From Pseudoglutamicibacter albus (lineage in GTDB: Bacteria; Actinomycetota; Actinomycetes; Actinomycetales; Micrococcaceae): 64,000 nt of DNA. The position numbers and the translations under genes were made by a program. The stretch spans positions 1 to 64,000 of the forward strand of contig NZ_JAKRCW010000010.1 in the NCBI RefSeq assembly GCF_022346425.1, given 5' to 3'. Positions within the stretch are counted from its first letter, which is position 1; each line of letters starts with the position of its first letter. The notes under the pieces are model-generated. The model ran no database searches. It was given only the letters and a program-made list of their open reading frames with translations, and was not told the DNA's origin. This document shows, piece by piece, positions 1-64,000 of the stretch.

Positions 1-581
1 GTCTCGTTGGCGCCACTGCCGTCTACTGAATCATGTTCAGTGCTGCGATCCGCCTCGGTGGTGAAGAAGAAGTCCACAGGGCGCCGCTTGTGGTTAGCTT
101 TATCCCCCGTTGCTTTCCGCGCGGATTTACCACCCTGGACATTGGAGGCTGAAGTTGCCTGCGTTTCACGTGAAACCTCAGACGCCTTAGAGCGTCCAGT
201 TGTGTTGCTTGCTATAGATTTCGCAGCGGGTGTACGCGCCTCACTCTTGGTTGCCTTCGCATCATCTTTGGTCGACGTGGGCTTACTCTGCGACGCCTGA
301 GCGCTACCTGTCTTGGTCGTCGCAGATTTTGCCTTAGGGGTGGAAGACTTTTGTGTTGCTTGAGTCTTCGACTTTTTAGACCCGGTCTCGGCAGATGTAG
401 CCGAGGACTGAGAAGATGCCTTCGTACGAGTCACGTCCTTCGCAGCCTCTGTACGAGTCTTGGCTTGTTGCTCTGTATCTTCGTTGTTCGCTGTAGTTTC
501 GCTGGCGGATTGCTGCGGGGTGCTCGCCCCGATGAGTGCACCTAGTCCCCTACCGAGACCGCGCCTACGTGGTGTGGCCAT
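1..581 (-). CDS. parB: ParB chromosome-partitioning protein, N-terminal part (runs off window)
   Basis: This is the N-terminal ~193 residues of ParB, the CTPase clamp that loads at parS and spreads along DNA near the origin; the gene continues beyond base 1. The start at 581 is supported by the family-typical opening MATPRRRGLGRGLGALIGAS, the short motif through which ParB contacts ParA. After it comes a very long low-complexity linker rich in Ser, Thr, Lys, Ala and Gln (roughly residues 25-190). The ParB/Srx domain has not begun by the window edge. A perfect parS core lies inside the coding sequence at 163-176. The gene is separated from parA by about 1.6 kb, whereas the two are usually adjacent. 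Identification is firm from the N-terminus and context; the length cannot be judged. Confidence 0.9.
   Translation of the reverse strand, partial: MATPRRRGLGRGLGALIGASTPQQSASETTANNEDTEQQAKTRTEAAKDVTRTKASSQSSATSAETGSKKSKTQATQKSSTPKAKSATTKTGSAQASQSKPTSTKDDAKATKSEARTPAAKSIASNTTGRSKASEVSRETQATSASNVQGGKSARKATGDKANHKRRPVDFFFTTEADRSTEHDSVDGSGANE
163..176. other. parS site 1 (inside parB)
   Basis: Perfect 14-bp palindrome GTTTCACGTGAAAC, the core of the bacterial parS consensus bound by ParB. It lies within the linker-coding part of parB. Four identical cores occur in the first 2.1 kb and I found none elsewhere in the window. Confidence 0.93.
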
Positions 582-744
582 CTAAACGCTCCTTCGCTCG
601 CAACTAGTTTATCCGCTTTGGCGCTAATCGCGGCCTTGGATTCGGCAGGTTTCCCCGCAAGACATCTTTTCTGGTCAGTACAGTGAGCCGTGGGCTCCGC
701 CTCATACGGATTCCATCCCTATTGGCGGCTAGTTTCATGCCTGG

Positions 745-758
745 GTTTCACGTGAAAC
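745..758. other. parS site 2
   Basis: Perfect GTTTCACGTGAAAC core, 164 bp upstream of the parB start in the parB-parA gap. Confidence 0.93.
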
Positions 759-1388
759 GGTCCAACGAGCACGTTTATCTCTCGCAGCGTTTCGTGTACT
801 TACAGGACAAATGTAATGTGCCGGGACATCGTTCCGCTTAGCGCGGTTAACAAAGGCGGCCCGGCAACGTACTTGCAGTCTTGCGGATCCCGGTTCTCCA
901 GGACGACTTTGCTGCCGCTGCGGCTGATGTACGCCGGTGTTGTCGTTCCTCCTTGACACCGGGATAGGCGCGTTTTTATGCAACCTCTGTCTCGGCATGG
1001 GCTACGTCGGCGGACTAGTCCCACCCTCTCTCGCGGTGGGAACGATGTCGTAACAGATGGGTGAAGGATGTCGTGAAACATGGTTTGAAGGATGACGTGA
1101 GAGATACGTGAACAGGTTGAGGTGACTAGAGGCTCACAATGGCGTGAACCAAAGATTCTGGCAGGAAGTAGCCAAGAAGCTGCGTCTACTCTCACCTTGC
1201 GCCCGTCCTAACTGCATATGGTAAGTAGGCAGGGATCCCCTTCGTTGCAGGCGTCCCCGCATAGCTCTCTGAGGTCATGTGCGCGAGAACTGAGACGCCT
1301 TCAAACGCACAAGACCCTATTTCAGTTAGCGTTGCAACGCTGCAACAATTCGCCTTGTCGCTTACCTGCTAACCACTCTACTCCCTGC

Positions 1389-1402
1389 GTTTCACGTGAA
1401 AC
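1389..1402. other. parS site 3
   Basis: Perfect GTTTCACGTGAAAC core in the middle of the parB-parA gap. Spacing to its neighbours is about 0.6 kb on each side. Confidence 0.93.
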
Positions 1403-2010
1403 GGGCACTGGCATTCAGCATCACCGGGTTCTCATAACATCACCTAGTTGCCACGTTCCTGCGGAAACAAGAACTACGCTCCTGCCGTTACTGAAGAACG
1501 CCGGGCTTCAAGGACAGAAAGCCGAACAACCGGGAAGATTGTCTGCCTATTGTTCAGAAGCACTCACGCACACCGGAGCCTACTCACCTGGCTCAGCAGC
1601 TACGTGCATGGATCGTGCAGGTGGCAGGCGACCCTCCTACCCCACTGGCATCGTTTAGACCAGAGAACTAGTGCACATACGCAGTCAGCTAGTTAGACCA
1701 GAGCCATTCACCAGCTAGGCGGCATCTACCTCGACGAGTCAATGTCTCCAGTGACGCCCGGAGAATCCCTGCAGCATGTATCCGAAAGTCTAACTATCTA
1801 CAGCTCTACCTCCGGCTCAGCTTCTGAACGCGTGAAAGCTAATAGAACTGACTCCACGCTGCAGCAAACCACTATGGATTCCGTCCGCTCCCCTGCCGGT
1901 TCGAAAGGTTCCGATCTGCGCCCATCGTATTGATGCGCCCGCCGCATTCAGAAGCACGTTGCATTCATGAGTCCGTCGTACTCGTAGACGCGTTGTATCC
2001 GTAGGTCCGC

Positions 2011-2024
2011 GTTTCACGTGAAAC
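2011..2024. other. parS site 4
   Basis: Perfect GTTTCACGTGAAAC core, about 145 bp downstream of the parA stop codon. With sites 1-3 it forms a ladder spaced roughly 580-640 bp apart. Confidence 0.93.
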
Positions 2025-2125
2025 GCTCCGAAAGACTCGAATGGCCGAGAAGTGAGCCGAAATACGGAAATTGCGCCTTGGATACCCTTAGGGCAGGTCA
2101 GGTAAAAGGACTCGATCAAGGAATC

Positions 2126-2150
2126 CACTGTTGACAGCGGATCAACAGTG
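2126..2150 (-). terminator. Hairpin downstream of parA
   Basis: Perfect 9-bp inverted repeat CACTGTTGA / TCAACAGTG with a 7-nt loop, ending 18 bp downstream of the parA stop. There is no T-run directly after the stem on the minus strand, so it is a possible but atypical terminator of the rpmH-to-parA operon. Confidence 0.45.
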
Positions 2151-2168
2151 CACTCAAGTAAAAATGCT

Positions 2169-3065
2169 TTATTTGTTCAGAAGTTCCCGCGCAACGTTGA
2201 TATATGCCAAGGCGCCAGTGGACGTCGGGTCATACGTCAGCACAGTCTGCTGGAAACTTGGCGCCTCTGAAATACGCACCGAACGTGGAATCACGGAATC
2301 TAGGGCCTGATCAGGGAAATGCCCCCGAACCTCTTCGGCAACCTGCGAGGACAAGTTGGTGCGGCCATCGTACATGGTCAACAAGATAGCGCTCACCGCA
2401 AGCTCAGGGTTCAGATGCTCACGGATCAACTCGATATTGCTCAACAGCTGGCTCAAACCCTCGAGTGCATAGTACTCACTCTGGATCGGGATCAGAACCT
2501 CACGCGCTGCAACGAAAGCGTTAACCGTCAACAGACCCAACGACGGCGGGCAGTCAATGAAAACGAAATCAAGACGAGGGAGGCCGTTGGCCTCACGGTA
2601 CTCGGCGTAGTCCCGGATAGCTGTAGCCAACCGCACGTTACGGTCCTCAAGGGAGACCAACTCAATTTCGGCGCCAGCAAGATCGATCGTCGCAGGAGCA
2701 ACAACCAAGTTGTCCACGTCAGGGCAATTCTGAACAACGTCAGACAAGGGTGTCCCCTCAATCAGGACGTCGTAGGTCGAGGGAACTTCAGAAGAGTGAG
2801 GAACATTCAACGCGGTGGAGGCGTTACCCTGGGGATCGTTATCGATCACCAGAACCTGCATGCCCTCTAAAGCAAGCGCGGCAGCCAGGTTCACGGTTGT
2901 GGTGGTTTTCCCTACCCCGCCCTTCTGGTTGCTCACCGTAATAACGCGGGTCGCTTCGGGACGCTTCATATCGCCTGCAGGAAAAGAGACCTCAGCGGCA
3001 GAATTCGAATCACCAGAAATATTGTCGCCGGCCTGATTATTATCGAGCATTCCTGCGCCTCTCAT
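2169..3065 (-). CDS. parA: ParA chromosome-partitioning ATPase
   Basis: Deviant Walker-type ATPase of the ParA/Soj/MinD family that works with ParB-parS to segregate newly replicated origins. The deviant Walker A motif KGGVGKTTT is at about residues 49-57, with the DNDPQGN switch I motif near 77-83 and a hydrophobic Walker B strand ending FIDCPPS near 170. At 298 aa it matches chromosomal ParA length. Two starts are possible: ATG 3065 (GAAGG six bases upstream) or ATG 3050, five codons in, preceded by AGAGG; the upstream one is given. It follows rsmG by 22 bp in the same operon but is not followed directly by parB. Confidence 0.95.
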   Translation of the reverse strand: MRGAGMLDNNQAGDNISGDSNSAAEVSFPAGDMKRPEATRVITVSNQKGGVGKTTTTVNLAAALALEGMQVLVIDNDPQGNASTALNVPHSSEVPSTYDVLIEGTPLSDVVQNCPDVDNLVVAPATIDLAGAEIELVSLEDRNVRLATAIRDYAEYREANGLPRLDFVFIDCPPSLGLLTVNAFVAAREVLIPIQSEYYALEGLSQLLSNIELIREHLNPELAVSAILLTMYDGRTNLSSQVAEEVRGHFPDQALDSVIPRSVRISEAPSFQQTVLTYDPTSTGALAYINVARELLNK

Positions 3066-3087
3066 CCATAACCTTCAGAGTTCAACC

Positions 3088-3849
3088 TTATCGAGGATCA
3101 ACCACGATCCGCACTACGGTTGACGGCTCGGCGAGCCATTCCTCACCCACAGTTTCAATCCGGACATCGCGGCCCTTATATTTCCGGATCACCTTCGCAG
3201 CCTTTTCAACCTCAGCCGCAGCCGAACGGCCCTTCAACGCGATCAGCTCCCCTCCCCCACGCATCAGAGGAAGAGTCAAAGGAACCAGCTGACGCATCGC
3301 AGTCACTGCGCGGGCCGTCACCACATCAACATCTAAGGTTTCGACCATCTGTTCGGCGCGAGCCTGAACCACATCGACTCGGTCGCTCAGGCCTAAGTCC
3401 TCGATCACTTCATCAAGCCACTGACAACGGCGCTGTAGCGGTTCAATCAAGACAAGAGTCAGGTCAGGGCGCGCTAGAGCCAAAACGATACCCGGCAATC
3501 CAGCGCCGGAACCGACGTCAGCAACCAGTGCGCCTTCGGGCATCACATCGGCCAAAGCAGCACAGTTGAGAACATGCCGCGACCACAGAATAGGGATCTC
3601 GCGTGGACCAAGCAGGCCACGCTCAATACCAGTGGAAGCCAGATGCCCCACGTATCTCTGAGCGAGCCCCGCGCGGTCACCAAAATAGTGTTCAACCGCG
3701 GGAAGCTCCTGCTCACTCGGTCGCGGTGCATCTTCAGGAGCTACCGCGATCTCCGAGGAATCAACCCGCGGGCCTTCCGGGCCAGTACCGGGACGGCGCT
3801 GCTCATCATCCTGTGGACGATGCTGCTCACCGTTGGTCTGTGGAGTCAT
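3088..3849 (-). CDS. rsmG: 16S rRNA (guanine-527-N7)-methyltransferase RsmG
   Basis: RsmG (GidB) uses S-adenosylmethionine to methylate G527 of 16S rRNA. The SAM-binding motif VADVGSGAGLPG lies near residues 110-121, preceded by the substrate-fold segment HYFGDRAGLAQRYVGHL and followed by an acidic motif (LVLIEP). The first ~45 residues are a Pro/Glu/Arg-rich extension absent from most homologues. Its start overlaps the jag stop (TAATG), indicating coupled translation. Gene order jag-rsmG-parA is standard near origins. Loss of RsmG function gives low-level streptomycin resistance in other bacteria, which is known for the family and not visible here. Confidence 0.93.
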   Translation of the reverse strand: MTPQTNGEQHRPQDDEQRRPGTGPEGPRVDSSEIAVAPEDAPRPSEQELPAVEHYFGDRAGLAQRYVGHLASTGIERGLLGPREIPILWSRHVLNCAALADVMPEGALVADVGSGAGLPGIVLALARPDLTLVLIEPLQRRCQWLDEVIEDLGLSDRVDVVQARAEQMVETLDVDVVTARAVTAMRQLVPLTLPLMRGGGELIALKGRSAAAEVEKAAKVIRKYKGRDVRIETVGEEWLAEPSTVVRIVVDPR

Positions 3850-4436
3850 TAGCTCGCGTCCTCAGCAGGGTGCACGACGACGTGGCGGCGGGTGCCTTCA
3901 CCTTCAGATTCGGAAACAAGCCCAGCTTCCGCAATGACGTCGTGAACGATCTTGCGTTCATACGGGGTCATCGGTTCCAGGGATTCCGGCTCACCTGTCT
4001 CGTTGACGGCGTCGATAGCTTTCTTCGCGATGTCCTTGAGTTCTTCGGCGCGTTCCTTGCGGTAGCCGGCAATGTCTAGAACGAAACGTGAACGCTGGCC
4101 GGTGTGCGCCAGAACTGCCAGGCGGGTTAGTTCCTGCAGGGCGTCCAAGACCCGGCCGTCGCGGCCCACGAGTTCTTGAAGGTCCGCATCGTCATCTTCG
4201 GTTTCTACTGAAACGTAGACGCGTCCGCCACGAACCTCGATGTCGATGTCGCCATCCAAGTCAGCGATGTCCAGGAGTTCTTCGAGATAGTCAGCTGCGG
4301 CGTCGCCTTCTTCTTCCAGGCGCTGCATCGTGAGGGATTTACCGGTTTCACGCTCAGGCTGGGCATCATCCGAGGCGCGCTCGGCGTCATTCTCGGAGGT
4401 GACTTCGAGGTCCTGCAACTGTTCGTTATTCATCAC
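3849..4436 (-). CDS. jag: Jag/KhpB-like RNA-binding protein (KH plus R3H domains)
   Basis: 195-aa protein of the Jag (SpoIIIJ-associated, KhpB) family of RNA-binding proteins encoded next to yidC. A KH-type domain follows the acidic N-terminus (about residues 45-125, with the segment LQELVGRDGRVLDALQ resembling the KH GXXG loop), and a C-terminal R3H domain contains MTPYERKIVHDVI near residues 155-167. The first ~40 residues are acidic and probably disordered. ATG 4436 overlaps the yidC stop by 4 bp (ATGA); a second ATG follows immediately. It is likely involved in post-transcriptional control linked to cell envelope growth, by family analogy. Confidence 0.92.
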   Translation of the reverse strand: MMNNEQLQDLEVTSENDAERASDDAQPERETGKSLTMQRLEEEGDAAADYLEELLDIADLDGDIDIEVRGGRVYVSVETEDDDADLQELVGRDGRVLDALQELTRLAVLAHTGQRSRFVLDIAGYRKERAEELKDIAKKAIDAVNETGEPESLEPMTPYERKIVHDVIAEAGLVSESEGEGTRRHVVVHPAEDAS

Positions 4437-5404
4437 TTACGCTTCCTCCGGTTCTTACGCTGCGGCTGGATACGCTGGCCACGCACGTGCGTCTGATTTG
4501 TTTTAGTGTTCTCTTCTTTTGCAGGTGCATCCTTCTGCCCGATGGGCGGAAGACCGCGTGCGGCGCGGCGGATGTTGAGTTCCTTTTCGGCAAGCGAACC
4601 AGGCGTCGGGTTGTGCTTGATAACCCACATCTGCTGGGCCAGAACCCACATGTTGGTTGCAGTCCAGTAAACCAGCAGACCCAGTGGGAAGTTAATACCA
4701 CCGATACCGAAGACCACTGGCAGGAAGTACATCATCATGCGCTGTTGGCGTGCGAACTGGCCCTGCTGGGATTCCGGGGTCATGTTCTTGGTCATCAGCT
4801 GGCGCTGCGTGATGAACATGAGGGCGACCATCGCGATGATCAGGATGATCGCGACGATGATCACGGATGCCTTAGGTGAGCCGCTACCGAGCGTGCCAAC
4901 AAAGGTGTCGGAGAGGCGGGCGCCGAAGATCGTGGCGTCGTGGAAGGAGCGGACTTTCTCTGCGGAGAGTGCCGCGATGTTTTCGTTGGCGTTAGCCGCG
5001 TGGGTCGAGCCATTCAGCACCTGGAAGAGCGCGAAGAAGAACGGCATCTGAATCAGCAACGGCATGCAGGACGCGAACATCGAGGTGTTGTGCTTCTTGA
5101 ACAGTGCACGCTGTTCGGCAAGCATCGCCTGCTGTGACAGCTGGTCGCGTTTGCCTTTGTATTTCTGTTGGAGTTTCCGCAGTTCTGGCTGCACAACCTG
5201 CATTGCGCGCTGGGCGCGAATTTGGCGTGCGAACACAGGGATCAAAGCGGCGCGGACCGTGACCGTGACCAGCACGATCGCGAGAGTCCAGGTCCAGCCG
5301 GAGTCCCGGTCCATCCCAATCAGGGTGAAGAAGCTGTGGAACATGTCCATGAGGAAGGACATGACCCAGCGGAATGGGGTCAGAAGCCAGTTAAAGAAAT
5401 TCAT
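4433..5404 (-). CDS. yidC: Membrane protein insertase YidC (Oxa1 family)
   Basis: Inserts and folds inner-membrane proteins, alone or with SecYEG. The 323-aa sequence begins with a hydrophobic segment, has the family's conserved core from about residue 35, with an Arg in the first core membrane helix (VTVRAALIPVF, near residue 51) corresponding to the hydrophilic-groove Arg, a cytoplasmic hairpin with MQVVQPELRKLQQKYKGK, and further membrane segments near 110-125, 175-195 and 240-260. The C-terminus is strongly basic (about the last 25 residues), as expected for ribosome contact. The start overlaps the yidD stop (ATGA). The short Gram-positive form is present, without the large periplasmic domain of proteobacteria. 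Confidence 0.95.
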   Translation of the reverse strand: MNFFNWLLTPFRWVMSFLMDMFHSFFTLIGMDRDSGWTWTLAIVLVTVTVRAALIPVFARQIRAQRAMQVVQPELRKLQQKYKGKRDQLSQQAMLAEQRALFKKHNTSMFASCMPLLIQMPFFFALFQVLNGSTHAANANENIAALSAEKVRSFHDATIFGARLSDTFVGTLGSGSPKASVIIVAIILIIAMVALMFITQRQLMTKNMTPESQQGQFARQQRMMMYFLPVVFGIGGINFPLGLLVYWTATNMWVLAQQMWVIKHNPTPGSLAEKELNIRRAARGLPPIGQKDAPAKEENTKTNQTHVRGQRIQPQRKNRRKRK

Positions 5405-5964
5405 AAAGCGCCGCTTTGCTCCTTAGCCGCGGTGTGCGGCTGAGACGAATGCAGGGGATGGTTTAACACCATGATCTTCGGTGCCTTCGACTCTGGCCAA
5501 ATCCGTTTGCCGGGTGGCACCGGGTCGATTCCCCCTTTGGTCCATGGGTGGCATCGAGCGATTCTCGATACGGTGAGCCACGAGCCTTTGATGGCGCCGT
5601 GGCTTGTTACTGCTTCTAGCCCGTAGGCGGAGCAGGTTGGATAGTAGGGGCACACATCTCCGTAGAGCGGGGAGATGGCAAGCCGCCAAAACTTGATGAA
5701 GCCGATGATGAGGTTGCGTGGGATGTCCACGATGTGGCGCCACCACGGTACTGCGGGTGCCTGGTTGTCAGGGACGATGGGTGCGGGACCCAGCTGCTCG
5801 GCGAGGCTGCGCTCATCATTGCGGCTGTGTAGTTCCGCTGAACTGTGTTGTTCAGCTAAGCCGCGCTGTTCAGCTGCTTTGTGCTGTCGGGTTGAGTTTG
5901 ATTCCGTTGCGCGGGCAGGGTTGAGGTGGGTGTGTGGTGTGCGTCTATTTTTGTTGCGTGCCAC
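5401..5964 (-). CDS. yidD: YidD membrane-protein insertion efficiency factor, with long N-terminal extension
   Basis: YidD family protein thought to assist YidC-dependent insertion. The conserved core is in the C-terminal half: PLYGDVCPYYPTCSAYG with the paired cysteines, then a segment ending RCHPWTKGGIDPVP. I place the start at GTG 5964, inside the last codons of rnpA, because an upstream ATG at 6051 would overlap rnpA by over 100 bp. Even so about 75 residues precede the core; they are rich in Ala, Glu, Gln and His with AEQ/AEL repeats, and are not part of the family. The true start could lie further downstream. The stop overlaps the yidC start by 4 bp. Confidence 0.85.
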   Translation of the reverse strand: MARNKNRRTPHTHLNPARATESNSTRQHKAAEQRGLAEQHSSAELHSRNDERSLAEQLGPAPIVPDNQAPAVPWWRHIVDIPRNLIIGFIKFWRLAISPLYGDVCPYYPTCSAYGLEAVTSHGAIKGSWLTVSRIARCHPWTKGGIDPVPPGKRIWPESKAPKIMVLNHPLHSSQPHTAAKEQSGAL

Positions 5965-6301
5965 TGATGTCCACCCCGATTCTGCGTAGTCCGTTGCGGA
6001 GGTCGGTGTTGAGGGTGTTGTAGTCTGCGTGAGCTGCGGCGGGTAGGCCACGTACCACCACGTCGTGGTTTGGGATGCCTTCTTTAATGATCTCCCATGC
6101 GCTGGCGCGTAGTCGACGCTTGACTAGGTTTCGTACTGCCGCGTTTCCTACTTTTCTGGAGACGATGAATCCAAAGCGTGGAACCGGGTTCTTGGTAGGT
6201 GTAGCGAAGACAACGACGTTCCGGCACCCTTTACGGGTACCGGAACGCATTACGTTTCGCAGTTCGTTGCCTTTGCGTACTCGATGTTGTTGTGGGAGCA
6301 C
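5945..6301 (-). CDS. rnpA: Ribonuclease P protein component
   Basis: 118-aa basic protein subunit of RNase P, which removes 5' leaders from pre-tRNA. The family signature RNLVKRRLR (the RNR motif) is at about residues 57-65, preceded by FGFIVSRKVGNAAV. Length is normal. It lies 72 bp downstream of rpmH, its usual partner, and its last codons overlap the proposed yidD start. Confidence 0.95.
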   Translation of the reverse strand: MLPQQHRVRKGNELRNVMRSGTRKGCRNVVVFATPTKNPVPRFGFIVSRKVGNAAVRNLVKRRLRASAWEIIKEGIPNHDVVVRGLPAAAHADYNTLNTDLRNGLRRIGVDISGTQQK

Positions 6302-6373
6302 GAAAACACCCGTTGTTGGGTTCGCTTGAGCTGGTCCGGTTACCGTGTGGTTCCGGACGCGGGCTCGAGCGGG

Positions 6374-6511
6374 TTAGGCAGAGAGGCTCTTGCGACCCTT
6401 GTTGCGGCGGGTCGAGAGGATTGCGCGGCCGGCGCGGGTGCGCATGCGCAGGCGGAAGCCGTGCTTCTTGCTGCGGCGGCGGTTATTCGGCTGGAAAGTC
6501 CGCTTGGTCAC
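6374..6511 (-). CDS. rpmH: 50S ribosomal protein L34
   Basis: 45-residue L34, first gene of the leftward operon. The start is GTG 6511 with GGAGTG upstream; the product reads (M)[18 protein letters not shown], then [12 protein letters not shown] and [14 protein letters not shown], an almost textbook L34. The gene is followed by rnpA. The divergent arrangement rpmH / dnaA marks the origin. Confidence 0.97.
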
Positions 6512-6720
6512 GTTGAACACTCCGAGACGTCAGTTAGGGCATCGCCCGCTGTGCCTGAGGGGTTATGCCTGAGGGATGTAACGGGATGGATGCGTTGTAT
6601 CACGTTTACAACCGTGCTCTAACGAGGACTAACCGGGACGATGTTGTATCCGTTTGGCCAGTTCATTGTCAGGTTCGCGGGTGCACCTTTTGGGCACGCC
6701 GCAACGCACGGAACTGATCC

Positions 6721-6750
6721 AGTGTAGCCAGTTTGATTGTTGCGGGTCAA
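6721..6750 (-). promoter_or_regulatory. Probable rpmH operon promoter
   Basis: On the minus strand TTGACC (6745-6750) and TACACT (6721-6726) are separated by 18 bp, a good match to vegetative sigma-70-type -35 and -10 boxes. They lie about 210 bp upstream of rpmH, pointing toward it. Confidence 0.6.
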
Positions 6751-6849
6751 ACCCGGGTTAGGTGAATCACGCTGATGTGCGCAGCTGCATGCACGAAACA
6801 GCTCAAATCACCTTAATTAGGCATTCTTTTCACACCCTGTTCACGAAAG

Positions 6850-6925
6850 TTATCCACAGCCTGGGGAGAACTCTGGGGATTACTTGCGTTTACAGTCCAA
6901 GTTATCCCCATTTTCCTGTGCATAA
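6850..6925. other. DnaA-box group between rpmH and dnaA
   Basis: Within the 588-bp rpmH-dnaA gap (6512-7099) there are TTATCCACA at 6850-6858 (exact consensus), TTATCCCCA at 6902-6910 and TTATGCACA on the minus strand at 6917-6925; TTTTGCACA follows at 6977-6985. They probably bind DnaA for origin function or autoregulation of dnaA. The rest of the gap holds the leftward rpmH promoter; I see no RNA gene or other coding sequence there. Confidence 0.7.
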
Positions 6926-7099
6926 GTTCGTCAACCTGTGGTGGGTACGGGTACGGTAGTGCCGTTGGGGTCTATCTTTTGCACAGGCTGTACCGTAGTC
7001 TCAGCTGTGTGTTCGCTGTGTCGGCGCCGAGTCCTTTCTTGACTCCCCGCCTGATCGCACCGTTCACGTCATCTATGCGCTAACAGAAGGGAAACTGGG

Positions 7100-8836
7100 A
7101 TGAGCACTCAGGACGCAACCGCCGATCAGTGGCGGAAAGTGGTCCAAGAGTTGCGTGCAGACCCGCGCGTTACACCCCGTCAGCGCGGCTACCTCGAATT
7201 AGCGCAACCACAGGGGCGTGTTGGAACCACGTTCCTGGTAGCTGTCCCTAACGAATTGACTCGCGACACTCTGCAAAGCGTGCTGAGTGAACCGCTCGAT
7301 GATGCTCTGCGCACCGTTTTTGGTCAGGACATGCTGTGCGCTTTCTCAATCGATGCAACCATCGAAACCCGTGCTGACGATGCGGATACCTCAGTTGCGG
7401 AAAGCCCCGACCGCTACCGCGGCAACGAGGTCTCCCCCGCCAACGAGCTGCAAATCCTGGATCCACACCCCGTTTCTTCGAATGTCGATCCGCGCCGTCG
7501 GTTCGATCGCGGTGAATATGATGACCGCGGCGAGTATGCCGCAGCTGAGCGGCCGCGCGAGAACTTCAACCACCAGGAATTTGATAGCAACCGCTATCAG
7601 ACAATTGCCCCTTACCCTCTTGAGCACGAGGACACATCGAGACAGCCGCACGATAACGGTGAATTCTTGCGTGCAGAAGCGGATGTGCAGCGTTTCCAAC
7701 GCGCGGCTGAAAGGCTCGATGCGAGCCAGGGCGCGGCATCTGGCTCAGCCATGCTTCCGGTTGGCCGTGCCGTGCCGCAGCCCCCATCGACATCGGCGGA
7801 ATTTGGGCGGCTGAACCCTAAATACGTTTTCGATTCGTTCGTGATCGGTTCATCGAACCGTTTCGCCCACGCCGCGGCCGTGGCTGTAGCGGAGGCGCCC
7901 GCTAAGGCATATAACCCACTTTTCATATACGGGGGTTCGGGGCTCGGTAAAACCCACTTGTTGCACGCCATCGGGCACTATGCACGCGATCTGTATCGCG
8001 GAATCCGGGTGCGCTACGTCAACTCGGAAGAGTTCACGAACGACTTCATCAACTCGATTCGTGATGACGAGGGCACCAGCTTCAAGGCGATGTACCGCAA
8101 CGTAGACATCCTGCTGATTGACGACATCCAGTTCCTTGCGAACAAGGACGCAACTCAGGAAGAGTTCTTCCATACGTTCAACGCGTTGCACAACCACAAC
8201 AAGCAGGTTGTGATCACCTCGGATTTGCCGCCCAAGCAACTCTCAGGCTTTGAAGACCGCATGCGTTCGCGCTTCGAGTGGGGTTTGACCACTGATATTC
8301 AGCCGCCTGAGCTGGAGACGCGTATCGCGATTCTGCGTAAGAAGGCTGAGGCTGAAGATCTTTCGGTGCCTCCCGAGGTTTTGGAAGCGATCGCCTCGCG
8401 AATCTCAACGAACATCCGTGAGCTTGAGGGCGCACTAATTCGCGTGACGGCATATGCCTCGTTGAACCAACAGCCCGCCACTTTAGAAGTGGCCGAACAT
8501 GTGCTGAAGGACCTTGTCACGGATGAGGGCGCGCAAACGCTGACGCCTGAAACGATCATTCACACAACTGCCGAGTACTTCGGGTTCACAGTGGCTGAGC
8601 TCAATTCCAAGTCGCGTACCCGGGCTCTGGTTACCTCACGGCAGATCGCGATGTATCTGTTGCGTGAGCTGACAGAGATGTCGCTTCCGAAGATCGGTGA
8701 GTTGATGGGCGGACGCGACCACACAACTGTGATCCATGCTGAGCGCAAGATCCGTGAGCTGATGGCTGAGAGGCGCGAGATCTATAACCAGGTCACGGAA
8801 CTGACCAATACGATGCGGCAGCAGCAGCGGGATTAA
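7100..8836 (+). CDS. dnaA: Chromosomal replication initiator protein DnaA
   Basis: AAA+ ATPase that binds DnaA boxes and opens the origin. 578 aa: an N-terminal domain I (to about residue 95); a long polar, low-complexity domain II (about 95-240, longer than in E. coli, as common in actinobacteria); AAA+ domain III with Walker [11 protein letters not shown] near 278-287 and Walker [10 protein letters not shown] near 337-345; and the C-terminal DNA-binding domain IV with [15 protein letters not shown] near 540-554. ATG 7100 follows a GGGAAACTGGG leader. Upstream and downstream gaps carry DnaA boxes, so autoregulation is likely. Confidence 0.98.
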
Positions 8837-9308
8837 CCCTGTAACTACGCGGTTAAATCCGAATATTTTGTAGTTATCCGCAAGAAATGTGCAAAGAGCT
8901 GTGGATAACTGTGGGTGACATGCCTTTCGCTTCGCATAGTCCTAGCTCACTCTTATATGCTTCACAGTGATGGGAATAATGCGTTAGAGTTCTCCACACT
9001 TTATCCACACTCAGTGGATAGCTGAATCATGCGGATCTGACGGGTTTTACACAAACTCCACAACGGTTACTACTCCTCCCACCTTTAAACATCTATCCAA
9101 ATTACATTTTGTGATTCGACCGGCCCCGGCTCGAACTACACGCCCCTACAGGCTGATTTCTAAATCTCAGTGAACAAGTTATTTGAACCAGGTAGGCTAA
9201 ACACGTGCCCTGTGTGACTTTTGAGCACAAGAGTGAATAAGGTCTTACTCTTGTGCTTGAATCTCATGCGCACCGAAAGCCTCGTATTTCGCATCGGAAG
9301 GTGAATCT
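8837..9308. other. oriC: Probable oriC (dnaA-dnaN intergenic region)
   Basis: 472-bp gap with DnaA boxes TTATCCGCA (8873-8881), TTATCCACA on the minus strand (8899-8907), TTCTCCACA (8990-8998) and TTATCCACA (9001-9009). An AT-rich stretch at about 9082-9115 (TTTAAACATC...AATTACATTTTG) could be the unwinding element. The left side of the gap is transcribed leftward and the right side rightward, and by eye the plus strand changes from C/A-rich to G/T-rich around dnaA, both consistent with bidirectional replication starting here. The number of strong boxes is low for an actinobacterial oriC. Confidence 0.7.
9224..9257 (+). promoter_or_regulatory. Inverted repeat in the dnaN leader
   Basis: Perfect 11-bp arms AGCACAAGAGT / ACTCTTGTGCT with a 12-nt loop, 51 bp upstream of the dnaN start. 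No T-run follows, so it is unlikely to be a terminator; it could be an mRNA leader hairpin or a protein-binding dyad. Confidence 0.5.
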
Positions 9309-10433
9309 GTGAAGATCAGCGTGGACCGTGATGTGCTCACTGAAGCCGTGACGTGGACTGCTCGAGCACTCGCTCCTCGTCCAGCGACCCCTGTACTTTC
9401 CGGTATTTTGATCACTGCCGCGGATAACACTCTGACGTTTGAGGCTTTTGACTACACGACTTCGGCACACCTTGACGTGGATGCCAACATCGAAACGGAA
9501 GGTTCGGTGCTTGTCTCTGGCAAGATGCTCGCCGACATCGCCCGTACTTTGCCTGCGGCTCCAGTGACTCTTGAACTTGAGAACGCTAAGCTCACGGTTT
9601 CGTGTGGCCGTTCCCGTTTCCACTTGGCCACCATGCCGGTTGATGAATACCCGAGCCTGCCTAAGATGCCCGATGTTCTTGGCACTGTTGATGGCACAGA
9701 ATTCTCTCGGGCTGTTGCTCAGGTTTCGGTTGCTGCTGCTCGTGATGAAACCTTGCCGATCCTCACTGGCATCAAGGTTGAGTTTGAAGATGACACGATG
9801 ACGCTATTGGCGACTGACCGCTATCGTCTTGCGATGCGTGAGTTGAATTGGAAGCCAGCTGGTTCGAGCGTTTCAACTTCGGCTCTCGTGAAGGCTAAGA
9901 CCCTCTCGGATGTCGCTAAGACGTTAGGTTCTGCTGGTGAGCTCAGCATCTGCATGGAGGAAAACGGCGATATTGTCGGTTTCGTTTCGGGTTCGCGCCG
10001 CACCACTACGCTTTTGGTTGATGGTGATTACCCTAAGATTCGCTCTCTGTTCCCGGAGGAATCGCTTATTCACGCATCGGTTTCTACTCCTGAGCTGATT
10101 GAGGCCGTTCGCCGTGTTTCGATTGTGGCTGAGCGAAACACCCCTGTGCGTTTGCAATTCACTGATGCCCAGGTCGCGCTCGATGCGGGAACGGGTGAAG
10201 AAGCCCAAGCTGAAGAAGCCATCGAAAGCCAGCTCAACGGCGATGAGATCACGGTCGCGTTCAACCCTCCGTTCTTGTCCGAGGGTTTGTCTGCTTTTGA
10301 CACTGAGAATGTTCAGTTTGCGTTCACTACCGCGCCGAAGCCTGCGATGTTGACCGCGCTTGATCAGGAAACCGGCCAGCCGGATATGTCTTTCCGCTAT
10401 TTGGTGATGCCGGTGCGTCTGCCTAACGCGTGA
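9309..10433 (+). CDS. dnaN: DNA polymerase III beta subunit (sliding clamp)
   Basis: 374-aa homodimeric ring clamp that tethers the replicative polymerase to DNA. It starts MKISVDRDVLTEAV and ends with the conserved MPVRLPNA region, where the family has the C-terminal M-P-[MV]-R/K-L motif at the ligand-binding cleft. Three clamp folds of about 120 residues each span the protein, with an acidic insertion near residues 298-310 (EEAQAEEAIE). It is followed after 7 bp by recF in the standard order. Confidence 0.97.
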   Translation: MKISVDRDVLTEAVTWTARALAPRPATPVLSGILITAADNTLTFEAFDYTTSAHLDVDANIETEGSVLVSGKMLADIARTLPAAPVTLELENAKLTVSCGRSRFHLATMPVDEYPSLPKMPDVLGTVDGTEFSRAVAQVSVAAARDETLPILTGIKVEFEDDTMTLLATDRYRLAMRELNWKPAGSSVSTSALVKAKTLSDVAKTLGSAGELSICMEENGDIVGFVSGSRRTTTLLVDGDYPKIRSLFPEESLIHASVSTPELIEAVRRVSIVAERNTPVRLQFTDAQVALDAGTGEEAQAEEAIESQLNGDEITVAFNPPFLSEGLSAFDTENVQFAFTTAPKPAMLTALDQETGQPDMSFRYLVMPVRLPNA

Positions 10434-10440
10434 TGTTTGG

Positions 10441-11634
10441 GTGTATCTGACGCATCTTTCGCTGCACGATTTCCGTACGTATCAGCATCTCGAGTTGCCT
10501 TTGAGCCCTGGCACTACTGTTTTGGTGGGGCCCAATGGTGTGGGTAAAACCAACATTGTTGAGGCAATCGGCTATTTGGCTACACAGGATTCTCACCGTG
10601 TGAGCCAGGATGCACCGCTGGTGCGTTTCGGTGCGGAGCGCGCGTTGATCGCGGGCCAGGTTAACCGCGGGGACCGCCTGACGCGTGTTGAAGTTGAGAT
10701 TAATCCGCGGCGGCGGAACCGGGCACGGGTCAATCGCGCTGATTTTTCGCGAGCTCGTGAGGCTTTAGGCATTCTCCGTTCGATCCTGTTTGTCCCTGAA
10801 GATCTGGAGCTGGTCAAGGGCGAGCCGGAGGTTCGGCGCCGTTTCCTTGATGATCTTGTGGTGCAGCTTCGGCCGGATCAGGCCGCGGTGCGCAACGAAT
10901 TTGACCGGGTATTGCGTCAACGCAACGCACTTTTGAAGTCGGCTCGCGCATCGGGCGGTTTCACTGAAGCCCACGAGGCCACTCTTGATGTGTGGGATAT
11001 GCATTTCGCGCAAGCTGCGGCACCGCTTATGCGGAACCGGATTCATGTGGCGAAATTGTTGGCTCCGCATGTTGCCCAGGCTTATTCGGAGCTGACGAAT
11101 GGGGCTAAGGCGGCTACGTTGCGTTATTTCACGACAGTGGTTGATGAGGCGGAAACGCTGGGTTCGGTTGATGGCCCGGTCGCGGAGCAGACGTTGTTGA
11201 CCCCTGATATGGTGCACATCACTGATGTGGTGAGCCAAGCGTTGGAGGCTTCCCGCGCCCGTGATATTGAGCGTGCCACGACAACGGTTGGTCCGCATCG
11301 TGATGATGTGATGTTGGGGCTTGGGTCCGCGCCGGCTAAGGGTTTTGCCTCTCACGGGGAGACGTGGTCGTTGGCGCTGGCCTTGCGGTTGGCGGCGTTT
11401 CGGGTTCTGATGGAGGATGACCCTTCCGAAGCGGCGCGTCCTGTATTGATTCTGGACGATGTGTTCGCTGAGTTGGATGAGTTCCGGCGGCAGCGTCTGG
11501 TGGCGGCGCTGGCGGATGCCGAGCAGGTTGTGGTTACTGCCGCGGTGGGTAGCGAGATTCCTCAAGGGTTGGATGCCACGGTGGTGCGTGTTTCGCCTGG
11601 GGAGGTGATGATCGATGACGCCACAAACGCCTGA
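10441..11634 (+). CDS. recF: DNA replication and repair protein RecF
   Basis: SMC-like ATPase that helps load RecA at single-strand gaps. Start is GTG 10441, 7 bp after dnaN. Walker A GPNGVGKTN is near residues 30-38, the ABC-type signature region near 310, and Walker B PVLILDDVFAELDEFRR near 335-351, all typical of RecF. At 397 aa the length is normal. Its 3' end overlaps the next gene by 20 bp. Confidence 0.96.
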   Translation: MYLTHLSLHDFRTYQHLELPLSPGTTVLVGPNGVGKTNIVEAIGYLATQDSHRVSQDAPLVRFGAERALIAGQVNRGDRLTRVEVEINPRRRNRARVNRADFSRAREALGILRSILFVPEDLELVKGEPEVRRRFLDDLVVQLRPDQAAVRNEFDRVLRQRNALLKSARASGGFTEAHEATLDVWDMHFAQAAAPLMRNRIHVAKLLAPHVAQAYSELTNGAKAATLRYFTTVVDEAETLGSVDGPVAEQTLLTPDMVHITDVVSQALEASRARDIERATTTVGPHRDDVMLGLGSAPAKGFASHGETWSLALALRLAAFRVLMEDDPSEAARPVLILDDVFAELDEFRRQRLVAALADAEQVVVTAAVGSEIPQGLDATVVRVSPGEVMIDDATNA

Positions 11635-12292
11635 GCCGCGCCCTGAAGAGGACAGTTTTGAAACGCAGGGTTGTGATTTTGAAACGCAGGGTTGTGATTT
11701 TGAAACGCAGGGTTGTGATGCGCAGCCGAATGAGGCTGAGGCGTTCGAAGCTGAACTTGAGGGGCTTGATGCTTTGGTGGATGATGCCCCGGCGGTGGTT
11801 TTGGCTCGCGCGCGGAAGCTTGCTTTGTCCCGAGGTGATGTGCGCCGTGATGCGGCGATGGTTCAGCGCGCTAAGCAGAAGGCGCGGGCCCGTAAGAGCC
11901 GTAAGCAGAAGTGGGATGATCCTGATGCTGGCGGGCGTGATCCGGTGGGTTTGGGTGAGCTGCTGGAGCGGATGATGCGTTCGCGGGGCTGGGCTGAACC
12001 GGTTGCGGTGGGTTCTGTTTTGGCTCGGTGGCCTGAGATTGTGGGGCCGCAGGTTGCCGCGCACGCGGTTGCTGAGTCTTTTGAGGATTCGGTTGTGGTG
12101 GTTCGGTGTTCTTCTACTGCGTGGGCTACGAATCTGCAGCTGATGCAGCATGATTTGTTGAAGCGTTTGGATGCTGCGGTGGGTCATGGCGTGGTGACGC
12201 GGATCAAGGCTTTGGGGCCGGCGGCGCCTTCGTGGCGTAAGGGGCCGCGGTCTGCTCCGGGCGGGCGGGGCCCGCGGGACACATACGGGTGA
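11615..12292 (+). CDS. DciA-family (DUF721) protein with N-terminal heptad repeats
   Basis: 225-aa protein in the recF-gyrB slot that actinobacteria use for DUF721/DciA, a family that recruits the replicative helicase DnaB. The DciA domain is in the second half (about 100-205), including GLGELLERMM, WPEIVGPQVAAHA and ATNLQLMQHDLLKRL. The N-terminal half is acidic, then basic, and unusual: residues ~15-35 are three exact copies of FETQGCD, encoded by a 21-bp tandem repeat. The start overlaps recF by 20 bp. The helicase-loader role is known for the family and inferred here; the repeat has no known role. Confidence 0.85.
   Translation: MTPQTPEPRPEEDSFETQGCDFETQGCDFETQGCDAQPNEAEAFEAELEGLDALVDDAPAVVLARARKLALSRGDVRRDAAMVQRAKQKARARKSRKQKWDDPDAGGRDPVGLGELLERMMRSRGWAEPVAVGSVLARWPEIVGPQVAAHAVAESFEDSVVVVRCSSTAWATNLQLMQHDLLKRLDAAVGHGVVTRIKALGPAAPSWRKGPRSAPGGRGPRDTYG
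11656..11718 (+). repeat. Three tandem 21-bp repeats inside dciA
   Basis: Three identical, in-frame 21-bp units (11656-11676, 11677-11697, 11698-11718), each beginning TTTTGAAACGCAGG and encoding the heptad FETQGCD. Identity at every third codon position shows recent expansion, so copy number may vary between strains. Confidence 0.93.
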
Positions 12293-12610
12293 GGCACGCG
12301 AGGCATCGTGTGTTTCGCACCCGGCGCATCGTTCCCACCACTGCCCTTCCGAACCCCGCATTCTGAGCCTTGTATTGCGTACTCCGCATCCCGCTCGATC
12401 GGTTCTGAGGGGATGGGAGGGCCGGAGGGGATGCCCTACATATATGGGGATGCATCGTGTCTAAGGGGCGTTTACGGGCCTGCTAACGCGACGAACGTAC
12501 TTATTCCGCGCTAGAATGGATCTAAATTGGCGTTTTTGTGTGCCCGCGTGCTTGTTGTTGTGCGTGTGGTGCAGGCGCCCGCTGTAGATGATTGAAGAAC
12601 TGGGAGTACC
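12293..12610. other. dciA-gyrB intergenic region
   Basis: 318 bp without a gene. A possible -10 box TAGAAT at 12512-12517 would place the gyrB transcription start near 12525; a matching -35 box is not clear. No terminator hairpin is obvious after dciA. Confidence 0.4.
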
Positions 12611-14728
12611 GTGGCGGAGGATATCCAGCCGGAGAACGGCGTTTCGGAACACCATGAGGGGTCTGGGGATCAGACTCATGGTGAGACACATGAGGGCACC
12701 GGCCATGTCGGCAACCATAAGGTGACTGAGGAATACGGTGCGTCTGCGATTACGGTGCTTGAGGGGCTTGAGGCTGTCCGGAAGCGCCCGGGTATGTACA
12801 TCGGTTCGACCGGCCCGCGTGGTTTGCATCACCTCGTGTATGAGGTGGTTGATAACTCGGTCGATGAGGCGTTGGCCGGGTATGCGGACACGATCCGGGT
12901 GACCCTGCAGGACGATGGTGGCGTCCGTGTTGAGGATAACGGCCGCGGTATCCCGGTGGATATGCACCCGACGGAGGGCCGCCCGACCGTTGAGGTCGTG
13001 ATGACCATTTTGCATGCTGGCGGTAAGTTCGGCGGCGGCGGTTATGCGGTTTCGGGTGGTTTGCACGGTGTTGGTATTTCGGTTGTGAACGCGCTTTCGC
13101 GCCGCATTGACACGTGTGTTAAGCGTCAGGGTTACGAGTGGAATGTGACGTTTGAGAACGGCGGCCACGTTGTGGGTGAGGGGCTCACGCGTGGTGCTGC
13201 GACTGATGAGACGGGCACGATCCAGACGTTCTATCCGGATCCGGAGATTTTCGAATCGGTTGAGTTCGATTTTGAGACCCTACGTGCGCGCTTGCAGCAG
13301 ATGGCGTTTCTGAATAAGGGTTTGCGCATCGTTTTGACTGATGAGCGCAGTCTTGATGATGCCGGTGATGAGGTTGTTGATGAGGCCGATGCGGACGCAG
13401 GCGAGGCTGTGTCGAAGCCGCAGCATCGCACGGTGGATTATAAGTATGACGAGGGCTTGCTTGATTACGTCAAGTTCCTGAACGCGTCGAAGAAGGCTGA
13501 GCTGATCCATGAGGATGTGATCGCTTTTGAGGCCGAGGATACTGACCGGAAGATTTCGGTTGAGATCGCGATGCAGTGGACTTCGGCGTATTCGGAGTCG
13601 GTGCACACGTATGCGAACACGATTAACACTCATGAGGGTGGTACTCATGAGGAGGGTTTCCGTGCCGCGTTGACCTCGTTGATCAACCGTTATGCGCGTG
13701 AGAACAACCTTCTGAAGGAGAAGGATGAGAATCTCACGGGTGACGATATCCGTGAGGGTCTCACCGCGGTGGTTTCGGTCAAGCTGGGTGAGCCGCAGTT
13801 TGAGGGTCAGACCAAGACGAAGCTGGGTAACTCGATTGCGCGTGGTTTTGTGCAGGGTGTTATCCACGACGGTTTGGGTGACTGGCTGGAGCGTAACCCG
13901 ATGCCGGCGCGGGATGTGATCCGGAAGGCTATGCTTTCGGCGCAGGCTCGCATGGCTGCGCGGAAGGCTCGTGATCAGGCTCGGCGTAAGTCTCCGTTGG
14001 AGACGTTCGGTATGCCGGGTAAGTTGTCGGATTGCTCGTCGAAGAACCCAACAGAGTGCGAGATCTACATTGTTGAGGGTGACTCCGCGGGTGGTTCGGC
14101 TAAGCGTGGCCGTGATCCGCGGACTCAGGCGATTTTGCCGTTGCGCGGCAAGATCCTCAACGTTGAGCGTGCGCGTCTGGATAAGGCGCTGGCTAACCGT
14201 GAGGTTCAGTCGATGATTACCGCGTTCGGTACGAACATCGGTGAAGAGTTCGATATTGAGAAGCTGCGGTATCACAAGATTGTTCTGATGGCGGATGCGG
14301 ATGTTGACGGTCAGCACATCACCACGTTGTTGTTGACGGTTCTGTTCCGGTTCATGCGTCCGCTGATTGAACACGGCTATGTGTATTTGGCGCAGCCGCC
14401 GCTGTACCGCATCAAGTGGTCGAATGCCCCGCACGATTATGTGTTCTCTGACGCTGAGCGTGATGAGGCGTTGGAGAAGGGCCGGGCTGCTGGCCAGCGT
14501 TTGCCTAAGGATAATGCGATCCAGCGTTATAAGGGTTTGGGCGAGATGGATTATTCGGAGTTGTGGGATACGACCATGAATCCGGAGTTCCGTACGTTGA
14601 AGCAGGTCACGATGGATGATGCTGCGGCTGTGGATCAGGTGTTTTCTGTTCTGATGGGTGAGGACGTTGAGTCTCGCCGTGAGTTCATTCAGCAGAATGC
14701 CCGTGATGTGAGGTTCCTGGATATTTAG
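12611..14728 (+). CDS. gyrB: DNA gyrase subunit B
   Basis: ATPase subunit of DNA gyrase, which supercoils DNA negatively. 705 aa: a polar His/Glu-rich N-terminal extension (about 40 residues, [17 protein letters not shown]), then the GHKL ATPase domain with [21 protein letters not shown] and GRGIPV, a transducer domain, and the TOPRIM domain with [10 protein letters not shown] and later [12 protein letters not shown] 12611 follows a GGGAG ribosome binding site. An acidic stretch rich in Asp, Glu and Ala (around residues 247-270) interrupts the transducer region. The 3' gene is gyrA, 114 bp away. Confidence 0.97.
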
Positions 14729-14842
14729 GTTCGTCAGGGTGCGCAGCGTTTCACGGTGTGGATCGAGTACGTGGATCTGACGGTGGCGCTGTTGCTGAGG
14801 AAGACTTTTGGATTTTGAGGCTAAGGAAGAAGCTGTAATTCG

Positions 14843-17512
14843 ATGAGTGAGAACAACACTCCTGATCCGGATGTGAACGCTGAGGGCGCTGAGGAGTCTT
14901 TGGCTCCCGCGGTGGTTGCTGGTGACCGTGTTTCGCAGGTTGATCTGCAGACTGAGATGCAGCAGTCGTATCTGGATTATGCGATGGCTGTCATTGTTGG
15001 CCGTGCGTTGCCGGATGTTCGTGATGGTTTGAAGCCGGTGCATCGTCGTGTGATTTATGCGATGTATGACGGCGGGTATCGGCCGGATCGCGGGTTCAAT
15101 AAGTGTGCCCGTGTTGTTGGTGAGGTGATGGGTCACTTCCACCCGCACGGTGATTCGGCGATTTATGACACGTTGGTGCGTCTGACTCAGGATTGGGTCA
15201 TGCGGTACCCGTTGGCTACGGGCCAGGGTAACTTCGGTTCTCCGGGTAACGATGGCGCTGCGGCTCCTCGTTATACGGAGACGAAGATGGCTCCGTTGGC
15301 TATGGAGATGGTTCGGGATATCCACGAGGACACCGTGGATTTCATGCCGAACTATGACGGCAAGAATCAGGAGCCGACTGTTTTGCCGGCTCGTTTCCCG
15401 AACCTGTTGGCGAACGGTTCGGCTGGTATCGCCGTTGGTATGGCAACGAATATTCCTCCGCATAATATGCGTGAGCTTGCCGATGGTGTGCAGTGGGCTC
15501 TGCAACATCCGGATGCGAGCCGTGAGGAGTTGCTTGAGGCGCTGATGCAGCGCATTCAGGGCCCGGACTTCCCTACGGGTGCCCGTATTTTGGGGCGTAA
15601 GGGTATTGAGGATATGTACCGCACTGGTCGCGGTTCTATCCCGATGCGTGCGGTGGTTAATGTCGAGGAGATCGACGGCCGTACGTGCTTGGTTGTGACT
15701 GAGCTTCCGTATCAGGCGAATCCGGATAATTTGGCGATCAAGATCGCTGATCTTGTGAAGGACCACAAGATTCAGGGCATCGCGGACTTGCGGGATGAGA
15801 CCTCGGGCCGTACTGGTCAGCGTCTGGTGATTGTCCTGAAGCGGGACGCTGTCCCGAAGGTTGTATTGAACAACCTGTATAAGCACACGGAGCTGCAGCA
15901 GAATTTCTCGGCGAACATGTTGGCGCTCGTGGACGGTGTTCCGCGCACACTTTCGCTGGATGCGTTCATTATTCACTGGATTAATCACCAGATCGATGTG
16001 ATTGTCCGCCGCACTAAGCATCGTTTGAAGAAGGCCAAGGCTTTGGCGCATATTCAGGTTGCTTTGTTGATGGCGCTGGATGTGCTCGATGACGTGATTG
16101 CGTTGATCCGTAAGTCACCGACTGTTGATGAGTCGCGTGAGGGTTTGAAGAAGCTCTTGGGGATCGATGATGATCAGGCGAACGCGATTCTGGATATGCA
16201 GTTGCGCCGGCTGGCTGCGTTGGAGCGTCAGAAGATCCAGGACACGTATGACGCGTTGATGGAGGAGATCGCGGGTTATGAGCGGATCCTTGCTTCTGAG
16301 ACGTTGCAGCGTGAGGTGATTTCTGAGGAGCTCACGGATATTGTGGAGCGTTTCGGTGATGACCGCCGCACTGAGATTGTGCGTGGCTATGACGGGGATA
16401 TGTCTGTTGAGGATTTGATCCCTGTTGAGGAAATGGTTGTCACGATCACTCAGGGTGGCTACGTCAAGCGGACGCGTTCTGATAATTATCGGGCGCAGAA
16501 CCGTGGCGGTAAGGGCATTCGTGGCGCGCAGTTGCGTGGCCAGGATGTTGTGGAGCATTTCTTTGTGACCACGACCCACCATTGGATTGCGTTCTTCACG
16601 AACTTCGGCCGCGTCTATCGCTTGAAGTGTTACGAGTTGGCGGAGGCTGCGCGCGATGCGCGGGGGCAGCATGTGGCGAATGTGTTGGCTTTCCAGCCTG
16701 GCGAGCAGATTCAGCAGGTTTTGGCGCTGGAGAATTATGAGCAGTCGCCGTATCTGGTGTTGGCTACCCGTAATGGTTTGGTTAAGAAGACTCGTTTGGA
16801 GGAGTACGACACGAACCGTACGGCCGGTGTGATCGCGGTGAATCTGCGTGAGGGTGATGAGCTTGTTTCGGCTGGTTTGGCCAGCGAGCATGATGATCTG
16901 ATGCTGGTTTCGAAGAAGGGTATGTCGGTTCGTTTCACGGCTACTGATGACGCTCTTCGCCCGATGGGTCGCGCGACGTCTGGTGTTACGGGTATGAAGT
17001 TCCGCGCAGGCGATGAACTGTTGGGTATGAGTGTTGTTCGTGACGATGAGGCTTCGTTTGTCTTCACTGTCACGGATAGCGGTTATGCCAAGCGCAGCCC
17101 GGTATCGGATTACCGTGTTCAGGGTCGTGGCGGCCTCGGGATTAAGGTTGCGAATCTGCCTGAGGATCGTGGCGAGCTGGTTGGTTTCAAGGTTGTTCAG
17201 GAAGATGACGAGATTCTGGTTGTGATGCAGTCGGGCAAGGTTGTCCGTACAGCTGTGAACCAGGTTTCGCCTACTGGCCGTGACACGATGGGCGTGATTT
17301 TCGCTAAGCCGGACAAGAAGGATCACATTCTTGCGGTTGCGAAGAACGCTAATCATGACTTGGAAGCTGCCGGTGAGGAAGCCGGCGATGACGAGACTGA
17401 TACTTCAGGTGTAGACGCTGAGGGTACCGAAGCGGGTACAGTTGCTGAAGTGCAGATAGATGATCAGGGCGAGGGCGCTGATTCTGAGCCAACTGACGGA
17501 GGAGACGAGTGA
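14843..17512 (+). CDS. gyrA: DNA gyrase subunit A
   Basis: Cleavage-religation subunit of DNA gyrase, 889 aa. The quinolone-resistance region contains [11 protein letters not shown]; the catalytic tyrosine is in [14 protein letters not shown] near residue 143. The C-terminal beta-pinwheel DNA-wrapping domain includes the GyrA box QNRGGKG(I/R) near residue 552. At the equivalent of E. coli Ser83 the sequence reads GDSAIYD, so Ala follows Ser, as is natural in several actinobacteria; this may lower quinolone sensitivity. The C-terminal tail is acidic. The last codons overlap the next gene (GTGA). Confidence 0.97.
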
Positions 17513-18048
17513 GTACCTCAAAGAATCCTGGTGCGCAGCGGCCTAACGCGTCGTCTGGGAAGGGCCGTGGCCCGGCCCCGCAAACGGTGAGTTCGCAGGG
17601 GAAGGCTCGTCCGGCGTCGTCGGGGGCTCGCCCAGCTAATGCGCGTGGCAGTAACCCTACCCTGGTGCGCCCTGCGCCTAAGGCGAAGGTGCGTAAGGCA
17701 CGCCTCATGGTGTCCAAGGTGGACATTTGGAGCGTTTTGAAGCTTGCGTTCTTGTTGTCTGTGGCTTTGGGTGTGGTCACGGTTGTTGCGACTGTGGTGC
17801 TCTGGGCTATCTTCGACGTCGCTGGTGTTCTTGACCAGATCAACAACTTCTTGGGCACGATTATGGGTGAAGGCAAGAAGTTTGATGTCAAGGATTATGT
17901 GTCGATGGGTAACGTCACGAGCTTCTCGGTGATCATCGCGGTAGTCAACGTGATTCTGTTGACGGTGCTTTCGATGGTGGCTGCCGTGATCTATAACTTG
18001 TCGGCTTCCCTTGTTGGCGGAATTACGGTAACGTTAACTGACGACTAG
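17509..18048 (+). CDS. DUF3566 membrane protein
   Basis: 179-aa protein found directly after gyrA in most actinobacteria; its function is not known. The N-terminal ~60 residues are Ser/Pro/Arg-rich and cytoplasmic-like; a [20 protein letters not shown] segment starts the DUF3566 domain with one membrane helix (about residues 78-105), and a second runs about 145-170, ending with a conserved LSASLVGGI(T/E)VTLTDD-like tail. GTG 17509 overlaps the gyrA stop by 4 bp, so it is translated with gyrA. The conserved link suggests a role around replication or envelope growth, but that is inference. Confidence 0.88.
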
Positions 18049-18113
18049 ACGCCTGCAGTGACGTTGGCGGTCTCGTCCGGTTTACGTGAGTTTCACATCA
18101 CATCACGTTTGAT

Positions 18114-18142
18114 TTGGAACTTAGAAAGAAACCAGGTAGAGT
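18114..18142 (+). promoter_or_regulatory. Strong promoter for the tRNA-Ile/tRNA-Ala unit
   Basis: TTGGAA (18114-18119) and TAGAGT (18137-18142) with an ideal 17-bp spacer, in an AT-rich region about 200 bp upstream of tRNA-Ile. Confidence 0.65.
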
Positions 18143-18346
18143 CTTTCAACGTTGCTCCTGCTAAGGAAACAAAACGAATGAGAACTGAATACTGAATCTC
18201 TTGAAAATTGAGAGATGCAAAGTTGAAGTTTAGATTTCGTTTCGATTTTGTTCAAGAAGGTTCTAGGAATAGAATCGACTGAGGAAAGATTCCTTAGCGG
18301 AATTCCGTAGCAAAACTCCTCACGGAGTGAGAGACGGAAATGGTGC
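18143..18346 (+). other. Long AT-rich leader of the tRNA unit
   Basis: About 200 nt of transcribed leader between the promoter and tRNA-Ile, far more AT-rich than its surroundings. It contains CTTGAAAATTGAGAGATG (from about 18198), which resembles the boxA-type antitermination element of actinobacterial rRNA leaders, and a small hairpin just before the tRNA (ACTCC/GGAGT). No open frame. This may be a relic of an rRNA-operon leader or a functional antitermination leader. Confidence 0.45.
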
Positions 18347-18420
18347 GGGCGTATAGCTCAGACGGTTAGAGCGCATCGCTGATAACGATGAGGTCCCTGG
18401 TTCAATTCCAGGTACGCCCA
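18347..18420 (+). tRNA. ileT: tRNA-Ile (GAT anticodon)
   Basis: 74-nt cloverleaf: acceptor GGGCGTA/TACGCCC, D-arm GCTC/GAGC, anticodon stem CATCG/CGATG with loop CTGATAA (anticodon GAT), T-arm CCTGG/CCAGG with TTCAATT. CCA follows directly in the DNA (18421-18423). Placement after gyrA is standard in actinobacteria. Confidence 0.96.
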
Positions 18421-18424
18421 CCAT

Positions 18425-18497
18425 GGGGGATTGGCGCAATTGGTAGCGCATCTGCTTTGCAAGCAGAGGGTTAGGGGTTCGAGTCCCCTATCCTCCA
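18425..18497 (+). tRNA. alaT: tRNA-Ala (TGC anticodon)
   Basis: 73-nt cloverleaf: acceptor GGGGGAT/ATCCTCC with one G-T pair, anticodon stem TCTGC/GCAGA with loop TTTGCAA (anticodon TGC), T-arm AGGGG/CCCCT. It follows tRNA-Ile by four bases; no CCA is encoded. Confidence 0.96.
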
Positions 18498-18503
18498 CAA
18501 AGT

Positions 18504-18539
18504 GAAGGTCCGGATGATCGAAAGGTCAGCCGGACCTTC
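18504..18539 (+). terminator. Terminator of the tRNA-Ile/Ala unit
   Basis: Perfect 10-bp arms GAAGGTCCGG / CCGGACCTTC starting 7 bp after tRNA-Ala, with a weak T-rich tail (GTCATTT). Confidence 0.75.
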
Positions 18540-18757
18540 GTCATTTAACTCACGGCCACTGCGCAACCAGGCTGCGGGACAGCCCTATGCCCCGCGCGGC
18601 CCCTTTTGACCCTTAACCCTGGTTGCCTGTGGAGCCTTAGGCGCAGACTGATGGGCCGGTGGCTCAGGAGGGCCTCAGGGGAAGGGCCTGAGCGCCTTGA
18701 CGCCCCGTGGGCCTGTTGACGCCCTTGTGAGGGCCGTTAAAGGAAGCGAGGCATAAA
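18540..18757. other. Gene-free stretch after tRNA-Ala
   Basis: About 220 bp with no gene. It is G/C-rich with several short self-complementary pieces (for example GCCCTTGTGAGGGC near 18721), and contains nothing I can name. Confidence 0.4.
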
Positions 18758-18798
18758 GAGAGCGCCCCCTCACCAACGTGTGGTGAGGGGGCGCTCTC
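18758..18798 (-). terminator. Strong terminator of the LEA-like gene
   Basis: Perfect 18-bp stem (18758-18775 with 18781-18798, arms beginning GAGAGCGCCCCCTC) with a 5-nt loop, 35 bp downstream of the minus-strand gene; TTTATG follows on the minus strand. Confidence 0.85.
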
Positions 18799-18833
18799 GC
18801 GTCTTTGAGCTCGCTGTCTGCGAGCGGGAACGC

Positions 18834-19778
18834 TTACTTGTTCAGTGGGTTATCCGAACCGGTGCTTGCGTTCTTCAGCGGCTTCTCCGCAGCCGGCTTC
18901 TCAGCAACTGGCTTATCGGCTGCGCGGCGGCCGGACTGCTTAGGCTTCTCGCCAGTGACCTTCTCCTTGACGTCTGCAGCCTTGTCCTTGGCGGCGTCAA
19001 CTGCGGTGCCAGCGGCGTCCTTAGCCTTGCCAGCAGCCTCCTTGACGGCGTGCTTAGCGTCGTCGCTGGCTACCTTGTCTTTGACGTCTGCAGCTTTGTC
19101 CTTAGCGGCATCGACACCGGTCTTAGCGGCGTCCTTAGCCTTCTCCACAGTGGACTCCTTCTCGGAAGCTGGCTTCGAAGCCAAGGTCGGGGCCTTCTCC
19201 TGAGGAGCAGGGTTCTTCCAAGGGTCCTCGACTGGACGGGATGCACGCCAAGCAGCAACAGCGGCAGCACCAATCGCTGCGAAGAGGACGAACAAGAAGA
19301 ACTTCTTGCCGCCGGACTTCTTCTGCTTCTTACGCTCCTTAGCGGCTGCCTTACGAGCCGCCTCGGCCGCCTGCTTAGCCTGCTTCTTCAACTGACGCTT
19401 GGACATCTTCTTGCCCTTCTTCGCTTTCTTAGCGGACTTTTCCAACTCTGCACGGCCAGCGTTAGCTCCAGCCTGAGCCTGGGCTGCCAGCTCGGAAGCT
19501 TTAGTCTTAGCGTTCGTAAAGGTCTCGCTAGCGGTTTCTTGCGCGCGGGAGGCGAAATCCTTAGCTGCGGGGACGACGTCGTCCTGAACCTTTTCCATCA
19601 TGTCTGCTGCCTTCTCCTTAGCGGTGTTCAAACCATCGGCAATAACCGGGGAAACCTGCTCATAACCGTGAGCAAGCGCTTCGGTGGCCGCATGGAGCTT
19701 AGGAGCAGCCCAATCGCGTACATTCTCGACAGTGCTGGCAATTGCGCCTTCTGTCTTCTTAACTGAACGGTCTTTCAT
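18834..19778 (-). CDS. LEA/apolipoprotein-like helical protein with one central membrane helix
   Basis: 314-aa protein not assignable to a characterised family. Residues ~1-120 are amphipathic, Ala/Lys/Glu-rich helix (for example TAKEKAADMMEKVQDDV), then a very basic Lys-rich region (~115-160), one membrane helix (FFLFVLFAAIGAAAVAAW, ~160-178) and a second Ala/Lys/Glu/Asp-rich helical region. The latter carries a duplicated block, GVDAAKDKAADVKDKV and AVDAAKDKAADVKEKV, with late-embryogenesis-abundant-like 11-residue periodicity. Position between the tRNAs and ppiA is similar in relatives. The basic patch before the helix suggests the first half is cytoplasmic. A role in envelope or stress protection is only a guess. 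ATG 19778 has an AGGAGA sequence upstream. Confidence 0.85.
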   Translation of the reverse strand: MKDRSVKKTEGAIASTVENVRDWAAPKLHAATEALAHGYEQVSPVIADGLNTAKEKAADMMEKVQDDVVPAAKDFASRAQETASETFTNAKTKASELAAQAQAGANAGRAELEKSAKKAKKGKKMSKRQLKKQAKQAAEAARKAAAKERKKQKKSGGKKFFLFVLFAAIGAAAVAAWRASRPVEDPWKNPAPQEKAPTLASKPASEKESTVEKAKDAAKTGVDAAKDKAADVKDKVASDDAKHAVKEAAGKAKDAAGTAVDAAKDKAADVKEKVTGEKPKQSGRRAADKPVAEKPAAEKPLKNASTGSDNPLNK

Positions 19779-19953
19779 GACTGCTCTCCTGTTTTAGTTG
19801 TTCGTCCACACATGAGTAGACGTTGTTCCATACATTTACCCTAGACGGAAAACGAGGTGTTGTGTTGGGATTTGTAGAACTTGCCCCAACCTGTTCACTG
19901 AACGCGTATGATTCGGCCACATAAACAGGGGCGCCTCATGGGATGATGGGGGC

Positions 19954-20496
19954 ATGAGCATTGCAACGCATGAAGCAACTATTCATACGAGCTTGGGCGA
20001 CGTAGTTCTGAATCTGTTCGGCAACCACGCGCCACAGACTGTTGAGAACTTTGTTGGTTTGGCAACCGGCGAGAAAGAATGGACCGACCCTGCAACGGGT
20101 GAAGCCCGTAAAGGCACTCCCCTGTACAACGGCACCATCTTCCACCGCATCATCAAGGACTTCATGATCCAGGGCGGTGACCCTCTGGGTCGCGGCATCG
20201 GTGGCCCGGGCTACCAGTTTGATGACGAGATCCATCCCGAACTGACGTTCGCTGAACCGTATAAGCTCGCGATGGCCAACGCAGGTAAGCGGATGGGCCG
20301 CGGCACCAACGGTTCCCAGTTCTTCATCACGACCGTGCCAACCACATGGCTGCAGGGCAACCACACCATCTTCGGTGAGGTTGTGGACGATGCGTCCAAG
20401 GCCGTCGTGGATAAGCTCAACGCAGTCCCTACGGGCCCGGCCGATAAGCCACTCGAGGACGTCGTTATTTCCTCGATCGATATTAAGAAGCTGTAA
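19954..20496 (+). CDS. ppiA: Cyclophilin-type peptidyl-prolyl cis-trans isomerase
   Basis: 180-aa cyclophilin that speeds cis-trans isomerisation of proline bonds. Active-site features include FHRIIKDFMIQGGD (Arg, Phe, Met, Gln in the catalytic pocket, about residues 67-80), GTNGSQFFIT (~112-121) and WLQGNHTIFGEV (~128-139). No signal peptide is visible, so it acts in the cytoplasm. Length is typical. It stands alone between a divergent gene and a terminator. Confidence 0.96.
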   Translation: MSIATHEATIHTSLGDVVLNLFGNHAPQTVENFVGLATGEKEWTDPATGEARKGTPLYNGTIFHRIIKDFMIQGGDPLGRGIGGPGYQFDDEIHPELTFAEPYKLAMANAGKRMGRGTNGSQFFITTVPTTWLQGNHTIFGEVVDDASKAVVDKLNAVPTGPADKPLEDVVISSIDIKKL

Positions 20497-20510
20497 CTTG
20501 TGGCTCACTT

Positions 20511-20545
20511 AGGTGCCCCGGTGCTGTAACAGCGCCGGGGCACCT
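20511..20545 (+). terminator. Terminator after ppiA
   Basis: 11-bp arms AGGTGCCCCGG / CCGGGGCACCT, beginning 14 bp after the stop, with further pairing in the loop and TGCCTTT after the stem. Confidence 0.8.
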
Positions 20546-20593
20546 GCCTTTAAGGGCTCTCACCATGGAGACATCAAACGAACGGGGATATCA

Positions 20594-21340
20594 ATGAGGA
20601 ATCTGCTGGTGCGTTACCCGGGAACAATCATCATCACTGTGGTCTTGGTGGCGTTCTATATCGTCCAGCTTGTGGTGGAAAGCTTCACCGAGGACATGTT
20701 GATCCGCGGGGTCTACGTTAACGAGCAACCGTGGCGTCTATTGAGTTCAGGGTTTGTCCACAGCACCGAGTTCCTGCCTTCAGCGCACCTACTGAGTAAC
20801 CTGCTGATGCTGTGGTACGTGGGGCTGCTGCTCGAACGGATCCTAGGCACAATCCGGTTTATAGCAGTCTTCCTCGTAGGCGTTGTGGGAGGAAGTGCCG
20901 CGGTCGTATTGCTAACAAGCCCCATCGACGGGGCGCTGGGTGCCTCCGGCGGGATCTTCGCCCTGTGCACTTCCCTACTCATGGTCCTGCGTAAAGGAGC
21001 AACCACGGCGTTCGCAAGCCTCTCGACCGTTGTGGTCATCATGTTTCTCCAGGGGCTGTTCATGCCAGGAGTTTCGTGGGAAGGCCACCTCGGCGGAGCA
21101 ATCACAGGTATCGTGCTGGGCGCGACCGCACGCTTCCAGCCCTATGTTCTTGAACGTGTAAGCGACCTCTTCGATGTGACAGAAGGAATCAAACCCTCCG
21201 TGTCGCGGCAGAAGATCGTGACGGAAGTACCGCGCCGCATTGCAGAAGTTGCGATCTATGCCGGAGTGGTTGCCCTCGCCGTATGGCTGAGCACGAGCCA
21301 CGTAACATCAACGCTCACGAAATACGGCATCACACCGTGA
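20594..21340 (+). CDS. Rhomboid-family intramembrane serine protease
   Basis: 248-aa polytopic membrane protein of the rhomboid family, which cleave transmembrane substrates. The catalytic serine motif GASGGIFA lies near residues 115-122 and the catalytic histidine is in GHLGGAITG near 163-171; the N-terminal WR motif is present as QPWRLLSSGFVHS, followed by a conserved HLLSNLLMLWYVG. About six membrane segments. I use ATG 20594 (GGGGA upstream) instead of an upstream in-frame start that would run through the ppiA terminator. Rhomboids beside ppiA near the origin are common in actinobacteria. The substrate is unknown. Confidence 0.9.
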   Translation: MRNLLVRYPGTIIITVVLVAFYIVQLVVESFTEDMLIRGVYVNEQPWRLLSSGFVHSTEFLPSAHLLSNLLMLWYVGLLLERILGTIRFIAVFLVGVVGGSAAVVLLTSPIDGALGASGGIFALCTSLLMVLRKGATTAFASLSTVVVIMFLQGLFMPGVSWEGHLGGAITGIVLGATARFQPYVLERVSDLFDVTEGIKPSVSRQKIVTEVPRRIAEVAIYAGVVALAVWLSTSHVTSTLTKYGITP

Positions 21341-21486
21341 TGTGCAACACCGTGACGTACAACATTGCGAGCTAAGCCTTGTGAGCCTGACCTAGGGCAG
21401 AGGACTGACCCTGACCTCTGCTCCTGATGGCGACCCCTGCACCAGATGGCGACCCCTGTCCCTCATCCTGACTGACCTCTAGCCTA

Positions 21487-21511
21487 GACGCCGCGTAAAG
21501 CACGCGGCGTC
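21487..21511 (+). terminator. Terminator-like hairpin before the DnaA-box cluster
   Basis: Perfect 10-bp arms GACGCCGCGT / ACGCGGCGTC with a 5-nt loop followed by TTTAC, 146 bp after the rhomboid stop. Between the stop and this hairpin is a short direct repeat GATGGCGACCCCTG (21426-21439 and 21445-21458). Confidence 0.7.
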
Positions 21512-21516
21512 TTTAC

Positions 21517-21949
21517 TTATCCACAGTGGTTCTCCACAGTGTGGACAAGAACACAACGGTGTAATTCGAATAAGGGACAAATATTCGAAGAAAAACTGTG
21601 CTAACTATAACCTAGGCCAAGATCCAGCTTAAAGATTACTTAAAGCAAGCACTAGCGAAGATGTGTTCGAACGTTTTCCCACTTTTTATCCCCACCTGTG
21701 GATAACTTTGTGCACGGGTGTTGACAGAATCTTGGAATTCTCGTAAATTTTCGCCACCTGCCGTTATCTTCATGTTTATCCACAGTCGTTTTCCACAGTG
21801 TGGAGAACTTACACCGTTGTGATTTATGAAAGATCTTTCAGATCTTAAGATACGGGGATGACTGTGATTCCGGGGATCCGGACATCTTTCTGTGCATAGA
21901 CTGTGAGAATATTTCGCAATCCACACACTTTATCCCCACCTGTGGATAA
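21517..21949. other. Second dense DnaA-box cluster (origin-like or DnaA-titrating locus)
   Basis: In a 793-bp gene-free region (21341-22133) I count four exact TTATCCACA boxes (21517-21525 plus; 21697-21705 minus; 21776-21784 plus; 21941-21949 minus), two TTATCCCCA (21686-21694, 21930-21938) and near-consensus boxes TTCTCCACA (21530-21538; 21799-21807 minus), TTGTCCACA (21540-21548 minus) and TTTTCCACA (21789-21797). The intervening DNA is AT-rich and carries an 8-bp inverted repeat TTCGAATA/TATTCGAA (21565-21572/21582-21589) and a 14-bp palindrome TGAAAGATCTTTCA (21827-21840). This is denser than either gap beside dnaA, about 13 kb away. Function is inferred. Confidence 0.8.
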
Positions 21950-21951
21950 CT
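21685..21951. repeat. Two copies of a 23-bp head-to-head DnaA-box module
   Basis: An identical 23-bp sequence occurs at 21685-21707 and 21929-21951. Each copy contains TTATCCCCA, a 2-bp spacer, and TGTGGATAA, that is, two DnaA boxes facing each other. The copies are 244 bp apart, in the same orientation. Confidence 0.9.
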
Positions 21952-22133
21952 CAAGTTCACACGTCCACAGCTCTTGTCATCCAGAGCCGCCGTTTCTCGG
22001 CCTGCATCGCACATCTACCGCTCTTTGCTTCGGTCGCGGAATGCCCTCGTGGATACTGTGGAACGGAGGCTGTTCGCACCAAGATGGTCGAATAGGACGG
22101 TCGAACAAGACGGTAGGAAGATAGAGGAACAGC

Positions 22134-22451
22134 ATGGCGTGGGTTGTATTGATCGTGTCCGGGCTCTTCGAAGCCGTGTGGGCCACGGCCCTCGGCAAAT
22201 CCGAGAGGTTCACTAAGCTGTGGCCCACGGTCATCTTCTTCATCACCGCAGCAATCTCGATGGGCGGACTCGCATGGGCCATGAAAACCCTGCCAACCGG
22301 TTCGGCTTACGCCATCTGGGTCTCTATAGGAGCCTCCGCGGCCGTCGCCTACGGGATGATCACCGGTGACGAAAACTTCAGCATCATCAAAGTGCTTCTC
22401 CTGTTAGGGATGATCGCGTGCGTGATTGGGCTCAAACTCGTATCGAGCTGA
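22134..22451 (+). CDS. sugE: SugE/Gdx-type small multidrug resistance transporter
   Basis: 105-aa, four-helix SMR protein. The first helix has the essential glutamate in LIVSGLFEAVWATALG (Glu13), and the second-third region reads WAMKTLPTGSAYAIWVSIGA, which resembles the Gdx guanidinium-exporter subtype rather than the EmrE subtype. It probably works as a proton-coupled antiporter, as an antiparallel dimer. It stands alone directly downstream of the DnaA-box cluster. The region 5' of the gene was examined for a guanidine riboswitch without a convincing match. Confidence 0.9.
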   Translation: MAWVVLIVSGLFEAVWATALGKSERFTKLWPTVIFFITAAISMGGLAWAMKTLPTGSAYAIWVSIGASAAVAYGMITGDENFSIIKVLLLLGMIACVIGLKLVSS

Positions 22452-22483
22452 GCACACGCACCTATTGAGGCAGATACGAAAGA

Positions 22484-22516
22484 GGCGGAAGCCCGCAACT
22501 CATGCGAACTTCCGCC
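22484..22516. terminator. Shared terminator between sugE and crgA
   Basis: 8-bp arms GGCGGAAG / CTTCCGCC between two convergent genes; suitable for stopping transcription in both directions. Confidence 0.55.
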
Positions 22517-22548
22517 CCTCAAAAGCTGAGTAGATAAGATGACTGGCT

Positions 22549-22866
22549 CTATTCTCGCCAGCCGAACATCATGATGAAGCCGATCATGGAGATACCGAAG
22601 CCAATCAGAATGTTCCAGTTACCGATCTTCGGGATCGGCAACTCGACACCGACCATGTGGGCAACATAGAACGTCACGATCCACACCAGACCGAGAATCA
22701 TGAAGCCAAACATGATGGCCTTATATACAGGAGAAACAGGCTGGAACTCGCTGGCCTCACGGCGCTGACGACGAGTCAGCTCCTGCTGCTTGATCGCAGC
22801 GTTACGTGCAGCAGGGTTCCCGATCTTCTTCGGATTAGAAGATGCGCGCTTGGAAGATTCAGACAC
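22549..22866 (-). CDS. crgA: Cell-division protein CrgA
   Basis: 105-aa membrane protein with a basic cytoplasmic N-terminus (about 45 residues) and two membrane helices (about 50-70 and 85-102, the second ending FIMMFGWRE). The family is confined to actinobacteria; CrgA joins the divisome, contacting FtsZ, FtsQ and FtsI in mycobacteria, and inhibits FtsZ-ring formation in Streptomyces. Its place beside the sortase and the pkn cluster is conserved. Confidence 0.93.
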   Translation of the reverse strand: MSESSKRASSNPKKIGNPAARNAAIKQQELTRRQRREASEFQPVSPVYKAIMFGFMILGLVWIVTFYVAHMVGVELPIPKIGNWNILIGFGISMIGFIMMFGWRE

Positions 22867-23048
22867 GTGTCCTCCTCAACCCGTTCAACGTAGCGGTGTC
22901 AACGGCTCAGTGTTCAACGCCTGGATATGAACAGGTTGTAATATTGGTTAGTGTTCCCGGGCTCGGGCTCAACATCACATTCTAACGGTACATAACCCTG
23001 AAAATGCTAAAGAGTCCACAATAGAGCTAACAAACTCAGGAGGGGCTT

Positions 23049-23789
23049 GTGACAGCAGAGCCAATTGCCCGACGGCCTCGCAGGCGACGCAGCGTCGGGT
23101 CAGTGATCATCGGGATCATCGCTGAACTTTTGCTCACCGCAGGTCTCTTCGTCCTCCTCTTCATTGGTTGGCAGCTGTGGTGGACCAACATCGAAGCCGA
23201 ATCCGTTCAGCAAAACGCCATCAGCCAGGTCACCCAAGAATGGGATCAAGCCGAGAAGAAGAGCAAGGACGGTAAACCCACTACCCCGATCGAAGGGGAA
23301 ACCTGGGGAATCCTCTATATCCCTAAATTCGGCCACAACTATGCCAAGCCCATCGCTGAAGGCATTGGGATGGATGTCCTCAACACCGTGGGCGTAGGCC
23401 GCTACCCACAAACCCAAATGATTGGCGAGAAGGGCAACGTAGCGTTCGCTGGCCACCGCCAAACCCACGGGCAAGTGTTCTGGGACATGGACAAACTCAG
23501 CGAAGGCGACACCGCCTACATTCAAACCAAGGACGGCATCTACTCATATAAGCTCCGGCAACTCCAGTACGTCAGCCCGGAGCAATCCGACGTACTACTT
23601 CCAGTACCCGGCCAGCCCGGAGCGAAACCGCAAGAGAAACTTATGACGCTGACAACCTGCCATCCGCCGTTCAGTATGGCCGAGCGCATCATCTCAACCT
23701 TCGAACAAACCGACTTCTCTAAACGCGGTGAACCAATCCCTGCCGAAATCGAAGACATCGTCACTAAAACTACGGGAGGAAACGGCTGA
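23049..23789 (+). CDS. Class E-type sortase
   Basis: 246-aa membrane-anchored transpeptidase that links surface proteins to the cell wall. One N-terminal membrane helix (about residues 16-45) follows a basic stretch. The catalytic triad is visible: His136 in FAGHRQTHG, Cys204 in TLTTCHPP, Arg213 in MAERIIS. The TLTTC motif and the location near crgA/pabA/pknB fit class E of high-GC actinobacteria, which recognises LAXTG-type motifs. GTG 23049 has AGGAGGGG upstream. The stop overlaps the next small gene by one base. Confidence 0.92.
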   Translation: MTAEPIARRPRRRRSVGSVIIGIIAELLLTAGLFVLLFIGWQLWWTNIEAESVQQNAISQVTQEWDQAEKKSKDGKPTTPIEGETWGILYIPKFGHNYAKPIAEGIGMDVLNTVGVGRYPQTQMIGEKGNVAFAGHRQTHGQVFWDMDKLSEGDTAYIQTKDGIYSYKLRQLQYVSPEQSDVLLPVPGQPGAKPQEKLMTLTTCHPPFSMAERIISTFEQTDFSKRGEPIPAEIEDIVTKTTGGNG

Positions 23790-23977
23790 TGTACGGCTTC
23801 ATTTTCAGGCTCCTACCTGGCCCACTGTGGATCCGGGTACTCCAAGCGATCCTCCTTGCCGTCTTTGTGATCCTGCTGCTCATGAACTACGTCTTCCCTC
23901 TGCTGAATCCCTACAGCCCGTGGCAAGACTCCACGGTTAGCGGGAGCATTCTGGGAACGTTAGGCGGAGGCAAGTGA
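23789..23977 (+). CDS. Small single-span membrane protein
   Basis: 62-aa protein with one hydrophobic helix (about residues 16-38, IRVLQAILLAVFVILLLMNY) and a short C-terminal tail with NPYSPWQDSTV. It overlaps the sortase stop by one base and the next gene by 4 bp (GTGA), so it is translated as part of this operon. Similar short proteins occur between the sortase and amidotransferase genes of related actinobacteria; no function is known. Confidence 0.8.
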   Translation: MYGFIFRLLPGPLWIRVLQAILLAVFVILLLMNYVFPLLNPYSPWQDSTVSGSILGTLGGGK

Positions 23978-24702
23978 CACACGGGTACCAAGTAGGGGGC
24001 CGTGAGCACGAGCGGCTGACCCCTGAGGCAGCGCAGCGTCAGGAATCGTTGCAGGGTGGTCGGGTACTTGTTGTCGACAACTATGACTCGTTCGTCTATA
24101 CCCTGGTGGGTTATCTCCGCGAGCTCGGAGCGCAAGTCAGAGTTATTCGCAATGACGAATATTCACTCGAAGAAGCCCGGAATCTAGCAGAAGATTTCGA
24201 TGGCGTACTCATCTCCCCCGGCCCAGGCAATCCACTAAATGCCGGAATAAGCATAGGTCTAATCCGTATATGTGCTGAAAAGAATATTCCGCTGTATGGG
24301 GTCTGCTTAGGTCTGCAGTCTCAAGCTGAGGCGTTCGGCGGCATAGTGAGCCACGCAGAACAGCTTATGCACGGGCGAACCTCACTCGTAGAACACACGG
24401 GCCACCCCATGTTCGAAGGGGTCGCCAATCCGTTCACAGCAACTCGGTACCACTCGCTGGCAGTGCAAGCCGGTACGGTCCCAGATGATCTCGAGGTAAC
24501 CGCCCAAACCCAGGACGGGGTGATCATGGGGCTAGCTCACAAGACCGCACTGGCATGGTGTGTGCAGTTCCATCCCGAGTCCGTCCTGACACAAGACGGC
24601 TATCGGATGCTCGGTAACTGGCTCGAAGCCCTTGGCCTGCCGGGCGCAGCAGAGCGGGCTGAGAAACTCAGCCCGCTCATCAGTAGTGTCAATCAGCGCT
24701 AG
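23974..24702 (+). CDS. Glutamine amidotransferase component (PabA/TrpG family)
   Basis: 242-aa class I glutaminase that supplies ammonia for 4-amino-4-deoxychorismate or anthranilate synthesis. The nucleophile is Cys111 in GVCLGLQSQAEAFGG, and the His-Glu pair is in FHPESVLT. The family normally has GHQ after the cysteine (GVCLGHQ); here His is replaced by Leu. The first ~30 residues before VLVVDNYDSF are an extension. GTG 23974 overlaps the upstream gene. No chorismate-binding partner is in the window, so PabA and TrpG cannot be told apart. Its place upstream of pknB is conserved in actinobacteria. Confidence 0.88.
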   Translation: MTHGYQVGGREHERLTPEAAQRQESLQGGRVLVVDNYDSFVYTLVGYLRELGAQVRVIRNDEYSLEEARNLAEDFDGVLISPGPGNPLNAGISIGLIRICAEKNIPLYGVCLGLQSQAEAFGGIVSHAEQLMHGRTSLVEHTGHPMFEGVANPFTATRYHSLAVQAGTVPDDLEVTAQTQDGVIMGLAHKTALAWCVQFHPESVLTQDGYRMLGNWLEALGLPGAAERAEKLSPLISSVNQR

Positions 24703-24759
24703 TCAGCGGCCTCTACGGCATAAGCGAGCAACCGGTGTGGCAAGGCCGAACGCTGATAT

Positions 24760-24797
24760 GACCATCGGCCGCTGATACTAGATAGCGGCCGATGGTC
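24760..24797. terminator. Bidirectional terminator between the amidotransferase gene and pknB
   Basis: Perfect 14-bp arms GACCATCGGCCGCT / AGCGGCCGATGGTC with a 10-nt loop, between convergent genes. Confidence 0.85.
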
Positions 24798-24824
24798 AAC
24801 GGTGACTACTCGACGATACCGAGA

Positions 24825-26753
24825 CTATTCGTCGGCTCCGATGGTTGAGGACGGGGATTCCTCAGAATCCTCTCCGGAATCGGATTCATCTCCCCCATCT
24901 TCAGACTCATCGGACGGGCTTTCACTCGGTTGTTCCGGAGCCTCCGCAACCACGATCACAACGATGCTGCCCGGCGAGGTCTTAGTGCCCTTGCCTGGAC
25001 GCTGAGAAACCACGGTCCCCTCGTCAACAGAATCATCCACGGCGCGGGTCACCTGGACCTCAAGCTTGTACTCATCCGAGGTCAACTTCTTGACGGCTTC
25101 GGATTCCTCAAGCCCCGTCACGTCAGGAAGGCTGACCTCACCCGAAGAAATTGTTAACTGGACTTCGTCACCGAAACGCAACTCAGTCCCAGGTTTCGGG
25201 CTCACCTCAAGCACCGTCCCCTGCGATTCGCTAGCGGAGTCCTTCGTCTTGACGTCATCCGAAACCGTGAGCTTCGCTTCTTCCAAGATTCGACGGGCTT
25301 CGCGCTCATTCTTACCGATCACGTCACGGGGAACCTTAACCTTATCGGTACCCTCAGAAACCATGAGCGTCACCACGGTCTGCTTCTTCACGCTCGTGCC
25401 AGCCGCAGGGTCAGTCGAGATCACATGGCCCTCATCAACGGAATCCGAGTGCTCTTCTTTGACCTCATAGTTGAGTTCAAGCTCACTCAGCTTCGCTTGC
25501 GCCTGCTCGAGAGAGAGGTTTTCCAAAGAAGGAATGTTGACTGGCGCGTTCCTTTCGCGTTCAGCCTGCATCCACAGCAGCCCGAACACCACGCCGACGA
25601 TCAGCAACACACCGAAGATCGAAGAAGCGATCCACAGACCCTTCCGGCTGCGCCTATCGCGCTCCTCAAGCTCCTCATCGTCATTGCTTTCCTGCAACGC
25701 AACAGGCTGGGCGTTCAAAGGCTGCCCGTTCATGGCATGCCCAGAGCCGTTCTGCGGCATTTGGGTTGCACCCATAATCGCTGCCGCAGGTGCCGCAGCA
25801 GGCAGGGTGCGCGTCGCGAGCGTAGCCGGCGACGGCGGTGTCTCTCCACGCTGCACGGAACGCAACGCAGCGGCGAACTCATCCGCGGTCTGGTAGCGGT
25901 CCTCGCGGTCCTTGGCTAACGCGACCTGCAAAAGCTCTTCCATAGCCTGCGGGATCTCAGGGTTGAAACGCTGAGCACGCGGTGGAGCTTCACTCACGTG
26001 CTGATACGCGACTGAAACTGGAGAATCGCCTTGGAAAGGAGGGCGGCCCGTCAACAACTCAAACAGCAAGCAACCGGCCGAATACAGGTCCGAACGCTGA
26101 TCAACATCATCGCCACGAGCCTGCTCAGGTGAAAGATACTGGGCAGTACCCACAACCGTTTGTGGCTGTGTCATGGTCGCGGCGGAATCCGCCAACGCAC
26201 GCGCAATACCGAAGTCCATGACCTTGATAGACCCGGAATTGGTGACCATCACGTTGGCAGGCTTGATGTCGCGGTGCACAATGCCTTGCTTATGCGATGA
26301 CGACAACGCCGCAAGAACACCGAGGGTCGCGTTGATCGCGTCCTTCTGCGACAACGGGCCATGCTTGAGGCGTTCCTTGAGCGTATGGCCTGCCACGTAC
26401 TCCATCACGATGAACGGGACCTTGAGGCTCGAATGCTCCCCCGGGATGCGAACATCCGTGTCACCAGTATCAAAAACCGAGACGATCGTAGGGTCATTCA
26501 GGCCAGCCACAGCCTTCGCTTCGCGGCGGAAACGAGCCTGGAAAATAGGGTCCCGCGCCAAATCGGAGCGCAGAATCTTCACGGCTACATCGCGGCCCAA
26601 CAAAACGTCGCGAGCCAGCCACACATCGGCCATGCCCCCGCGGCCAATCAAGCGGTCAAGCTCATAACGATCATTCAGAGTGTGCTGGCGTGGCTGCGCC
26701 GCCTGCTCTTCCTCCCGATGACGGGGGCGGTCTTGCTGTTCGTCCTCAGTCAC
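24825..26753 (-). CDS. pknB: Serine/threonine protein kinase PknB with three PASTA domains
   Basis: 642-aa membrane kinase sensing cell-wall fragments. Cytoplasmic kinase domain (about 30-300) with glycine loop IGRGGMADVWLA, catalytic HRDIKPANVM near 159-168 and DFGIAR; juxtamembrane linker; membrane helix (about 373-393, WIASSIFGVLLIVGVVFGLL); then three extracellular PASTA repeats beginning VNIPSLENL, VKVPRDVIG and VSLPDVTGL. The tail is Ser/Glu/Asp-rich. It is last in the fhaA-to-pknB operon, 8 bp after pknA. Family members phosphorylate FHA proteins and cell-wall enzymes, fitting the neighbouring fhaA, fhaB and pbpA. M. tuberculosis PknB has four PASTA repeats. Confidence 0.95.
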   Translation of the reverse strand: MTEDEQQDRPRHREEEQAAQPRQHTLNDRYELDRLIGRGGMADVWLARDVLLGRDVAVKILRSDLARDPIFQARFRREAKAVAGLNDPTIVSVFDTGDTDVRIPGEHSSLKVPFIVMEYVAGHTLKERLKHGPLSQKDAINATLGVLAALSSSHKQGIVHRDIKPANVMVTNSGSIKVMDFGIARALADSAATMTQPQTVVGTAQYLSPEQARGDDVDQRSDLYSAGCLLFELLTGRPPFQGDSPVSVAYQHVSEAPPRAQRFNPEIPQAMEELLQVALAKDREDRYQTADEFAAALRSVQRGETPPSPATLATRTLPAAAPAAAIMGATQMPQNGSGHAMNGQPLNAQPVALQESNDDEELEERDRRSRKGLWIASSIFGVLLIVGVVFGLLWMQAERERNAPVNIPSLENLSLEQAQAKLSELELNYEVKEEHSDSVDEGHVISTDPAAGTSVKKQTVVTLMVSEGTDKVKVPRDVIGKNEREARRILEEAKLTVSDDVKTKDSASESQGTVLEVSPKPGTELRFGDEVQLTISSGEVSLPDVTGLEESEAVKKLTSDEYKLEVQVTRAVDDSVDEGTVVSQRPGKGTKTSPGSIVVIVVAEAPEQPSESPSDESEDGGDESDSGEDSEESPSSTIGADE

Positions 26754-26761
26754 GAGTCACC

Positions 26762-28462
26762 TCAGTTGCTACTTGGAGGGTCAATGGATGGCAACGGCCT
26801 ACCTGATCGTTGCGGGGCACTCTGGCTAGGCTCTGCGCTCGGCTGCGCAGTTTCGCTAGGCGGATCCGAGGTCGGGCTTGGCTGCTCTGTCTGTGAAGGC
26901 TGCTCAGATTGAGTTGGGCTCGGCTGCTGCGTCCGCGAAGGGCGCGGCTGCTGAGTCGGTTGTTGCTGAGTTGGCGACGGGGCCGGCTGCGGAGAAGTGA
27001 ACGCACCGTAATAGATGGTGATCTTGCTACCCTTCTCGAGCTCACCCGTCGGGTCGATATCCACAACCCGAGCCGCTTGAGACGCCGAGGAAACCTGACG
27101 AGGCTCTGCCTCAACCTTAAAGCCACGCGATTCAAGCTCACCCATGGCCTGTTGATACGGCTGGCCAAGGTACTTCGACTTGGTCACCAGCACAGTATCG
27201 TCCGCGCTCTTGGACTCAGACTCGGATTCCGATTCAGATTCGGATTCAGACTCTGACTCCGAAACAGACTCACTCACCGACGGGCTCGGCTTCGCCGAAC
27301 CACCCGTCAACTTCGGAATCAGAACCGCGCCACCAATAATCAGCGCAAGCACCAGAAGACCAATGAGCCACCACAGCCACGTCTTCTTAGCGCCATCATC
27401 CTCATCATCATCCGGATCCGAAGGCCCAGGGAAGCCGCCTTCTTCCTCACCCGATTCGAACATCGGGAAGGAAGGGGCCGCGGACCCAGAAACAGAATCC
27501 ACTGCAGGCAACTGGGAGGTCGACGGGTTCGCATCCTGAGAATCCACCACGGTCGTCGCGGCAGTAGGGGCGTCATTGGCGGCATCAGAGTCCTGATTCA
27601 GGAACAACTTCATCCCCGGCACCGCAGCAACCGCATCGGAGACACGACCCGCACGCAACGCATCGGCAGCAATCGCCAGCTTCGATGCGTTAGCCGGCCG
27701 ATCCAGAGGATCCTTAGCCAGCATCGACATGATGAGCGCATTCACCGGGGCATCCACCGTGTCAGGTAACGCCGGCGGGTTGTCATTGACCTGCGCCAAC
27801 GCGATGGCGATCTGCGACTCACCCGTGAACGGGCGGCGACCAGCCAAGCACTCATAACCGATAACGCCCAAAGAATACAGATCAGACTGGCCCGTAGCCT
27901 GCTGCCCGGTAGCCTGTTCCGGCGCTAAATACTGCGCTGTACCCATGACCTGGCCCGTAGCAGTCAACGGAACCTGATCAGCCAAACGCGCAATACCGAA
28001 ATCAGTGATCTTGACCTTGCCGGACGGCATGATCAAAAGGTTGCCCGGCTTCACATCGCGGTGCACCAAACCACGCGCATGCGCAGCCCCCAACGCGCGC
28101 GCAGTCTGAGCGATCACCGAAAGAGTGAAATCCGAGTTCAGGTGGCGTTCACGCTCAATGATGGTGGAAAGCGGCTCGCCGGGAACCAGCTCCATAACCA
28201 GATAAGCAGACCCATCGGCCTCGCCGTAATCGTAAACATTCGCGATGCCGTCATTATTAAGCAGGGCCGTATGCCGAGCCTCAGCCCGGAAACGCTCCCT
28301 AAAGCCCGGATCGCCCATATATTCCTCTTTGAGGATCTTGATGGCAACAACCCGGCCCAAGACATCGTCTAGAGCTTTCCAAACCTCACCCATACCGCCA
28401 ATCGCGATGCGGTCAGTGAGCTTATAGCGGCTTCCAAGAACCATTCCGCTGGATGGTCTCAT
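26762..28462 (-). CDS. pknA: Serine/threonine protein kinase PknA with Ser-Glu repeat
   Basis: 566-aa membrane kinase. The N-terminal kinase domain (about 10-275) has [22 protein letters not shown] and DFGIARLAD, so it looks catalytically competent. A cytoplasmic linker is followed by a membrane helix (about 360-380, [20 protein letters not shown]), then a striking run of alternating Ser and Glu (about 393-418), a single PASTA-like domain ([21 protein letters not shown] region) and a long Pro/Ser/Gln/Thr tail likely to cross the wall. Start ATG 28462 overlaps the pbpA stop (ATGA). The gene pairs with pknB and regulates growth and division by family analogy. Confidence 0.94.
27211..27277 (-). 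repeat. Ser-Glu dipeptide repeat within pknA
   Basis: Near-exact 6-bp and 12-bp repeats (GATTCAGATTCG-like on the plus strand) encode about a dozen Ser-Glu pairs just outside the membrane helix of PknA. Such runs expand and contract by slippage. Confidence 0.8.
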
Positions 28463-29916
28463 CGGTTCATCACCGCCCTCTCAATCTTGCTCATGATGGT
28501 GCTAGACAAGCCAGCGCTTTCCTCATAAGTGACGTTCTTGACAACAATCGTGACCGCATATTGAGGCTCATCTGCTGGGAAGAAACCGGTGATCCAGCCG
28601 TTGACCTTGCCTGATTCGCCAATATCTGCGGTACCGGTCTTGGCTGCAAGGTCCACACCGGACACACGCGCCCGCGTTGCGGTACCCGACTTCACAGGCT
28701 CGCGCATCAGCTTGGTCATATCCTGAGCTACCTCAGAGCTGGTGGCGCGGCCAAACTCCTCGGCCTTGAAACGCCTCAAAACACGCAGGTCAGGGCTCGT
28801 GACCTGCTTGATCAACTGCGGACGCATGATCACCCCGTCATTCGCGATACCCATCGCAACCATGTTCATCTGCAACGCGGTTGCCTGAACATCGAACTGG
28901 CCGAACGACGAGTACGCCAGCTGCGCGGGGTCGGAGGTGTCCGGCCACACCGATGCTGAGGTTGGAGCCAAACCCATCCAGTCCGGCTTCTCACCGAAAC
29001 CGAACCGCTTGGTGACGTCCTTCATCTTGTCCGCACCGATGTCTTGAACAACCTGAGCGAACGGAGTGTTACAGGACTGCGCAACGATGAAGGTAAGCGG
29101 GGCCTTATCCGGCTTGCTAGCGCAAATACCGACGCTGAAGTTCTTCAACTCCCTCTCCGTACCAGGTGGTGACCAGGACGGAGGGTTGTCATATTCCTCA
29201 TCCATCTGGAAATCGCCTGTCTCCAACCCCGCGATCAGGGTCAGCAACTTGAACGAGGAACCAGGCGGGATGCGGTCATAGACAGCGGGATTCCAGTTGA
29301 CCGACAGCCCCGGAACAGATTCGAGCTTGGCGCGGTTCTGCTTAGCTTGATCCGCGTTCTCTACAGACAGCTCGTTCGCATCGAAGGTCGGCTTGTTGAC
29401 CATCGCGAGAATCCGTCCGTCGCGGGGATCAGTCACAACAACGGAACCCTGCTTACCGTCCGGTAACGCATCGTAGGCGGCTTTCTGGATAGCCGGGTCG
29501 ATGGTCAGCTCGATATCAGCGCCGCGGTCTTCCTTGCCCGTGAAGAGGTTGCTCAAACGGTCAAAGAACTGATCATCGGAGGTGCCAGACAAGGTCGACT
29601 CTTGAGTCGATTCAAGCTGGGTTGCGCCACTGTTGATCGAGTAGAAGCCCGTCAAGCCGGAGTACAGCTTGGAATCCGTGTAGGTTCGCTTGAACTTATA
29701 TGGACCGTTTTCAGTCCTCACGCTCTGGGCGATCGGTTTGCCGTCCACAAGGATCGCGCCACGCGGGCGGTCATAGTTAGCGAGGATGGGTCGACTGTTC
29801 AACGGGTTGGTGTTGAGCTTCTCAGCACCGATGAACTGAACATAGGTTGTGCCCATGAGGATAACTACGAACAGGGTTACGACAGCCAGCCAGGTACGGC
29901 GGATTGCTGGATTCAT
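28459..29916 (-). CDS. pbpA: Penicillin-binding protein PbpA (class B transpeptidase)
   Basis: 485-aa peptidoglycan transpeptidase with an N-terminal signal anchor (about residues 9-28). The three active-site motifs are present: S220-S-F-K (SxxK), S281-C-N (SxN) and K426-T-G (KTG), so the enzyme should be active. The N-terminal dimerisation/pedestal region is short. It overlaps rodA upstream and pknA downstream by 4 bp each, forming the RodA-PbpA polymerase/cross-linker pair under kinase control. In mycobacteria PbpA is needed for septal growth. Confidence 0.95.
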
Positions 29917-31538
29917 GCTGACGTAGCACCTCCTGCGTTCGGACGGGCATCACTAGGGCGGGAATCATCACGATGGCCTTGGTGTCCTGCCCGATGTGCG
30001 GCGCGGCGGCCGCTTGGGCGAGCCTCTGGATGGGCACCTGGGCGAGCGTTGGACTGGTTCGGCCGGTTTGCCTGGCTAGTGTGGTTGCTTTCGGGGCGTG
30101 GCCGGTCGTCTTCACGCGCGTCCAGAGCAGACGGCGTCTCAGGTGCCGAAAGTTTGCTTGCCAGTAGCGAATCATCTTCGCTTGTGAGCAACCCACCGGT
30201 TGCTGGGCGCCGCGCATTGTGGCTGATGAGCAGCAGCACGGCCGCTAGAACCCAGTTAGCAAGCAAGGATGAACCACCTGCGGACATGAACGGGGTGGTC
30301 AAGCCGGTCAATGGGATGATGCGCAGCACGCCGCCTGTAACGATGAAGAACTGGAACGCGACCGCGAAAGACAGTCCGGTGGCTAGTAGCTTGCCGAAGC
30401 CATCACGGGCACCCAGGCCCGCGCGGATACCGCGCGAGGCAAACAGCAAGAAGAACATGACAACGGCGAAGAGGCCAACGAGGCCGATTTCTTCACCGAG
30501 AGCGGCATAGATCATGTCTGACTTCGCTACCGGGATGCGTTCAGGGGAGCCGGCGCCTAGTCCAGTGCCGCCAAGACCACCGTGAGCCATACCGAATAGG
30601 CCCTGAACCACCTGGTAGCTGCCGCCTGGGTCGCGGTAGTAGATGTCTGGGTTGAAAGCGTCGTACCAAATCTGGAAACGGGCCCGGACGTGCCCCATGA
30701 ACATGTAGGCGAAGAGGCCGCCGAGAGCAACGAGCCCACCGCCGATGAGGATCCAGGAGATCCTGCCGGTTGCTACATAGATCATGACCATGAAGAGGCC
30801 AAAGAACATCAGGGCGCTACCGAGGTCCCTCTGCATCACCATGATGCCCATCGCAATGCACCATGCGATCAACATAGGCGCTAGGTCGCGATAGCGAGGC
30901 AACTGGAGGGGACCGATCTTGTGGCCTGCCAGGAGGATGAGGTCACGTTTGGAAGCCAAGTAGCTGGCGAAGAAGATTGCGAGGGTGACCTTGGCGAACT
31001 CACCAGGCTGAACCGAGAACGAGCCGATGCGGATCCAAATTCGGGCGCCGTAGGTTGCGAAACCGAGGCCGGGAACCATCGGCAAGAGAAGCAATACGAC
31101 GGAGACCGCGAGCCACACGTACGTGAACTTGCGTAGCACGCGGTGATCGCGGATGACCCACAGGATGATCACGGCAGAAGCCATGCCGACACCGGAATAT
31201 AGCAACTGGGATGTAGCGGCGGTGGCTAATTCTGGCGGTCCGGCAAGGTCGAGGCGGTGGATCATTGCCAAGCCAATCCCGTTCAGCGCAACCAAAACAG
31301 GAAGTATGTATGGGTCGGCATATTTAGCCCAGATGCGTAGCGAAATGTTCACGCCTACGCCAAAGGCACCCAGAACGAGAATGTTGGGAAGCCACGACTG
31401 ATCATTACGCGAGGAACCCGCAGTCGTGGAAACCAAAAACTCCGCTAAAGCCGTGACACCCAACGCAAGAACGAGCAAGAAGAGCTCGGTATTACGCCGG
31501 GTTGGCAACTTCTTTGCACGATTCGCGGTAACGCTCAC
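29913..31538 (-). CDS. rodA: RodA/FtsW-family peptidoglycan glycosyltransferase
   Basis: 541-aa SEDS polymerase with about twelve membrane segments between residues 20 and 465, including conserved GGLGGTGLGAGSPERIPVAKSD and AALGEEIGLVG, and the terminal TGLTTPFMSAGGSSLLANW. It polymerises glycan strands from lipid II together with PbpA. A hydrophilic C-terminal tail of about 70 residues is rich in Arg, Asn, Pro and His (SNHTSQANRPNQSNARPG) and absent from most relatives. Both ends overlap their operon neighbours by 4 bp. Confidence 0.94.
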   Translation of the reverse strand: MSVTANRAKKLPTRRNTELFLLVLALGVTALAEFLVSTTAGSSRNDQSWLPNILVLGAFGVGVNISLRIWAKYADPYILPVLVALNGIGLAMIHRLDLAGPPELATAATSQLLYSGVGMASAVIILWVIRDHRVLRKFTYVWLAVSVVLLLLPMVPGLGFATYGARIWIRIGSFSVQPGEFAKVTLAIFFASYLASKRDLILLAGHKIGPLQLPRYRDLAPMLIAWCIAMGIMVMQRDLGSALMFFGLFMVMIYVATGRISWILIGGGLVALGGLFAYMFMGHVRARFQIWYDAFNPDIYYRDPGGSYQVVQGLFGMAHGGLGGTGLGAGSPERIPVAKSDMIYAALGEEIGLVGLFAVVMFFLLFASRGIRAGLGARDGFGKLLATGLSFAVAFQFFIVTGGVLRIIPLTGLTTPFMSAGGSSLLANWVLAAVLLLISHNARRPATGGLLTSEDDSLLASKLSAPETPSALDAREDDRPRPESNHTSQANRPNQSNARPGAHPEARPSGRRAAHRAGHQGHRDDSRPSDARPNAGGATSA

Positions 31539-33016
31539 TCAACATCACCACGCAACTCATGGCACCACTCCGGAGCCTCATCACCAGGGTTTCCGTCCTG
31601 TGCCTTCTCCGGCGAGGACTGCGAAGCCTTACCAGAGCTATCCGGCGCAACAACATCAGGCGGTGCTGGCGCCACTACAGGGCACGACTGCTGGGCGGTG
31701 ATCCGCACATCGTGCATAATCTGCTGGGCATCCTTACGCGACTGCGTTGCGATGCCGCTCTTAAGCTGGGTCTGGGTGTATTCGGGCAGCGCCTCGAGTG
31801 GAATCTTCGATTCGGTGTCCACACTCGACATCTTGATAGGGCCAAGGTCTTGGGAAATACCCTTAAACATCGCGACCTTACCCTGGTGGACCCCCACGTA
31901 ATACTGGGTTTGGGTCCAGGCGTACCCCAAGTAGCCGCCCGTGAGCAGGATCAGCACCAAAACAACGAGCGTGGTAGGCAAAACCCACGCGAACCGACGC
32001 CGTGGCGGCTCCTCATCAAGTGCCGCGAGCGCCAGTTGGCGTTCACGTTCGGTAGAACGATGCTGAAGCAGCGCTGCCGCGCGACGCTCACCGGAACGCT
32101 GCGTGACAATCGGGATCTGCCCCGACTCGGTCGCCAGCTGCGCGGCGCCAACGAGTTCGTGCGGGCGGTTAGCCATCGCGTGACGCAACAACGCCTGATT
32201 AGCGGCGAGGTCACCGCCGCGAGCGACCTCGATCTGACCCGTGTCAGGGGTTGGGACCTCTATGTTGCTGAACTCTTCCGACAGTGGTTTGTCAGCATCG
32301 TCCACGATGTCCACAACAGCGACAGTGACGTTATCTGGTGAACCGAGCTCGAGGGTCCGCTCAACCAAGCGGTCCGCGGCTTCCCGCGGAGTCGCGGCGC
32401 TACGAACGATCTCCTCGGTTTCTTCCTCGGAAACCACGGCGTTCACACCGTCGGAGCACAGCATCCAGCGTTCCCCGGCGGTAGCGGGGATCACAGACAT
32501 ATCGAGTTCGGGGGAGGCGTCAGAGTCCCCAAGAACACGCATGATCACGTTGCGATGCGGGTGGACTTTCGCTTCGTCTTCGGTGATGCGACCCTCAGCG
32601 AGGAGCTTTTCGACGAACGTGTGGTCCTTGGTGATCTGTTCCCACTCACCGTCACGCAACCGGTAGGCGCGTGAATCGCCGATGTGGGCGAGGTGCAGTT
32701 TGGAACCTTCCAGCAGGATAGCGCTGACGGTGGTTCCCATACCGGAGAGTTTGGGGTTTTGTTCAACGAGTTCGTTGAGGATGATGTTCGCTGACTGGAT
32801 CTCGTCAGCGAGGATCGTGTTGGGTTCCTCGACATCGGGCCGGTCTAGGTGGACGAGGTCCAGCACGGTCGATGCGGAGGCGACGTCGCCGCCCACGTGG
32901 CCGCCCATACCGTCAGCGACGACCGCGAAGTGACGGCCCGCGTATCCGGAGTCGTCATTCTTGCGGCGTACACAGCCCACATCGGAGTGGGCGGCAAAGT
33001 CGAAATATAGGGCCAT
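31535..33016 (-). CDS. pstP: PP2C-family protein phosphatase PstP
   Basis: 493-aa membrane phosphatase that reverses PknA/PknB phosphorylation. The N-terminal PP2C domain (about 5-235) has metal-binding motifs VVADGMGGHVGGD, HIGDSRAYRL, LCSDGVNAVV and GSPDNVTVAVVD. A long cytoplasmic linker precedes one membrane helix (about 350-372, VLPTTLVVLVLILLTGGYLG); the extracellular part is ~120 residues, with two cysteines (SCP, EWC). It overlaps rodA by 4 bp and fhaB by one base. Kinase and phosphatase in one operon indicate a closed regulatory loop. Confidence 0.95.
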   Translation of the reverse strand: MALYFDFAAHSDVGCVRRKNDDSGYAGRHFAVVADGMGGHVGGDVASASTVLDLVHLDRPDVEEPNTILADEIQSANIILNELVEQNPKLSGMGTTVSAILLEGSKLHLAHIGDSRAYRLRDGEWEQITKDHTFVEKLLAEGRITEDEAKVHPHRNVIMRVLGDSDASPELDMSVIPATAGERWMLCSDGVNAVVSEEETEEIVRSAATPREAADRLVERTLELGSPDNVTVAVVDIVDDADKPLSEEFSNIEVPTPDTGQIEVARGGDLAANQALLRHAMANRPHELVGAAQLATESGQIPIVTQRSGERRAAALLQHRSTERERQLALAALDEEPPRRRFAWVLPTTLVVLVLILLTGGYLGYAWTQTQYYVGVHQGKVAMFKGISQDLGPIKMSSVDTESKIPLEALPEYTQTQLKSGIATQSRKDAQQIMHDVRITAQQSCPVVAPAPPDVVAPDSSGKASQSSPEKAQDGNPGDEAPEWCHELRGDVE

Positions 33017-33513
33017 TATGGGCGCAGCTCCATCACGGTTTTGCCGATGCGGATGCGTTGGCCGATCTCGATCGGCTGGGCGCGGGTCAGCTGTACTTCA
33101 TCCACATAGGTTCCGTTGGTTGATCCGAGGTCTTCGAGGAACCAGCGGGTTCCTTGCGGGAACAAGCGGGCGTGGCGGGATGATGCGTAGTCGTCCATCA
33201 AGACGAGGCTCGCTTCTTGCGCACGGCCGAGCAGGACCGGGCTGGCAGCTAGGCGTACTGACGTGCCGGCCCCTGGGCCTTCAACAACCACGAGTGCGTG
33301 CGCGATGTTGCGGGGCGCCTGTGAGGGCTGGCTGGACATGCCGGGGCCAGGCCCGGATGGTCCGGACGGGCCTGCTGGGGCGCCGGCTGGCTGTATGCGT
33401 GCACGCTTTCCTACCCCGAGGTCTCGGCGCATCGACATCACGATGATGAGGACCAAGATCCAGAGGAATACGAGGAAAGAGATACGCAGTAGCGTCACTA
33501 CCAATGGGACCAT
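33016..33513 (-). CDS. fhaB: FHA-domain protein FhaB (FipA)
   Basis: 165-aa protein with one N-terminal membrane helix (about 5-25, LLRISFLVFLWILVLIIVMSM), a Pro/Gly-rich linker with repeated GPSGPSGPG, and a C-terminal FHA phosphothreonine-binding domain (about 70-165) with SSRHARLFPQG and LGSTNGTYV. In mycobacteria FhaB/FipA links FtsZ and FtsQ under PknA control. It lies 4 bp downstream of fhaA and overlaps pstP by one base. Confidence 0.93.
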   Translation of the reverse strand: MVPLVVTLLRISFLVFLWILVLIIVMSMRRDLGVGKRARIQPAGAPAGPSGPSGPGPGMSSQPSQAPRNIAHALVVVEGPGAGTSVRLAASPVLLGRAQEASLVLMDDYASSRHARLFPQGTRWFLEDLGSTNGTYVDEVQLTRAQPIEIGQRIRIGKTVMELRP

Positions 33514-33517
33514 GCGG

Positions 33518-34288
33518 TTAGCTCATTCCTTCGGGGGCGTCCTGCCAGGAGAAGGTCAGGCGGGCGTGACCGATCGAGATGATCGTTCCGTCGAGTAGCT
33601 CTTCGTCGCCTTCGATGCGGGATCCGTTGACGTAGGTTCCGTTGGTGGAGCCGAGGTCGCGGATGAATACACGGTTTCCGCGGCGCACGATTTCGGCGTG
33701 CCGGCGGGAGGCTCCTTGGTCGTTGATGTGGAGTCCGGCATCGCCTGCGCGGCCCATGACGACGCTGTCGCCGCTTAGGGCGTAACGGCTGCCGTCGATT
33801 TCGATGACGGGTGTCCGGTTGCCGGTGGGACGGATGTGTTGGGTGCTGGCTTGTTGTTCCGCGGAGCTCAGTTGTGGGCGCGCGGATGGACGGGGCTGTG
33901 GCGTGCTTGGTGCTTTGGTTCCGCCGAGGGAAGCATCGACTTCGATCTGTGTTGGCTGGATCGATTCGTCTTTGCGGAAGGTTACGGTTACGGCGTCGCG
34001 TAGTGAATAGTCCTGGCGTTGCGCGTGTTCGAGTGCGACGTCAGCGAGTTCTTGCGCTAGCGCGGTACCCCATTCGCGTGCCTGGTCGAACGCGTCGGCG
34101 CCGAGCCGGACTGTGAAGGAGTGCGGTGCGACGGTGCGGCCTTCTGAGATCGAGAAAGATTCGTCATCCATGGTGTTACGGATTAGATTGGCGATCTCTA
34201 CGGGTTTGATGGTCCCGTTGGAGTTGCCGCGGAATGCGCGTGAAACGAGGCGCTCGAGTCCTTTTTCGAATCCTCTGACAATTCCCAC
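33518..34288 (-). CDS. fhaA: FHA-domain protein FhaA
   Basis: 256-aa protein: an N-terminal DUF3662 domain (about 1-115, beginning (M)GIVRGFEKGLERLVSRAF) and a C-terminal FHA domain (about 160-250) with GASRRHAEIVRR and LGSTNGTYVNGS. I take GTG 34288 as start because a perfect AGGAGG lies six bases upstream (34295-34300) and the sequence then begins as in relatives; an upstream in-frame ATG at 34333 would add 15 unconserved residues. FhaA binds the phosphorylated MviN pseudokinase domain in mycobacteria. It is the first gene of the pstP-pkn operon. Confidence 0.92.
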   Translation of the reverse strand: MGIVRGFEKGLERLVSRAFRGNSNGTIKPVEIANLIRNTMDDESFSISEGRTVAPHSFTVRLGADAFDQAREWGTALAQELADVALEHAQRQDYSLRDAVTVTFRKDESIQPTQIEVDASLGGTKAPSTPQPRPSARPQLSSAEQQASTQHIRPTGNRTPVIEIDGSRYALSGDSVVMGRAGDAGLHINDQGASRRHAEIVRRGNRVFIRDLGSTNGTYVNGSRIEGDEELLDGTIISIGHARLTFSWQDAPEGMS

Positions 34289-34624
34289 AACGAACCTCCT
34301 CTCAACTGTGTTTGCTGTGTGCTCGCGGTTCACGAGGCGCTACGGTGTGTCCCGTGTTCTGCCGTGATTCTGGTTTTCAGGCACGGCGGATGTGGGGCAC
34401 ATCGTTCTCCGATCTTACCTAAAGCACCTGTTCATGCCTCAACCTGTCTGAAATCAGTGAAGTTTCCGCGCGTTACAGCCGCCCCAATGTGGCACTAAAT
34501 GCGGCACTGTGACGGGGTTGCGGATGTGTCGATTATGAAATCTAGGCATCCTCAGTTAAGCTTTTCTCTGTTGTCTTTCACATGATGTGTTCACATCGAG
34601 CGTGGAGGGAACGAATAAGTTTAC
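34289..34624. other. Intergenic region between fhaA and tRNA-Leu
   Basis: About 335 bp with no gene. It must hold the leftward promoter of the seven-gene fhaA-to-pknB operon; on the minus strand a possible TTGAGG...TAAGAT pair lies near 34411-34441, but the ~19-bp spacer makes it uncertain. A GCCGTG/CACGGC hairpin is present near 34362-34388. Confidence 0.4.
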
Positions 34625-34708
<84 letters not shown>

Positions 34709-34717
34709 CGTTTTCTG

Positions 34718-34763
34718 AGCGGTGTTGTAACGCAGACCGAATAGGTCTGGTTACAACACCGCT
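34718..34763 (+). terminator. Terminator of tRNA-Leu
   Basis: 14-bp arms AGCGGTGTTGTAAC / GTTACAACACCGCT with a further CAGACC/GGTCTG stem in the loop, followed by CTTTTCG. Confidence 0.9.
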
Positions 34764-34888
34764 CTTTTCGTTTCTGCTCTTTTTTAGGCTGCTTGGTTGC
34801 ACTGCTTATACGCGGCCTGCTTGCGCTCCCTTCCGGTAGATCACGCGCCAAATTCACCTTCCTCGAATCGACTACGAGCTATCCCTGT

Positions 34889-34932
34889 TTGCAACTACGG
34901 CGCATCGAACATTATATTTAGGCATGCCACCA
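34889..34932 (+). promoter_or_regulatory. Promoter with overlapping candidate metal-regulator operator
   Basis: TTGCAA (34889-34894) and TTATAT (34912-34917) with a 17-bp spacer, about 100 bp upstream of the metal transporter operon. Starting in the -10 is TTTAGGCATGCCACC (34918-34932), whose centre GGCATGCC is a perfect 8-bp palindrome; a DtxR/MntR-type repressor could bind here. The promoter is read from sequence, the operator assignment is inference. Confidence 0.5.
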
Positions 34933-35017
34933 TGATGCGCTTTGGGCAGGGCACATCAACAGTCCTAGTGGGTGGAAATCCCTTCACCCACTTACTGACA
35001 TTGGAAGGTTGCCTCTC

Positions 35018-35980
35018 TTGAAGCACATCAAGAAACTCCTCTCTATAATCGCGATCACCGTACTTGCCACATTCGGGCTCACAGCATGCTCTGACAGCGG
35101 TTCCAACACCAAGGCGGGCGGTGACGGCAAGTCGATCAAGGTTTACGCGACCACCGGATACCTCGCTGATGCGGTCAAGAACATCGCGCCCGATGCCGAA
35201 GTCACGACCATGGTCGGCCCCGGCGGCGACCCACACACCTACCAGCCGTCCACCAAAGACATCGAGACCATCCAGAAATCAGATCTCGTGTTCTGGAACG
35301 GCCTACACCTGGAAGCCCAGATGACGGACCTGCTCACAAGCCTCGGTGACAAGCAGGTGGCCGTGGGGGAGAGCCTCCCCAAGAACCTCTTGCTGGACTG
35401 GCCTGAAACTGATGATCAGGGAAATGCGTTGCATGACCCGCACATATGGAACAGCCCTGACGCGTGGTCGCTCGTTGTGAAGAACGTCGCCGATAAGTTC
35501 GCCGAAGTGGACCCGGACAACGCCGAAAAATACAAGGCTAACGCCGACAAGTACCTCAAGGAGATCGATGCAGCGGTAGATGAGGCACGCGGCCTTCTAG
35601 CAGAAGGCAAAATCAACCCCCGCATCCTGGTTACTGGTCATGACGCTTTCAACTACTTCGGTAAAACCTTCGACCTTGATGTTCACGCGACCGACTTCGT
35701 CTCCAGCGAAGCGAAACTCAGCGCCTCTGAGCTGGCGAAACTCGCGAAGTTCATCGCCGATAAGAAGGTCCCGGTGATCTTCCAGGACAACCAAGCTAAC
35801 CCCCAGGCGATCACGAGCCTTAAAGAAGCTGTCCGCTCCCATGGCTGGCACGTCAAGGTCTCCAACCAGGAGCTGTACGCAGACTCCCTGGGCGCTGAGG
35901 CACCCGTGGACACCTACATCGGTGCGCTCAAACACAATGCCCGCGCTATCGCTGACGCCCTGAAAACCTCAGGAGAGTAG
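35018..35980 (+). CDS. Metal ABC transporter substrate-binding lipoprotein (ZnuA/MntA/TroA family)
   Basis: 320-aa lipoprotein of cluster A-I metal-binding proteins. TTG 35018 is preferred as start since GGAAGG lies nine bases upstream; an earlier TTG at 35009 leaves no space for a binding site. Signal peptide with lipobox LTAC (about residues 20-23). Likely metal ligands: His in GGDPHTYQPS, His in DPHIWN, and downstream His/Asp in TGHDAFNYF and FQDNQANPQ. There is no long His-rich loop, which argues for Mn or Fe over Zn, consistent with the MntR-like regulator. First gene of a four-gene transporter operon. Confidence 0.92.
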   Translation: MKHIKKLLSIIAITVLATFGLTACSDSGSNTKAGGDGKSIKVYATTGYLADAVKNIAPDAEVTTMVGPGGDPHTYQPSTKDIETIQKSDLVFWNGLHLEAQMTDLLTSLGDKQVAVGESLPKNLLLDWPETDDQGNALHDPHIWNSPDAWSLVVKNVADKFAEVDPDNAEKYKANADKYLKEIDAAVDEARGLLAEGKINPRILVTGHDAFNYFGKTFDLDVHATDFVSSEAKLSASELAKLAKFIADKKVPVIFQDNQANPQAITSLKEAVRSHGWHVKVSNQELYADSLGAEAPVDTYIGALKHNARAIADALKTSGE

Positions 35981-35982
35981 AC

Positions 35983-36801
35983 GTGACCAACCTGAGCGAT
36001 CCACGCGGGCCTGCCGCAACACCAGATCCACAAGAGGGTAGCCCTCTTCACGGCGCCGCCACGCCTGCGTGCCGTACCCATAACCTCTCGGTTGCCTACG
36101 ATGCGGTGCCGGTTCTGCGCAACGTTGACTTCACGGTCCCGCAGGGGGTTGTGATGGGAATCGTTGGCCCGAACGGCGCAGGGAAATCAACCCTCATCAA
36201 AGCGATGCTCGGGCTCGTGAAGCCGTTGACTGGCACGTCCGAGTTCTTCGGTAAACCGCTGGCGCGTGCGCGCAAACGGGTTGGTTATATGCCTCAAACT
36301 ACGAGTGTCGATTGGGATTTCCCGACCACGGTGCTCGATGTGGTCACGATGGGCACGTACGGATCGCTCGGTTGGATTCGTCGGCCAGGTAAGAAGGAAC
36401 GCGCCCGCGCTGTCGCTGCCCTCGAACAGACGGGGATCGCTGATCTGTCTTCGCGGCAGATCGGTGAGCTTTCCGGAGGGCAGCGACAGCGCGTGTTCCT
36501 CGCCCGCACACTCGTGCAGGCCCCCGACCTGTACTTCATGGATGAACCGTTCCAAGGCATCGACGCGAAAAGCCAACAAGCTATCGTCTCGGTTCTGCAC
36601 ACCCTAAGAGAGCAAGGCAGGACCGTTGTGATCGTGCACCACGACCTCGCAACCGTACGCCAATACTGCGACTATGTGACCCTACTGAACCGGCGCGTGA
36701 TCGCCTCCGGCCCGGCCGAACAAGCCTTCACGCGGGAGAACATCCGCATCGCTTATGAGGTTTCAGTAACGGATGAAGCGTTCCTGGAGTCCGCGTCGTG
36801 A
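35983..36801 (+). CDS. Metal ABC transporter ATP-binding protein
   Basis: 272-aa ATPase energising the metal transporter. Walker A GPNGAGKST, Q-loop MPQTTSVDWDFP, signature LSGGQRQRVFLA, Walker B LYFMDEPFQGID and H-loop VIVHHDLAT are all intact. About 30 polar residues precede the domain. GTG 35983 lies 2 bp after the lipoprotein stop with GGAGAG upstream; the stop overlaps the first permease (GTGA). The DWDFP Q-loop is common in Mn/Fe/Zn cluster transporters. Confidence 0.94.
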   Translation: MTNLSDPRGPAATPDPQEGSPLHGAATPACRTHNLSVAYDAVPVLRNVDFTVPQGVVMGIVGPNGAGKSTLIKAMLGLVKPLTGTSEFFGKPLARARKRVGYMPQTTSVDWDFPTTVLDVVTMGTYGSLGWIRRPGKKERARAVAALEQTGIADLSSRQIGELSGGQRQRVFLARTLVQAPDLYFMDEPFQGIDAKSQQAIVSVLHTLREQGRTVVIVHHDLATVRQYCDYVTLLNRRVIASGPAEQAFTRENIRIAYEVSVTDEAFLESAS

Positions 36802-37733
36802 GCCTTATCGAATTCTTCAGCAATCACACCTACCGGATGGTATTCTTCGGCACCATGACCATCGGGCTTGTCGCGGGCGCGCTCGGTTCCTTCGCTTATC
36901 TGCGTAAACAGTCGCTCATCAGCGATGTGATCTCTCATGCCGCTCTGCCAGGCACGCTGCTCGCGTTCCTTACCGCGGTCGGCGTGCTGGGCGCTGACGG
37001 CCGCAACATGCTTGGCCTGATCCTCGGTGCAGTCATCGTAGGCACCATCGCGGTGCTGATCGCCAACGGCATCAGCCGCATCTCCAAGATCCGTATCGAC
37101 ACCGCGATGGCGATATCTCTCACCGTTTTCTTCGGTGGCGGGATGCTTTTGATGCGCATCATCGCCAACGGCGCCTACCCAGGCAAAGGCGGCATCCAAG
37201 ACTACCTGTTTGGTAACGCCTCCGTGATCACCGTCGCGGACCTGGTAACCAGCATCAGCATCGGGGTGATCGTGCTCGCCCTCGTGGTGGTGTTCTGGAA
37301 AGAATTCACGCTACGGACCTTCGACCCGGACCACTCCACGGTGCTCGGGTTCCGGGCCCGCACCATCGACACCCTCATGTTCGCGACCATCGTCATCGCG
37401 ACCGTGATCGGCGTCAAAGCCGTGGGCCTAGTGCTCATGGTTGCTTTCGTGGTCACCCCACCTGCAGCGGCTAGACAATGGACTAGGACCCTGCCCGGCA
37501 TGGTCACGCTCTCGGCCGTAATCGGTGGCGTCGGCAGCGGGGTAGGGGCATACCTGTCGATTGTGCTCGGCAAAGTTCCAACCGGGCCGCTCATCGTTCT
37601 CACACTGTTTACGATCTTCATGTTTTCGCTCTTGTTCGCGCCACGACGCAGCATCATCACTCGTGCCGTTTCTCGCGCCCGTGCACGCGCGAACCTTAAA
37701 CAGGAACTGATCGAGGAAGGCGGTCACGCATGA
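36798..37733 (+). CDS. Metal ABC transporter permease 1 (ABC-3 family)
   Basis: 311-aa integral membrane permease with about eight helices. ABC-3 features include LRKQSLISDVISHAALPGT near residues 35-53 and GFRARTIDTLMF near 183-194, with the conserved VTPPAAARQWT near 219. The C-terminal tail is basic. GTG 36798 overlaps the ATPase, and the next permease overlaps its stop by 4 bp. Together with permease 2 it probably forms a heterodimeric channel. Confidence 0.92.
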   Translation: MSLIEFFSNHTYRMVFFGTMTIGLVAGALGSFAYLRKQSLISDVISHAALPGTLLAFLTAVGVLGADGRNMLGLILGAVIVGTIAVLIANGISRISKIRIDTAMAISLTVFFGGGMLLMRIIANGAYPGKGGIQDYLFGNASVITVADLVTSISIGVIVLALVVVFWKEFTLRTFDPDHSTVLGFRARTIDTLMFATIVIATVIGVKAVGLVLMVAFVVTPPAAARQWTRTLPGMVTLSAVIGGVGSGVGAYLSIVLGKVPTGPLIVLTLFTIFMFSLLFAPRRSIITRAVSRARARANLKQELIEEGGHA

Positions 37734-38599
37734 GCTTCTTACTCGGGACCATGTTGCTTGCGGTAGTGACCGCGCTCGCCTGCGCACTGCCCGGCGTTTT
37801 CGTTGTGTTGAGGCGAAACTCGATGCTCGTGGACGCCATCAGCCACTCGATTTTCCCCGGGATCATCTTCGGCTATTTCCTCACCCGCAACTTCAACTCG
37901 CCTTTGTTGATCCTCGCGGCTGCACTGGCAGGCTTAGCTGTAGTCTTGGGAAGCGAATGGCTCGCCCGCACCGGCTTACTGTCCGGTGACGCCCCGCAAG
38001 GTCTGATCTTCCCCGCCCTGTTCAGTGCCGGCGTGATCTTGGTGACCCTCGAATTCGCGAACATCCACCTTGATACCCACGCGGTTCTGGCAGGCGACCT
38101 CAACATCGCGGCCTGGCAGCCCCTCATCATCGCAGGAACACACTTAGGGCCTGCCTACCTCTATGTGATGCTGGGTGTTCTGCTGATCAACATCGTGTTC
38201 CTTATGTTGTTCTATTCAAAGCTCAAGGTCACAACCTTCGATCCCCAGTTCGCAACCAGCCTCGGCATCCGCTCCGGGCTCATGAACACCGCGTTCATGT
38301 TCCTCGTCTCCGTCACCGTGACTGCCGCGTTCAACGCAGCCGGCGCGATCCTGGTTATCGCCCTCGTGGTTGTTCCGCCCGCGACAGCTTACCTGCTCAC
38401 CACCCGTTTACCGGCGATGATCGCGCTCACTGTGCTCATCGCCATCGTGGGGGCGCTGGCTGGGTTCTGGATAGCGTATGTGCTCGATGCTGCAACAAGT
38501 GCGGGTATGTCGCTGTTCTATGGGCTTGTGTTCGGTGTTGTGCTGTTAGCTACAAGGCTTCTACCCAAACGGCATCAGAGGCAGCACGCCCTAGCATGA
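37730..38599 (+). CDS. Metal ABC transporter permease 2 (ABC-3 family)
   Basis: 289-aa permease related to permease 1, with LRRNSMLVDAISHSIFPGI near residues 27-45, FDPQFATSLGIRSGLMN near 168-184 and VVPPATAYLLTTRL near 211-224. About eight helices. Its 3' end overlaps the convergent regulator gene by 50 bp, so the two transcripts are antisense to each other over their ends. Confidence 0.92.
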   Translation: MSFLLGTMLLAVVTALACALPGVFVVLRRNSMLVDAISHSIFPGIIFGYFLTRNFNSPLLILAAALAGLAVVLGSEWLARTGLLSGDAPQGLIFPALFSAGVILVTLEFANIHLDTHAVLAGDLNIAAWQPLIIAGTHLGPAYLYVMLGVLLINIVFLMLFYSKLKVTTFDPQFATSLGIRSGLMNTAFMFLVSVTVTAAFNAAGAILVIALVVVPPATAYLLTTRLPAMIALTVLIAIVGALAGFWIAYVLDAATSAGMSLFYGLVFGVVLLATRLLPKRHQRQHALA

Positions 38600-39224
38600 G
38601 TCGTTCGGTTTGCCCCTCAACAAGAATCTCCACGGTTTCTGAATAAGGCGCGCTCGGGTGCACTTCGAGCAGCGTGCCGAAATGTATGCCGTTTTCTGCA
38701 AGGAACTGCAACAGTTGCGGATCATCGTCAGAGATCCGCTCGACCCGGGCTTTCGAGCCCGCCGCGAGCGTGGTGAGGAGCGTTGCGTTGGGGCGTGCCA
38801 CATCGCCGTCGGTCGTTGGGATTGGGTCGCCATGCGGATCACGAGCAGGGTGGCCCAAGAATTCGTCGAGGCGCTCGATCATGAAATCAGACACCGCGTG
38901 TTCGAGTGTCTCGGCCTCATCGTGCACTTGATCCCATCGGTATCCAAGGGTTTCTAGCAGGAACGTCTCGATCAGACGATGCCGGCGTACCATCGTAATC
39001 GCGTGCGCGCGCCCCGTATCCGTCAACGTCACTTCGCCGTACGGCGCATGATCAAGAAGACCTTGTTCGGTGAGTTTGCGCACCGCATCCGATACCGAGG
39101 ACAGCCTCAGCCCCATCCGATCCGAAATCAGTTTCGGCGTGACCGGGGCATCTGACCACTCACCGAGGTACCACACGGTTTTCAGATAGTCCTGGGTGCT
39201 CGCAGACAACTCAGAAACGGACAT
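38550..39224 (-). CDS. DtxR/MntR-family metal-dependent regulator
   Basis: 224-aa regulator: winged-helix DNA-binding domain (about 8-65, with TPKLISDRMGLRLSSVSDAVRKL), metal-binding/dimerisation domain (about 70-140, including HAVSDFMIERLDEFLGHP) and a C-terminal SH3-like FeoA-type domain (about 150-220). The C-terminal domain is typical of the IdeR/DtxR branch and longer MntR forms. It is convergent with the metal transporter and the likely metal-sensing repressor of that operon; whether it senses Mn or Fe cannot be decided here. Confidence 0.92.
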   Translation of the reverse strand: MSVSELSASTQDYLKTVWYLGEWSDAPVTPKLISDRMGLRLSSVSDAVRKLTEQGLLDHAPYGEVTLTDTGRAHAITMVRRHRLIETFLLETLGYRWDQVHDEAETLEHAVSDFMIERLDEFLGHPARDPHGDPIPTTDGDVARPNATLLTTLAAGSKARVERISDDDPQLLQFLAENGIHFGTLLEVHPSAPYSETVEILVEGQTERLMLGRAASDAVWVEAL

Positions 39225-39323
39225 ATCGTAAGTTTAGCCTTCACCAGGTTGTTCAACGCCTACCCGTTAAGTGTCTGGTGACAGCCTGAACGCGAGCGTC
39301 TATATATAAGGAATGGAGTGCCG

Positions 39324-40883
39324 ATGGCACGGGGACAAGCGAGCAAGCCGCATAGCGATCCGTTGATGAGGCAATACGATATTTCGACGCTGGGCGCGTT
39401 GAAGTCTCCGCGGAAGCTGGTGCGCGAGGTTTTGGCAGGTCTCGTGGTGGCGTTGGCTTTGATCCCGGAGGCGATCTCATTCTCGATCATCGCAGGCGTG
39501 GACCCTGCGGTGGGCCTGTTTTCTTCTTTCATCATGGCGGTCGTGATCGCGATCGCCGGTGGCCGTACCGCGATGATTTCCGCCGCTACGGGGGCTGTCG
39601 CGTTGGTGATTGCGCCGCTGATGCGGGATTACGGTTTTGACTACTTCATTGCCTGCGTCTTATTGGCCGGAGTTTTCCAGGTTGTTTTCGCGCTCCTGGG
39701 TGTATCGAAGCTGATCCGGTTTGTGCCGCGTGCGGTGATGGTCGGGTTCGTGAACGCGTTAGCGATCCTTGTGTTCATGGCGCAGATGCCGCAACTGATT
39801 GATGTGCCGTGGGTTGTGTATCCGCTTCTGGCGGCAGGTATCGTGATTCTGTGGCTTTTCCCCAAGATCACCGGCGCTGTTCCGCCGCCACTGGTAGCGG
39901 TGGTCGTGATTACCGCTGTGGTGATGATCTTCGATATCAAGGTTCCGACGGTTGGCGACCAGGGCGAGTTACCGCATGGGTTACCGCAGCTGTTCATCCC
40001 GAATGTTCCACTCACGTGGGAGACCCTGCAGATCATCGCCCCGTATGCCGCGGCGATGGCTTTGGTGGGTCTCATGGAGTCATTGTTGACGGCCCAGCTG
40101 GTTGACAACATCACCGGTACTTCTTCAGATAAGAAGCGTGAATCCTGGGGTCAGGGTCTCGCCAACATCACGTCCGGATTCTTCGGCGGTATGGGTGGTT
40201 GCGCGATGATCGGGCAGACCATGATCAACGTCAAAGTGTCAGGTGCACGCACACGTATCTCTACATTCTGTGCCGGCGCGTTCCTGTTGGTTCTGGTTCT
40301 GGTATTCGATCAGTGGGTGGCGCAGATCCCGATGGCGGCATTGGTTGCGGTCATGATCATGGTGTGTATCGCCACGTTTGATTGGCACTCGATTCAGCCA
40401 CGTACGCTGCGCACTCTCCCGAAGTCAGAGACGGTAGTCATGCTGGTGACGGTCGCTGTGGTTTTGATGACTTCGAACCTTGCGATCGGCGTGATCGTGG
40501 GTGTTTTGACTGCCGCTGTGGTGTTCGTGCGTCAGGTTGCTCACGTGGTGCGGGTCGAGCGGGAACTGCAGGACGAGGAAGGCAACGTCCTTTCTGCGGA
40601 TACACCAGCGGATCAGGTGGCCCAAGCCGTCTATAAGGTGCGTGGGGCGTTGTTCTTCGGTTCGAGTAACGATTTCACGACGATGTTCCGGTACGGCGAG
40701 GACCCGGACCTCGTGTGCTTGGACTTGTCTCAAGCGCAGGTCTGGGATGCGTCATCGGTCGCCGCGCTCGACAGCGTTGAGGCAACATATGCCGAACAGG
40801 GAAAGCGTCTGGTGATTGCGGGCATGAGTGAGAAGAGCCGCCGGATCCATGACCGTTTGAGCGGTGAGCTAGGGGAGAGCTAG
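39324..40883 (+). CDS. SulP-family anion transporter with STAS domain
   Basis: About 519-aa SLC26/SulP transporter for sulfate, bicarbonate or related anions. The membrane domain (about 30-410) has the conserved start [20 protein letters not shown] and [14 protein letters not shown]; the C-terminal STAS domain (about 435-515) includes [13 protein letters not shown] and [14 protein letters not shown] 39324 (GGAG five bases upstream) and in-frame GTG 39318 (AAGGA upstream) are both possible. TATATA at about 39300-39305 is a plausible -10 only about 10 bp from the start, so the leader would be very short. It is divergent from the DtxR-type gene. Confidence 0.92.
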
Positions 40884-40976
40884 CTATCGCGAATTCGCGC
40901 GGTGTTCACGTGATATTTACGTCCTATCTGCGCTCGGATTATTCCCCGCAGGTCCGATTAACGTACGCTGTCGGAC

Positions 40977-40996
40977 GTAGTACGGGACTACTTTTT
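40977..40996 (+). terminator. Small terminator after the SulP gene
   Basis: GTAGT / ACTAC stem with 5-nt loop directly followed by TTTTT; a second dyad GTCCGA/TCGGAC lies just upstream (40952-40975). Confidence 0.5.
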
Positions 40997-41061
40997 GCGC
41001 GACGAATAACGTGTGAAAGGTAGTAGCGTCATCATTTTGGTATGAACTCTAAGGAGAGATT

Positions 41062-41502
41062 GTGAAAGCTTTCACCAATACTCGTCGCCCAGGCGCCCGC
41101 CTCATCGCTGGCCTGTCCATGGTGGGCCTTGCAGGCGCGCTGCTGACCGGTTGCTCGGGTGATAACAACCCAGATGGCAAGCTGTGCGATGACGCCACCA
41201 AGGCGCTCAAGGATGCTGGCATCGAAAAGCCTACTGAAGTCCTGCAGATCGAGGACAGCGCTAAGATGTCCAAGCTCGGCCAGGATCTCAAAGCAGCAGC
41301 TGAAAACAGCAAATCGGACCTTGCAGAACCTGTCAACCTCTTAGGTAAGTCAGCCGAGCTCGCCGCTAAGGTGAAAGAAGACCCATCGAACGCTGATCAG
41401 CTCAAGTCTGAAATGGATGAGATCGGTGAACAGCTCCGGGACGAGGATAACGGAGAGAAGGCTAAGGAACTCTCTAAGAAGTGCGACGCCTTCAAGAACT
41501 AG
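41062..41502 (+). CDS. Small lipoprotein, array copy 1
   Basis: 146-aa predicted lipoprotein of no known family. Arg-rich start, hydrophobic stretch, and lipobox LLTGC with Cys31 as lipidation site. The mature part is acidic and helical (rich in Lys, Glu, Asp, Ala), with one Cys near its start (LC42) and one near its end (KKC141DAF) that also occur in the three following genes and could form a disulfide. GTG 41062 has AAGGAG upstream. It has its own terminator. It is the most divergent of the intact copies. Confidence 0.85.
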   Translation: MKAFTNTRRPGARLIAGLSMVGLAGALLTGCSGDNNPDGKLCDDATKALKDAGIEKPTEVLQIEDSAKMSKLGQDLKAAAENSKSDLAEPVNLLGKSAELAAKVKEDPSNADQLKSEMDEIGEQLRDEDNGEKAKELSKKCDAFKN

Positions 41503-41527
41503 TGGAACCTAGCGCAGGCTAGGTGAC

Positions 41528-41579
41528 ATGCTCCCCGTTGGCTGGACTGAGAAATCAGTACCTGGCTAGCGGGGAGCAT
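41528..41579 (+). terminator. Terminator after lipoprotein copy 1
   Basis: 10-bp arms ATGCTCCCCG / CGGGGAGCAT with an inner CTGA/TCAG hairpin, followed by CTTTAT. Confidence 0.7.
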
Positions 41580-41736
41580 CTTTATGCGATCCGTGCTGAG
41601 ATGAGTAGAGATCAGTTTTGAGTAGGGCTGAGTTGCCTAGGAAGTTGAGGAATGGATCATCGCCGCACGTTCTAACGCACGCAGTGCCCAGCATTCTGGT
41701 GCACGCCTCATCGCAGGGTTATGGGTTGCTGGTCTT

Positions 41737-42099
41737 GTGACTGCCTTCCTCGCTGGATGCTCGGCTAAGGACCCAGATGAGGCCTTGTGCGAAGACATGG
41801 TCAAAGCAGTAAACGCGACCGGTGCCAGAAGTTCCGACGAGCTCGAGGACAGCGACAAGAAACTTAAAGCCGGGAGGAACCTTCAGATAGCGGCTCACAA
41901 TAACAAAGAGTCGCAGTACTCAGATGCTCTGGAACTTTATGGTCGCTTCACAGAGGCTGAAGCCAAGGCGGATCACGAGAGCTCGAACCCTGAATATCGT
42001 GAAGAGAAATGGGCGCTTGAAGTCAGGATGAATGAAGAGCGCACAGAGGAAAAGGTGGACGAGTTCTACAAGAAGTGTCTGGCCTTCCGGGACGAGTAA
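41737..42099 (+). CDS. Small lipoprotein, array copy 2, start codon apparently lost
   Basis: Second member of the array. The frame stays open from 41641 and encodes the usual GARLIAGL signal segment, lipobox LAGC, the paired cysteines (ALC and KKC) and the C-terminal AF motif. But no ATG, GTG or TTG occurs where the other copies start: the corresponding region reads ATCATCGCCGCACGT, and the only nearby ATG (41652) is out of frame and stops after seven codons. The first standard in-frame start is GTG 41737, inside the signal peptide, which would give a truncated, probably unexported protein. Either it uses ATC at 41656 (GAGG five bases upstream) or it is a young pseudogene. Confidence 0.6.
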   Translation: MTAFLAGCSAKDPDEALCEDMVKAVNATGARSSDELEDSDKKLKAGRNLQIAAHNNKESQYSDALELYGRFTEAEAKADHESSNPEYREEKWALEVRMNEERTEEKVDEFYKKCLAFRDE

Positions 42100-42226
42100 A
42101 CAACTGAGCGTGCATGACCACTTCAATATGAAAGTTGATGGTCGCCACACTAAAGTGCCCTGTTATTGATGTGAAGTAACAACTAGCATCGCTTTTAAGC
42201 AGGAAGCAGGAAGCAGGGAGAAGGTC

Positions 42227-42676
42227 ATGAAAACACGTTCTAGTGCACCCAGTACCCATCGCCCAGGCATTCATCTCATCGCTGGCCTGTCCGCACTTGG
42301 CCTTGCGGCCGGGCTTCTGACTGGTTGCTCGAACAAGGACCCCGATGAGGGTCTGTGTGAAGAGGCGACCAAGGCACTCGAGTCCGTTGGCTTGGACAAC
42401 GGGAACGATATCCCGAACCTCGAGAAGGCTGAGAAAGTGAGCCAGCTCGGCGAAGGGTTCGTTGATGCAGCCGAGAAGTATGACGATTCTGAGTACGCTG
42501 AACCCATTGAAGTCGTAGGCAAGATGGCGGTTACTTCCGCCAAGCTTGACCAAGACCGCGAGAATCAGGAACTTCAAGCGGAGTTATACAACCTGTCGCA
42601 GCAGGCCGCCCAGCCAGAGCTAGGGGAGAAGGCTAAGAAGTTCGCTGAGAACTGCCCTGCCTTCGATGAGGACTAG
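42227..42676 (+). CDS. Small lipoprotein, array copy 3
   Basis: 149-aa lipoprotein: signal peptide with lipobox LLTGC (Cys34), then SNKDPDEGLC44 and an acidic helical mature domain ending ENC143PAFDED. Its signal-peptide DNA is almost identical to copy 4, while the mature parts differ widely. ATG 42227 has an AGGGAG/AAGG site upstream. Function unknown; the paired cysteines are conserved with the other copies. Confidence 0.85.
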   Translation: MKTRSSAPSTHRPGIHLIAGLSALGLAAGLLTGCSNKDPDEGLCEEATKALESVGLDNGNDIPNLEKAEKVSQLGEGFVDAAEKYDDSEYAEPIEVVGKMAVTSAKLDQDRENQELQAELYNLSQQAAQPELGEKAKKFAENCPAFDED

Positions 42677-42736
42677 CTACCAGCGTTGTTCCCCCCCAAA
42701 GCGTTGTTCCCTGAGTAGGAACTTAAGGAGTAGATT

Positions 42737-43192
42737 ATGAAAGCACGTTTCAACACACGCGGCACCAAGCACCCAGGTGCCCGCCTCATCGCTGGCTTGT
42801 CCGCACTTGGCCTTGCGGCCGGGCTTCTGACCGGTTGCTCAAACAAGGACCCCGACGAGGCCCTGTGTGAAGACTTCTCTCAGGCGCTGAAGAATGCAAA
42901 CATCGAAAGTTTCAGTGACTTCATGCGCATCTCAGACTCCGAAAAGCTGGCTCAGTTCGGCCAGGACCTCAAAGGTGCCGCTGAGAAGAACAGTACGTCG
43001 GAGCTGTCCGATCCGATCTACCTGCTTGCCAAGATGATTGACGTTCAGGTCAAGATCTCAGAAGACATGTCGAACACTGAAGCTCAGGCTCAGATGCGTG
43101 AACTCGGGGAACGAGCCACAGACCCAGCGATGGACGATAAAGCCAAACAGTTCGCTGAGAAATGCCCTGTCTTCGAAGAGGGACGCGAGTAG
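42737..43192 (+). CDS. Small lipoprotein, array copy 4
   Basis: 151-aa lipoprotein closest to copy 3 in its first 45 residues (lipobox LLTGC34, SNKDPDEALC44), with a different mature domain ending EKC143PVFEEGRE. ATG 42737 is preceded by AAGGAG. A C7 run and a duplicated GCGTTGTTCCC (42683-42693, 42701-42711) lie 26-54 bp upstream of the start and could affect expression by slippage. Not recognised as any named family. Confidence 0.85.
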   Translation: MKARFNTRGTKHPGARLIAGLSALGLAAGLLTGCSNKDPDEALCEDFSQALKNANIESFSDFMRISDSEKLAQFGQDLKGAAEKNSTSELSDPIYLLAKMIDVQVKISEDMSNTEAQAQMRELGERATDPAMDDKAKQFAEKCPVFEEGRE

Positions 43193-43295
43193 TTCCCGCA
43201 ACGGGCCAACGTTTTTCTTGTTTAGGACTGTTCTCACACGTGTTCTGCGGTTAGTATCAGTTCAAGACTGACCTGAAACAGATACGGAGTACACC

Positions 43296-43727
43296 ATGGG
43301 CACCTTCATCGTCGGCGTTGACGGCTCGCAGACTGCATTCAAAGCTGCATCCCGCGCAGCGCATGTAGCGGCACGAACTGGCGACACCCTCGTTGTGGTT
43401 TCGGCTCACTCCAAAGACAACACTGAGGTTGTCAACATCGGTACCGACACCTGGGTTCTCGACGACGCCGACCTCGCAGGTGACCTTGCTCGCCGCGTGG
43501 CAGACCGACTCCTCGAAAACGAGCCCGACCTCAAAGTAGAGACCGCCGCGATGTTCGGCAAGCCCGTGGATGCCTTGATCAAGGCCGCTAAAGAACACAA
43601 GGCTGACGTGATCTTCGTAGGTAACGTCGGCACTCACGGCCTGGGCCGTGTGCTCGGCTCCGTAGCCACCGGCATCGTGCACAACGCACCGTGTGACGTC
43701 TACGTTGTCCGTACCTCCGGAAACTAA
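43296..43727 (+). CDS. Universal stress protein (UspA family)
   Basis: 143-aa single-domain USP. The opening FIVGVDGSQTAF and the ATP-binding signature G-N-V-G-T-H-G-x9-GS equivalent (GNVGTHGLGRVLGSVA, about residues 110-125) point to the ATP-binding subgroup. It lies 103 bp after the lipoprotein array and just before a regulator-like gene. Confidence 0.92.
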   Translation: MGTFIVGVDGSQTAFKAASRAAHVAARTGDTLVVVSAHSKDNTEVVNIGTDTWVLDDADLAGDLARRVADRLLENEPDLKVETAAMFGKPVDALIKAAKEHKADVIFVGNVGTHGLGRVLGSVATGIVHNAPCDVYVVRTSGN

Positions 43728-43746
43728 TATCCCGCACCCTTCTGAG

Positions 43747-44562
43747 ATGCCCGCGCAGCTGAACCGCCTGCGTCTGTGGTGTGCACCTGGAACCAGCCCT
43801 GACAAGTGGCTTAAGCGTTTTGGTGACGCACGCCCTGATGTTTCGGTCCAGCTGACCGCGGGCACCTCTGATTCTGAGGCAATCGAGGCGCTACTGAACT
43901 TCCGCTCGGACGTCGCTTTGGTGCGCCACAGTGTTGACGAGGTCCTCACCCGCCGCGAGTTCCCCCGGGGCGTCCGCCTGCACGCGGTGAGGCTCTACGA
44001 CGAGGATGTTGCGGTTGTAACGGCACGCGAGCATGACGCGGAATACTGGGATGAACACGATTCAATCCCGCTAGAAGAAGCCGCGGCGTGGGCGCGTCTT
44101 GACCCTGCCGATTACCCAGACGATGTTGCGGGCCAGCGCATGATGGTCGAGGTCGCGGCCTCGGGTGCTGGCGCGGTAGCTGAACTACCTTTTCCGCTGG
44201 CGCGCATGCTTTCCCGCAAGGACGTTGTGGTGCGCCGTCTGCAGGCAGAACCTCGAACACGCGTCTCCGTTGTATGGGTGCACCCGGACGCGGTCCCAAC
44301 AGTGAGTAACGGGGATTGGAGCCTGGCTGAGCGCGAGACGCGCGAGGCTGTGATTCAAGACTTTGTTGGCGTGCTCAGAGGCCGCAGGGCAGGATCATCT
44401 CGCGGATCAACATCATCTCGCGGATCAACCCAGACTTCCCAGCAAGAGGGCTCTTCGCAACAGAGTTCTTCTCGACGGTCTTTTTCTCAACAGAGATCTC
44501 TAAAGAGCCGGACTTTACGAAGAAATACAGCTAGTTCTCGAAAATTACGTAGGAAGCGCTAA
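43747..44562 (+). CDS. LysR-type substrate-binding domain protein lacking the DNA-binding domain
   Basis: About 271 aa. The core (residues ~5-215) resembles the effector-binding domain of LysR regulators (LRLWCAPGTSPDKW, VSVQLTAGTSDSEAIEALL, DVALVRHSVD) but no helix-turn-helix precedes it. A family of such orphan domains is known in Actinobacteria. The C-terminus is a Ser/Gln/Arg-rich tail with a doubled SSRGST and ends very basic, possibly binding nucleic acid. ATG 43747 is chosen because the alternative GTG 43693 lies inside the USP gene; the ribosome binding site is weak in both cases. Confidence 0.8.
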   Translation: MPAQLNRLRLWCAPGTSPDKWLKRFGDARPDVSVQLTAGTSDSEAIEALLNFRSDVALVRHSVDEVLTRREFPRGVRLHAVRLYDEDVAVVTAREHDAEYWDEHDSIPLEEAAAWARLDPADYPDDVAGQRMMVEVAASGAGAVAELPFPLARMLSRKDVVVRRLQAEPRTRVSVVWVHPDAVPTVSNGDWSLAERETREAVIQDFVGVLRGRRAGSSRGSTSSRGSTQTSQQEGSSQQSSSRRSFSQQRSLKSRTLRRNTASSRKLRRKR

Positions 44563-44806
44563 TTTTCCACATATACGATAAATCCACGCGCTTGCTCATG
44601 TGGGCTTAATGGTGACCCTGAAAACGCGTGCTTATTCCGAATAAATCCATCTAACAAATTTCGTTCGTCAAAATGGGAGCGATATTTGCGCAAGGTATGT
44701 GGGAAATAAGTCAGGTCGGATAGTGACACCTATCAGCATCAAATGACTGGCGGCTCATAGCTATCCGTGACCTCACACAAGAAAAACATCAGGAGAATTC
44801 AACCAA

Positions 44807-45562
44807 ATGGCCACAGCTGACCATGACAATCTGAAACAGACCATCAATGAGGGCATAGGATCTTCCTCGCACGTTCTGCGCAACACGGTTGTCGCGAACC
44901 TTGGACGGCGCATCGTTCATGGCGAGATCGGCACTGGCTCACGTTTCACGCTGGATGACATCCAGGACCATTTCGACGTGTCCCGCACGGTTGCACGCGA
45001 TGCGATGCGCATCCTGGAATCTATGGGCCTGATGTACGCCAAGCGCCGCGTGGGCCTCATTGTTACCGGCCTGGAGCACTGGCGCGTGCACGACCCGCAG
45101 GTCATCACGTGGCGATTGTCTGGCCCAGACGGTGACACTCAGTTCCGTGAGCTGACGGAGCTACGCCGCGCAATCGAGCCGATGGCGGCTGCTGGTGCCG
45201 CGATCCACGCCCCACGCGAAGTCAAGAACGACATCATTGCGTTGGCTGGCCAGTTGCGTGACACCGCTGCATCGAATGACATGGAAGCGTTCGTGCGTAC
45301 GGACACCGAGTTCCATGAGCTGATTTACCGTTACAGCGGAAACTCGTTGTTCCGCATGTCTGGGGATGTGATCCAGCAGATCATGCGCCGCAGCTTGACC
45401 GTCAACGGTGAGCTTGTGTCTCCGAGTGAAGCGGTGCTGGATCAGCATGACGCTCTCGCTCTTGCGATCTCTTCCGGTAGCGCTGAGCGCGCTCGTGAGG
45501 CGAGCGAATGGATTACAAGCGAAGCTAACCGCACCGCGCACACTGAGCGTGAGGCCGCCTAG
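44807..45562 (+). CDS. GntR/FadR-family transcriptional regulator
   Basis: 251-aa regulator: N-terminal winged helix (about 20-90, with FTLDDIQDHFDVSRTVARDAMRIL) and an all-helical FCD ligand-binding domain (about 100-240) with conserved ELTELRRAIEP, FHELIYRYSGN and DQHDALALAI. The FCD branch usually senses sugar acids or other small carboxylates. A sugar kinase and a HAD phosphatase lie 1 kb downstream, but a link is not shown. The 244-bp AT-rich region upstream (44563-44806) probably holds its promoter. Confidence 0.9.
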   Translation: MATADHDNLKQTINEGIGSSSHVLRNTVVANLGRRIVHGEIGTGSRFTLDDIQDHFDVSRTVARDAMRILESMGLMYAKRRVGLIVTGLEHWRVHDPQVITWRLSGPDGDTQFRELTELRRAIEPMAAAGAAIHAPREVKNDIIALAGQLRDTAASNDMEAFVRTDTEFHELIYRYSGNSLFRMSGDVIQQIMRRSLTVNGELVSPSEAVLDQHDALALAISSGSAERAREASEWITSEANRTAHTEREAA

Positions 45563-45682
45563 CAGCCTCGCTACCGCGACACCCCTCTAGGTGTTACTTT
45601 CTAAAGGTGACAATGGGCACACTTCGGTGCACCCTGGTTATAGTCAGGAAGAATCGATTGCTCATCCGGCAGAAGGTGAACC

Positions 45683-46501
45683 ATGGAATTTGGGGAGTTC
45701 TCAACAGTAAACGTTTCTGAGCGTGGAAGCGCTCTGCTTGTGAGCATCAACAGGCCGCGGTCGATGAATGCGCTCTCGACCCAGGTGGTCGCTGATCTCG
45801 ATGCCGTGGTCACCATGTGCTCCCAGTTGCTGGAAACAGCGTCCGAGTCCGGGTGGCCGTTCCGTGCTGTGATTATCACGGGCGAAGGCGAGAAGGCTTT
45901 CGCGGCAGGGGCGGACATCGTTGAGATGAGCGAATACGGCTCAGAAGAAGCACGCGCCTACGCCGAGTCGATGCATCAGGTCACGCTCGCGTTGGAGGCG
46001 TTGCCGGTTCCGGTGATCGCTGCGGTGAACGGTCACGCGCTCGGTGGCGGCTGCGAGCTGGCGTTGGCGTGCGATTGGATCATCGCGTCTGAGAACGCCT
46101 CGTTCGGCCAACCTGAGATCACGTTAGGCATCATCCCGGGCTTCGGCGGCTGTGTGCGTTTGCCGCGCCGCGTCCCGTTGGGTGTGGCTCGCGAGATGAT
46201 CCTGACGGGTAATCCGTTGCGCGCACAGCGTGCCCTGGAGGTCGGCCTGGTCAACTGCGTGTGCCCAGATAAGGATGCGCTGCTTGAGTGCGCTGATGAG
46301 CTGGTTGCTTCGATCGCACAGCGCTCCCCGGTTGCTGTTGCCCAAGCCAAGCTAACGATGGCCAAGGCGGATGCGCTCACGGTCCGTGATGGTTTGGATG
46401 TTGAGTTGGGCGCGTTCTCTGCCGTGTTCGGTTCTGAGGATTCGCGTGTAGGGCGGCAGGCTTTCGTGGATAAGCAGACCGCTCAGTTCCCGGGTCGGTA
46501 A
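45683..46501 (+). CDS. Enoyl-CoA hydratase/isomerase (crotonase family)
   Basis: 272-aa crotonase-fold enzyme. The oxyanion-hole and catalytic segments are present: AAGADIVEM, NGHALGGGCELALACD (first catalytic Glu) and SFGQPEITLGIIPGFGG (second Glu), so hydratase activity on enoyl-CoA in fatty-acid breakdown is likely. ATG 45683 follows GAAGG. The next gene starts 8 bp downstream, suggesting cotranscription. Confidence 0.9.
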   Translation: MEFGEFSTVNVSERGSALLVSINRPRSMNALSTQVVADLDAVVTMCSQLLETASESGWPFRAVIITGEGEKAFAAGADIVEMSEYGSEEARAYAESMHQVTLALEALPVPVIAAVNGHALGGGCELALACDWIIASENASFGQPEITLGIIPGFGGCVRLPRRVPLGVAREMILTGNPLRAQRALEVGLVNCVCPDKDALLECADELVASIAQRSPVAVAQAKLTMAKADALTVRDGLDVELGAFSAVFGSEDSRVGRQAFVDKQTAQFPGR

Positions 46502-46509
46502 CCAAGACG

Positions 46510-47499
46510 GTGAGTGATGGTTACAGGGATACTGGCATGTTGGTGATCGGTGAGGCGCTCGTCGATATTCTTCAAAAGACTGACGGCAGCGTTGCGGCGT
46601 ACACAGGCGGTTCGCCGCTGAACGTCGCTATGGGTTTGGCCCGTTACGGGGCCCAGGTGACGTTTGCGACTCGTCTGGGTGATGACGATGCCGCGCACGT
46701 TGTCTTGGAGACGTTGGCGCGTGAGGGTGTTGAGGTTTTCACCCCGCCTTTGCGTGGAGCCACGACTGTTGCGCGCGGCCAGGTGGACTCCGATGGTCAG
46801 GCGGATTATCTTTTTGAGTCGCTCACGTGGGATCTAGGCCCGGCTGATGATGAGTTGGCTGCGTTGGCGACTGACGCGTCAGTGGTTCATTCGGGCTCGC
46901 TTGCGGTTTCGTTGGATCCGGGGCGCTTCGCCGTGTTGAACGCGATGCGGGCGGCCCGTGGGCGTGCGTTGGTGACGTTTGATCCGAATGTGCGCCCTGA
47001 TACGGCGGGCACCCGTGAGCTCGAAGCTGAGCGCATCGAGGAGGTTGTTGCGCTGGCTGATGTGGTGCGGGCCTCTGATGAGGATTTGGAGTGGCTGTAT
47101 CCGCAGTGCCCTGCTGTTGATACGGCGCGTAGGTGGCTTTCGATGGGCCCTTCGCTTGTTGTGGTGACGAGCGGGGGTAGTGACGCGTTGGCTATGACTC
47201 ACGAGCATCTTGTGACGCGCGCGGCTCATTCGGTTGACGTGGTGGACACGGTGGGTGCAGGGGACGCTGTGATGGCTGCGTTGATTTCTGCCCTGGTGGA
47301 TGCCGGTTGTGGCGGTATTGGTGCGGCTGAGCGGGTGCAGGGCTTGTCTGAAGGGCAGGTTTCGCGTCTGTTGGATGTCGCGTTGGCGGCGGGTGCGTTG
47401 GCGGTTGAGTCTGAGGGGCCTGATGGGCCCTCGCGTGAGCAGCTTTTGAGTGTTGTTGGTCCGGTGGCGGATGGCGGCAGGGAGGGGGTGTTGTTGTGA
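46510..47499 (+). CDS. PfkB-family carbohydrate kinase (fructokinase-like)
   Basis: 329-aa ribokinase-fold kinase. Substrate-binding GGSPLNVAMGLARYG near residues 36-50 and the ATP/anion-hole motif DTVGAGDAVMAALI near 246-259, with catalytic Asp in GAGD. The closest described relatives by motif are bacterial fructokinases. Start GTG 46510; the last codons overlap the HAD gene (GTGA). The final ~30 residues (GGREGVLL) extend slightly past the family. Confidence 0.9.
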   Translation: MSDGYRDTGMLVIGEALVDILQKTDGSVAAYTGGSPLNVAMGLARYGAQVTFATRLGDDDAAHVVLETLAREGVEVFTPPLRGATTVARGQVDSDGQADYLFESLTWDLGPADDELAALATDASVVHSGSLAVSLDPGRFAVLNAMRAARGRALVTFDPNVRPDTAGTRELEAERIEEVVALADVVRASDEDLEWLYPQCPAVDTARRWLSMGPSLVVVTSGGSDALAMTHEHLVTRAAHSVDVVDTVGAGDAVMAALISALVDAGCGGIGAAERVQGLSEGQVSRLLDVALAAGALAVESEGPDGPSREQLLSVVGPVADGGREGVLL

Positions 47500-48314
47500 A
47501 GCTTTTGGCGACTGACTTGGATGGGACGGTTGTGCGTCGTGATGGGACGATGTCTGACCGTACTGTTGAGGCTTTGCATGCCGCGCGTGCCGCGGGTGTG
47601 CACGTGGTTTTGGTGACGGGGCGGCCGTTGCGGTGGCTTGGGCCGGTGCGTGAGCGTTTGGGTGATCTGGGGCCGGTGATCGCCTATAACGGAGCTGTTT
47701 TGTTTGATGATTCGCGTGGCGTGGTGGTGGAAGCTGCGGAGATTGATGCGGCTGCGATGCGTGAGGCGCGGGAGCGGATTCTACGTGCGGCTCCGGATGC
47801 GTTGTTTGCTGCGGAGACGTTGGAGGGGATTGTTGCGGAGCCGGGGTTCATTCCAGCTCAGGCTCGCGCGGGTTTTGTTGATGCGGGCGCGCGTGTTTCG
47901 GATTCGGGTCTGGATTTCGATGCGGCGGTTGCTCAACGTACTGTGAAGCTTTTGGCTAAGCGGCCCTCAGGTAAGGCTTCGGAGTTCGCCGCGGTGGTGG
48001 GGCGTGCCGTGGATGATGTTGTGACGATGACGCATTCAGCGTTTGATGTCGCGTTGCTTGAGATGTCAGCCCCGGGGGTTGATAAGGCGGCGCGTTTGCG
48101 TGATTTCGCGGCGTCTTTGGGGGTTGCGCGTGAGGATGTGTGGGCGTTTGGGGATATGCCTAATGACATCCCGATGCTCGCGTGGGCTGGCACGGGTGTT
48201 GCGGTGGGCCCGGATTACCAGGTGGTGGCTGATGCCGCGGATCGTGTGGTTGGCCCAGTGCACGATGACTCGGTTGCTGTTGAGATTGAACGGGTCCTGA
48301 AACGCTTAGCTTAG
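47496..48314 (+). CDS. HAD-superfamily (Cof-type) phosphatase
   Basis: 272-aa phosphatase of the Cof/type IIB group. Motif I DLDGTVVRRDG (nucleophile Asp and acid/base Asp), motif II VTGRP, motif III Lys near 200, and motif IV GDMPNDIPML are all present. It overlaps the sugar kinase, so it may remove phosphate from the same or a related sugar phosphate. Its 3' end overlaps the convergent next gene by 9 bp. Confidence 0.9.
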   Translation: MKLLATDLDGTVVRRDGTMSDRTVEALHAARAAGVHVVLVTGRPLRWLGPVRERLGDLGPVIAYNGAVLFDDSRGVVVEAAEIDAAAMREARERILRAAPDALFAAETLEGIVAEPGFIPAQARAGFVDAGARVSDSGLDFDAAVAQRTVKLLAKRPSGKASEFAAVVGRAVDDVVTMTHSAFDVALLEMSAPGVDKAARLRDFAASLGVAREDVWAFGDMPNDIPMLAWAGTGVAVGPDYQVVADAADRVVGPVHDDSVAVEIERVLKRLA

Positions 48315-49559
48315 AGCCGACCGGCGCCCGTGGCGGCGCCCGTTCCTGCTAACCCCGCTCCTACTAGCGTTGTTCCTATTGCTTCCGTTTCGGTTGTCGT
48401 CGTTCCCGCCATCGCTGTTCACGCCGGCGCCGTTTGCCCGGGCGCCATTCCTGCCAGCGCCGTTTGCGCGGGCGCTATTTCCATTGGCGCGGTGGTTGTG
48501 GTGGCGTGGGTCTGAATCGACCGCGTAGTGCAGCAGTGCGCGCAGCTCGCCTGCGTATTTCGTTTGGGTTTCTGGCGGGGCGTCACGCATGAGTTCCATG
48601 AGCGCCAGATAGTTGCGCACGTGCGCAAGCAGGGTTGCTGGGATGAGGTAGTCCAGCAGGTTCTCCGGTGAAACAGGGGAGTCCGCGGCGAGTGGGGTGA
48701 TGTAGTTGACCAGCAGGGAGCGCATCGGTTCCTGGAGTGGTTCTGTGCGGAGCACGTTTCCGAGTTCCAGCGCGATCCCTGCGATCGCGAGCAGTGGGTT
48801 GGTGAAGGTTGCCCCGCTCCATCCAACGAACATGATGGGGTTGCGGTGGGAATCCGGTAGCAGGATGCTTCTGCTTTCCGGGTTGAGCTGGTTATAGACC
48901 AGGGGGAGCTTGGTTGAGGCTAGCGCGGCGGAGGCGTCCTTGAGGTGACGTGATTCACGCCGGAGGAAGTCCAGGGTTTTGGGTTCGATCCACAGCGGGT
49001 GGGAGTCCGGCATGCTCTCGTGGATGTCGAGCGCGTCCGTGTACAGGTCTGGCCAGGAATCATCGGTGTAGGCGAGCGCTCCGAGGTTCATGAGGCGGTC
49101 CTGGCTGGTGGCCGTGGCCTGGTGCAGATCCGATGCCTCTGTCAGTACCCGTCCAATGAGTTTGGTGGCTGCTTCGGCTTCTTTAGGGCTCAGTGCGGAG
49201 CTGCGGCGCTTGCCGTGTTGCCGTTGCGGCATGAGGTCGGAGAGCGGGGTTCCGATGCCGGGGGTCAGAATCCAGCCTTGTTCGGGCTCAACCGCGATGG
49301 GGACCGGGACGTGGCCTTTCGTGACGGCGGCCAGATGCGCGGACAGCGTCGCTTCCGCGGCTCGCGCGGGAGCGGTGGCCTTGAAATAGATGGTCCCCTC
49401 GGGTGTATCGATGCTGTAGACGGCCGCCGCGAGGGTTGCTGTGACAGGTTTGAGGCGGGCTACACACTCGATACCGAGGGTGTCGAGGGCACGCTGAATC
49501 CAGCCGCGGGCAGTGTCTTTCCACCCTGCGGCTTTCCAGGTGTCTTCCCATTCACTCAT
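48306..49559 (-). CDS. Aminoglycoside-phosphotransferase-fold pseudokinase
   Basis: 417-aa protein that I align by pattern with the APH/choline-kinase fold. The nucleotide-lobe lysine (IYFK60AT), a following helix Glu and a hinge-like WILTPGIGT are present. The catalytic loop, normally H-G-D-x-H-x-x-N, reads V-Y-N-Q-L-N-P-E-S (221-229), and the Mg-binding Asp of the following D-W motif is Gly in FVGWSGA (246), so the catalytic residues are gone. The last ~65 residues are a low-complexity tail of Asn, Gly, Arg, Ala and Ser with repeated ARANGAG. It lies 51 bp downstream of uracil permease in the same direction. Fold assignment moderate; loss of activity is inferred. Confidence 0.7.
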   Translation of the reverse strand: MSEWEDTWKAAGWKDTARGWIQRALDTLGIECVARLKPVTATLAAAVYSIDTPEGTIYFKATAPARAAEATLSAHLAAVTKGHVPVPIAVEPEQGWILTPGIGTPLSDLMPQRQHGKRRSSALSPKEAEAATKLIGRVLTEASDLHQATATSQDRLMNLGALAYTDDSWPDLYTDALDIHESMPDSHPLWIEPKTLDFLRRESRHLKDASAALASTKLPLVYNQLNPESRSILLPDSHRNPIMFVGWSGATFTNPLLAIAGIALELGNVLRTEPLQEPMRSLLVNYITPLAADSPVSPENLLDYLIPATLLAHVRNYLALMELMRDAPPETQTKYAGELRALLHYAVDSDPRHHNHRANGNSARANGAGRNGARANGAGVNSDGGNDDNRNGSNRNNASRSGVSRNGRRHGRRSALS

Positions 49560-49610
49560 ATCTGTACCATCTTAGGTTGGCCCGGCCTTCTTGTGTACCT
49601 CTCGGATCTA

Positions 49611-50951
49611 CTAGCCTAGCTTGCCTGGCTGGGCGCCTTGAGGCTCGTCTACGTGGGTGGGGACGGTCTTACGCCACAACGCAATTCCTCGCATCACGTG
49701 ATAAATCAGCAGGGTTGCGATGGTTCCCAACGCGATCCCGTCCAGCGTCAGGCCCGCGATCATCAGGACGTTATCGCCGCCGTTGAGTGCGATCGCGATG
49801 ATGAGGCCCGCGCCCGCGGTCATGAGGTTGATCGGGTTGCCGAAATCCACTTGGTTTTGAACCCAGATGCGGGCACCCATGATCCCGATCATCCCGTAGA
49901 GCACGATGCCCGCCCCGCCGAGCACGCCCGGAGGGATGGTTGCGATGACGGCCCCGAATTTAGGCATGAAAGACAACACGATCGCCACGAAACCAGCGAT
50001 CCAATACGCCGCGGTGGAATACACTCGCGAGGAAGCCATGACGCCGATGTTCTCTGCATAGGTCGTGGTGCCCGAGCCGCCAGCAGAGCCTGCGAGCATG
50101 GTCGCAATACCGTCACCCATCAGGGTTTTACCGTTGAGGTGATCGTAGCTTTTGCCCGTCATGACGCCCACGGTGCGGACGTGGCCCACGTTCTCCGCGA
50201 TCAGGACGAACAAAACCGGCAGGAACAGCAGGATCACGTGCAGATCAAACGTCGGGGTGTGGAACGCTGGCAGACCAACCCACGCGGCCTCCTTGACGGG
50301 CGCGAAGTCGATCTCGCCCTGAGGCAGTGCCACGAGGTAGCCGATCACGATGCCCAACAGGATCGACAACCGACCCAGCATCCCGCGGAACAGAACCGAA
50401 CAGATTACTACCGCGGCCATCGTGCTGAAGGTCGTGAGCGTGTATTCCTTCATTTTCGGCACGGTCGAACCGGCAAGGTTAAGTCCGATGAGCGCGACGA
50501 TAGTGCCCATGACCGCCGGCGGCATGACCGCGTGAATCCAGCCCGTACCGGTACGGTTGACGATTACGCCCACCAAGAACAGAGCGAAACCCGTAACAAG
50601 CACACCACCGAGTGCCGCACCGAAGTTGTCCCGGCCAGGCCCCATCGCAGCGCTGACCGGCGCGATGAACGCGAACGAAGAACCCAGGTAACTCGGGATC
50701 CGGTTGCCCGTAACCAACAAGAAAATAATGGTTCCAAGCCCCGAGAACAACAGTGTTGTGGTGACAGGGAAGCCCGTGAGGGCCGGAACTAGAACCGTGG
50801 CTCCGAACATCGCCATGACATGCTGAACACCGATGCCGATAGTCTGCGGCCAGTGGAGGCGCTCGTCCGGGGCAACAGCTGTATTCGGTGAAACCGTGCG
50901 GCCATCGCCGTGCACAGTCCAACTGAACACAGGCTTGCTTTTCTTGGGCAT
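49611..50951 (-). CDS. Uracil/xanthine permease (NCS2 family)
   Basis: 446-aa NCS2 nucleobase:cation symporter with about 14 membrane segments. Conserved GIGVQHVMAMFGATVLVPA near residues 40-57, a central VLFVLIAENVGHVRTVG, and GGSGTTTYAENIGVMASSRVYS typical of UraA-like uracil permeases. Import of uracil is the best guess. It is divergent from the aldehyde dehydrogenase gene, 141 bp away. Confidence 0.93.
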   Translation of the reverse strand: MPKKSKPVFSWTVHGDGRTVSPNTAVAPDERLHWPQTIGIGVQHVMAMFGATVLVPALTGFPVTTTLLFSGLGTIIFLLVTGNRIPSYLGSSFAFIAPVSAAMGPGRDNFGAALGGVLVTGFALFLVGVIVNRTGTGWIHAVMPPAVMGTIVALIGLNLAGSTVPKMKEYTLTTFSTMAAVVICSVLFRGMLGRLSILLGIVIGYLVALPQGEIDFAPVKEAAWVGLPAFHTPTFDLHVILLFLPVLFVLIAENVGHVRTVGVMTGKSYDHLNGKTLMGDGIATMLAGSAGGSGTTTYAENIGVMASSRVYSTAAYWIAGFVAIVLSFMPKFGAVIATIPPGVLGGAGIVLYGMIGIMGARIWVQNQVDFGNPINLMTAGAGLIIAIALNGGDNVLMIAGLTLDGIALGTIATLLIYHVMRGIALWRKTVPTHVDEPQGAQPGKLG

Positions 50952-51092
50952 GGAACTTCCTGAATGGCGCCAAAAATGGCACCGTTAAAACATGTGGGGC
51001 TGAACGAGTATCTTACTCTTCAGTACGCCAAGAAACTAACTCGTAACTCAGATGTCCTTGGCCGGCCGATACCCACCCCATAGGATCGAAAT

Positions 51093-52532
51093 ATGATGGC
51101 CACCAATCAGACTCCCGAGAACGCCGCCCGCATCCGTACCGCCCCAGACGACGCGGAGAACCGCGGGATCCAGGAGACCGTGGCGCACCTGCGCGAAGGC
51201 GCGCTCTCCCGGATCGCTCACGTGCGTCGCTTCAGGATCGCTCAACTCGATGCTCTCGAGGCGATGCTCGCTGAAAACCGCGAGGAACTACTCGAAGCGC
51301 TCGCGCAAGACCTCGGTAAGTCTGAAACCGAATCCTCCGTTGCCGAGCTGCAGGTTGTTGAAGGCGAAATCGCGCACGCCCGCCGCCACCTCGATGACTG
51401 GATGATGCGCCGCAAAGTATCTTCACCCATCGCGCTCGCGCCAGCATCAGCCACCGTGATGCCGAGGCCTAAAGGGCTCGTGCTCATCATCTCGCCGTGG
51501 AACTACCCCGTGAACCTCACGCTCGCCCCACTCGTAGCAGCGCTCGCGGCGGGCTGCTGTGCCGTGATCAAGCCGAGCGAACTCGCGCCAGCCACAGCAC
51601 AGATCCTGACTGAACTGATCCCTAAATATCTTGACCACCGCACCGTGGCCGTCATCAACGGTGGGGCAGAGGAAACCCAAGAGCTACTGAAGGAACAGTG
51701 GGACCACATTTTCTTCACCGGCTCAGAAAAAGTGGGGCGCATCGTCTACCGTGCCGCAGCCGAACAAATGACCCCGTGCACACTCGAACTCGGGGGCAAG
51801 AGCCCCGTAGTGGTTGTGGACGGCAACATCAAGACCGCGGCACGCCGCATCGCCTACGGCAAGTTCATGAACGCCGGGCAGACGTGCGTGGCACCGGACT
51901 ACATCCTCGCGGTGGGGTCACGCGTGAGCCGGGCGCTGGAAAAAGAACTGCCGGCCGCGATCCAGCAGTTCTACGGGACAGACCCGCAACAATCCCCGGA
52001 CTATCCACGCATCATCACCACACGCCACGCTGAACGCCTTAAAGGCTTCCTCGACCAAGGACGCGTTGTCACCGGCGGAACCGCCGATATTGAAGACCGC
52101 TACATCGCCCCGACCGTGCTCGCCGATGTTGAGCCGGATCAGCCCGTGATGCAAGAAGAGATCTTCGGGCCCATCCTGCCGATCATCACGGTGGAAACCT
52201 TCGATGACGCCCTCGACTTCATCGAAGACAGGCCAGACCCGCTGGCCGCCTACCTGTTCTCAGGCAAGGCAGGGCTCCAGCGGATCTTTGAAGACTACGT
52301 GCGCGCAGGCGGGGTGTGCATCAACGCGACCGTGATCCAACTAGCGATCCCGTCCCTACCCTTCGGCGGCATCGGAGCCTCCGGGATCGGTCAGTACCAC
52401 GGCAAAGCCGGCTTCGACGAGTTCAGCCAAGACCGCCCAACCCTCTCCAAGCCGCTGCGCTTCGATACCCTGCGGGTTGCCTACCCGCCATATAAGGGAA
52501 CCAAATCGAAGCTCCTCAAAGAGCTGCTGTAG
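51093..52532 (+). CDS. Aldehyde dehydrogenase
   Basis: 479-aa NAD(P)-dependent ALDH of the class 3/fatty-aldehyde type, lacking the N-terminal extension of class 1. NAD site [10 protein letters not shown], catalytic Glu in TLELGGKSP and catalytic Cys in [11 protein letters not shown] are intact. The C-terminus carries conserved [22 protein letters not shown]. It may detoxify long-chain or aromatic aldehydes; the substrate is not evident. Convergent with the amidase gene, 4 bp apart. Confidence 0.93.
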
Positions 52533-52536
52533 GGAG

Positions 52537-54156
52537 CTAGATCAGGCCGGCTGAAGCCAACTCGCGTTGCATGAGAGCCGCGATGCACAACAGGTGGACC
52601 TCCGAACCCATCCGGCCAATCAACTGAGCCGACATCGAGAACCCATCAGGGGTCCACCCCACCGGAACCGTCACGGCCGGAACCCCAGCCACGTTCACCA
52701 TCGACGTGTATGGGGTATAGAGGCACTGTAAGCGGTAATCCGTCTCGGCATCGTTGTCGGTGAAATAACCGAGTGGCGGCGGGGTTTTAGCCATCGCAGG
52801 AGTCACCACGACATCGAAGGAGCCCCACGCGGTGGACATCGAACCACCGATCTCCAGAAGCCGCTCGTTGGCCCGTTCTTGTTCGTTCTCTGAGCGGGCC
52901 TGCGCCTCGGCGCGGAACGATGCCGCCAACTCGCCCAGCTTGTCCTCATACGGGATCGGAGTGCGCCCCAACCAGGCCGTCCACACCTTCCGGAAAGTTT
53001 CGTCATAATCACTCGGGGCCTGCCACGGGGACTCCTCGACATCGGCACCCAGACGCTCCAGAACCGCGCAAGCCCGCGCAAACGCGGCCTCAGCGGCAGC
53101 AGAAATCTCAACTGGCAACGCGGAATCGAAAGCGCTGGTGCGCGTGAAACCCACATGTAAACCAGCCAGGCCCTCCGAATGATCCAACGCAGCTTCTATG
53201 GAATCCAGCGCCGGGGTAGCGGAATGGCCAGCGGCCAGCCGCGAACGGTCAAAAAGCAAACCATCCAGCATCAACGCGGCATCCCGCGCATCACGGCCCA
53301 ACGGGCCAGTGACCGATAGCTTCGGAGCACCCCAACGGTCGATCGGTGACGCCGCACCGGTTTCATCCGTGATGTCTTCGACCATCGCGCCGCGGCCCAA
53401 CTTCAAACCAATCAGCCCGGTGGCCGAAGCCGGAATGCGAACCGAACCCCCACCATCACTACCCGGAGCGACCGGCATCAAACCGCCAGCAACTGCCGCC
53501 GCAGACCCACCCGAAGATCCGCCGGGAGTCCGGGAAACATCCAAAGGGTTCTTAGCCGGCGGAAGGATCGGGTTCTCCGAATGGCACGAAAGCAGAAACT
53601 CCGGAACCGAGGTCTTAGCAAACAGATTCGCCCCAGCAGAACGCAAACGCGCAGCATGTAGCCCATCCTCGCCCGCCACTACGTGATCCATCGCGGCAGA
53701 ACCATACGTAGTAGGCAGACCGGCAATATCGAGGCCATCCTTCAACCCCATCGGCAAGCCAAGCAACGGCGGAACCCGCTTACCCAGGGAAGCCGCTGAG
53801 GCCGCTGAAGACGATGACGCTGAGTCACCGCCCGTAGAGTCACTGCCGCTGGAGTTAGCGCCGGGCGAGCTAGCGCCGGTGGGGTCGGCGCCGTCCGTGT
53901 TCGAGGTGGGGGAGCGGTAGCCAGCCAGCGCATCGTCGGCTTCACGCGCTTGCGCCAGCAACATGTCCTCATCCCACGTCACGACAGCGTTCAAGTCAGG
54001 GTTCTTAGACCGCACCCGTTCAGCAACATCGTGAGCAAGCTCAACCGCGGACACTTCGCCCGCAAGCAAGCGGTTTCTCAACTGGACGGCCAACGGCAAA
54101 CCATCATCAACCCTGCGTGGAACACCAGACAACGCTTCCGGAATCTCAAAACTCAT
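52537..54156 (-). CDS. Amidase (amidase-signature family)
   Basis: About 539-aa hydrolase with the Ser-cisSer-Lys triad: Lys in LPMGLKDGLDIAG, and the Gly/Ser signature RTPGGSSGGSAAAVAGG with catalytic Ser further in SDGGGSVRIPAS. A Ser/Gly/Ala/Thr-rich insert of ~45 residues (about 85-130; repeated GADPTGASSPGANSSG-like units) interrupts the region before the Lys motif. I use ATG 54156 (MSFEIPEALSGV); upstream in-frame starts at 54177 and 54186 would add ten poor residues. The natural substrate is unknown. Confidence 0.9.
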   Translation of the reverse strand: MSFEIPEALSGVPRRVDDGLPLAVQLRNRLLAGEVSAVELAHDVAERVRSKNPDLNAVVTWDEDMLLAQAREADDALAGYRSPTSNTDGADPTGASSPGANSSGSDSTGGDSASSSSAASAASLGKRVPPLLGLPMGLKDGLDIAGLPTTYGSAAMDHVVAGEDGLHAARLRSAGANLFAKTSVPEFLLSCHSENPILPPAKNPLDVSRTPGGSSGGSAAAVAGGLMPVAPGSDGGGSVRIPASATGLIGLKLGRGAMVEDITDETGAASPIDRWGAPKLSVTGPLGRDARDAALMLDGLLFDRSRLAAGHSATPALDSIEAALDHSEGLAGLHVGFTRTSAFDSALPVEISAAAEAAFARACAVLERLGADVEESPWQAPSDYDETFRKVWTAWLGRTPIPYEDKLGELAASFRAEAQARSENEQERANERLLEIGGSMSTAWGSFDVVVTPAMAKTPPPLGYFTDNDAETDYRLQCLYTPYTSMVNVAGVPAVTVPVGWTPDGFSMSAQLIGRMGSEVHLLCIAALMQRELASAGLI

Positions 54157-54348
54157 ACACCCATGATGCCAACCCATACCCACCACGTCACACGAACGCC
54201 ACGAAAACTAACACCACCTTGAAAACAAATCACACAGAGGGGCTCGATACAGTGGGAAATCTGTAGGCTGGGAACCACCGGCACCCGGACACACAGTTTC
54301 CGGGGCACGCAACACAGCTACCGGGACACCGTCAGCAAGGAGCACAGC

Positions 54349-54678
54349 ATGTCAGACCTCTTCGAAAACGTCAGCGTCAGTGACGTCCCAGATGGTGCAG
54401 CCATCCTCGATGTCCGCGAACAAGACGAATGGGACGCAGGGCATATCGTCGGGGCACGCCACCTCCCACTCAGCGAACTCATGCAGCGTTACGAAGAGCT
54501 CGATCCGGATGAGGACCTCTACATCGTGTGCCGCACCGGTGGCCGTTCGATGCAGGCTTGCGGCTGGCTCGCGAACCAGGGCTACAGCGTCTTCAACATC
54601 GCTGGTGGGTCCGGCGCATGGCTTGATGCCGGCAAACCCATCGAAAGCGATAACGGAGAAACCCCGCGCATCAAATAG
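54349..54678 (+). CDS. Rhodanese-like sulfurtransferase
   Basis: 109-aa single-domain rhodanese. The active-site loop is CRTGGRS with Cys near residue 62, after ILDVREQDEWDAGHI. Single-domain rhodaneses carry persulfide sulfur to acceptors. Upstream of the start is AAGGAG. It is followed by the 18-bp repeat and hairpin region. Confidence 0.92.
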   Translation: MSDLFENVSVSDVPDGAAILDVREQDEWDAGHIVGARHLPLSELMQRYEELDPDEDLYIVCRTGGRSMQACGWLANQGYSVFNIAGGSGAWLDAGKPIESDNGETPRIK

Positions 54679-54701
54679 GGCAGCGCCGGATATGAGACAA
54701 C

Positions 54702-54755
54702 ACTGTGCATGCCTACCAAACTGTGCATGCATACCAAACTGCGTATGCCCACCAA
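54702..54755 (+). repeat. Three 18-bp tandem repeats between the rhodanese gene and pheA
   Basis: Units ACTGTGCATGCCTACCAA (54702-54719), ACTGTGCATGCATACCAA (54720-54737) and ACTGCGTATGCCCACCAA (54738-54755). The last unit has diverged so as to pair with the following bases. Confidence 0.85.
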
Positions 54756-54766
54756 GGCATACGCAG
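54739..54766 (+). terminator. Hairpin in the pheA upstream region
   Basis: Perfect 11-bp arms CTGCGTATGCC / GGCATACGCAG with a 6-nt loop, formed by the last 18-bp repeat and adjacent bases. It lacks a T-run; it could end rhodanese transcription or act in the pheA leader. A TTATAT -10-like box follows at 54786-54791. Confidence 0.5.
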
Positions 54767-54800
54767 GCGTTGTATGTCGGATTGCTTATATAAGGACAGA

Positions 54801-55781
54801 GTGAGCGTGAAATACACCTATCTGGGACCAGCCGGAACCTTCTGCGAACAAGCCCTCCTGACACTGCCGGGGCCCGCCGCGGAGCCGGAACACAACCGGA
54901 TCCCGGCCACCAACGTGGACGCAGCACTCCAGCTGGTGCGCACAGGTGAGGTTGACGCGGCCGTTGTGCCGATCGAAAACTCCGTTGAGGGCGGGGTCTC
55001 CGCGACCCTCGATGCAATCGCGGCAGGCGAGTCGCTCCACATCGTCGCAGAAGCCGTGATCCCCGTGACCTTCCAGCTCGCCGCATTGCCAGAAATCAAC
55101 GCCCTCGACCAGATCCGCACCATCTCAACCCACGGCCACGCGTGGGCCCAATGCCGGCAATGGGCGCAGAACGCGATCCCGGAGGTCAACTTTCTGCCCG
55201 CATCATCCACCGCGGCAGGCGCGCTCGGTCTTCTCGAAGACAACCCCGCCTACCAAGCGGCAATCTGCTCACCCTTGGTCGCCCAACGCCACAACCTCAA
55301 CGTCCTAGCGGAAGGAATCGAGGACAACCAAGGCGCGGTCACCCGCTTTGTCATGGTCCAAAAACCCGGCCGCATCCCAGGGCCGACCGGGTCCGATAAG
55401 TCCACCATCGTCGTCGAACTCACCCACGACCGCCCCGGCGGCCTGCGTGAAATCCTCGACCACTTCGCAACCCGCGGCGTGAACCTCACCCGCATCGAAT
55501 CCCGCCCCACAGGCCTAGGGCTTGGCCAATACTTCTTCTCGATCGACCTCGAAGGCCACATCAGCGAACCCCGCGTCGAAGAAGTGCTCCACGGCCTCCA
55601 CCGGATCAGCACCTACATTCGCTTCCTCGGCTCCTACCCATCCGCAACCCCGATAGTCGTCAACGTTCCACCACACGCAACCCCCGGGGCCTATCAAGCC
55701 GCCGACGCCTGGCTCAACGACATCCTGACAAGCGGCAACCAGGCCGATGCCACCCAAACAGACGGCAACCAGGCGCGGTAG
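54801..55781 (+). CDS. pheA: Prephenate dehydratase
   Basis: 326-aa enzyme converting prephenate to phenylpyruvate in phenylalanine synthesis. The dehydratase domain (about 1-185) starts YTYLGPAGTFCEQALL and has VVPIENSVEGGVSATLD; near residues 182-185 the catalytic TRF motif appears (GAVTRFVMV). A regulatory ACT domain follows (about 205-285) with HDRPGGLREILDHFA and ESRPTG, the Phe-binding signature. Start GTG 54801 has AAGGA four bases upstream; GTG 54807 is the alternative. An earlier start (54705) would run through the tandem repeats and is rejected. Confidence 0.94.
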   Translation: MSVKYTYLGPAGTFCEQALLTLPGPAAEPEHNRIPATNVDAALQLVRTGEVDAAVVPIENSVEGGVSATLDAIAAGESLHIVAEAVIPVTFQLAALPEINALDQIRTISTHGHAWAQCRQWAQNAIPEVNFLPASSTAAGALGLLEDNPAYQAAICSPLVAQRHNLNVLAEGIEDNQGAVTRFVMVQKPGRIPGPTGSDKSTIVVELTHDRPGGLREILDHFATRGVNLTRIESRPTGLGLGQYFFSIDLEGHISEPRVEEVLHGLHRISTYIRFLGSYPSATPIVVNVPPHATPGAYQAADAWLNDILTSGNQADATQTDGNQAR

Positions 55782-55785
55782 TCGC

Positions 55786-56793
55786 CTAACTACGCAGAGA
55801 ATTCAGGGCCTTACGGAAACCGCGCGGCAGCATCGCAAGCAAATCCCCACCAGGAGCACACCGATCCACAGGGCGCGGAACCCGCAAAGTCAGCGCATGC
55901 TTGACAACCTCAGTCGTCATGGTCGTGACCTTACCCACCGGGTCACCATCAATCTGAGCCATCACCGGCTTCAAAGGACGCACCGAAATCTTCCGCGTCT
56001 GAACATGCGCCATCAACCGGGTGCGCAAACGCTTATGCCACAACGTCTTCACACCCACAATCGACCAACCCAACGCAGTACGCGGCCTATACAACACAAC
56101 ATCCTGCACACCATCAGACATCGAAGCACCCGGCGCGAACTCGATACCACCCTGAATATAGCCAGCGTTCGCCATCACAATCGTGCGGAAATCAACCGTC
56201 TCCCACGCACCATCATCAATCCGCACACGAGCCTCCTTAGGGAAACCCGCTAACCGCTGCAAACCAGCCGCAACATAAGCCCCCGGACCAATCAGCCTCT
56301 TCAACCGGGAATTCGTGTTCGACATGACCTCCGCATCGATCCCCACACCAGCAGCGACCAAACTCAACTGCGAATCCACAGACTTATCCGGGCCCACCAA
56401 CTCAACCCGCAAGGCATCCACCCGATACGTCTCCCCCAACAACGCTGTACGGATAGCGCCGGAAACATCGTCCGGATCAATACCCACATTCCGGGCCAAC
56501 AAATTACCCGTCCCCAACGGCAAAACAGCTAACTCAACATCGCCACGCCCCACCAAATACTCAGCGACCAACCGAACCGTACCGTCACCGCCACCAACAA
56601 CAATCAGATCAGCGCCCGCAGCCAACGCCTCCGCAGCCTGCCCAGCCCCCGGATCATCCTCCGTCGTCTCAAAAAACAAAGGCTCCGCAATACCCTCCGC
56701 CAGCGCAACCTCACGGAACTCATCGCGGATGGCCTCCAAACCGGGCTTACCGCCATTCAAAATCACCGCAGGCTGAACCAACGAACCCACCAA
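55786..56793 (-). CDS. Diacylglycerol kinase/lipid kinase family protein
   Basis: 335-aa DAGK/LCB5-family kinase. Nucleotide-binding [16 protein letters not shown] near residues 85-100 and [16 protein letters not shown] near 115-130 are hallmarks; the C-terminal half has [21 protein letters not shown]. The probable job is phosphorylation of a lipid such as diacylglycerol, phosphatidylinositol or a related lipid; the substrate cannot be told. It converges with pheA, 4 bp away, and is divergent from serS. Confidence 0.9.
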
Positions 56794-56927
56794 AACCTTC
56801 CACTACAACAACCACAAACAGACACAAACGTGCCGTCCCCATAGATTACCGACCAAGCCACCATCCTGTGAACCACATAAGACACAACAAACCCGTCAAG
56901 AAGACCGTGACAGGTAGGCTTATAACC

Positions 56928-58220
56928 ATGATCGACTTGAAAGACCTGGCCGAAAACCCAGAGAAATACCGTGCATCCCAACGCGCCCGCGAAGCCGACG
57001 AACAACTCGTCGATCGCGTTCTCACGGCCGACGCCGAACGCCGCAGCGCGCTCGCCGAGTTCGAAACACTGAGAGCAGAACAAAAAGCGTTCGGCAAAAA
57101 AGTCGCCCAAGCCACAGGCGAAGAAAAACAAGCCCTCCTCGAAGGCGTGAAACAACTCGCAGGCCAAGTCAAAACAGCAGAAGCCGCCGCCAACACAGCC
57201 CAAGAACAGCGCGATACGATCGCCGCATCGTTCCCCAACCTCATCATCGACGGCATCCCAACCGGCGGCGAAGACGACTACACCGTCCTCAAAACCGTAG
57301 GAACCCCACGCGACTTTAGCGCCGAAGGATTCGAGCCACGCGACCACCTCGAACTCGGTGAAATTCTCGGGGCCATCGATATGGAACGCGGCGCGAAAGT
57401 ATCCGGCTCCCGCTTCTACTTCCTCAAAGGAGTAGGCGCACGGCTTGAAATGGCGCTCATCAACATGGGTATGGACCTCGCGCTACGCAACGGCTTCGAA
57501 CCGATCATCACCCCAACGCTCGTACGCCCACAGACGATGCGCGGAACCGGCTTCGACGTCGAACACGACGACGAAATCTACCGGCTCGAAAAAGACGACC
57601 TCTACCTCGTCGGAACATCCGAAGTCGCACTCGCCGGCTACCACGCCGACGAAATCCTCGACCTCACCGCCGGCCCCCTCAAATACGCCGGCTACTCCAC
57701 CTGCTACCGCCGCGAAGCCGGCTCCGCAGGCAAAGACACCCGCGGCATCATCCGCGTACACCAGTTCAACAAACTCGAAATGTTCGTCTACTGCCAGCAA
57801 GAACAAGCAGAAGAACTCCACGAACAACTGCTCGCCTGGGAAGAAGAAATGCTGCAGTCCCTCGGGCTCGCTTACCGCGTCATCGACACCGCGGCAGGCG
57901 ACCTCGGAACCAGTGCGGCACGCAAATTCGACTGCGAAGCCTGGGTACCAACCCAAGGAACCTACCGCGAACTGACCTCCACATCGAACTGCACCACATT
58001 CCAGGCCCGCCGCCTCAACATCCGCGAACGCGTCACCGACGCCGAAGGCAAGAACAAAGGCACCCGCTCCGTAGCAACACTGAACGGGACGCTGGCAACC
58101 ACCCGCTGGATCGTCGCGATCCTCGAAACCCACCAGAACGCCGACGGCTCCGTGACCATCCCAGAAGTCCTGCGCCCATACATGGGCGGAATGGAAAAAC
58201 TCGAACCCATCCAGCGCTGA
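56928..58220 (+). CDS. serS: Seryl-tRNA synthetase
   Basis: 430-aa class II synthetase charging tRNA-Ser. An N-terminal antiparallel coiled-coil arm (about 25-105, many Glu/Lys/Ala/Gln) binds the tRNA variable arm; class II motif 2 includes [22 protein letters not shown] near 258-279 and motif 3 has [15 protein letters not shown] near 383-397. I start at ATG 56928 ([21 protein letters not shown] upstream) and not at an in-frame ATG 20 codons earlier. The last 18 bases, including the stop, are repeated directly after the gene. Confidence 0.95.
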
Positions 58221-58240
58221 AGAACCCATCCAGCGCTGAA
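58203..58240 (+). repeat. Exact 19-bp tandem duplication spanning the serS stop codon
   Basis: GAACCCATCCAGCGCTGAA occurs at 58203-58221 and again at 58222-58240. The second copy repeats the last codons and TGA stop of serS in the 3' untranslated region. Confidence 0.92.
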
Positions 58241-58301
58241 GACGCACCATCACCTTGAGGGCCCGCCCAATAACGAAACCCCGCTGAAAGAGCAGGTTGA
58301 A

Positions 58302-59147
58302 ATGAGTGAGCTTGAGATGACAAAGGTTGAGACAATCGAGACTGGGAACCCTGAGCACAGTCGGTACATGATCTGCCTGGATGTAGACGGCACCATCGTT
58401 GACCATTCAGGTGAACTCTTCGAACCGGTCCGTGAGGCCGTCCACGCAGTGAGGCGGGCGGGCCACGAAGTGATCATCGCTACCGGCCGCTCGCTTCCAG
58501 CAACCTTGCCGGTCGCGGAAGCCTTAGGCATCGATAAAGGCCACGTGATCTCCTCCAACGGCGGGGTCACAGCGCAACTCGACCCCACGTATTCGCGCGG
58601 GTTCTCCGTTGTCGACCGGAGAACCTTCGACCCGGAACCCGCACTGAGGGCCCTCCAGGAAGCCCTGCCGGTAGCGAAGTTCGCCATCGAAACAGACACC
58701 GGAGACTTCCTCTCAACCGAACGTTTCCAAGACGCCAGCTTCGGCGTCCAAGCCCGCGGTGTGAGCCTAGAGGAGATGATGCAAGCCGATGCGGTGCGGC
58801 TCGTCGTGTTCTCAACCGACTCAACCGCTGAGGACTTCGGCCGCGCCGTCGAAGGCATCGGCCTATCCGGGGTGACCTATGCGGTCGGCTGGTCCGCGTG
58901 GCTCGACATCGCAGCCCACGGCGTCACGAAAGGCTCCGCACTCGAAGCGCTACGTTCACGGCTTGGCTTCCCGATCGAAAAGACCGTGGCGGTCGGGGAC
59001 GGCCGCAACGACATCGAAATGCTCGCCTGGGCCGGACGCGGCGTGGCTATGGGCCAAGCAGTCGAAGAAGTCCGCGCCGCCGCCGGTGAAGTCACAGGCC
59101 ATGTGGACGAGCACGGGCTCGCCGACGTCCTCAACTCGCTGCTTTAG
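58302..59147 (+). CDS. HAD-superfamily (Cof-type) hydrolase downstream of serS
   Basis: 281-aa Cof-type phosphatase: motif I CLDVDGTIVDHSG near 25-37, motif II IATGRS near 59-64, motif III Lys in THGVTKGSALEAL, motif IV GDGRNDIEMLAWAG. A HAD gene after serS is conserved in Micrococcales. ATG 58302 has GAAAT/GAGCAGG spacing upstream. Its 3' end overlaps the convergent LysR gene by 4 bp. Confidence 0.9.
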   Translation: MSELEMTKVETIETGNPEHSRYMICLDVDGTIVDHSGELFEPVREAVHAVRRAGHEVIIATGRSLPATLPVAEALGIDKGHVISSNGGVTAQLDPTYSRGFSVVDRRTFDPEPALRALQEALPVAKFAIETDTGDFLSTERFQDASFGVQARGVSLEEMMQADAVRLVVFSTDSTAEDFGRAVEGIGLSGVTYAVGWSAWLDIAAHGVTKGSALEALRSRLGFPIEKTVAVGDGRNDIEMLAWAGRGVAMGQAVEEVRAAAGEVTGHVDEHGLADVLNSLL

Positions 59148-60064
59148 TCCTCGACTTCGGCGATGGCGCCGCGGACAGCGGCCTCCAGCCGCTTCGCCGC
59201 ATGCCCCGTATGCCCGGGTGCCCACGGAGCCACCAGCTCCAGATGGCGCGCGAAACGTGCGTTATCAAACGGAACGAGTGCGACGTCGTCGTTGGCCATG
59301 TGCTGCGCAAGGAGCGGGATCAAACCCACCGCAAGCCCTGCCCCTACCAGGCCAAGCAGGGATGGAAGATCATCGGTGCGTAGCGTGGAAACATTGAGCT
59401 GGAGCCCGGCGTCAGAGAACACGTCCATGACCACCTGATCCATAGGGTCACCCTCTTTGGTGCCTAAAGCCCACTTCTCTTGAGCCAACGGAACCAGGTC
59501 TTGAGCGCGGACAAGACTCAGCCCAGCCGCCCAATGGTCTGTGGGGACCGCGAGTAAAAGTTCGTCCTCATACAGCGGAATACGTAGGGCGCGCGGCCCA
59601 AGCGAAAGCGGATAGCCGTCCACCGCGTAAATGATCGCGGCATCCAAGGCCCGGCGGTTGATGCGCTGGATCAAGTCCGGGCTTTCCTCCAAGGTTGGCT
59701 CGACCTCGAAACCCAGCTGCTCAGCGCTACGAACAATCGAGGGCAGAAGCCGCGCCGCCGCGGTAGGGAAGAGGCCCAACGTGAGGCGAGTACGGCCCAG
59801 ACGAGCAAGATCCCGGGTGTCGCGCAGCGCGGAATCAGACAACGCGAGGATCTCCGCGGCGCGCTCCGCCATGAGCTCACCCGCATGTGTGAGCCGTGTA
59901 CCGCGCGTATCGCGCACCGTGAGCGGGGCACCCACAGCGCGGTCAAGATTACCCAGGTGATGATCAACCGTGGGCTGCGACCAGCCCAAAGCCCGCGCCC
60001 CCTTAGCCACCGAGCCGTGACGAGCTATCGCATCCAGGGCCTGCAGCTGCCGCGTATCGAGCAT
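59144..60064 (-). CDS. LysR-family transcriptional regulator
   Basis: 306-aa LysR regulator: N-terminal winged HTH (about 4-62, with GSVAKGARALGWSQPTVDHHLGNLD) and a periplasmic-binding-protein-like effector domain (about 90-300). It is divergent from the decarboxylase gene with a 176-bp gap, the usual arrangement for a LysR regulator and its target, so it may control lysine/ornithine decarboxylation in response to an amino acid. Target and effector are inferred only. Confidence 0.9.
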   Translation of the reverse strand: MLDTRQLQALDAIARHGSVAKGARALGWSQPTVDHHLGNLDRAVGAPLTVRDTRGTRLTHAGELMAERAAEILALSDSALRDTRDLARLGRTRLTLGLFPTAAARLLPSIVRSAEQLGFEVEPTLEESPDLIQRINRRALDAAIIYAVDGYPLSLGPRALRIPLYEDELLLAVPTDHWAAGLSLVRAQDLVPLAQEKWALGTKEGDPMDQVVMDVFSDAGLQLNVSTLRTDDLPSLLGLVGAGLAVGLIPLLAQHMANDDVALVPFDNARFARHLELVAPWAPGHTGHAAKRLEAAVRGAIAEVED

Positions 60065-60240
60065 GAACCTGCCTCTATCGTCTTTGGAAGTGAGAGTGGA
60101 GCGCCCTAGAGCTGGCTGACCCTAGAACTGGTTAAACCGAGGGCCGGCTCCATACTGAGTATAGAGGGATATAGAAAAATGTCCCGTTCACAGCATAGAT
60201 TTCGCATGTTTTCATAGAGGTTATGCTCAAGGAAACCTTT

Positions 60241-61908
60241 ATGCGCAAGCCGGGATCTGACCTCCAGAAGACCGCCCGCGAGGTTGGCGACATCGCCCGC
60301 GGAAACCCAGCACAGCATCGTGCCCCGTTCGGCCATGCCCTCCTTGAGTATGCCCAGCGCGACACCCTCCAGGTCATGGTGCCCGGCCATGCGTGTGATG
60401 CTGAGCGTTCGTATCCGGAGCTCGTGGACTTCATGGGCGCCCAAGGTGTAGCGCTCGATGTTCCACCGATGACCGACGGCATCGACCTAGGCGAAAACAC
60501 CCCGCTCGATGAGGCGCTCGAGCTCGCCGCTGAGGCGTGGGGTGCCTCCCGCACGTGGTTCATGACCAACGGCGCGTCCCAGGCCAACCGCACCGCCGCG
60601 ATCGCGGTGCGAGCGCTCGGTGAGCGCGTCATGGTTCAGCGTGCTATGCATTCGAGCTTCACCGACGGGATTCTGCTGGCGGGGCTCATGCCGTCTTTCG
60701 TTGTCCCGAACGTTGATTCACGCAACGGCGTCACGCACGGCTTGACCCCTGAAGCGCTCGATGAGGCGCTCACTTCACAGGCCCAGGCCGGTGAGAAGGT
60801 CGATAGCGTCTATGTGGTTTCGCCGAGCTATTTCGGTGCGGTTGCCGATGTCGAGGGGCTCGCTGAGGTTGCGCACGCACACGATGCAGCACTCATCGTG
60901 GATGGCGCGTGGGGCCCGCACTTCGGTTTCCACCCGGATCTGCCCGGCTCGCCGGTGGCGCTCGGTGCGGACCTCGTGATTTCTTCGACGCATAAGCTCG
61001 TTGGTTCGCTCACCCAATCAGCGATGCTGCATTTGGGGCACGGGCCGTTGGCGCGAAAGCTCGAGCCGTTCGTTGAACGCGCGTACACGATGACCGGCTC
61101 GACCTCGGCCTCCAACATCCTGAAGGGCTCTCTGGATGTGGCCCGCCAAGGCCTCATCAACGGCCGTGACCGCATCGAGAGCGCCTTGCGTGGTGCCGAA
61201 CAGCTACGCGAGGCGCTACGTGAGGATGATCGTTTCCGTGTTCTTTCTGATGATTTCGGTGATTTCGCGGACATCCATGAGATCGATACGCTCCGCATCC
61301 CCGTGGATGTATCCCGTTTGGGGCATACGGGCCATTGGGTGCGTCAGCGGCTCATCGCGGACCACGACGTCTACTGCGAAATGTCCACTGCCACGACCAT
61401 CGTCATCATCTTCGGTGCCCTGGCTACCCCTGCGGTTGACCGGACCCTCGAGGCGCTGCGTGCTGTAGCTGATGCCGCGCAGAACCCGAATGTCGACGCC
61501 GATTCCGCTGACATCCCGGTTGCTTCCGGTAACTCGGTGGTTGCGGCAACGGACGCTTGGGAAGCAACCACCCCAGGCCATGCAGTTGACGCGCTCAGCG
61601 GTACCGCGGAACAGCCCGGTACTGAGGAGCGTTTCCCCGAGCTGCCGAAAGCCGGAACTATGCGGCTGCTGCCGCGCGATGCCTACTTCGCGGACGCTTT
61701 CGACGTGGTTTCAGATCAGGACGCGGTGGGCCGGATCAGCGCGGACACCCTGGCCGCTTACCCGCCGGGTATCCCGAACGTTCTGCCGGGGGAGGAAATC
61801 ACGCAAGAGATCGTCTCGTTCCTGCAGGCAGTAGCGACCTCGCCCACCGGATACGTGCGCGGTGCGCAAGACGCGAAAGTAACGACCTTCCGCGTAGTCG
61901 CAGAATAG
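60241..61908 (+). CDS. Orn/Lys/Arg decarboxylase-family PLP enzyme
   Basis: 555-aa fold-type I PLP enzyme of the bacterial Orn/Lys/Arg decarboxylase group (short, without the receiver-like N-terminal wing domain). PLP-binding Lys lies in ISSTHKLVGSLTQS near residue 251; the Asp-rich sheet segment VDGAWGPHFG and MTNGASQANRTA match the cofactor site. Start ATG 60241 is favoured by AAGGA seven bases upstream; ATG 60223 has poor spacing. The C-terminal domain (LPRDAYFADAFDVV...YPPGIPNVLPGE) is typical. Likely product is cadaverine, putrescine or agmatine; the exact substrate cannot be set. Confidence 0.9.
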   Translation: MRKPGSDLQKTAREVGDIARGNPAQHRAPFGHALLEYAQRDTLQVMVPGHACDAERSYPELVDFMGAQGVALDVPPMTDGIDLGENTPLDEALELAAEAWGASRTWFMTNGASQANRTAAIAVRALGERVMVQRAMHSSFTDGILLAGLMPSFVVPNVDSRNGVTHGLTPEALDEALTSQAQAGEKVDSVYVVSPSYFGAVADVEGLAEVAHAHDAALIVDGAWGPHFGFHPDLPGSPVALGADLVISSTHKLVGSLTQSAMLHLGHGPLARKLEPFVERAYTMTGSTSASNILKGSLDVARQGLINGRDRIESALRGAEQLREALREDDRFRVLSDDFGDFADIHEIDTLRIPVDVSRLGHTGHWVRQRLIADHDVYCEMSTATTIVIIFGALATPAVDRTLEALRAVADAAQNPNVDADSADIPVASGNSVVAATDAWEATTPGHAVDALSGTAEQPGTEERFPELPKAGTMRLLPRDAYFADAFDVVSDQDAVGRISADTLAAYPPGIPNVLPGEEITQEIVSFLQAVATSPTGYVRGAQDAKVTTFRVVAE

Positions 61909-61964
61909 GGCGAGCCGTGTAGCCCCGCTGTTGCCGGCTCAGCCGCTGCTGACCCACCCGCATG

Positions 61965-62573
61965 TTAGACGAGGGTCTCTGCGAGCCGTAACAGGAGCTC
62001 AGCTGAGGCGCGGCCCGCTACTTCTTCGCGCCAGCGGGCGCGCGCTATGGTCTGCGATACCGCTTGAACGGTGACCCCTAAAGCCTCGGCTACGGCCTTC
62101 TGTTGGCCACGCACACCAGGGAGAAGTAAGTCAATGACCGCCCAGTCGGCGGCCGAGCGGCGTGAGATCACGTCCCCTAAGAGGACGAGCGCGCCCTCAG
62201 CGGCGGCAGCGGTTTCCGGCGCGGTGGGTAGCCCATCGAGCGCTATACCCGCCGGTCCGGCCTCAACCGCGACGGGCACCGTGGCCCGCACCGTACGTTC
62301 AACGGCCACCCGGGACCGAGCCGCCGCGGCATCGTGTGCATCAACCCCGGCAATACCGACCCCCACCCGGAACACGGCACCGTCGGGGCCGGGCCGCAAC
62401 CCCGTCAGAACAGCCAACACCACATCGGCGGGGTCAGCGATAAGGCCCGCGGCCTCATCGCCCACGGTCCGGTCGAAACCATCCGCGGCATCGCCCACCG
62501 ACCGTTTAAGTGACTGCAGCAGAACACCCACGCCATCGCCGACGTCGCGGGTGTTCTGCTGCGTCAAAGTCAC
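61965..62573 (-). CDS. SatD-like protein with C-terminal helix-turn-helix
   Basis: 202-aa protein. The N-terminal part contains TVGDEAAGLIADPADVVLAVL and FRVGVGIAGVDAH, which match the pattern of the SatD family (GDE..GLF.DPADAL and RVGIG). The C-terminal ~45 residues form a helix-turn-helix of sigma-4/LuxR style (QQKAVAEALGVTVQAVSQTI). Adjacent to ppa, 15 bp after its stop. It might be a nucleotide- or DNA-binding regulator; function is unknown. Confidence 0.7.
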   Translation of the reverse strand: MTLTQQNTRDVGDGVGVLLQSLKRSVGDAADGFDRTVGDEAAGLIADPADVVLAVLTGLRPGPDGAVFRVGVGIAGVDAHDAAAARSRVAVERTVRATVPVAVEAGPAGIALDGLPTAPETAAAAEGALVLLGDVISRRSAADWAVIDLLLPGVRGQQKAVAEALGVTVQAVSQTIARARWREEVAGRASAELLLRLAETLV

Positions 62574-62588
62574 ATGGAACAGAGGTGC

Positions 62589-63068
62589 TCAGCCCTTGAA
62601 ACGTTCGATGGACTCCTGAAGTTCCTTCTCGGCGGCCTCACGGTCAGCCCATCCCTCAACCTTGACCCACTTGCCAGGCTCAAGATCCTTATAACGAGTG
62701 AAGAAGTGCTCGATCTCCTGGCGTAAGAACTCGCCCAGGTCCTCAACGGACTGGATGTGATCGAAACGAGGATCAGACGGAACGCACACAACCTTCGCGT
62801 CCTCACCGCCGTCATCAGTCATGTTCAAAACGCCGATCGGGCGAGCCTCAACCACAACACCTGGGTGCAAATCCACGCCTGGGATGTAAACCAAAGCATC
62901 CAGCGGGTCGCCGTCCAAACCGAGGGTGTTGTCAAAGAACCCGTAGTGGGTTGGGTACTGCATAGGGGTGAACAGGACGCGATCCAAGTGGATGCGGCCG
63001 GTTTCGTGGTCCACCTCGTACTTGACACGGGAGCCGGCAGGGATTTCGATGGTCACATCATGCTTCAT
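62589..63068 (-). CDS. ppa: Inorganic pyrophosphatase
   Basis: 159-aa soluble family I pyrophosphatase, hydrolysing PPi to phosphate. The signature DGDPLDALV (three metal-binding Asp) lies near residues 52-60, with the earlier active-site segment GSRVKYEVD and [10 protein letters not shown]. Length is normal for the actinobacterial enzyme. It is divergent from the dacB gene about 100 bp away and lies directly upstream of the SatD-like gene. Confidence 0.96.
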
Positions 63069-63167
63069 GTGTGCACTCCTTTAAGTGGTGGGGTGTCCCG
63101 CGCGTTGCCGGCGCGCGGGCGTTCTCTGTTTAAGGGTAACTGACGTGAGCTAAGTAGAATTTCATTG

Positions 63168-64000
63168 ATGACCAATGCTTCCCGACCCGCGCGTCGCTTC
63201 CTTGTCCCTGTAGTTGTGGCCCTGTTGTTGGTGGCCGCAACCCAGGTGGTGTCTGCGTTTTTTGGGCGGCCGGATGATCCGGCCGCGACCGCCGAGGTTC
63301 CTCAGTTGCCGGCCCCGGCGTTCAGTACGTCGGGGCCGGCCCCGGATGCCGCGGTGCTGCAACGCAAGGTCGATGCAGCACTTGAGGACAGCCCGGGCAC
63401 GGTTGAGGTTTCAGTGGTCGATGCGGTCACAGGCAAGCAGGTCGCTCACGTTGGTGAGGGGGAGGCGTTGATCCCGGCGTCTTCCTTGAAGGTTCTGACA
63501 GGTACCGCGGTGGTGTCCACGCTGGGGCTGGAGGATCAGTGGGTCACGCGGACCGTTCTGGACAAGCGGGGCTCCGGGGCGCCTGTCGTGTGGCTGGTTG
63601 CTGGTGGCGATGTGATGCTCAACCCGGGCGCAAGTGATGCGAAGGCCGTGAATGGTCGCGCAGGTTTGAAGACGTTGGCTGAACAGACCGCTAAAGAACT
63701 CAAGGCCTCCGGGGCGCTTGATGAAGCGGATGGTTCGCTCAAAGTGGGTGTGGATACCCGGATGTTCACTGGCCCAGCGTTGAACCCTGACTGGGCAGAT
63801 GATCTGGTTTCAACCAACAACGTCACCGAGATCGCCCCGATCGCCCTTTACGCGGGCCGCTCTGAAGCCTCACACACCTCCCCGGTGGTCCGGAACCCGG
63901 ACGAACATGCTTTAGAGGTGTTCACCGACCACCTGCAGTCTGCCGTGAAGTCAGGGAAGAAAAGCGTTGAGGTCAAGCAGGCGTCTGGGAAAACTAAACC
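63168..64000 (+). CDS. dacB: D-alanyl-D-alanine carboxypeptidase DacB (PBP4 family), N-terminal part
   Basis: First 277 residues of a peptidase S13 (PBP4/DacB) protein; the gene continues beyond the window. A signal anchor (about 8-30, RRFLVPVVVALLLVAATQVV) precedes the catalytic domain with SxxK motif in LIPASSLKVLTG near residues 105-108. It trims or cross-links peptidoglycan peptides. ATG 63168 is 100 bp from the divergent ppa start. The conserved neighbourhood ppa/dacB followed by tilS and hpt is common in actinobacteria, so those may lie beyond the edge. Confidence 0.92.
   Translation, partial: MTNASRPARRFLVPVVVALLLVAATQVVSAFFGRPDDPAATAEVPQLPAPAFSTSGPAPDAAVLQRKVDAALEDSPGTVEVSVVDAVTGKQVAHVGEGEALIPASSLKVLTGTAVVSTLGLEDQWVTRTVLDKRGSGAPVVWLVAGGDVMLNPGASDAKAVNGRAGLKTLAEQTAKELKASGALDEADGSLKVGVDTRMFTGPALNPDWADDLVSTNNVTEIAPIALYAGRSEASHTSPVVRNPDEHALEVFTDHLQSAVKSGKKSVEVKQASGKTK

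Follow-up and report, generated by a model that had tools for sequence, protein, structure and literature searches.

Only for Escherichia coli and its relatives is there a good understanding of how DnaA is controlled at sites away from the origin. In the 64,000-nucleotide stretch of Pseudoglutamicibacter albus DNA analysed here (the window), a dense cluster of DnaA boxes lies between a rhomboid gene and a sugE-like gene, 13 kb from dnaA, and raises the question of what so many boxes do away from the origin. Below, we set out the anatomy of the locus, its relation to the replication origin and its conservation. Together these make it likely, in our judgement, that the locus descends from early Actinomycetota and forms a DnaA nucleoprotein complex outside the origin by which DnaA is regulated.

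Anatomy of the array and its relation to the origin

Ten sites with at most one mismatch to TTATCCACA fall within 433 bp (21517-21949) of the rhomboid-sugE gap. The cluster named in the original prediction is real and consists of four exact boxes, two TTATCCCCA boxes and four other near-consensus boxes with one mismatch. Beyond that earlier description, the boxes form an exact tandem of two modules, A-B-A-B, with a conserved dyad after each copy of A (Table 1). Module A (~50 bp) comprises two direct boxes and one inverted box, TTATCCACA-N4-TTNTCCACA-N1-TGTGGANAA, followed by the dyad TTACA-N4-TGTAA, and module B comprises two facing boxes, TTATCCCCA-CC-TGTGGATAA. The two copies are 91% identical for module A (21517-21548 and 21776-21807) and 93% identical for module B (21680-21707 and 21924-21951). 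An Rfam search at the array locus returned no family, and so no known RNA.

Table 1. Coordinates of the array, its modules and neighbouring features, and of the dnaA-dnaN gap, in window positions
Feature	Position	Strand	Remarks
dnaA-dnaN gap	8837..9308	+	likely oriC; 4 boxes, arrangement unlike the array
Rhomboid gene	20513..21340	+	PF01694; gene preceding the array throughout the family
Terminator-like hairpin, intrinsic type	21486..21512	+	11 pairs; consensus match; 4 bp before the array
Module A, copy 1	21516..21567	+	boxes 21517-21525 (+, exact TTATCCACA), 21530-21538 (+, near-consensus), 21540-21548 (-, near-consensus); R1 E 2.3e-11
Dyad of module A, copy 1	21549-21567		GAACACAACGGTGTAATTC
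Module B, copy 1	21684..21708	+	facing boxes 21686-21694 (+, TTATCCCCA), 21697-21705 (-, exact TTATCCACA); 2-bp gap
Module A, copy 2	21775..21826	+	boxes 21776-21784 (+, exact TTATCCACA), 21789-21797 (+, near-consensus), 21799-21807 (-, near-consensus); R1 E 8.0e-13
Dyad of module A, copy 2	21808-21825		CTTACACCGTTGTGATTT
Module B, copy 2	21928..21951	+	facing boxes 21930-21938 (+, TTATCCCCA), 21941-21949 (-, exact TTATCCACA)
sugE-like SMR transporter gene	22134..22451	+	between the array and crgA
crgA	22549..22866	-	PF06781; convergent with rhomboid; neighbours the element phylum-wide

The usual gene order in the family is cyclophilin, rhomboid, the array, sugE where present, crgA, sortase, trpG and pknB, and in most genomes rhomboid (+) and crgA (-) converge around the element. 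The sugE-like insertion occurs in this genus and a few others and lies outside the conserved unit. Judging from its sequence, the hairpin just before the array would end the rhomboid transcript, and a similar hairpin precedes the array in two further genomes (G001 and G002).

We compared the box content of the locus with chance expectation and with the rest of the genome. The window holds 31 boxes with at most one mismatch against 7.2 expected from dinucleotide shuffling. The 793-bp gap has ten, against a mean of 0.18 and a maximum of 3 in 3000 trials with a first-order Markov model built on its sequence. Only 25 exact boxes occur in the 2.22-Mb genome, four of them in the array. Full-length module A was searched with model R1, a sequence-only model of 30 sequences, among them those of the window and some from mycobacteria-like genomes; its E-values are rough, having been obtained with a shortened calibration. 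The module has just two copies genome-wide, both in the array, of which copy 2 is the best match. The module B pattern, allowing up to three mismatches, likewise occurs twice in the genome and only here. A genome-wide check for equal clusters, based on exact sites, model R1 and the B pattern, thus leaves modules A and B unique to this locus. The array DNA had been called AT-rich; it is so only mildly, with 49% G+C versus 58% in the window. After the array, the densest group of boxes seen in this genome (L028 5230-5505; G000:C2:55229-55505), with three exact boxes and six with at most one mismatch, lies directly upstream of dnaB, a gene recognised by reading its sequence rather than by family search.

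Could the array be an alternative or second replication origin? It contains more boxes than the dnaA-dnaN gap, and the lowest G+C over 60 bp is similar in the two gaps (0.33 and 0.35, respectively). Boxes with at most one mismatch are indeed few on either side of dnaA, three in the upstream gap and four in the dnaA-dnaN gap, where about four each had been claimed. In a complete genome of the same species (G079), however, the GC-skew minimum (2063211) lies 2.6 kb upstream of dnaA (2065789) and 17 kb from the cluster (2080052), with the change-point at dnaA and without a GC-skew minimum at the array, such as an oriC should have. The box grammar also differs, as dnaA-dnaN gaps use '--12' and '++9' spacing unlike that of the arrays, and no module A was found in the dnaA-dnaN gaps of 45 genomes. 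In mycobacteria, moreover, oriC is a DnaA peak separate from the Rv0010c-Rv0011c site considered below (PMC7738170). The skew bears out the placement of the true origin beside dnaA and, because it puts the origin there, makes a second origin at the array extremely unlikely. Of the original prediction, an auxiliary DnaA site away from the origin gains support from the uniqueness of the modules and their conservation beyond the genus, while the suggested role as an alternative origin gains none from GC skew; the locus is very probably an ancient DnaA control site instead.

Conservation within the family and across Actinomycetota

Of 64 loci sampled across the Micrococcaceae, 61 carry four or more boxes in the 1.3 kb 3' of the rhomboid match, and the array persists without sugE as well as in two genomes where crgA has moved (G102 and G120). 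Named loci of Arthrobacter and Kocuria identify the family as Micrococcaceae. The complete A-B-A-B order is found in 13 of the 64. Alignments within the genus are 88% identical over the modules and 60% over the spacers, and nearly all gaps fall in the latter. Box spacing in the family is strict, at 13 bp for direct pairs (61 cases), 10 or 11 bp for facing pairs (29 and 43) and 23 bp for the outer pair (28).

In the window and in family loci, an A module and the B cluster after it are near 99, 110-113, 131, 144, 155 and 166 bp apart. These distances follow a period of 11.1 bp (p about 0.009 over 19 distinct values, uncorrected for relatedness), which is suggestive of helical phasing, as if the modules needed the same face of the helix; we give this no weight in what follows. 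A relative of a different genus (G004:C9; L032 7819-8324) has a further array of nine boxes, A modules included, between superoxide dismutase-like and MarR regulator-like genes. Neither dnaA nor rhomboid lies on that part of the contig, and the array is possibly a transposed or duplicated copy. In G014:C13 (L034-L035), an insertion of ~20 kb separates rhomboid and crgA, and box groups at 77.0-77.4 kb and at 90.3-90.4 kb, the second ~13 kb after the first, would be in keeping with an array that was split or copied. Seven boxes also follow rhomboid in G106 (L092), even though its array is ~331 kb away from dnaA, which makes this genome a natural experiment on the effect of origin distance.

Conservation in relatives, one of the checks set for the original prediction, extends far outside the genus. 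At 29 loci from a search of the phylum with the CrgA protein (PF06781), the 400 bp 3' of crgA hold 57 boxes and the remaining 81 kb hold 13, a 31-fold enrichment, with at least one box 3' of crgA in 24 of the 29. The CrgA alignment is too divergent for scanning the collection, and loci in named taxa were located via cyclophilin. A box cluster lies between rhomboid and crgA in 16 Streptomyces loci (crgA undetected in one), where its arrangement differs from the module A type, and also in Corynebacterium, Dietzia, Sciscionella, Brevibacterium, Actinomyces and Microbacteriaceae. No cluster was found at the cyclophilin locus of Bifidobacterium, Mumia or Micromonospora, at one Propionibacteriaceae locus, or at cyclophilin loci outside the actinobacteria.

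The module itself can be followed by sequence. A profile HMM of module A built from Micrococcaceae only finds the full-length module, dyad included, at the same place in Corynebacterium (5.9e-13), Brevibacterium (3.3e-12) and Dietzia (1.3e-11), and in genomes classed as mycobacteria-like from gene order and protein similarity (E 2.3e-9 to 2.5e-5); R1 reaches E about 1e-12 in the latter. Across 198 whole genomes of the class, R1 has a match at E<=0.1 in 189. Among its best 29 loci outside the window (L250-L278; 25 outside the training set and four from training genomes), 26 adjoin crgA and three directly follow rhomboid. For 38 genomes of other classes, the best match falls no more than 400 bp from the 3' end of crgA in 16 of 18 cases at E<1e-4, and in all 13 at E<1e-6 (four training, nine non-training). 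In 46 complete or near-complete genomes, the median distance between the element and dnaA is about 15 kb. It is within 60 kb in 43 of them, the exceptions being 63, 109 and 331 kb; six distances that wrap the origin were computed with rounded genome sizes. At four loci of one family (f68: L251, L253, L262 and L271, about 1490-1600), in a crgA-rhomboid context, boxes flank the dyad on both sides and the element is nearly palindromic about it.

The array in the window belongs to this crgA-linked type by position, at the crgA 3' end (with sugE inserted here) and near the origin, and by its box-box-box-dyad sequence, in both copies of A. On these sequence comparisons, the element is actinobacteria-wide, occurring in most actinobacteria examined, and specially expanded in this family. 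One short element thereby marks, phylum-wide, the likely place of off-origin DnaA control in actinobacteria.

The mycobacterial site beside crgA

In mycobacteria, crgA is the gene Rv0011c. Hicks et al. 2020 reported five DnaA regions in Mycobacterium tuberculosis and M. smegmatis, namely oriC, rpmH-dnaA, the region upstream of dnaB, Rv3843c-RVnc0040 and Rv0010c-Rv0011c, with binding at the last established in vitro and in vivo by IDAP-seq, EMSA and ChIP-seq (PMC7738170). Variants of this site have a cell-length phenotype resembling that of dnaA mutants, which the authors liken to hypomorphs and which retained a normal initiation rate (PMC7738170). For other species, the authors saw 'no obvious correspondence', and they considered titration and nucleotide exchange as roles of the site without deciding between them (PMC7738170). 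Our analysis supplies that correspondence. The original prediction, which knew of no described equivalent at this place in actinobacteria, was wrong on this point, as the Rv0010c-Rv0011c site of M. tuberculosis and M. smegmatis lies at the same place.

By place and sequence, the array is the ortholog of this site. Common to both are the crgA 3' end, proximity to the origin, a match to R1 (on the mycobacterial side, in mycobacteria-like genomes) and a palindrome beside the boxes. They differ in that the mycobacterial site has about three boxes, without module B or the tandem duplication, where the array has ten in A-B-A-B order, and is flanked by Rv0010c where the array is flanked by rhomboid. 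Hicks et al. also describe a palindrome that is mutated recurrently; it lies 65 bp upstream of Rv0010c and has GAATC as IS6110 target (PMC7738170). The dyad of a mycobacteria-like genome (L269) contains GAATC as well, and 66 bp separate its beginning from the start of the Rv0010c-like gene. Because both the distance and the motif agree, the palindrome is probably the dyad of module A. The cluster upstream of dnaB in the present genome parallels another of the mycobacterial regions (PMC7738170), so that box clusters occur here at four of the five. With homologs in Corynebacterium, Streptomyces and Arthrobacter, the function of the mycobacterial site becomes testable without a pathogen.

These data also bear on two roles outside the regulation of DnaA. 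As a transcriptional operator, the array would let DnaA control sugE, rhomboid or crgA; sugE starts 183 bp after it, and the mycobacterial element is upstream of the Rv0010c gene. Yet rhomboid and crgA converge in most genomes, so that no promoter is expected between them, sugE is missing from the locus in most genera, the terminator-like hairpin closes rhomboid before the array, and expression of Rv0010c and Rv0011c was unchanged in dnaA mutants (PMC7738170), all of which makes an operator highly unlikely. A structural or segregation anchor that is built on DnaA close to the origin, and tied to division via the crgA-pknB cluster, would be in keeping with the cell-length phenotype in mycobacteria (PMC7738170) and with a linkage to crgA that persists across classes. 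In G102 and G120, however, the array has stayed with rhomboid, so that the crgA linkage is not strict, and we regard an anchor as unlikely.

Regulation of DnaA and comparison with known sites

With origin and operator roles set aside, regulation of DnaA itself remains. We propose that two DnaA molecules would bind head-to-tail on the direct boxes of module A while a third faces the second. The dyad would be occupied by another protein, acting as a dimer, or by a pair of weakly bound DnaA molecules; a further DNA-binding factor is a prediction for this part of the element. The resulting complex could alter the availability or nucleotide state of DnaA and help to couple initiation to growth and division. 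The Micrococcaceae would have enlarged the module A core into arrays, here of ten boxes in A-B-A-B order.

The simplest rival is a passive titration locus, for which the early datA model, Streptomyces D78 and the DnaA-box clusters of Bacillus subtilis served as models. Its boxes would soak up DnaA and, being doubled early, lower free DnaA against re-initiation. Ten boxes, four of them exact, near oriC, and the amplification of the array in one family agree with a sink, as do clusters in Streptomyces coelicolor (Smulczyk-Krawczyszyn et al. 2006) and B. subtilis (Okumura et al. 2012) that repress untimely initiation (as cited in PMC5742627). Proximity to dnaA fits an early-doubling sink too, although it may be no more than a result of the element's linkage to crgA. 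Against titration, a sink requires neither fixed spacing and orientation nor a dyad, yet both are conserved across the phylum; only about three boxes are kept in mycobacteria; and the mycobacterial variants resemble hypomorph-like dnaA mutants rather than showing the over-initiation expected on loss of a sink (PMC7738170). This resemblance points slightly more to a positive function having been lost than to a lost sink. We hold titration to be possible, with the balance against it. Since a passive sink needs neither fixed geometry nor a co-conserved dyad, we favour an active complex, performing DARS-like exchange or datA-like hydrolysis, over simple titration.

As a sub-case of such an active complex, the element may be an actinobacterial DARS, at which ADP-DnaA molecules would face each other on boxes 2 and 3, drop ADP and leave ready for ATP. 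The cores of E. coli DARS1 and DARS2, read on the reverse strand, have three boxes in the same direct-direct-facing order as module A, with accessory sites, and are non-coding; here, too, an accessory site adjoins the boxes. Facing DnaA molecules at DARS shed ADP (PMC8682772), and in mycobacteria site variants resemble dnaA mutants, with nucleotide exchange among the options raised by the authors (PMC7738170). The spacing, however, is 12/14 bp in DARS versus 13/10 bp in module A here (12-13/10-11 bp in the family), and the gap between facing boxes is 5 bp in DARS but 1-2 bp in the array. Accessory sites are of another kind, DARS lie far from oriC, and there is no sequence homology. Because the facing-box gap differs, the resemblance is one of likeness rather than membership, and we entertain a DARS role only tentatively. 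Box order and the mycobacterial phenotype would lean weakly towards a DARS-like over a datA-like complex; between reactivation on the one hand and titration or inactivation on the other, we see about equal chances. A more far-reaching version, which we offer as conjecture and consider doubtful, is that all these loci derive from one ancestral crgA-linked DnaA-regulating complex, a DARS equivalent that evolved independently, whose dyad binds a dimeric partner, and of which the natural M. tuberculosis variants that are under selection and the A-B-A-B array here represent two regulator states.

The array also resembles E. coli datA, an off-origin DnaA-box cluster with conserved spacing that restrains initiation. 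datA differs in having four boxes over about 250 bp by sequence scan, in being IHF-dependent and in lacking the direct-direct-facing triplet. The clusters of S. coelicolor carry the cosmid-derived names H69, H24 and D78, and crgA of that species lies on cosmid H69; the H69 cluster may be the rhomboid-crgA locus.
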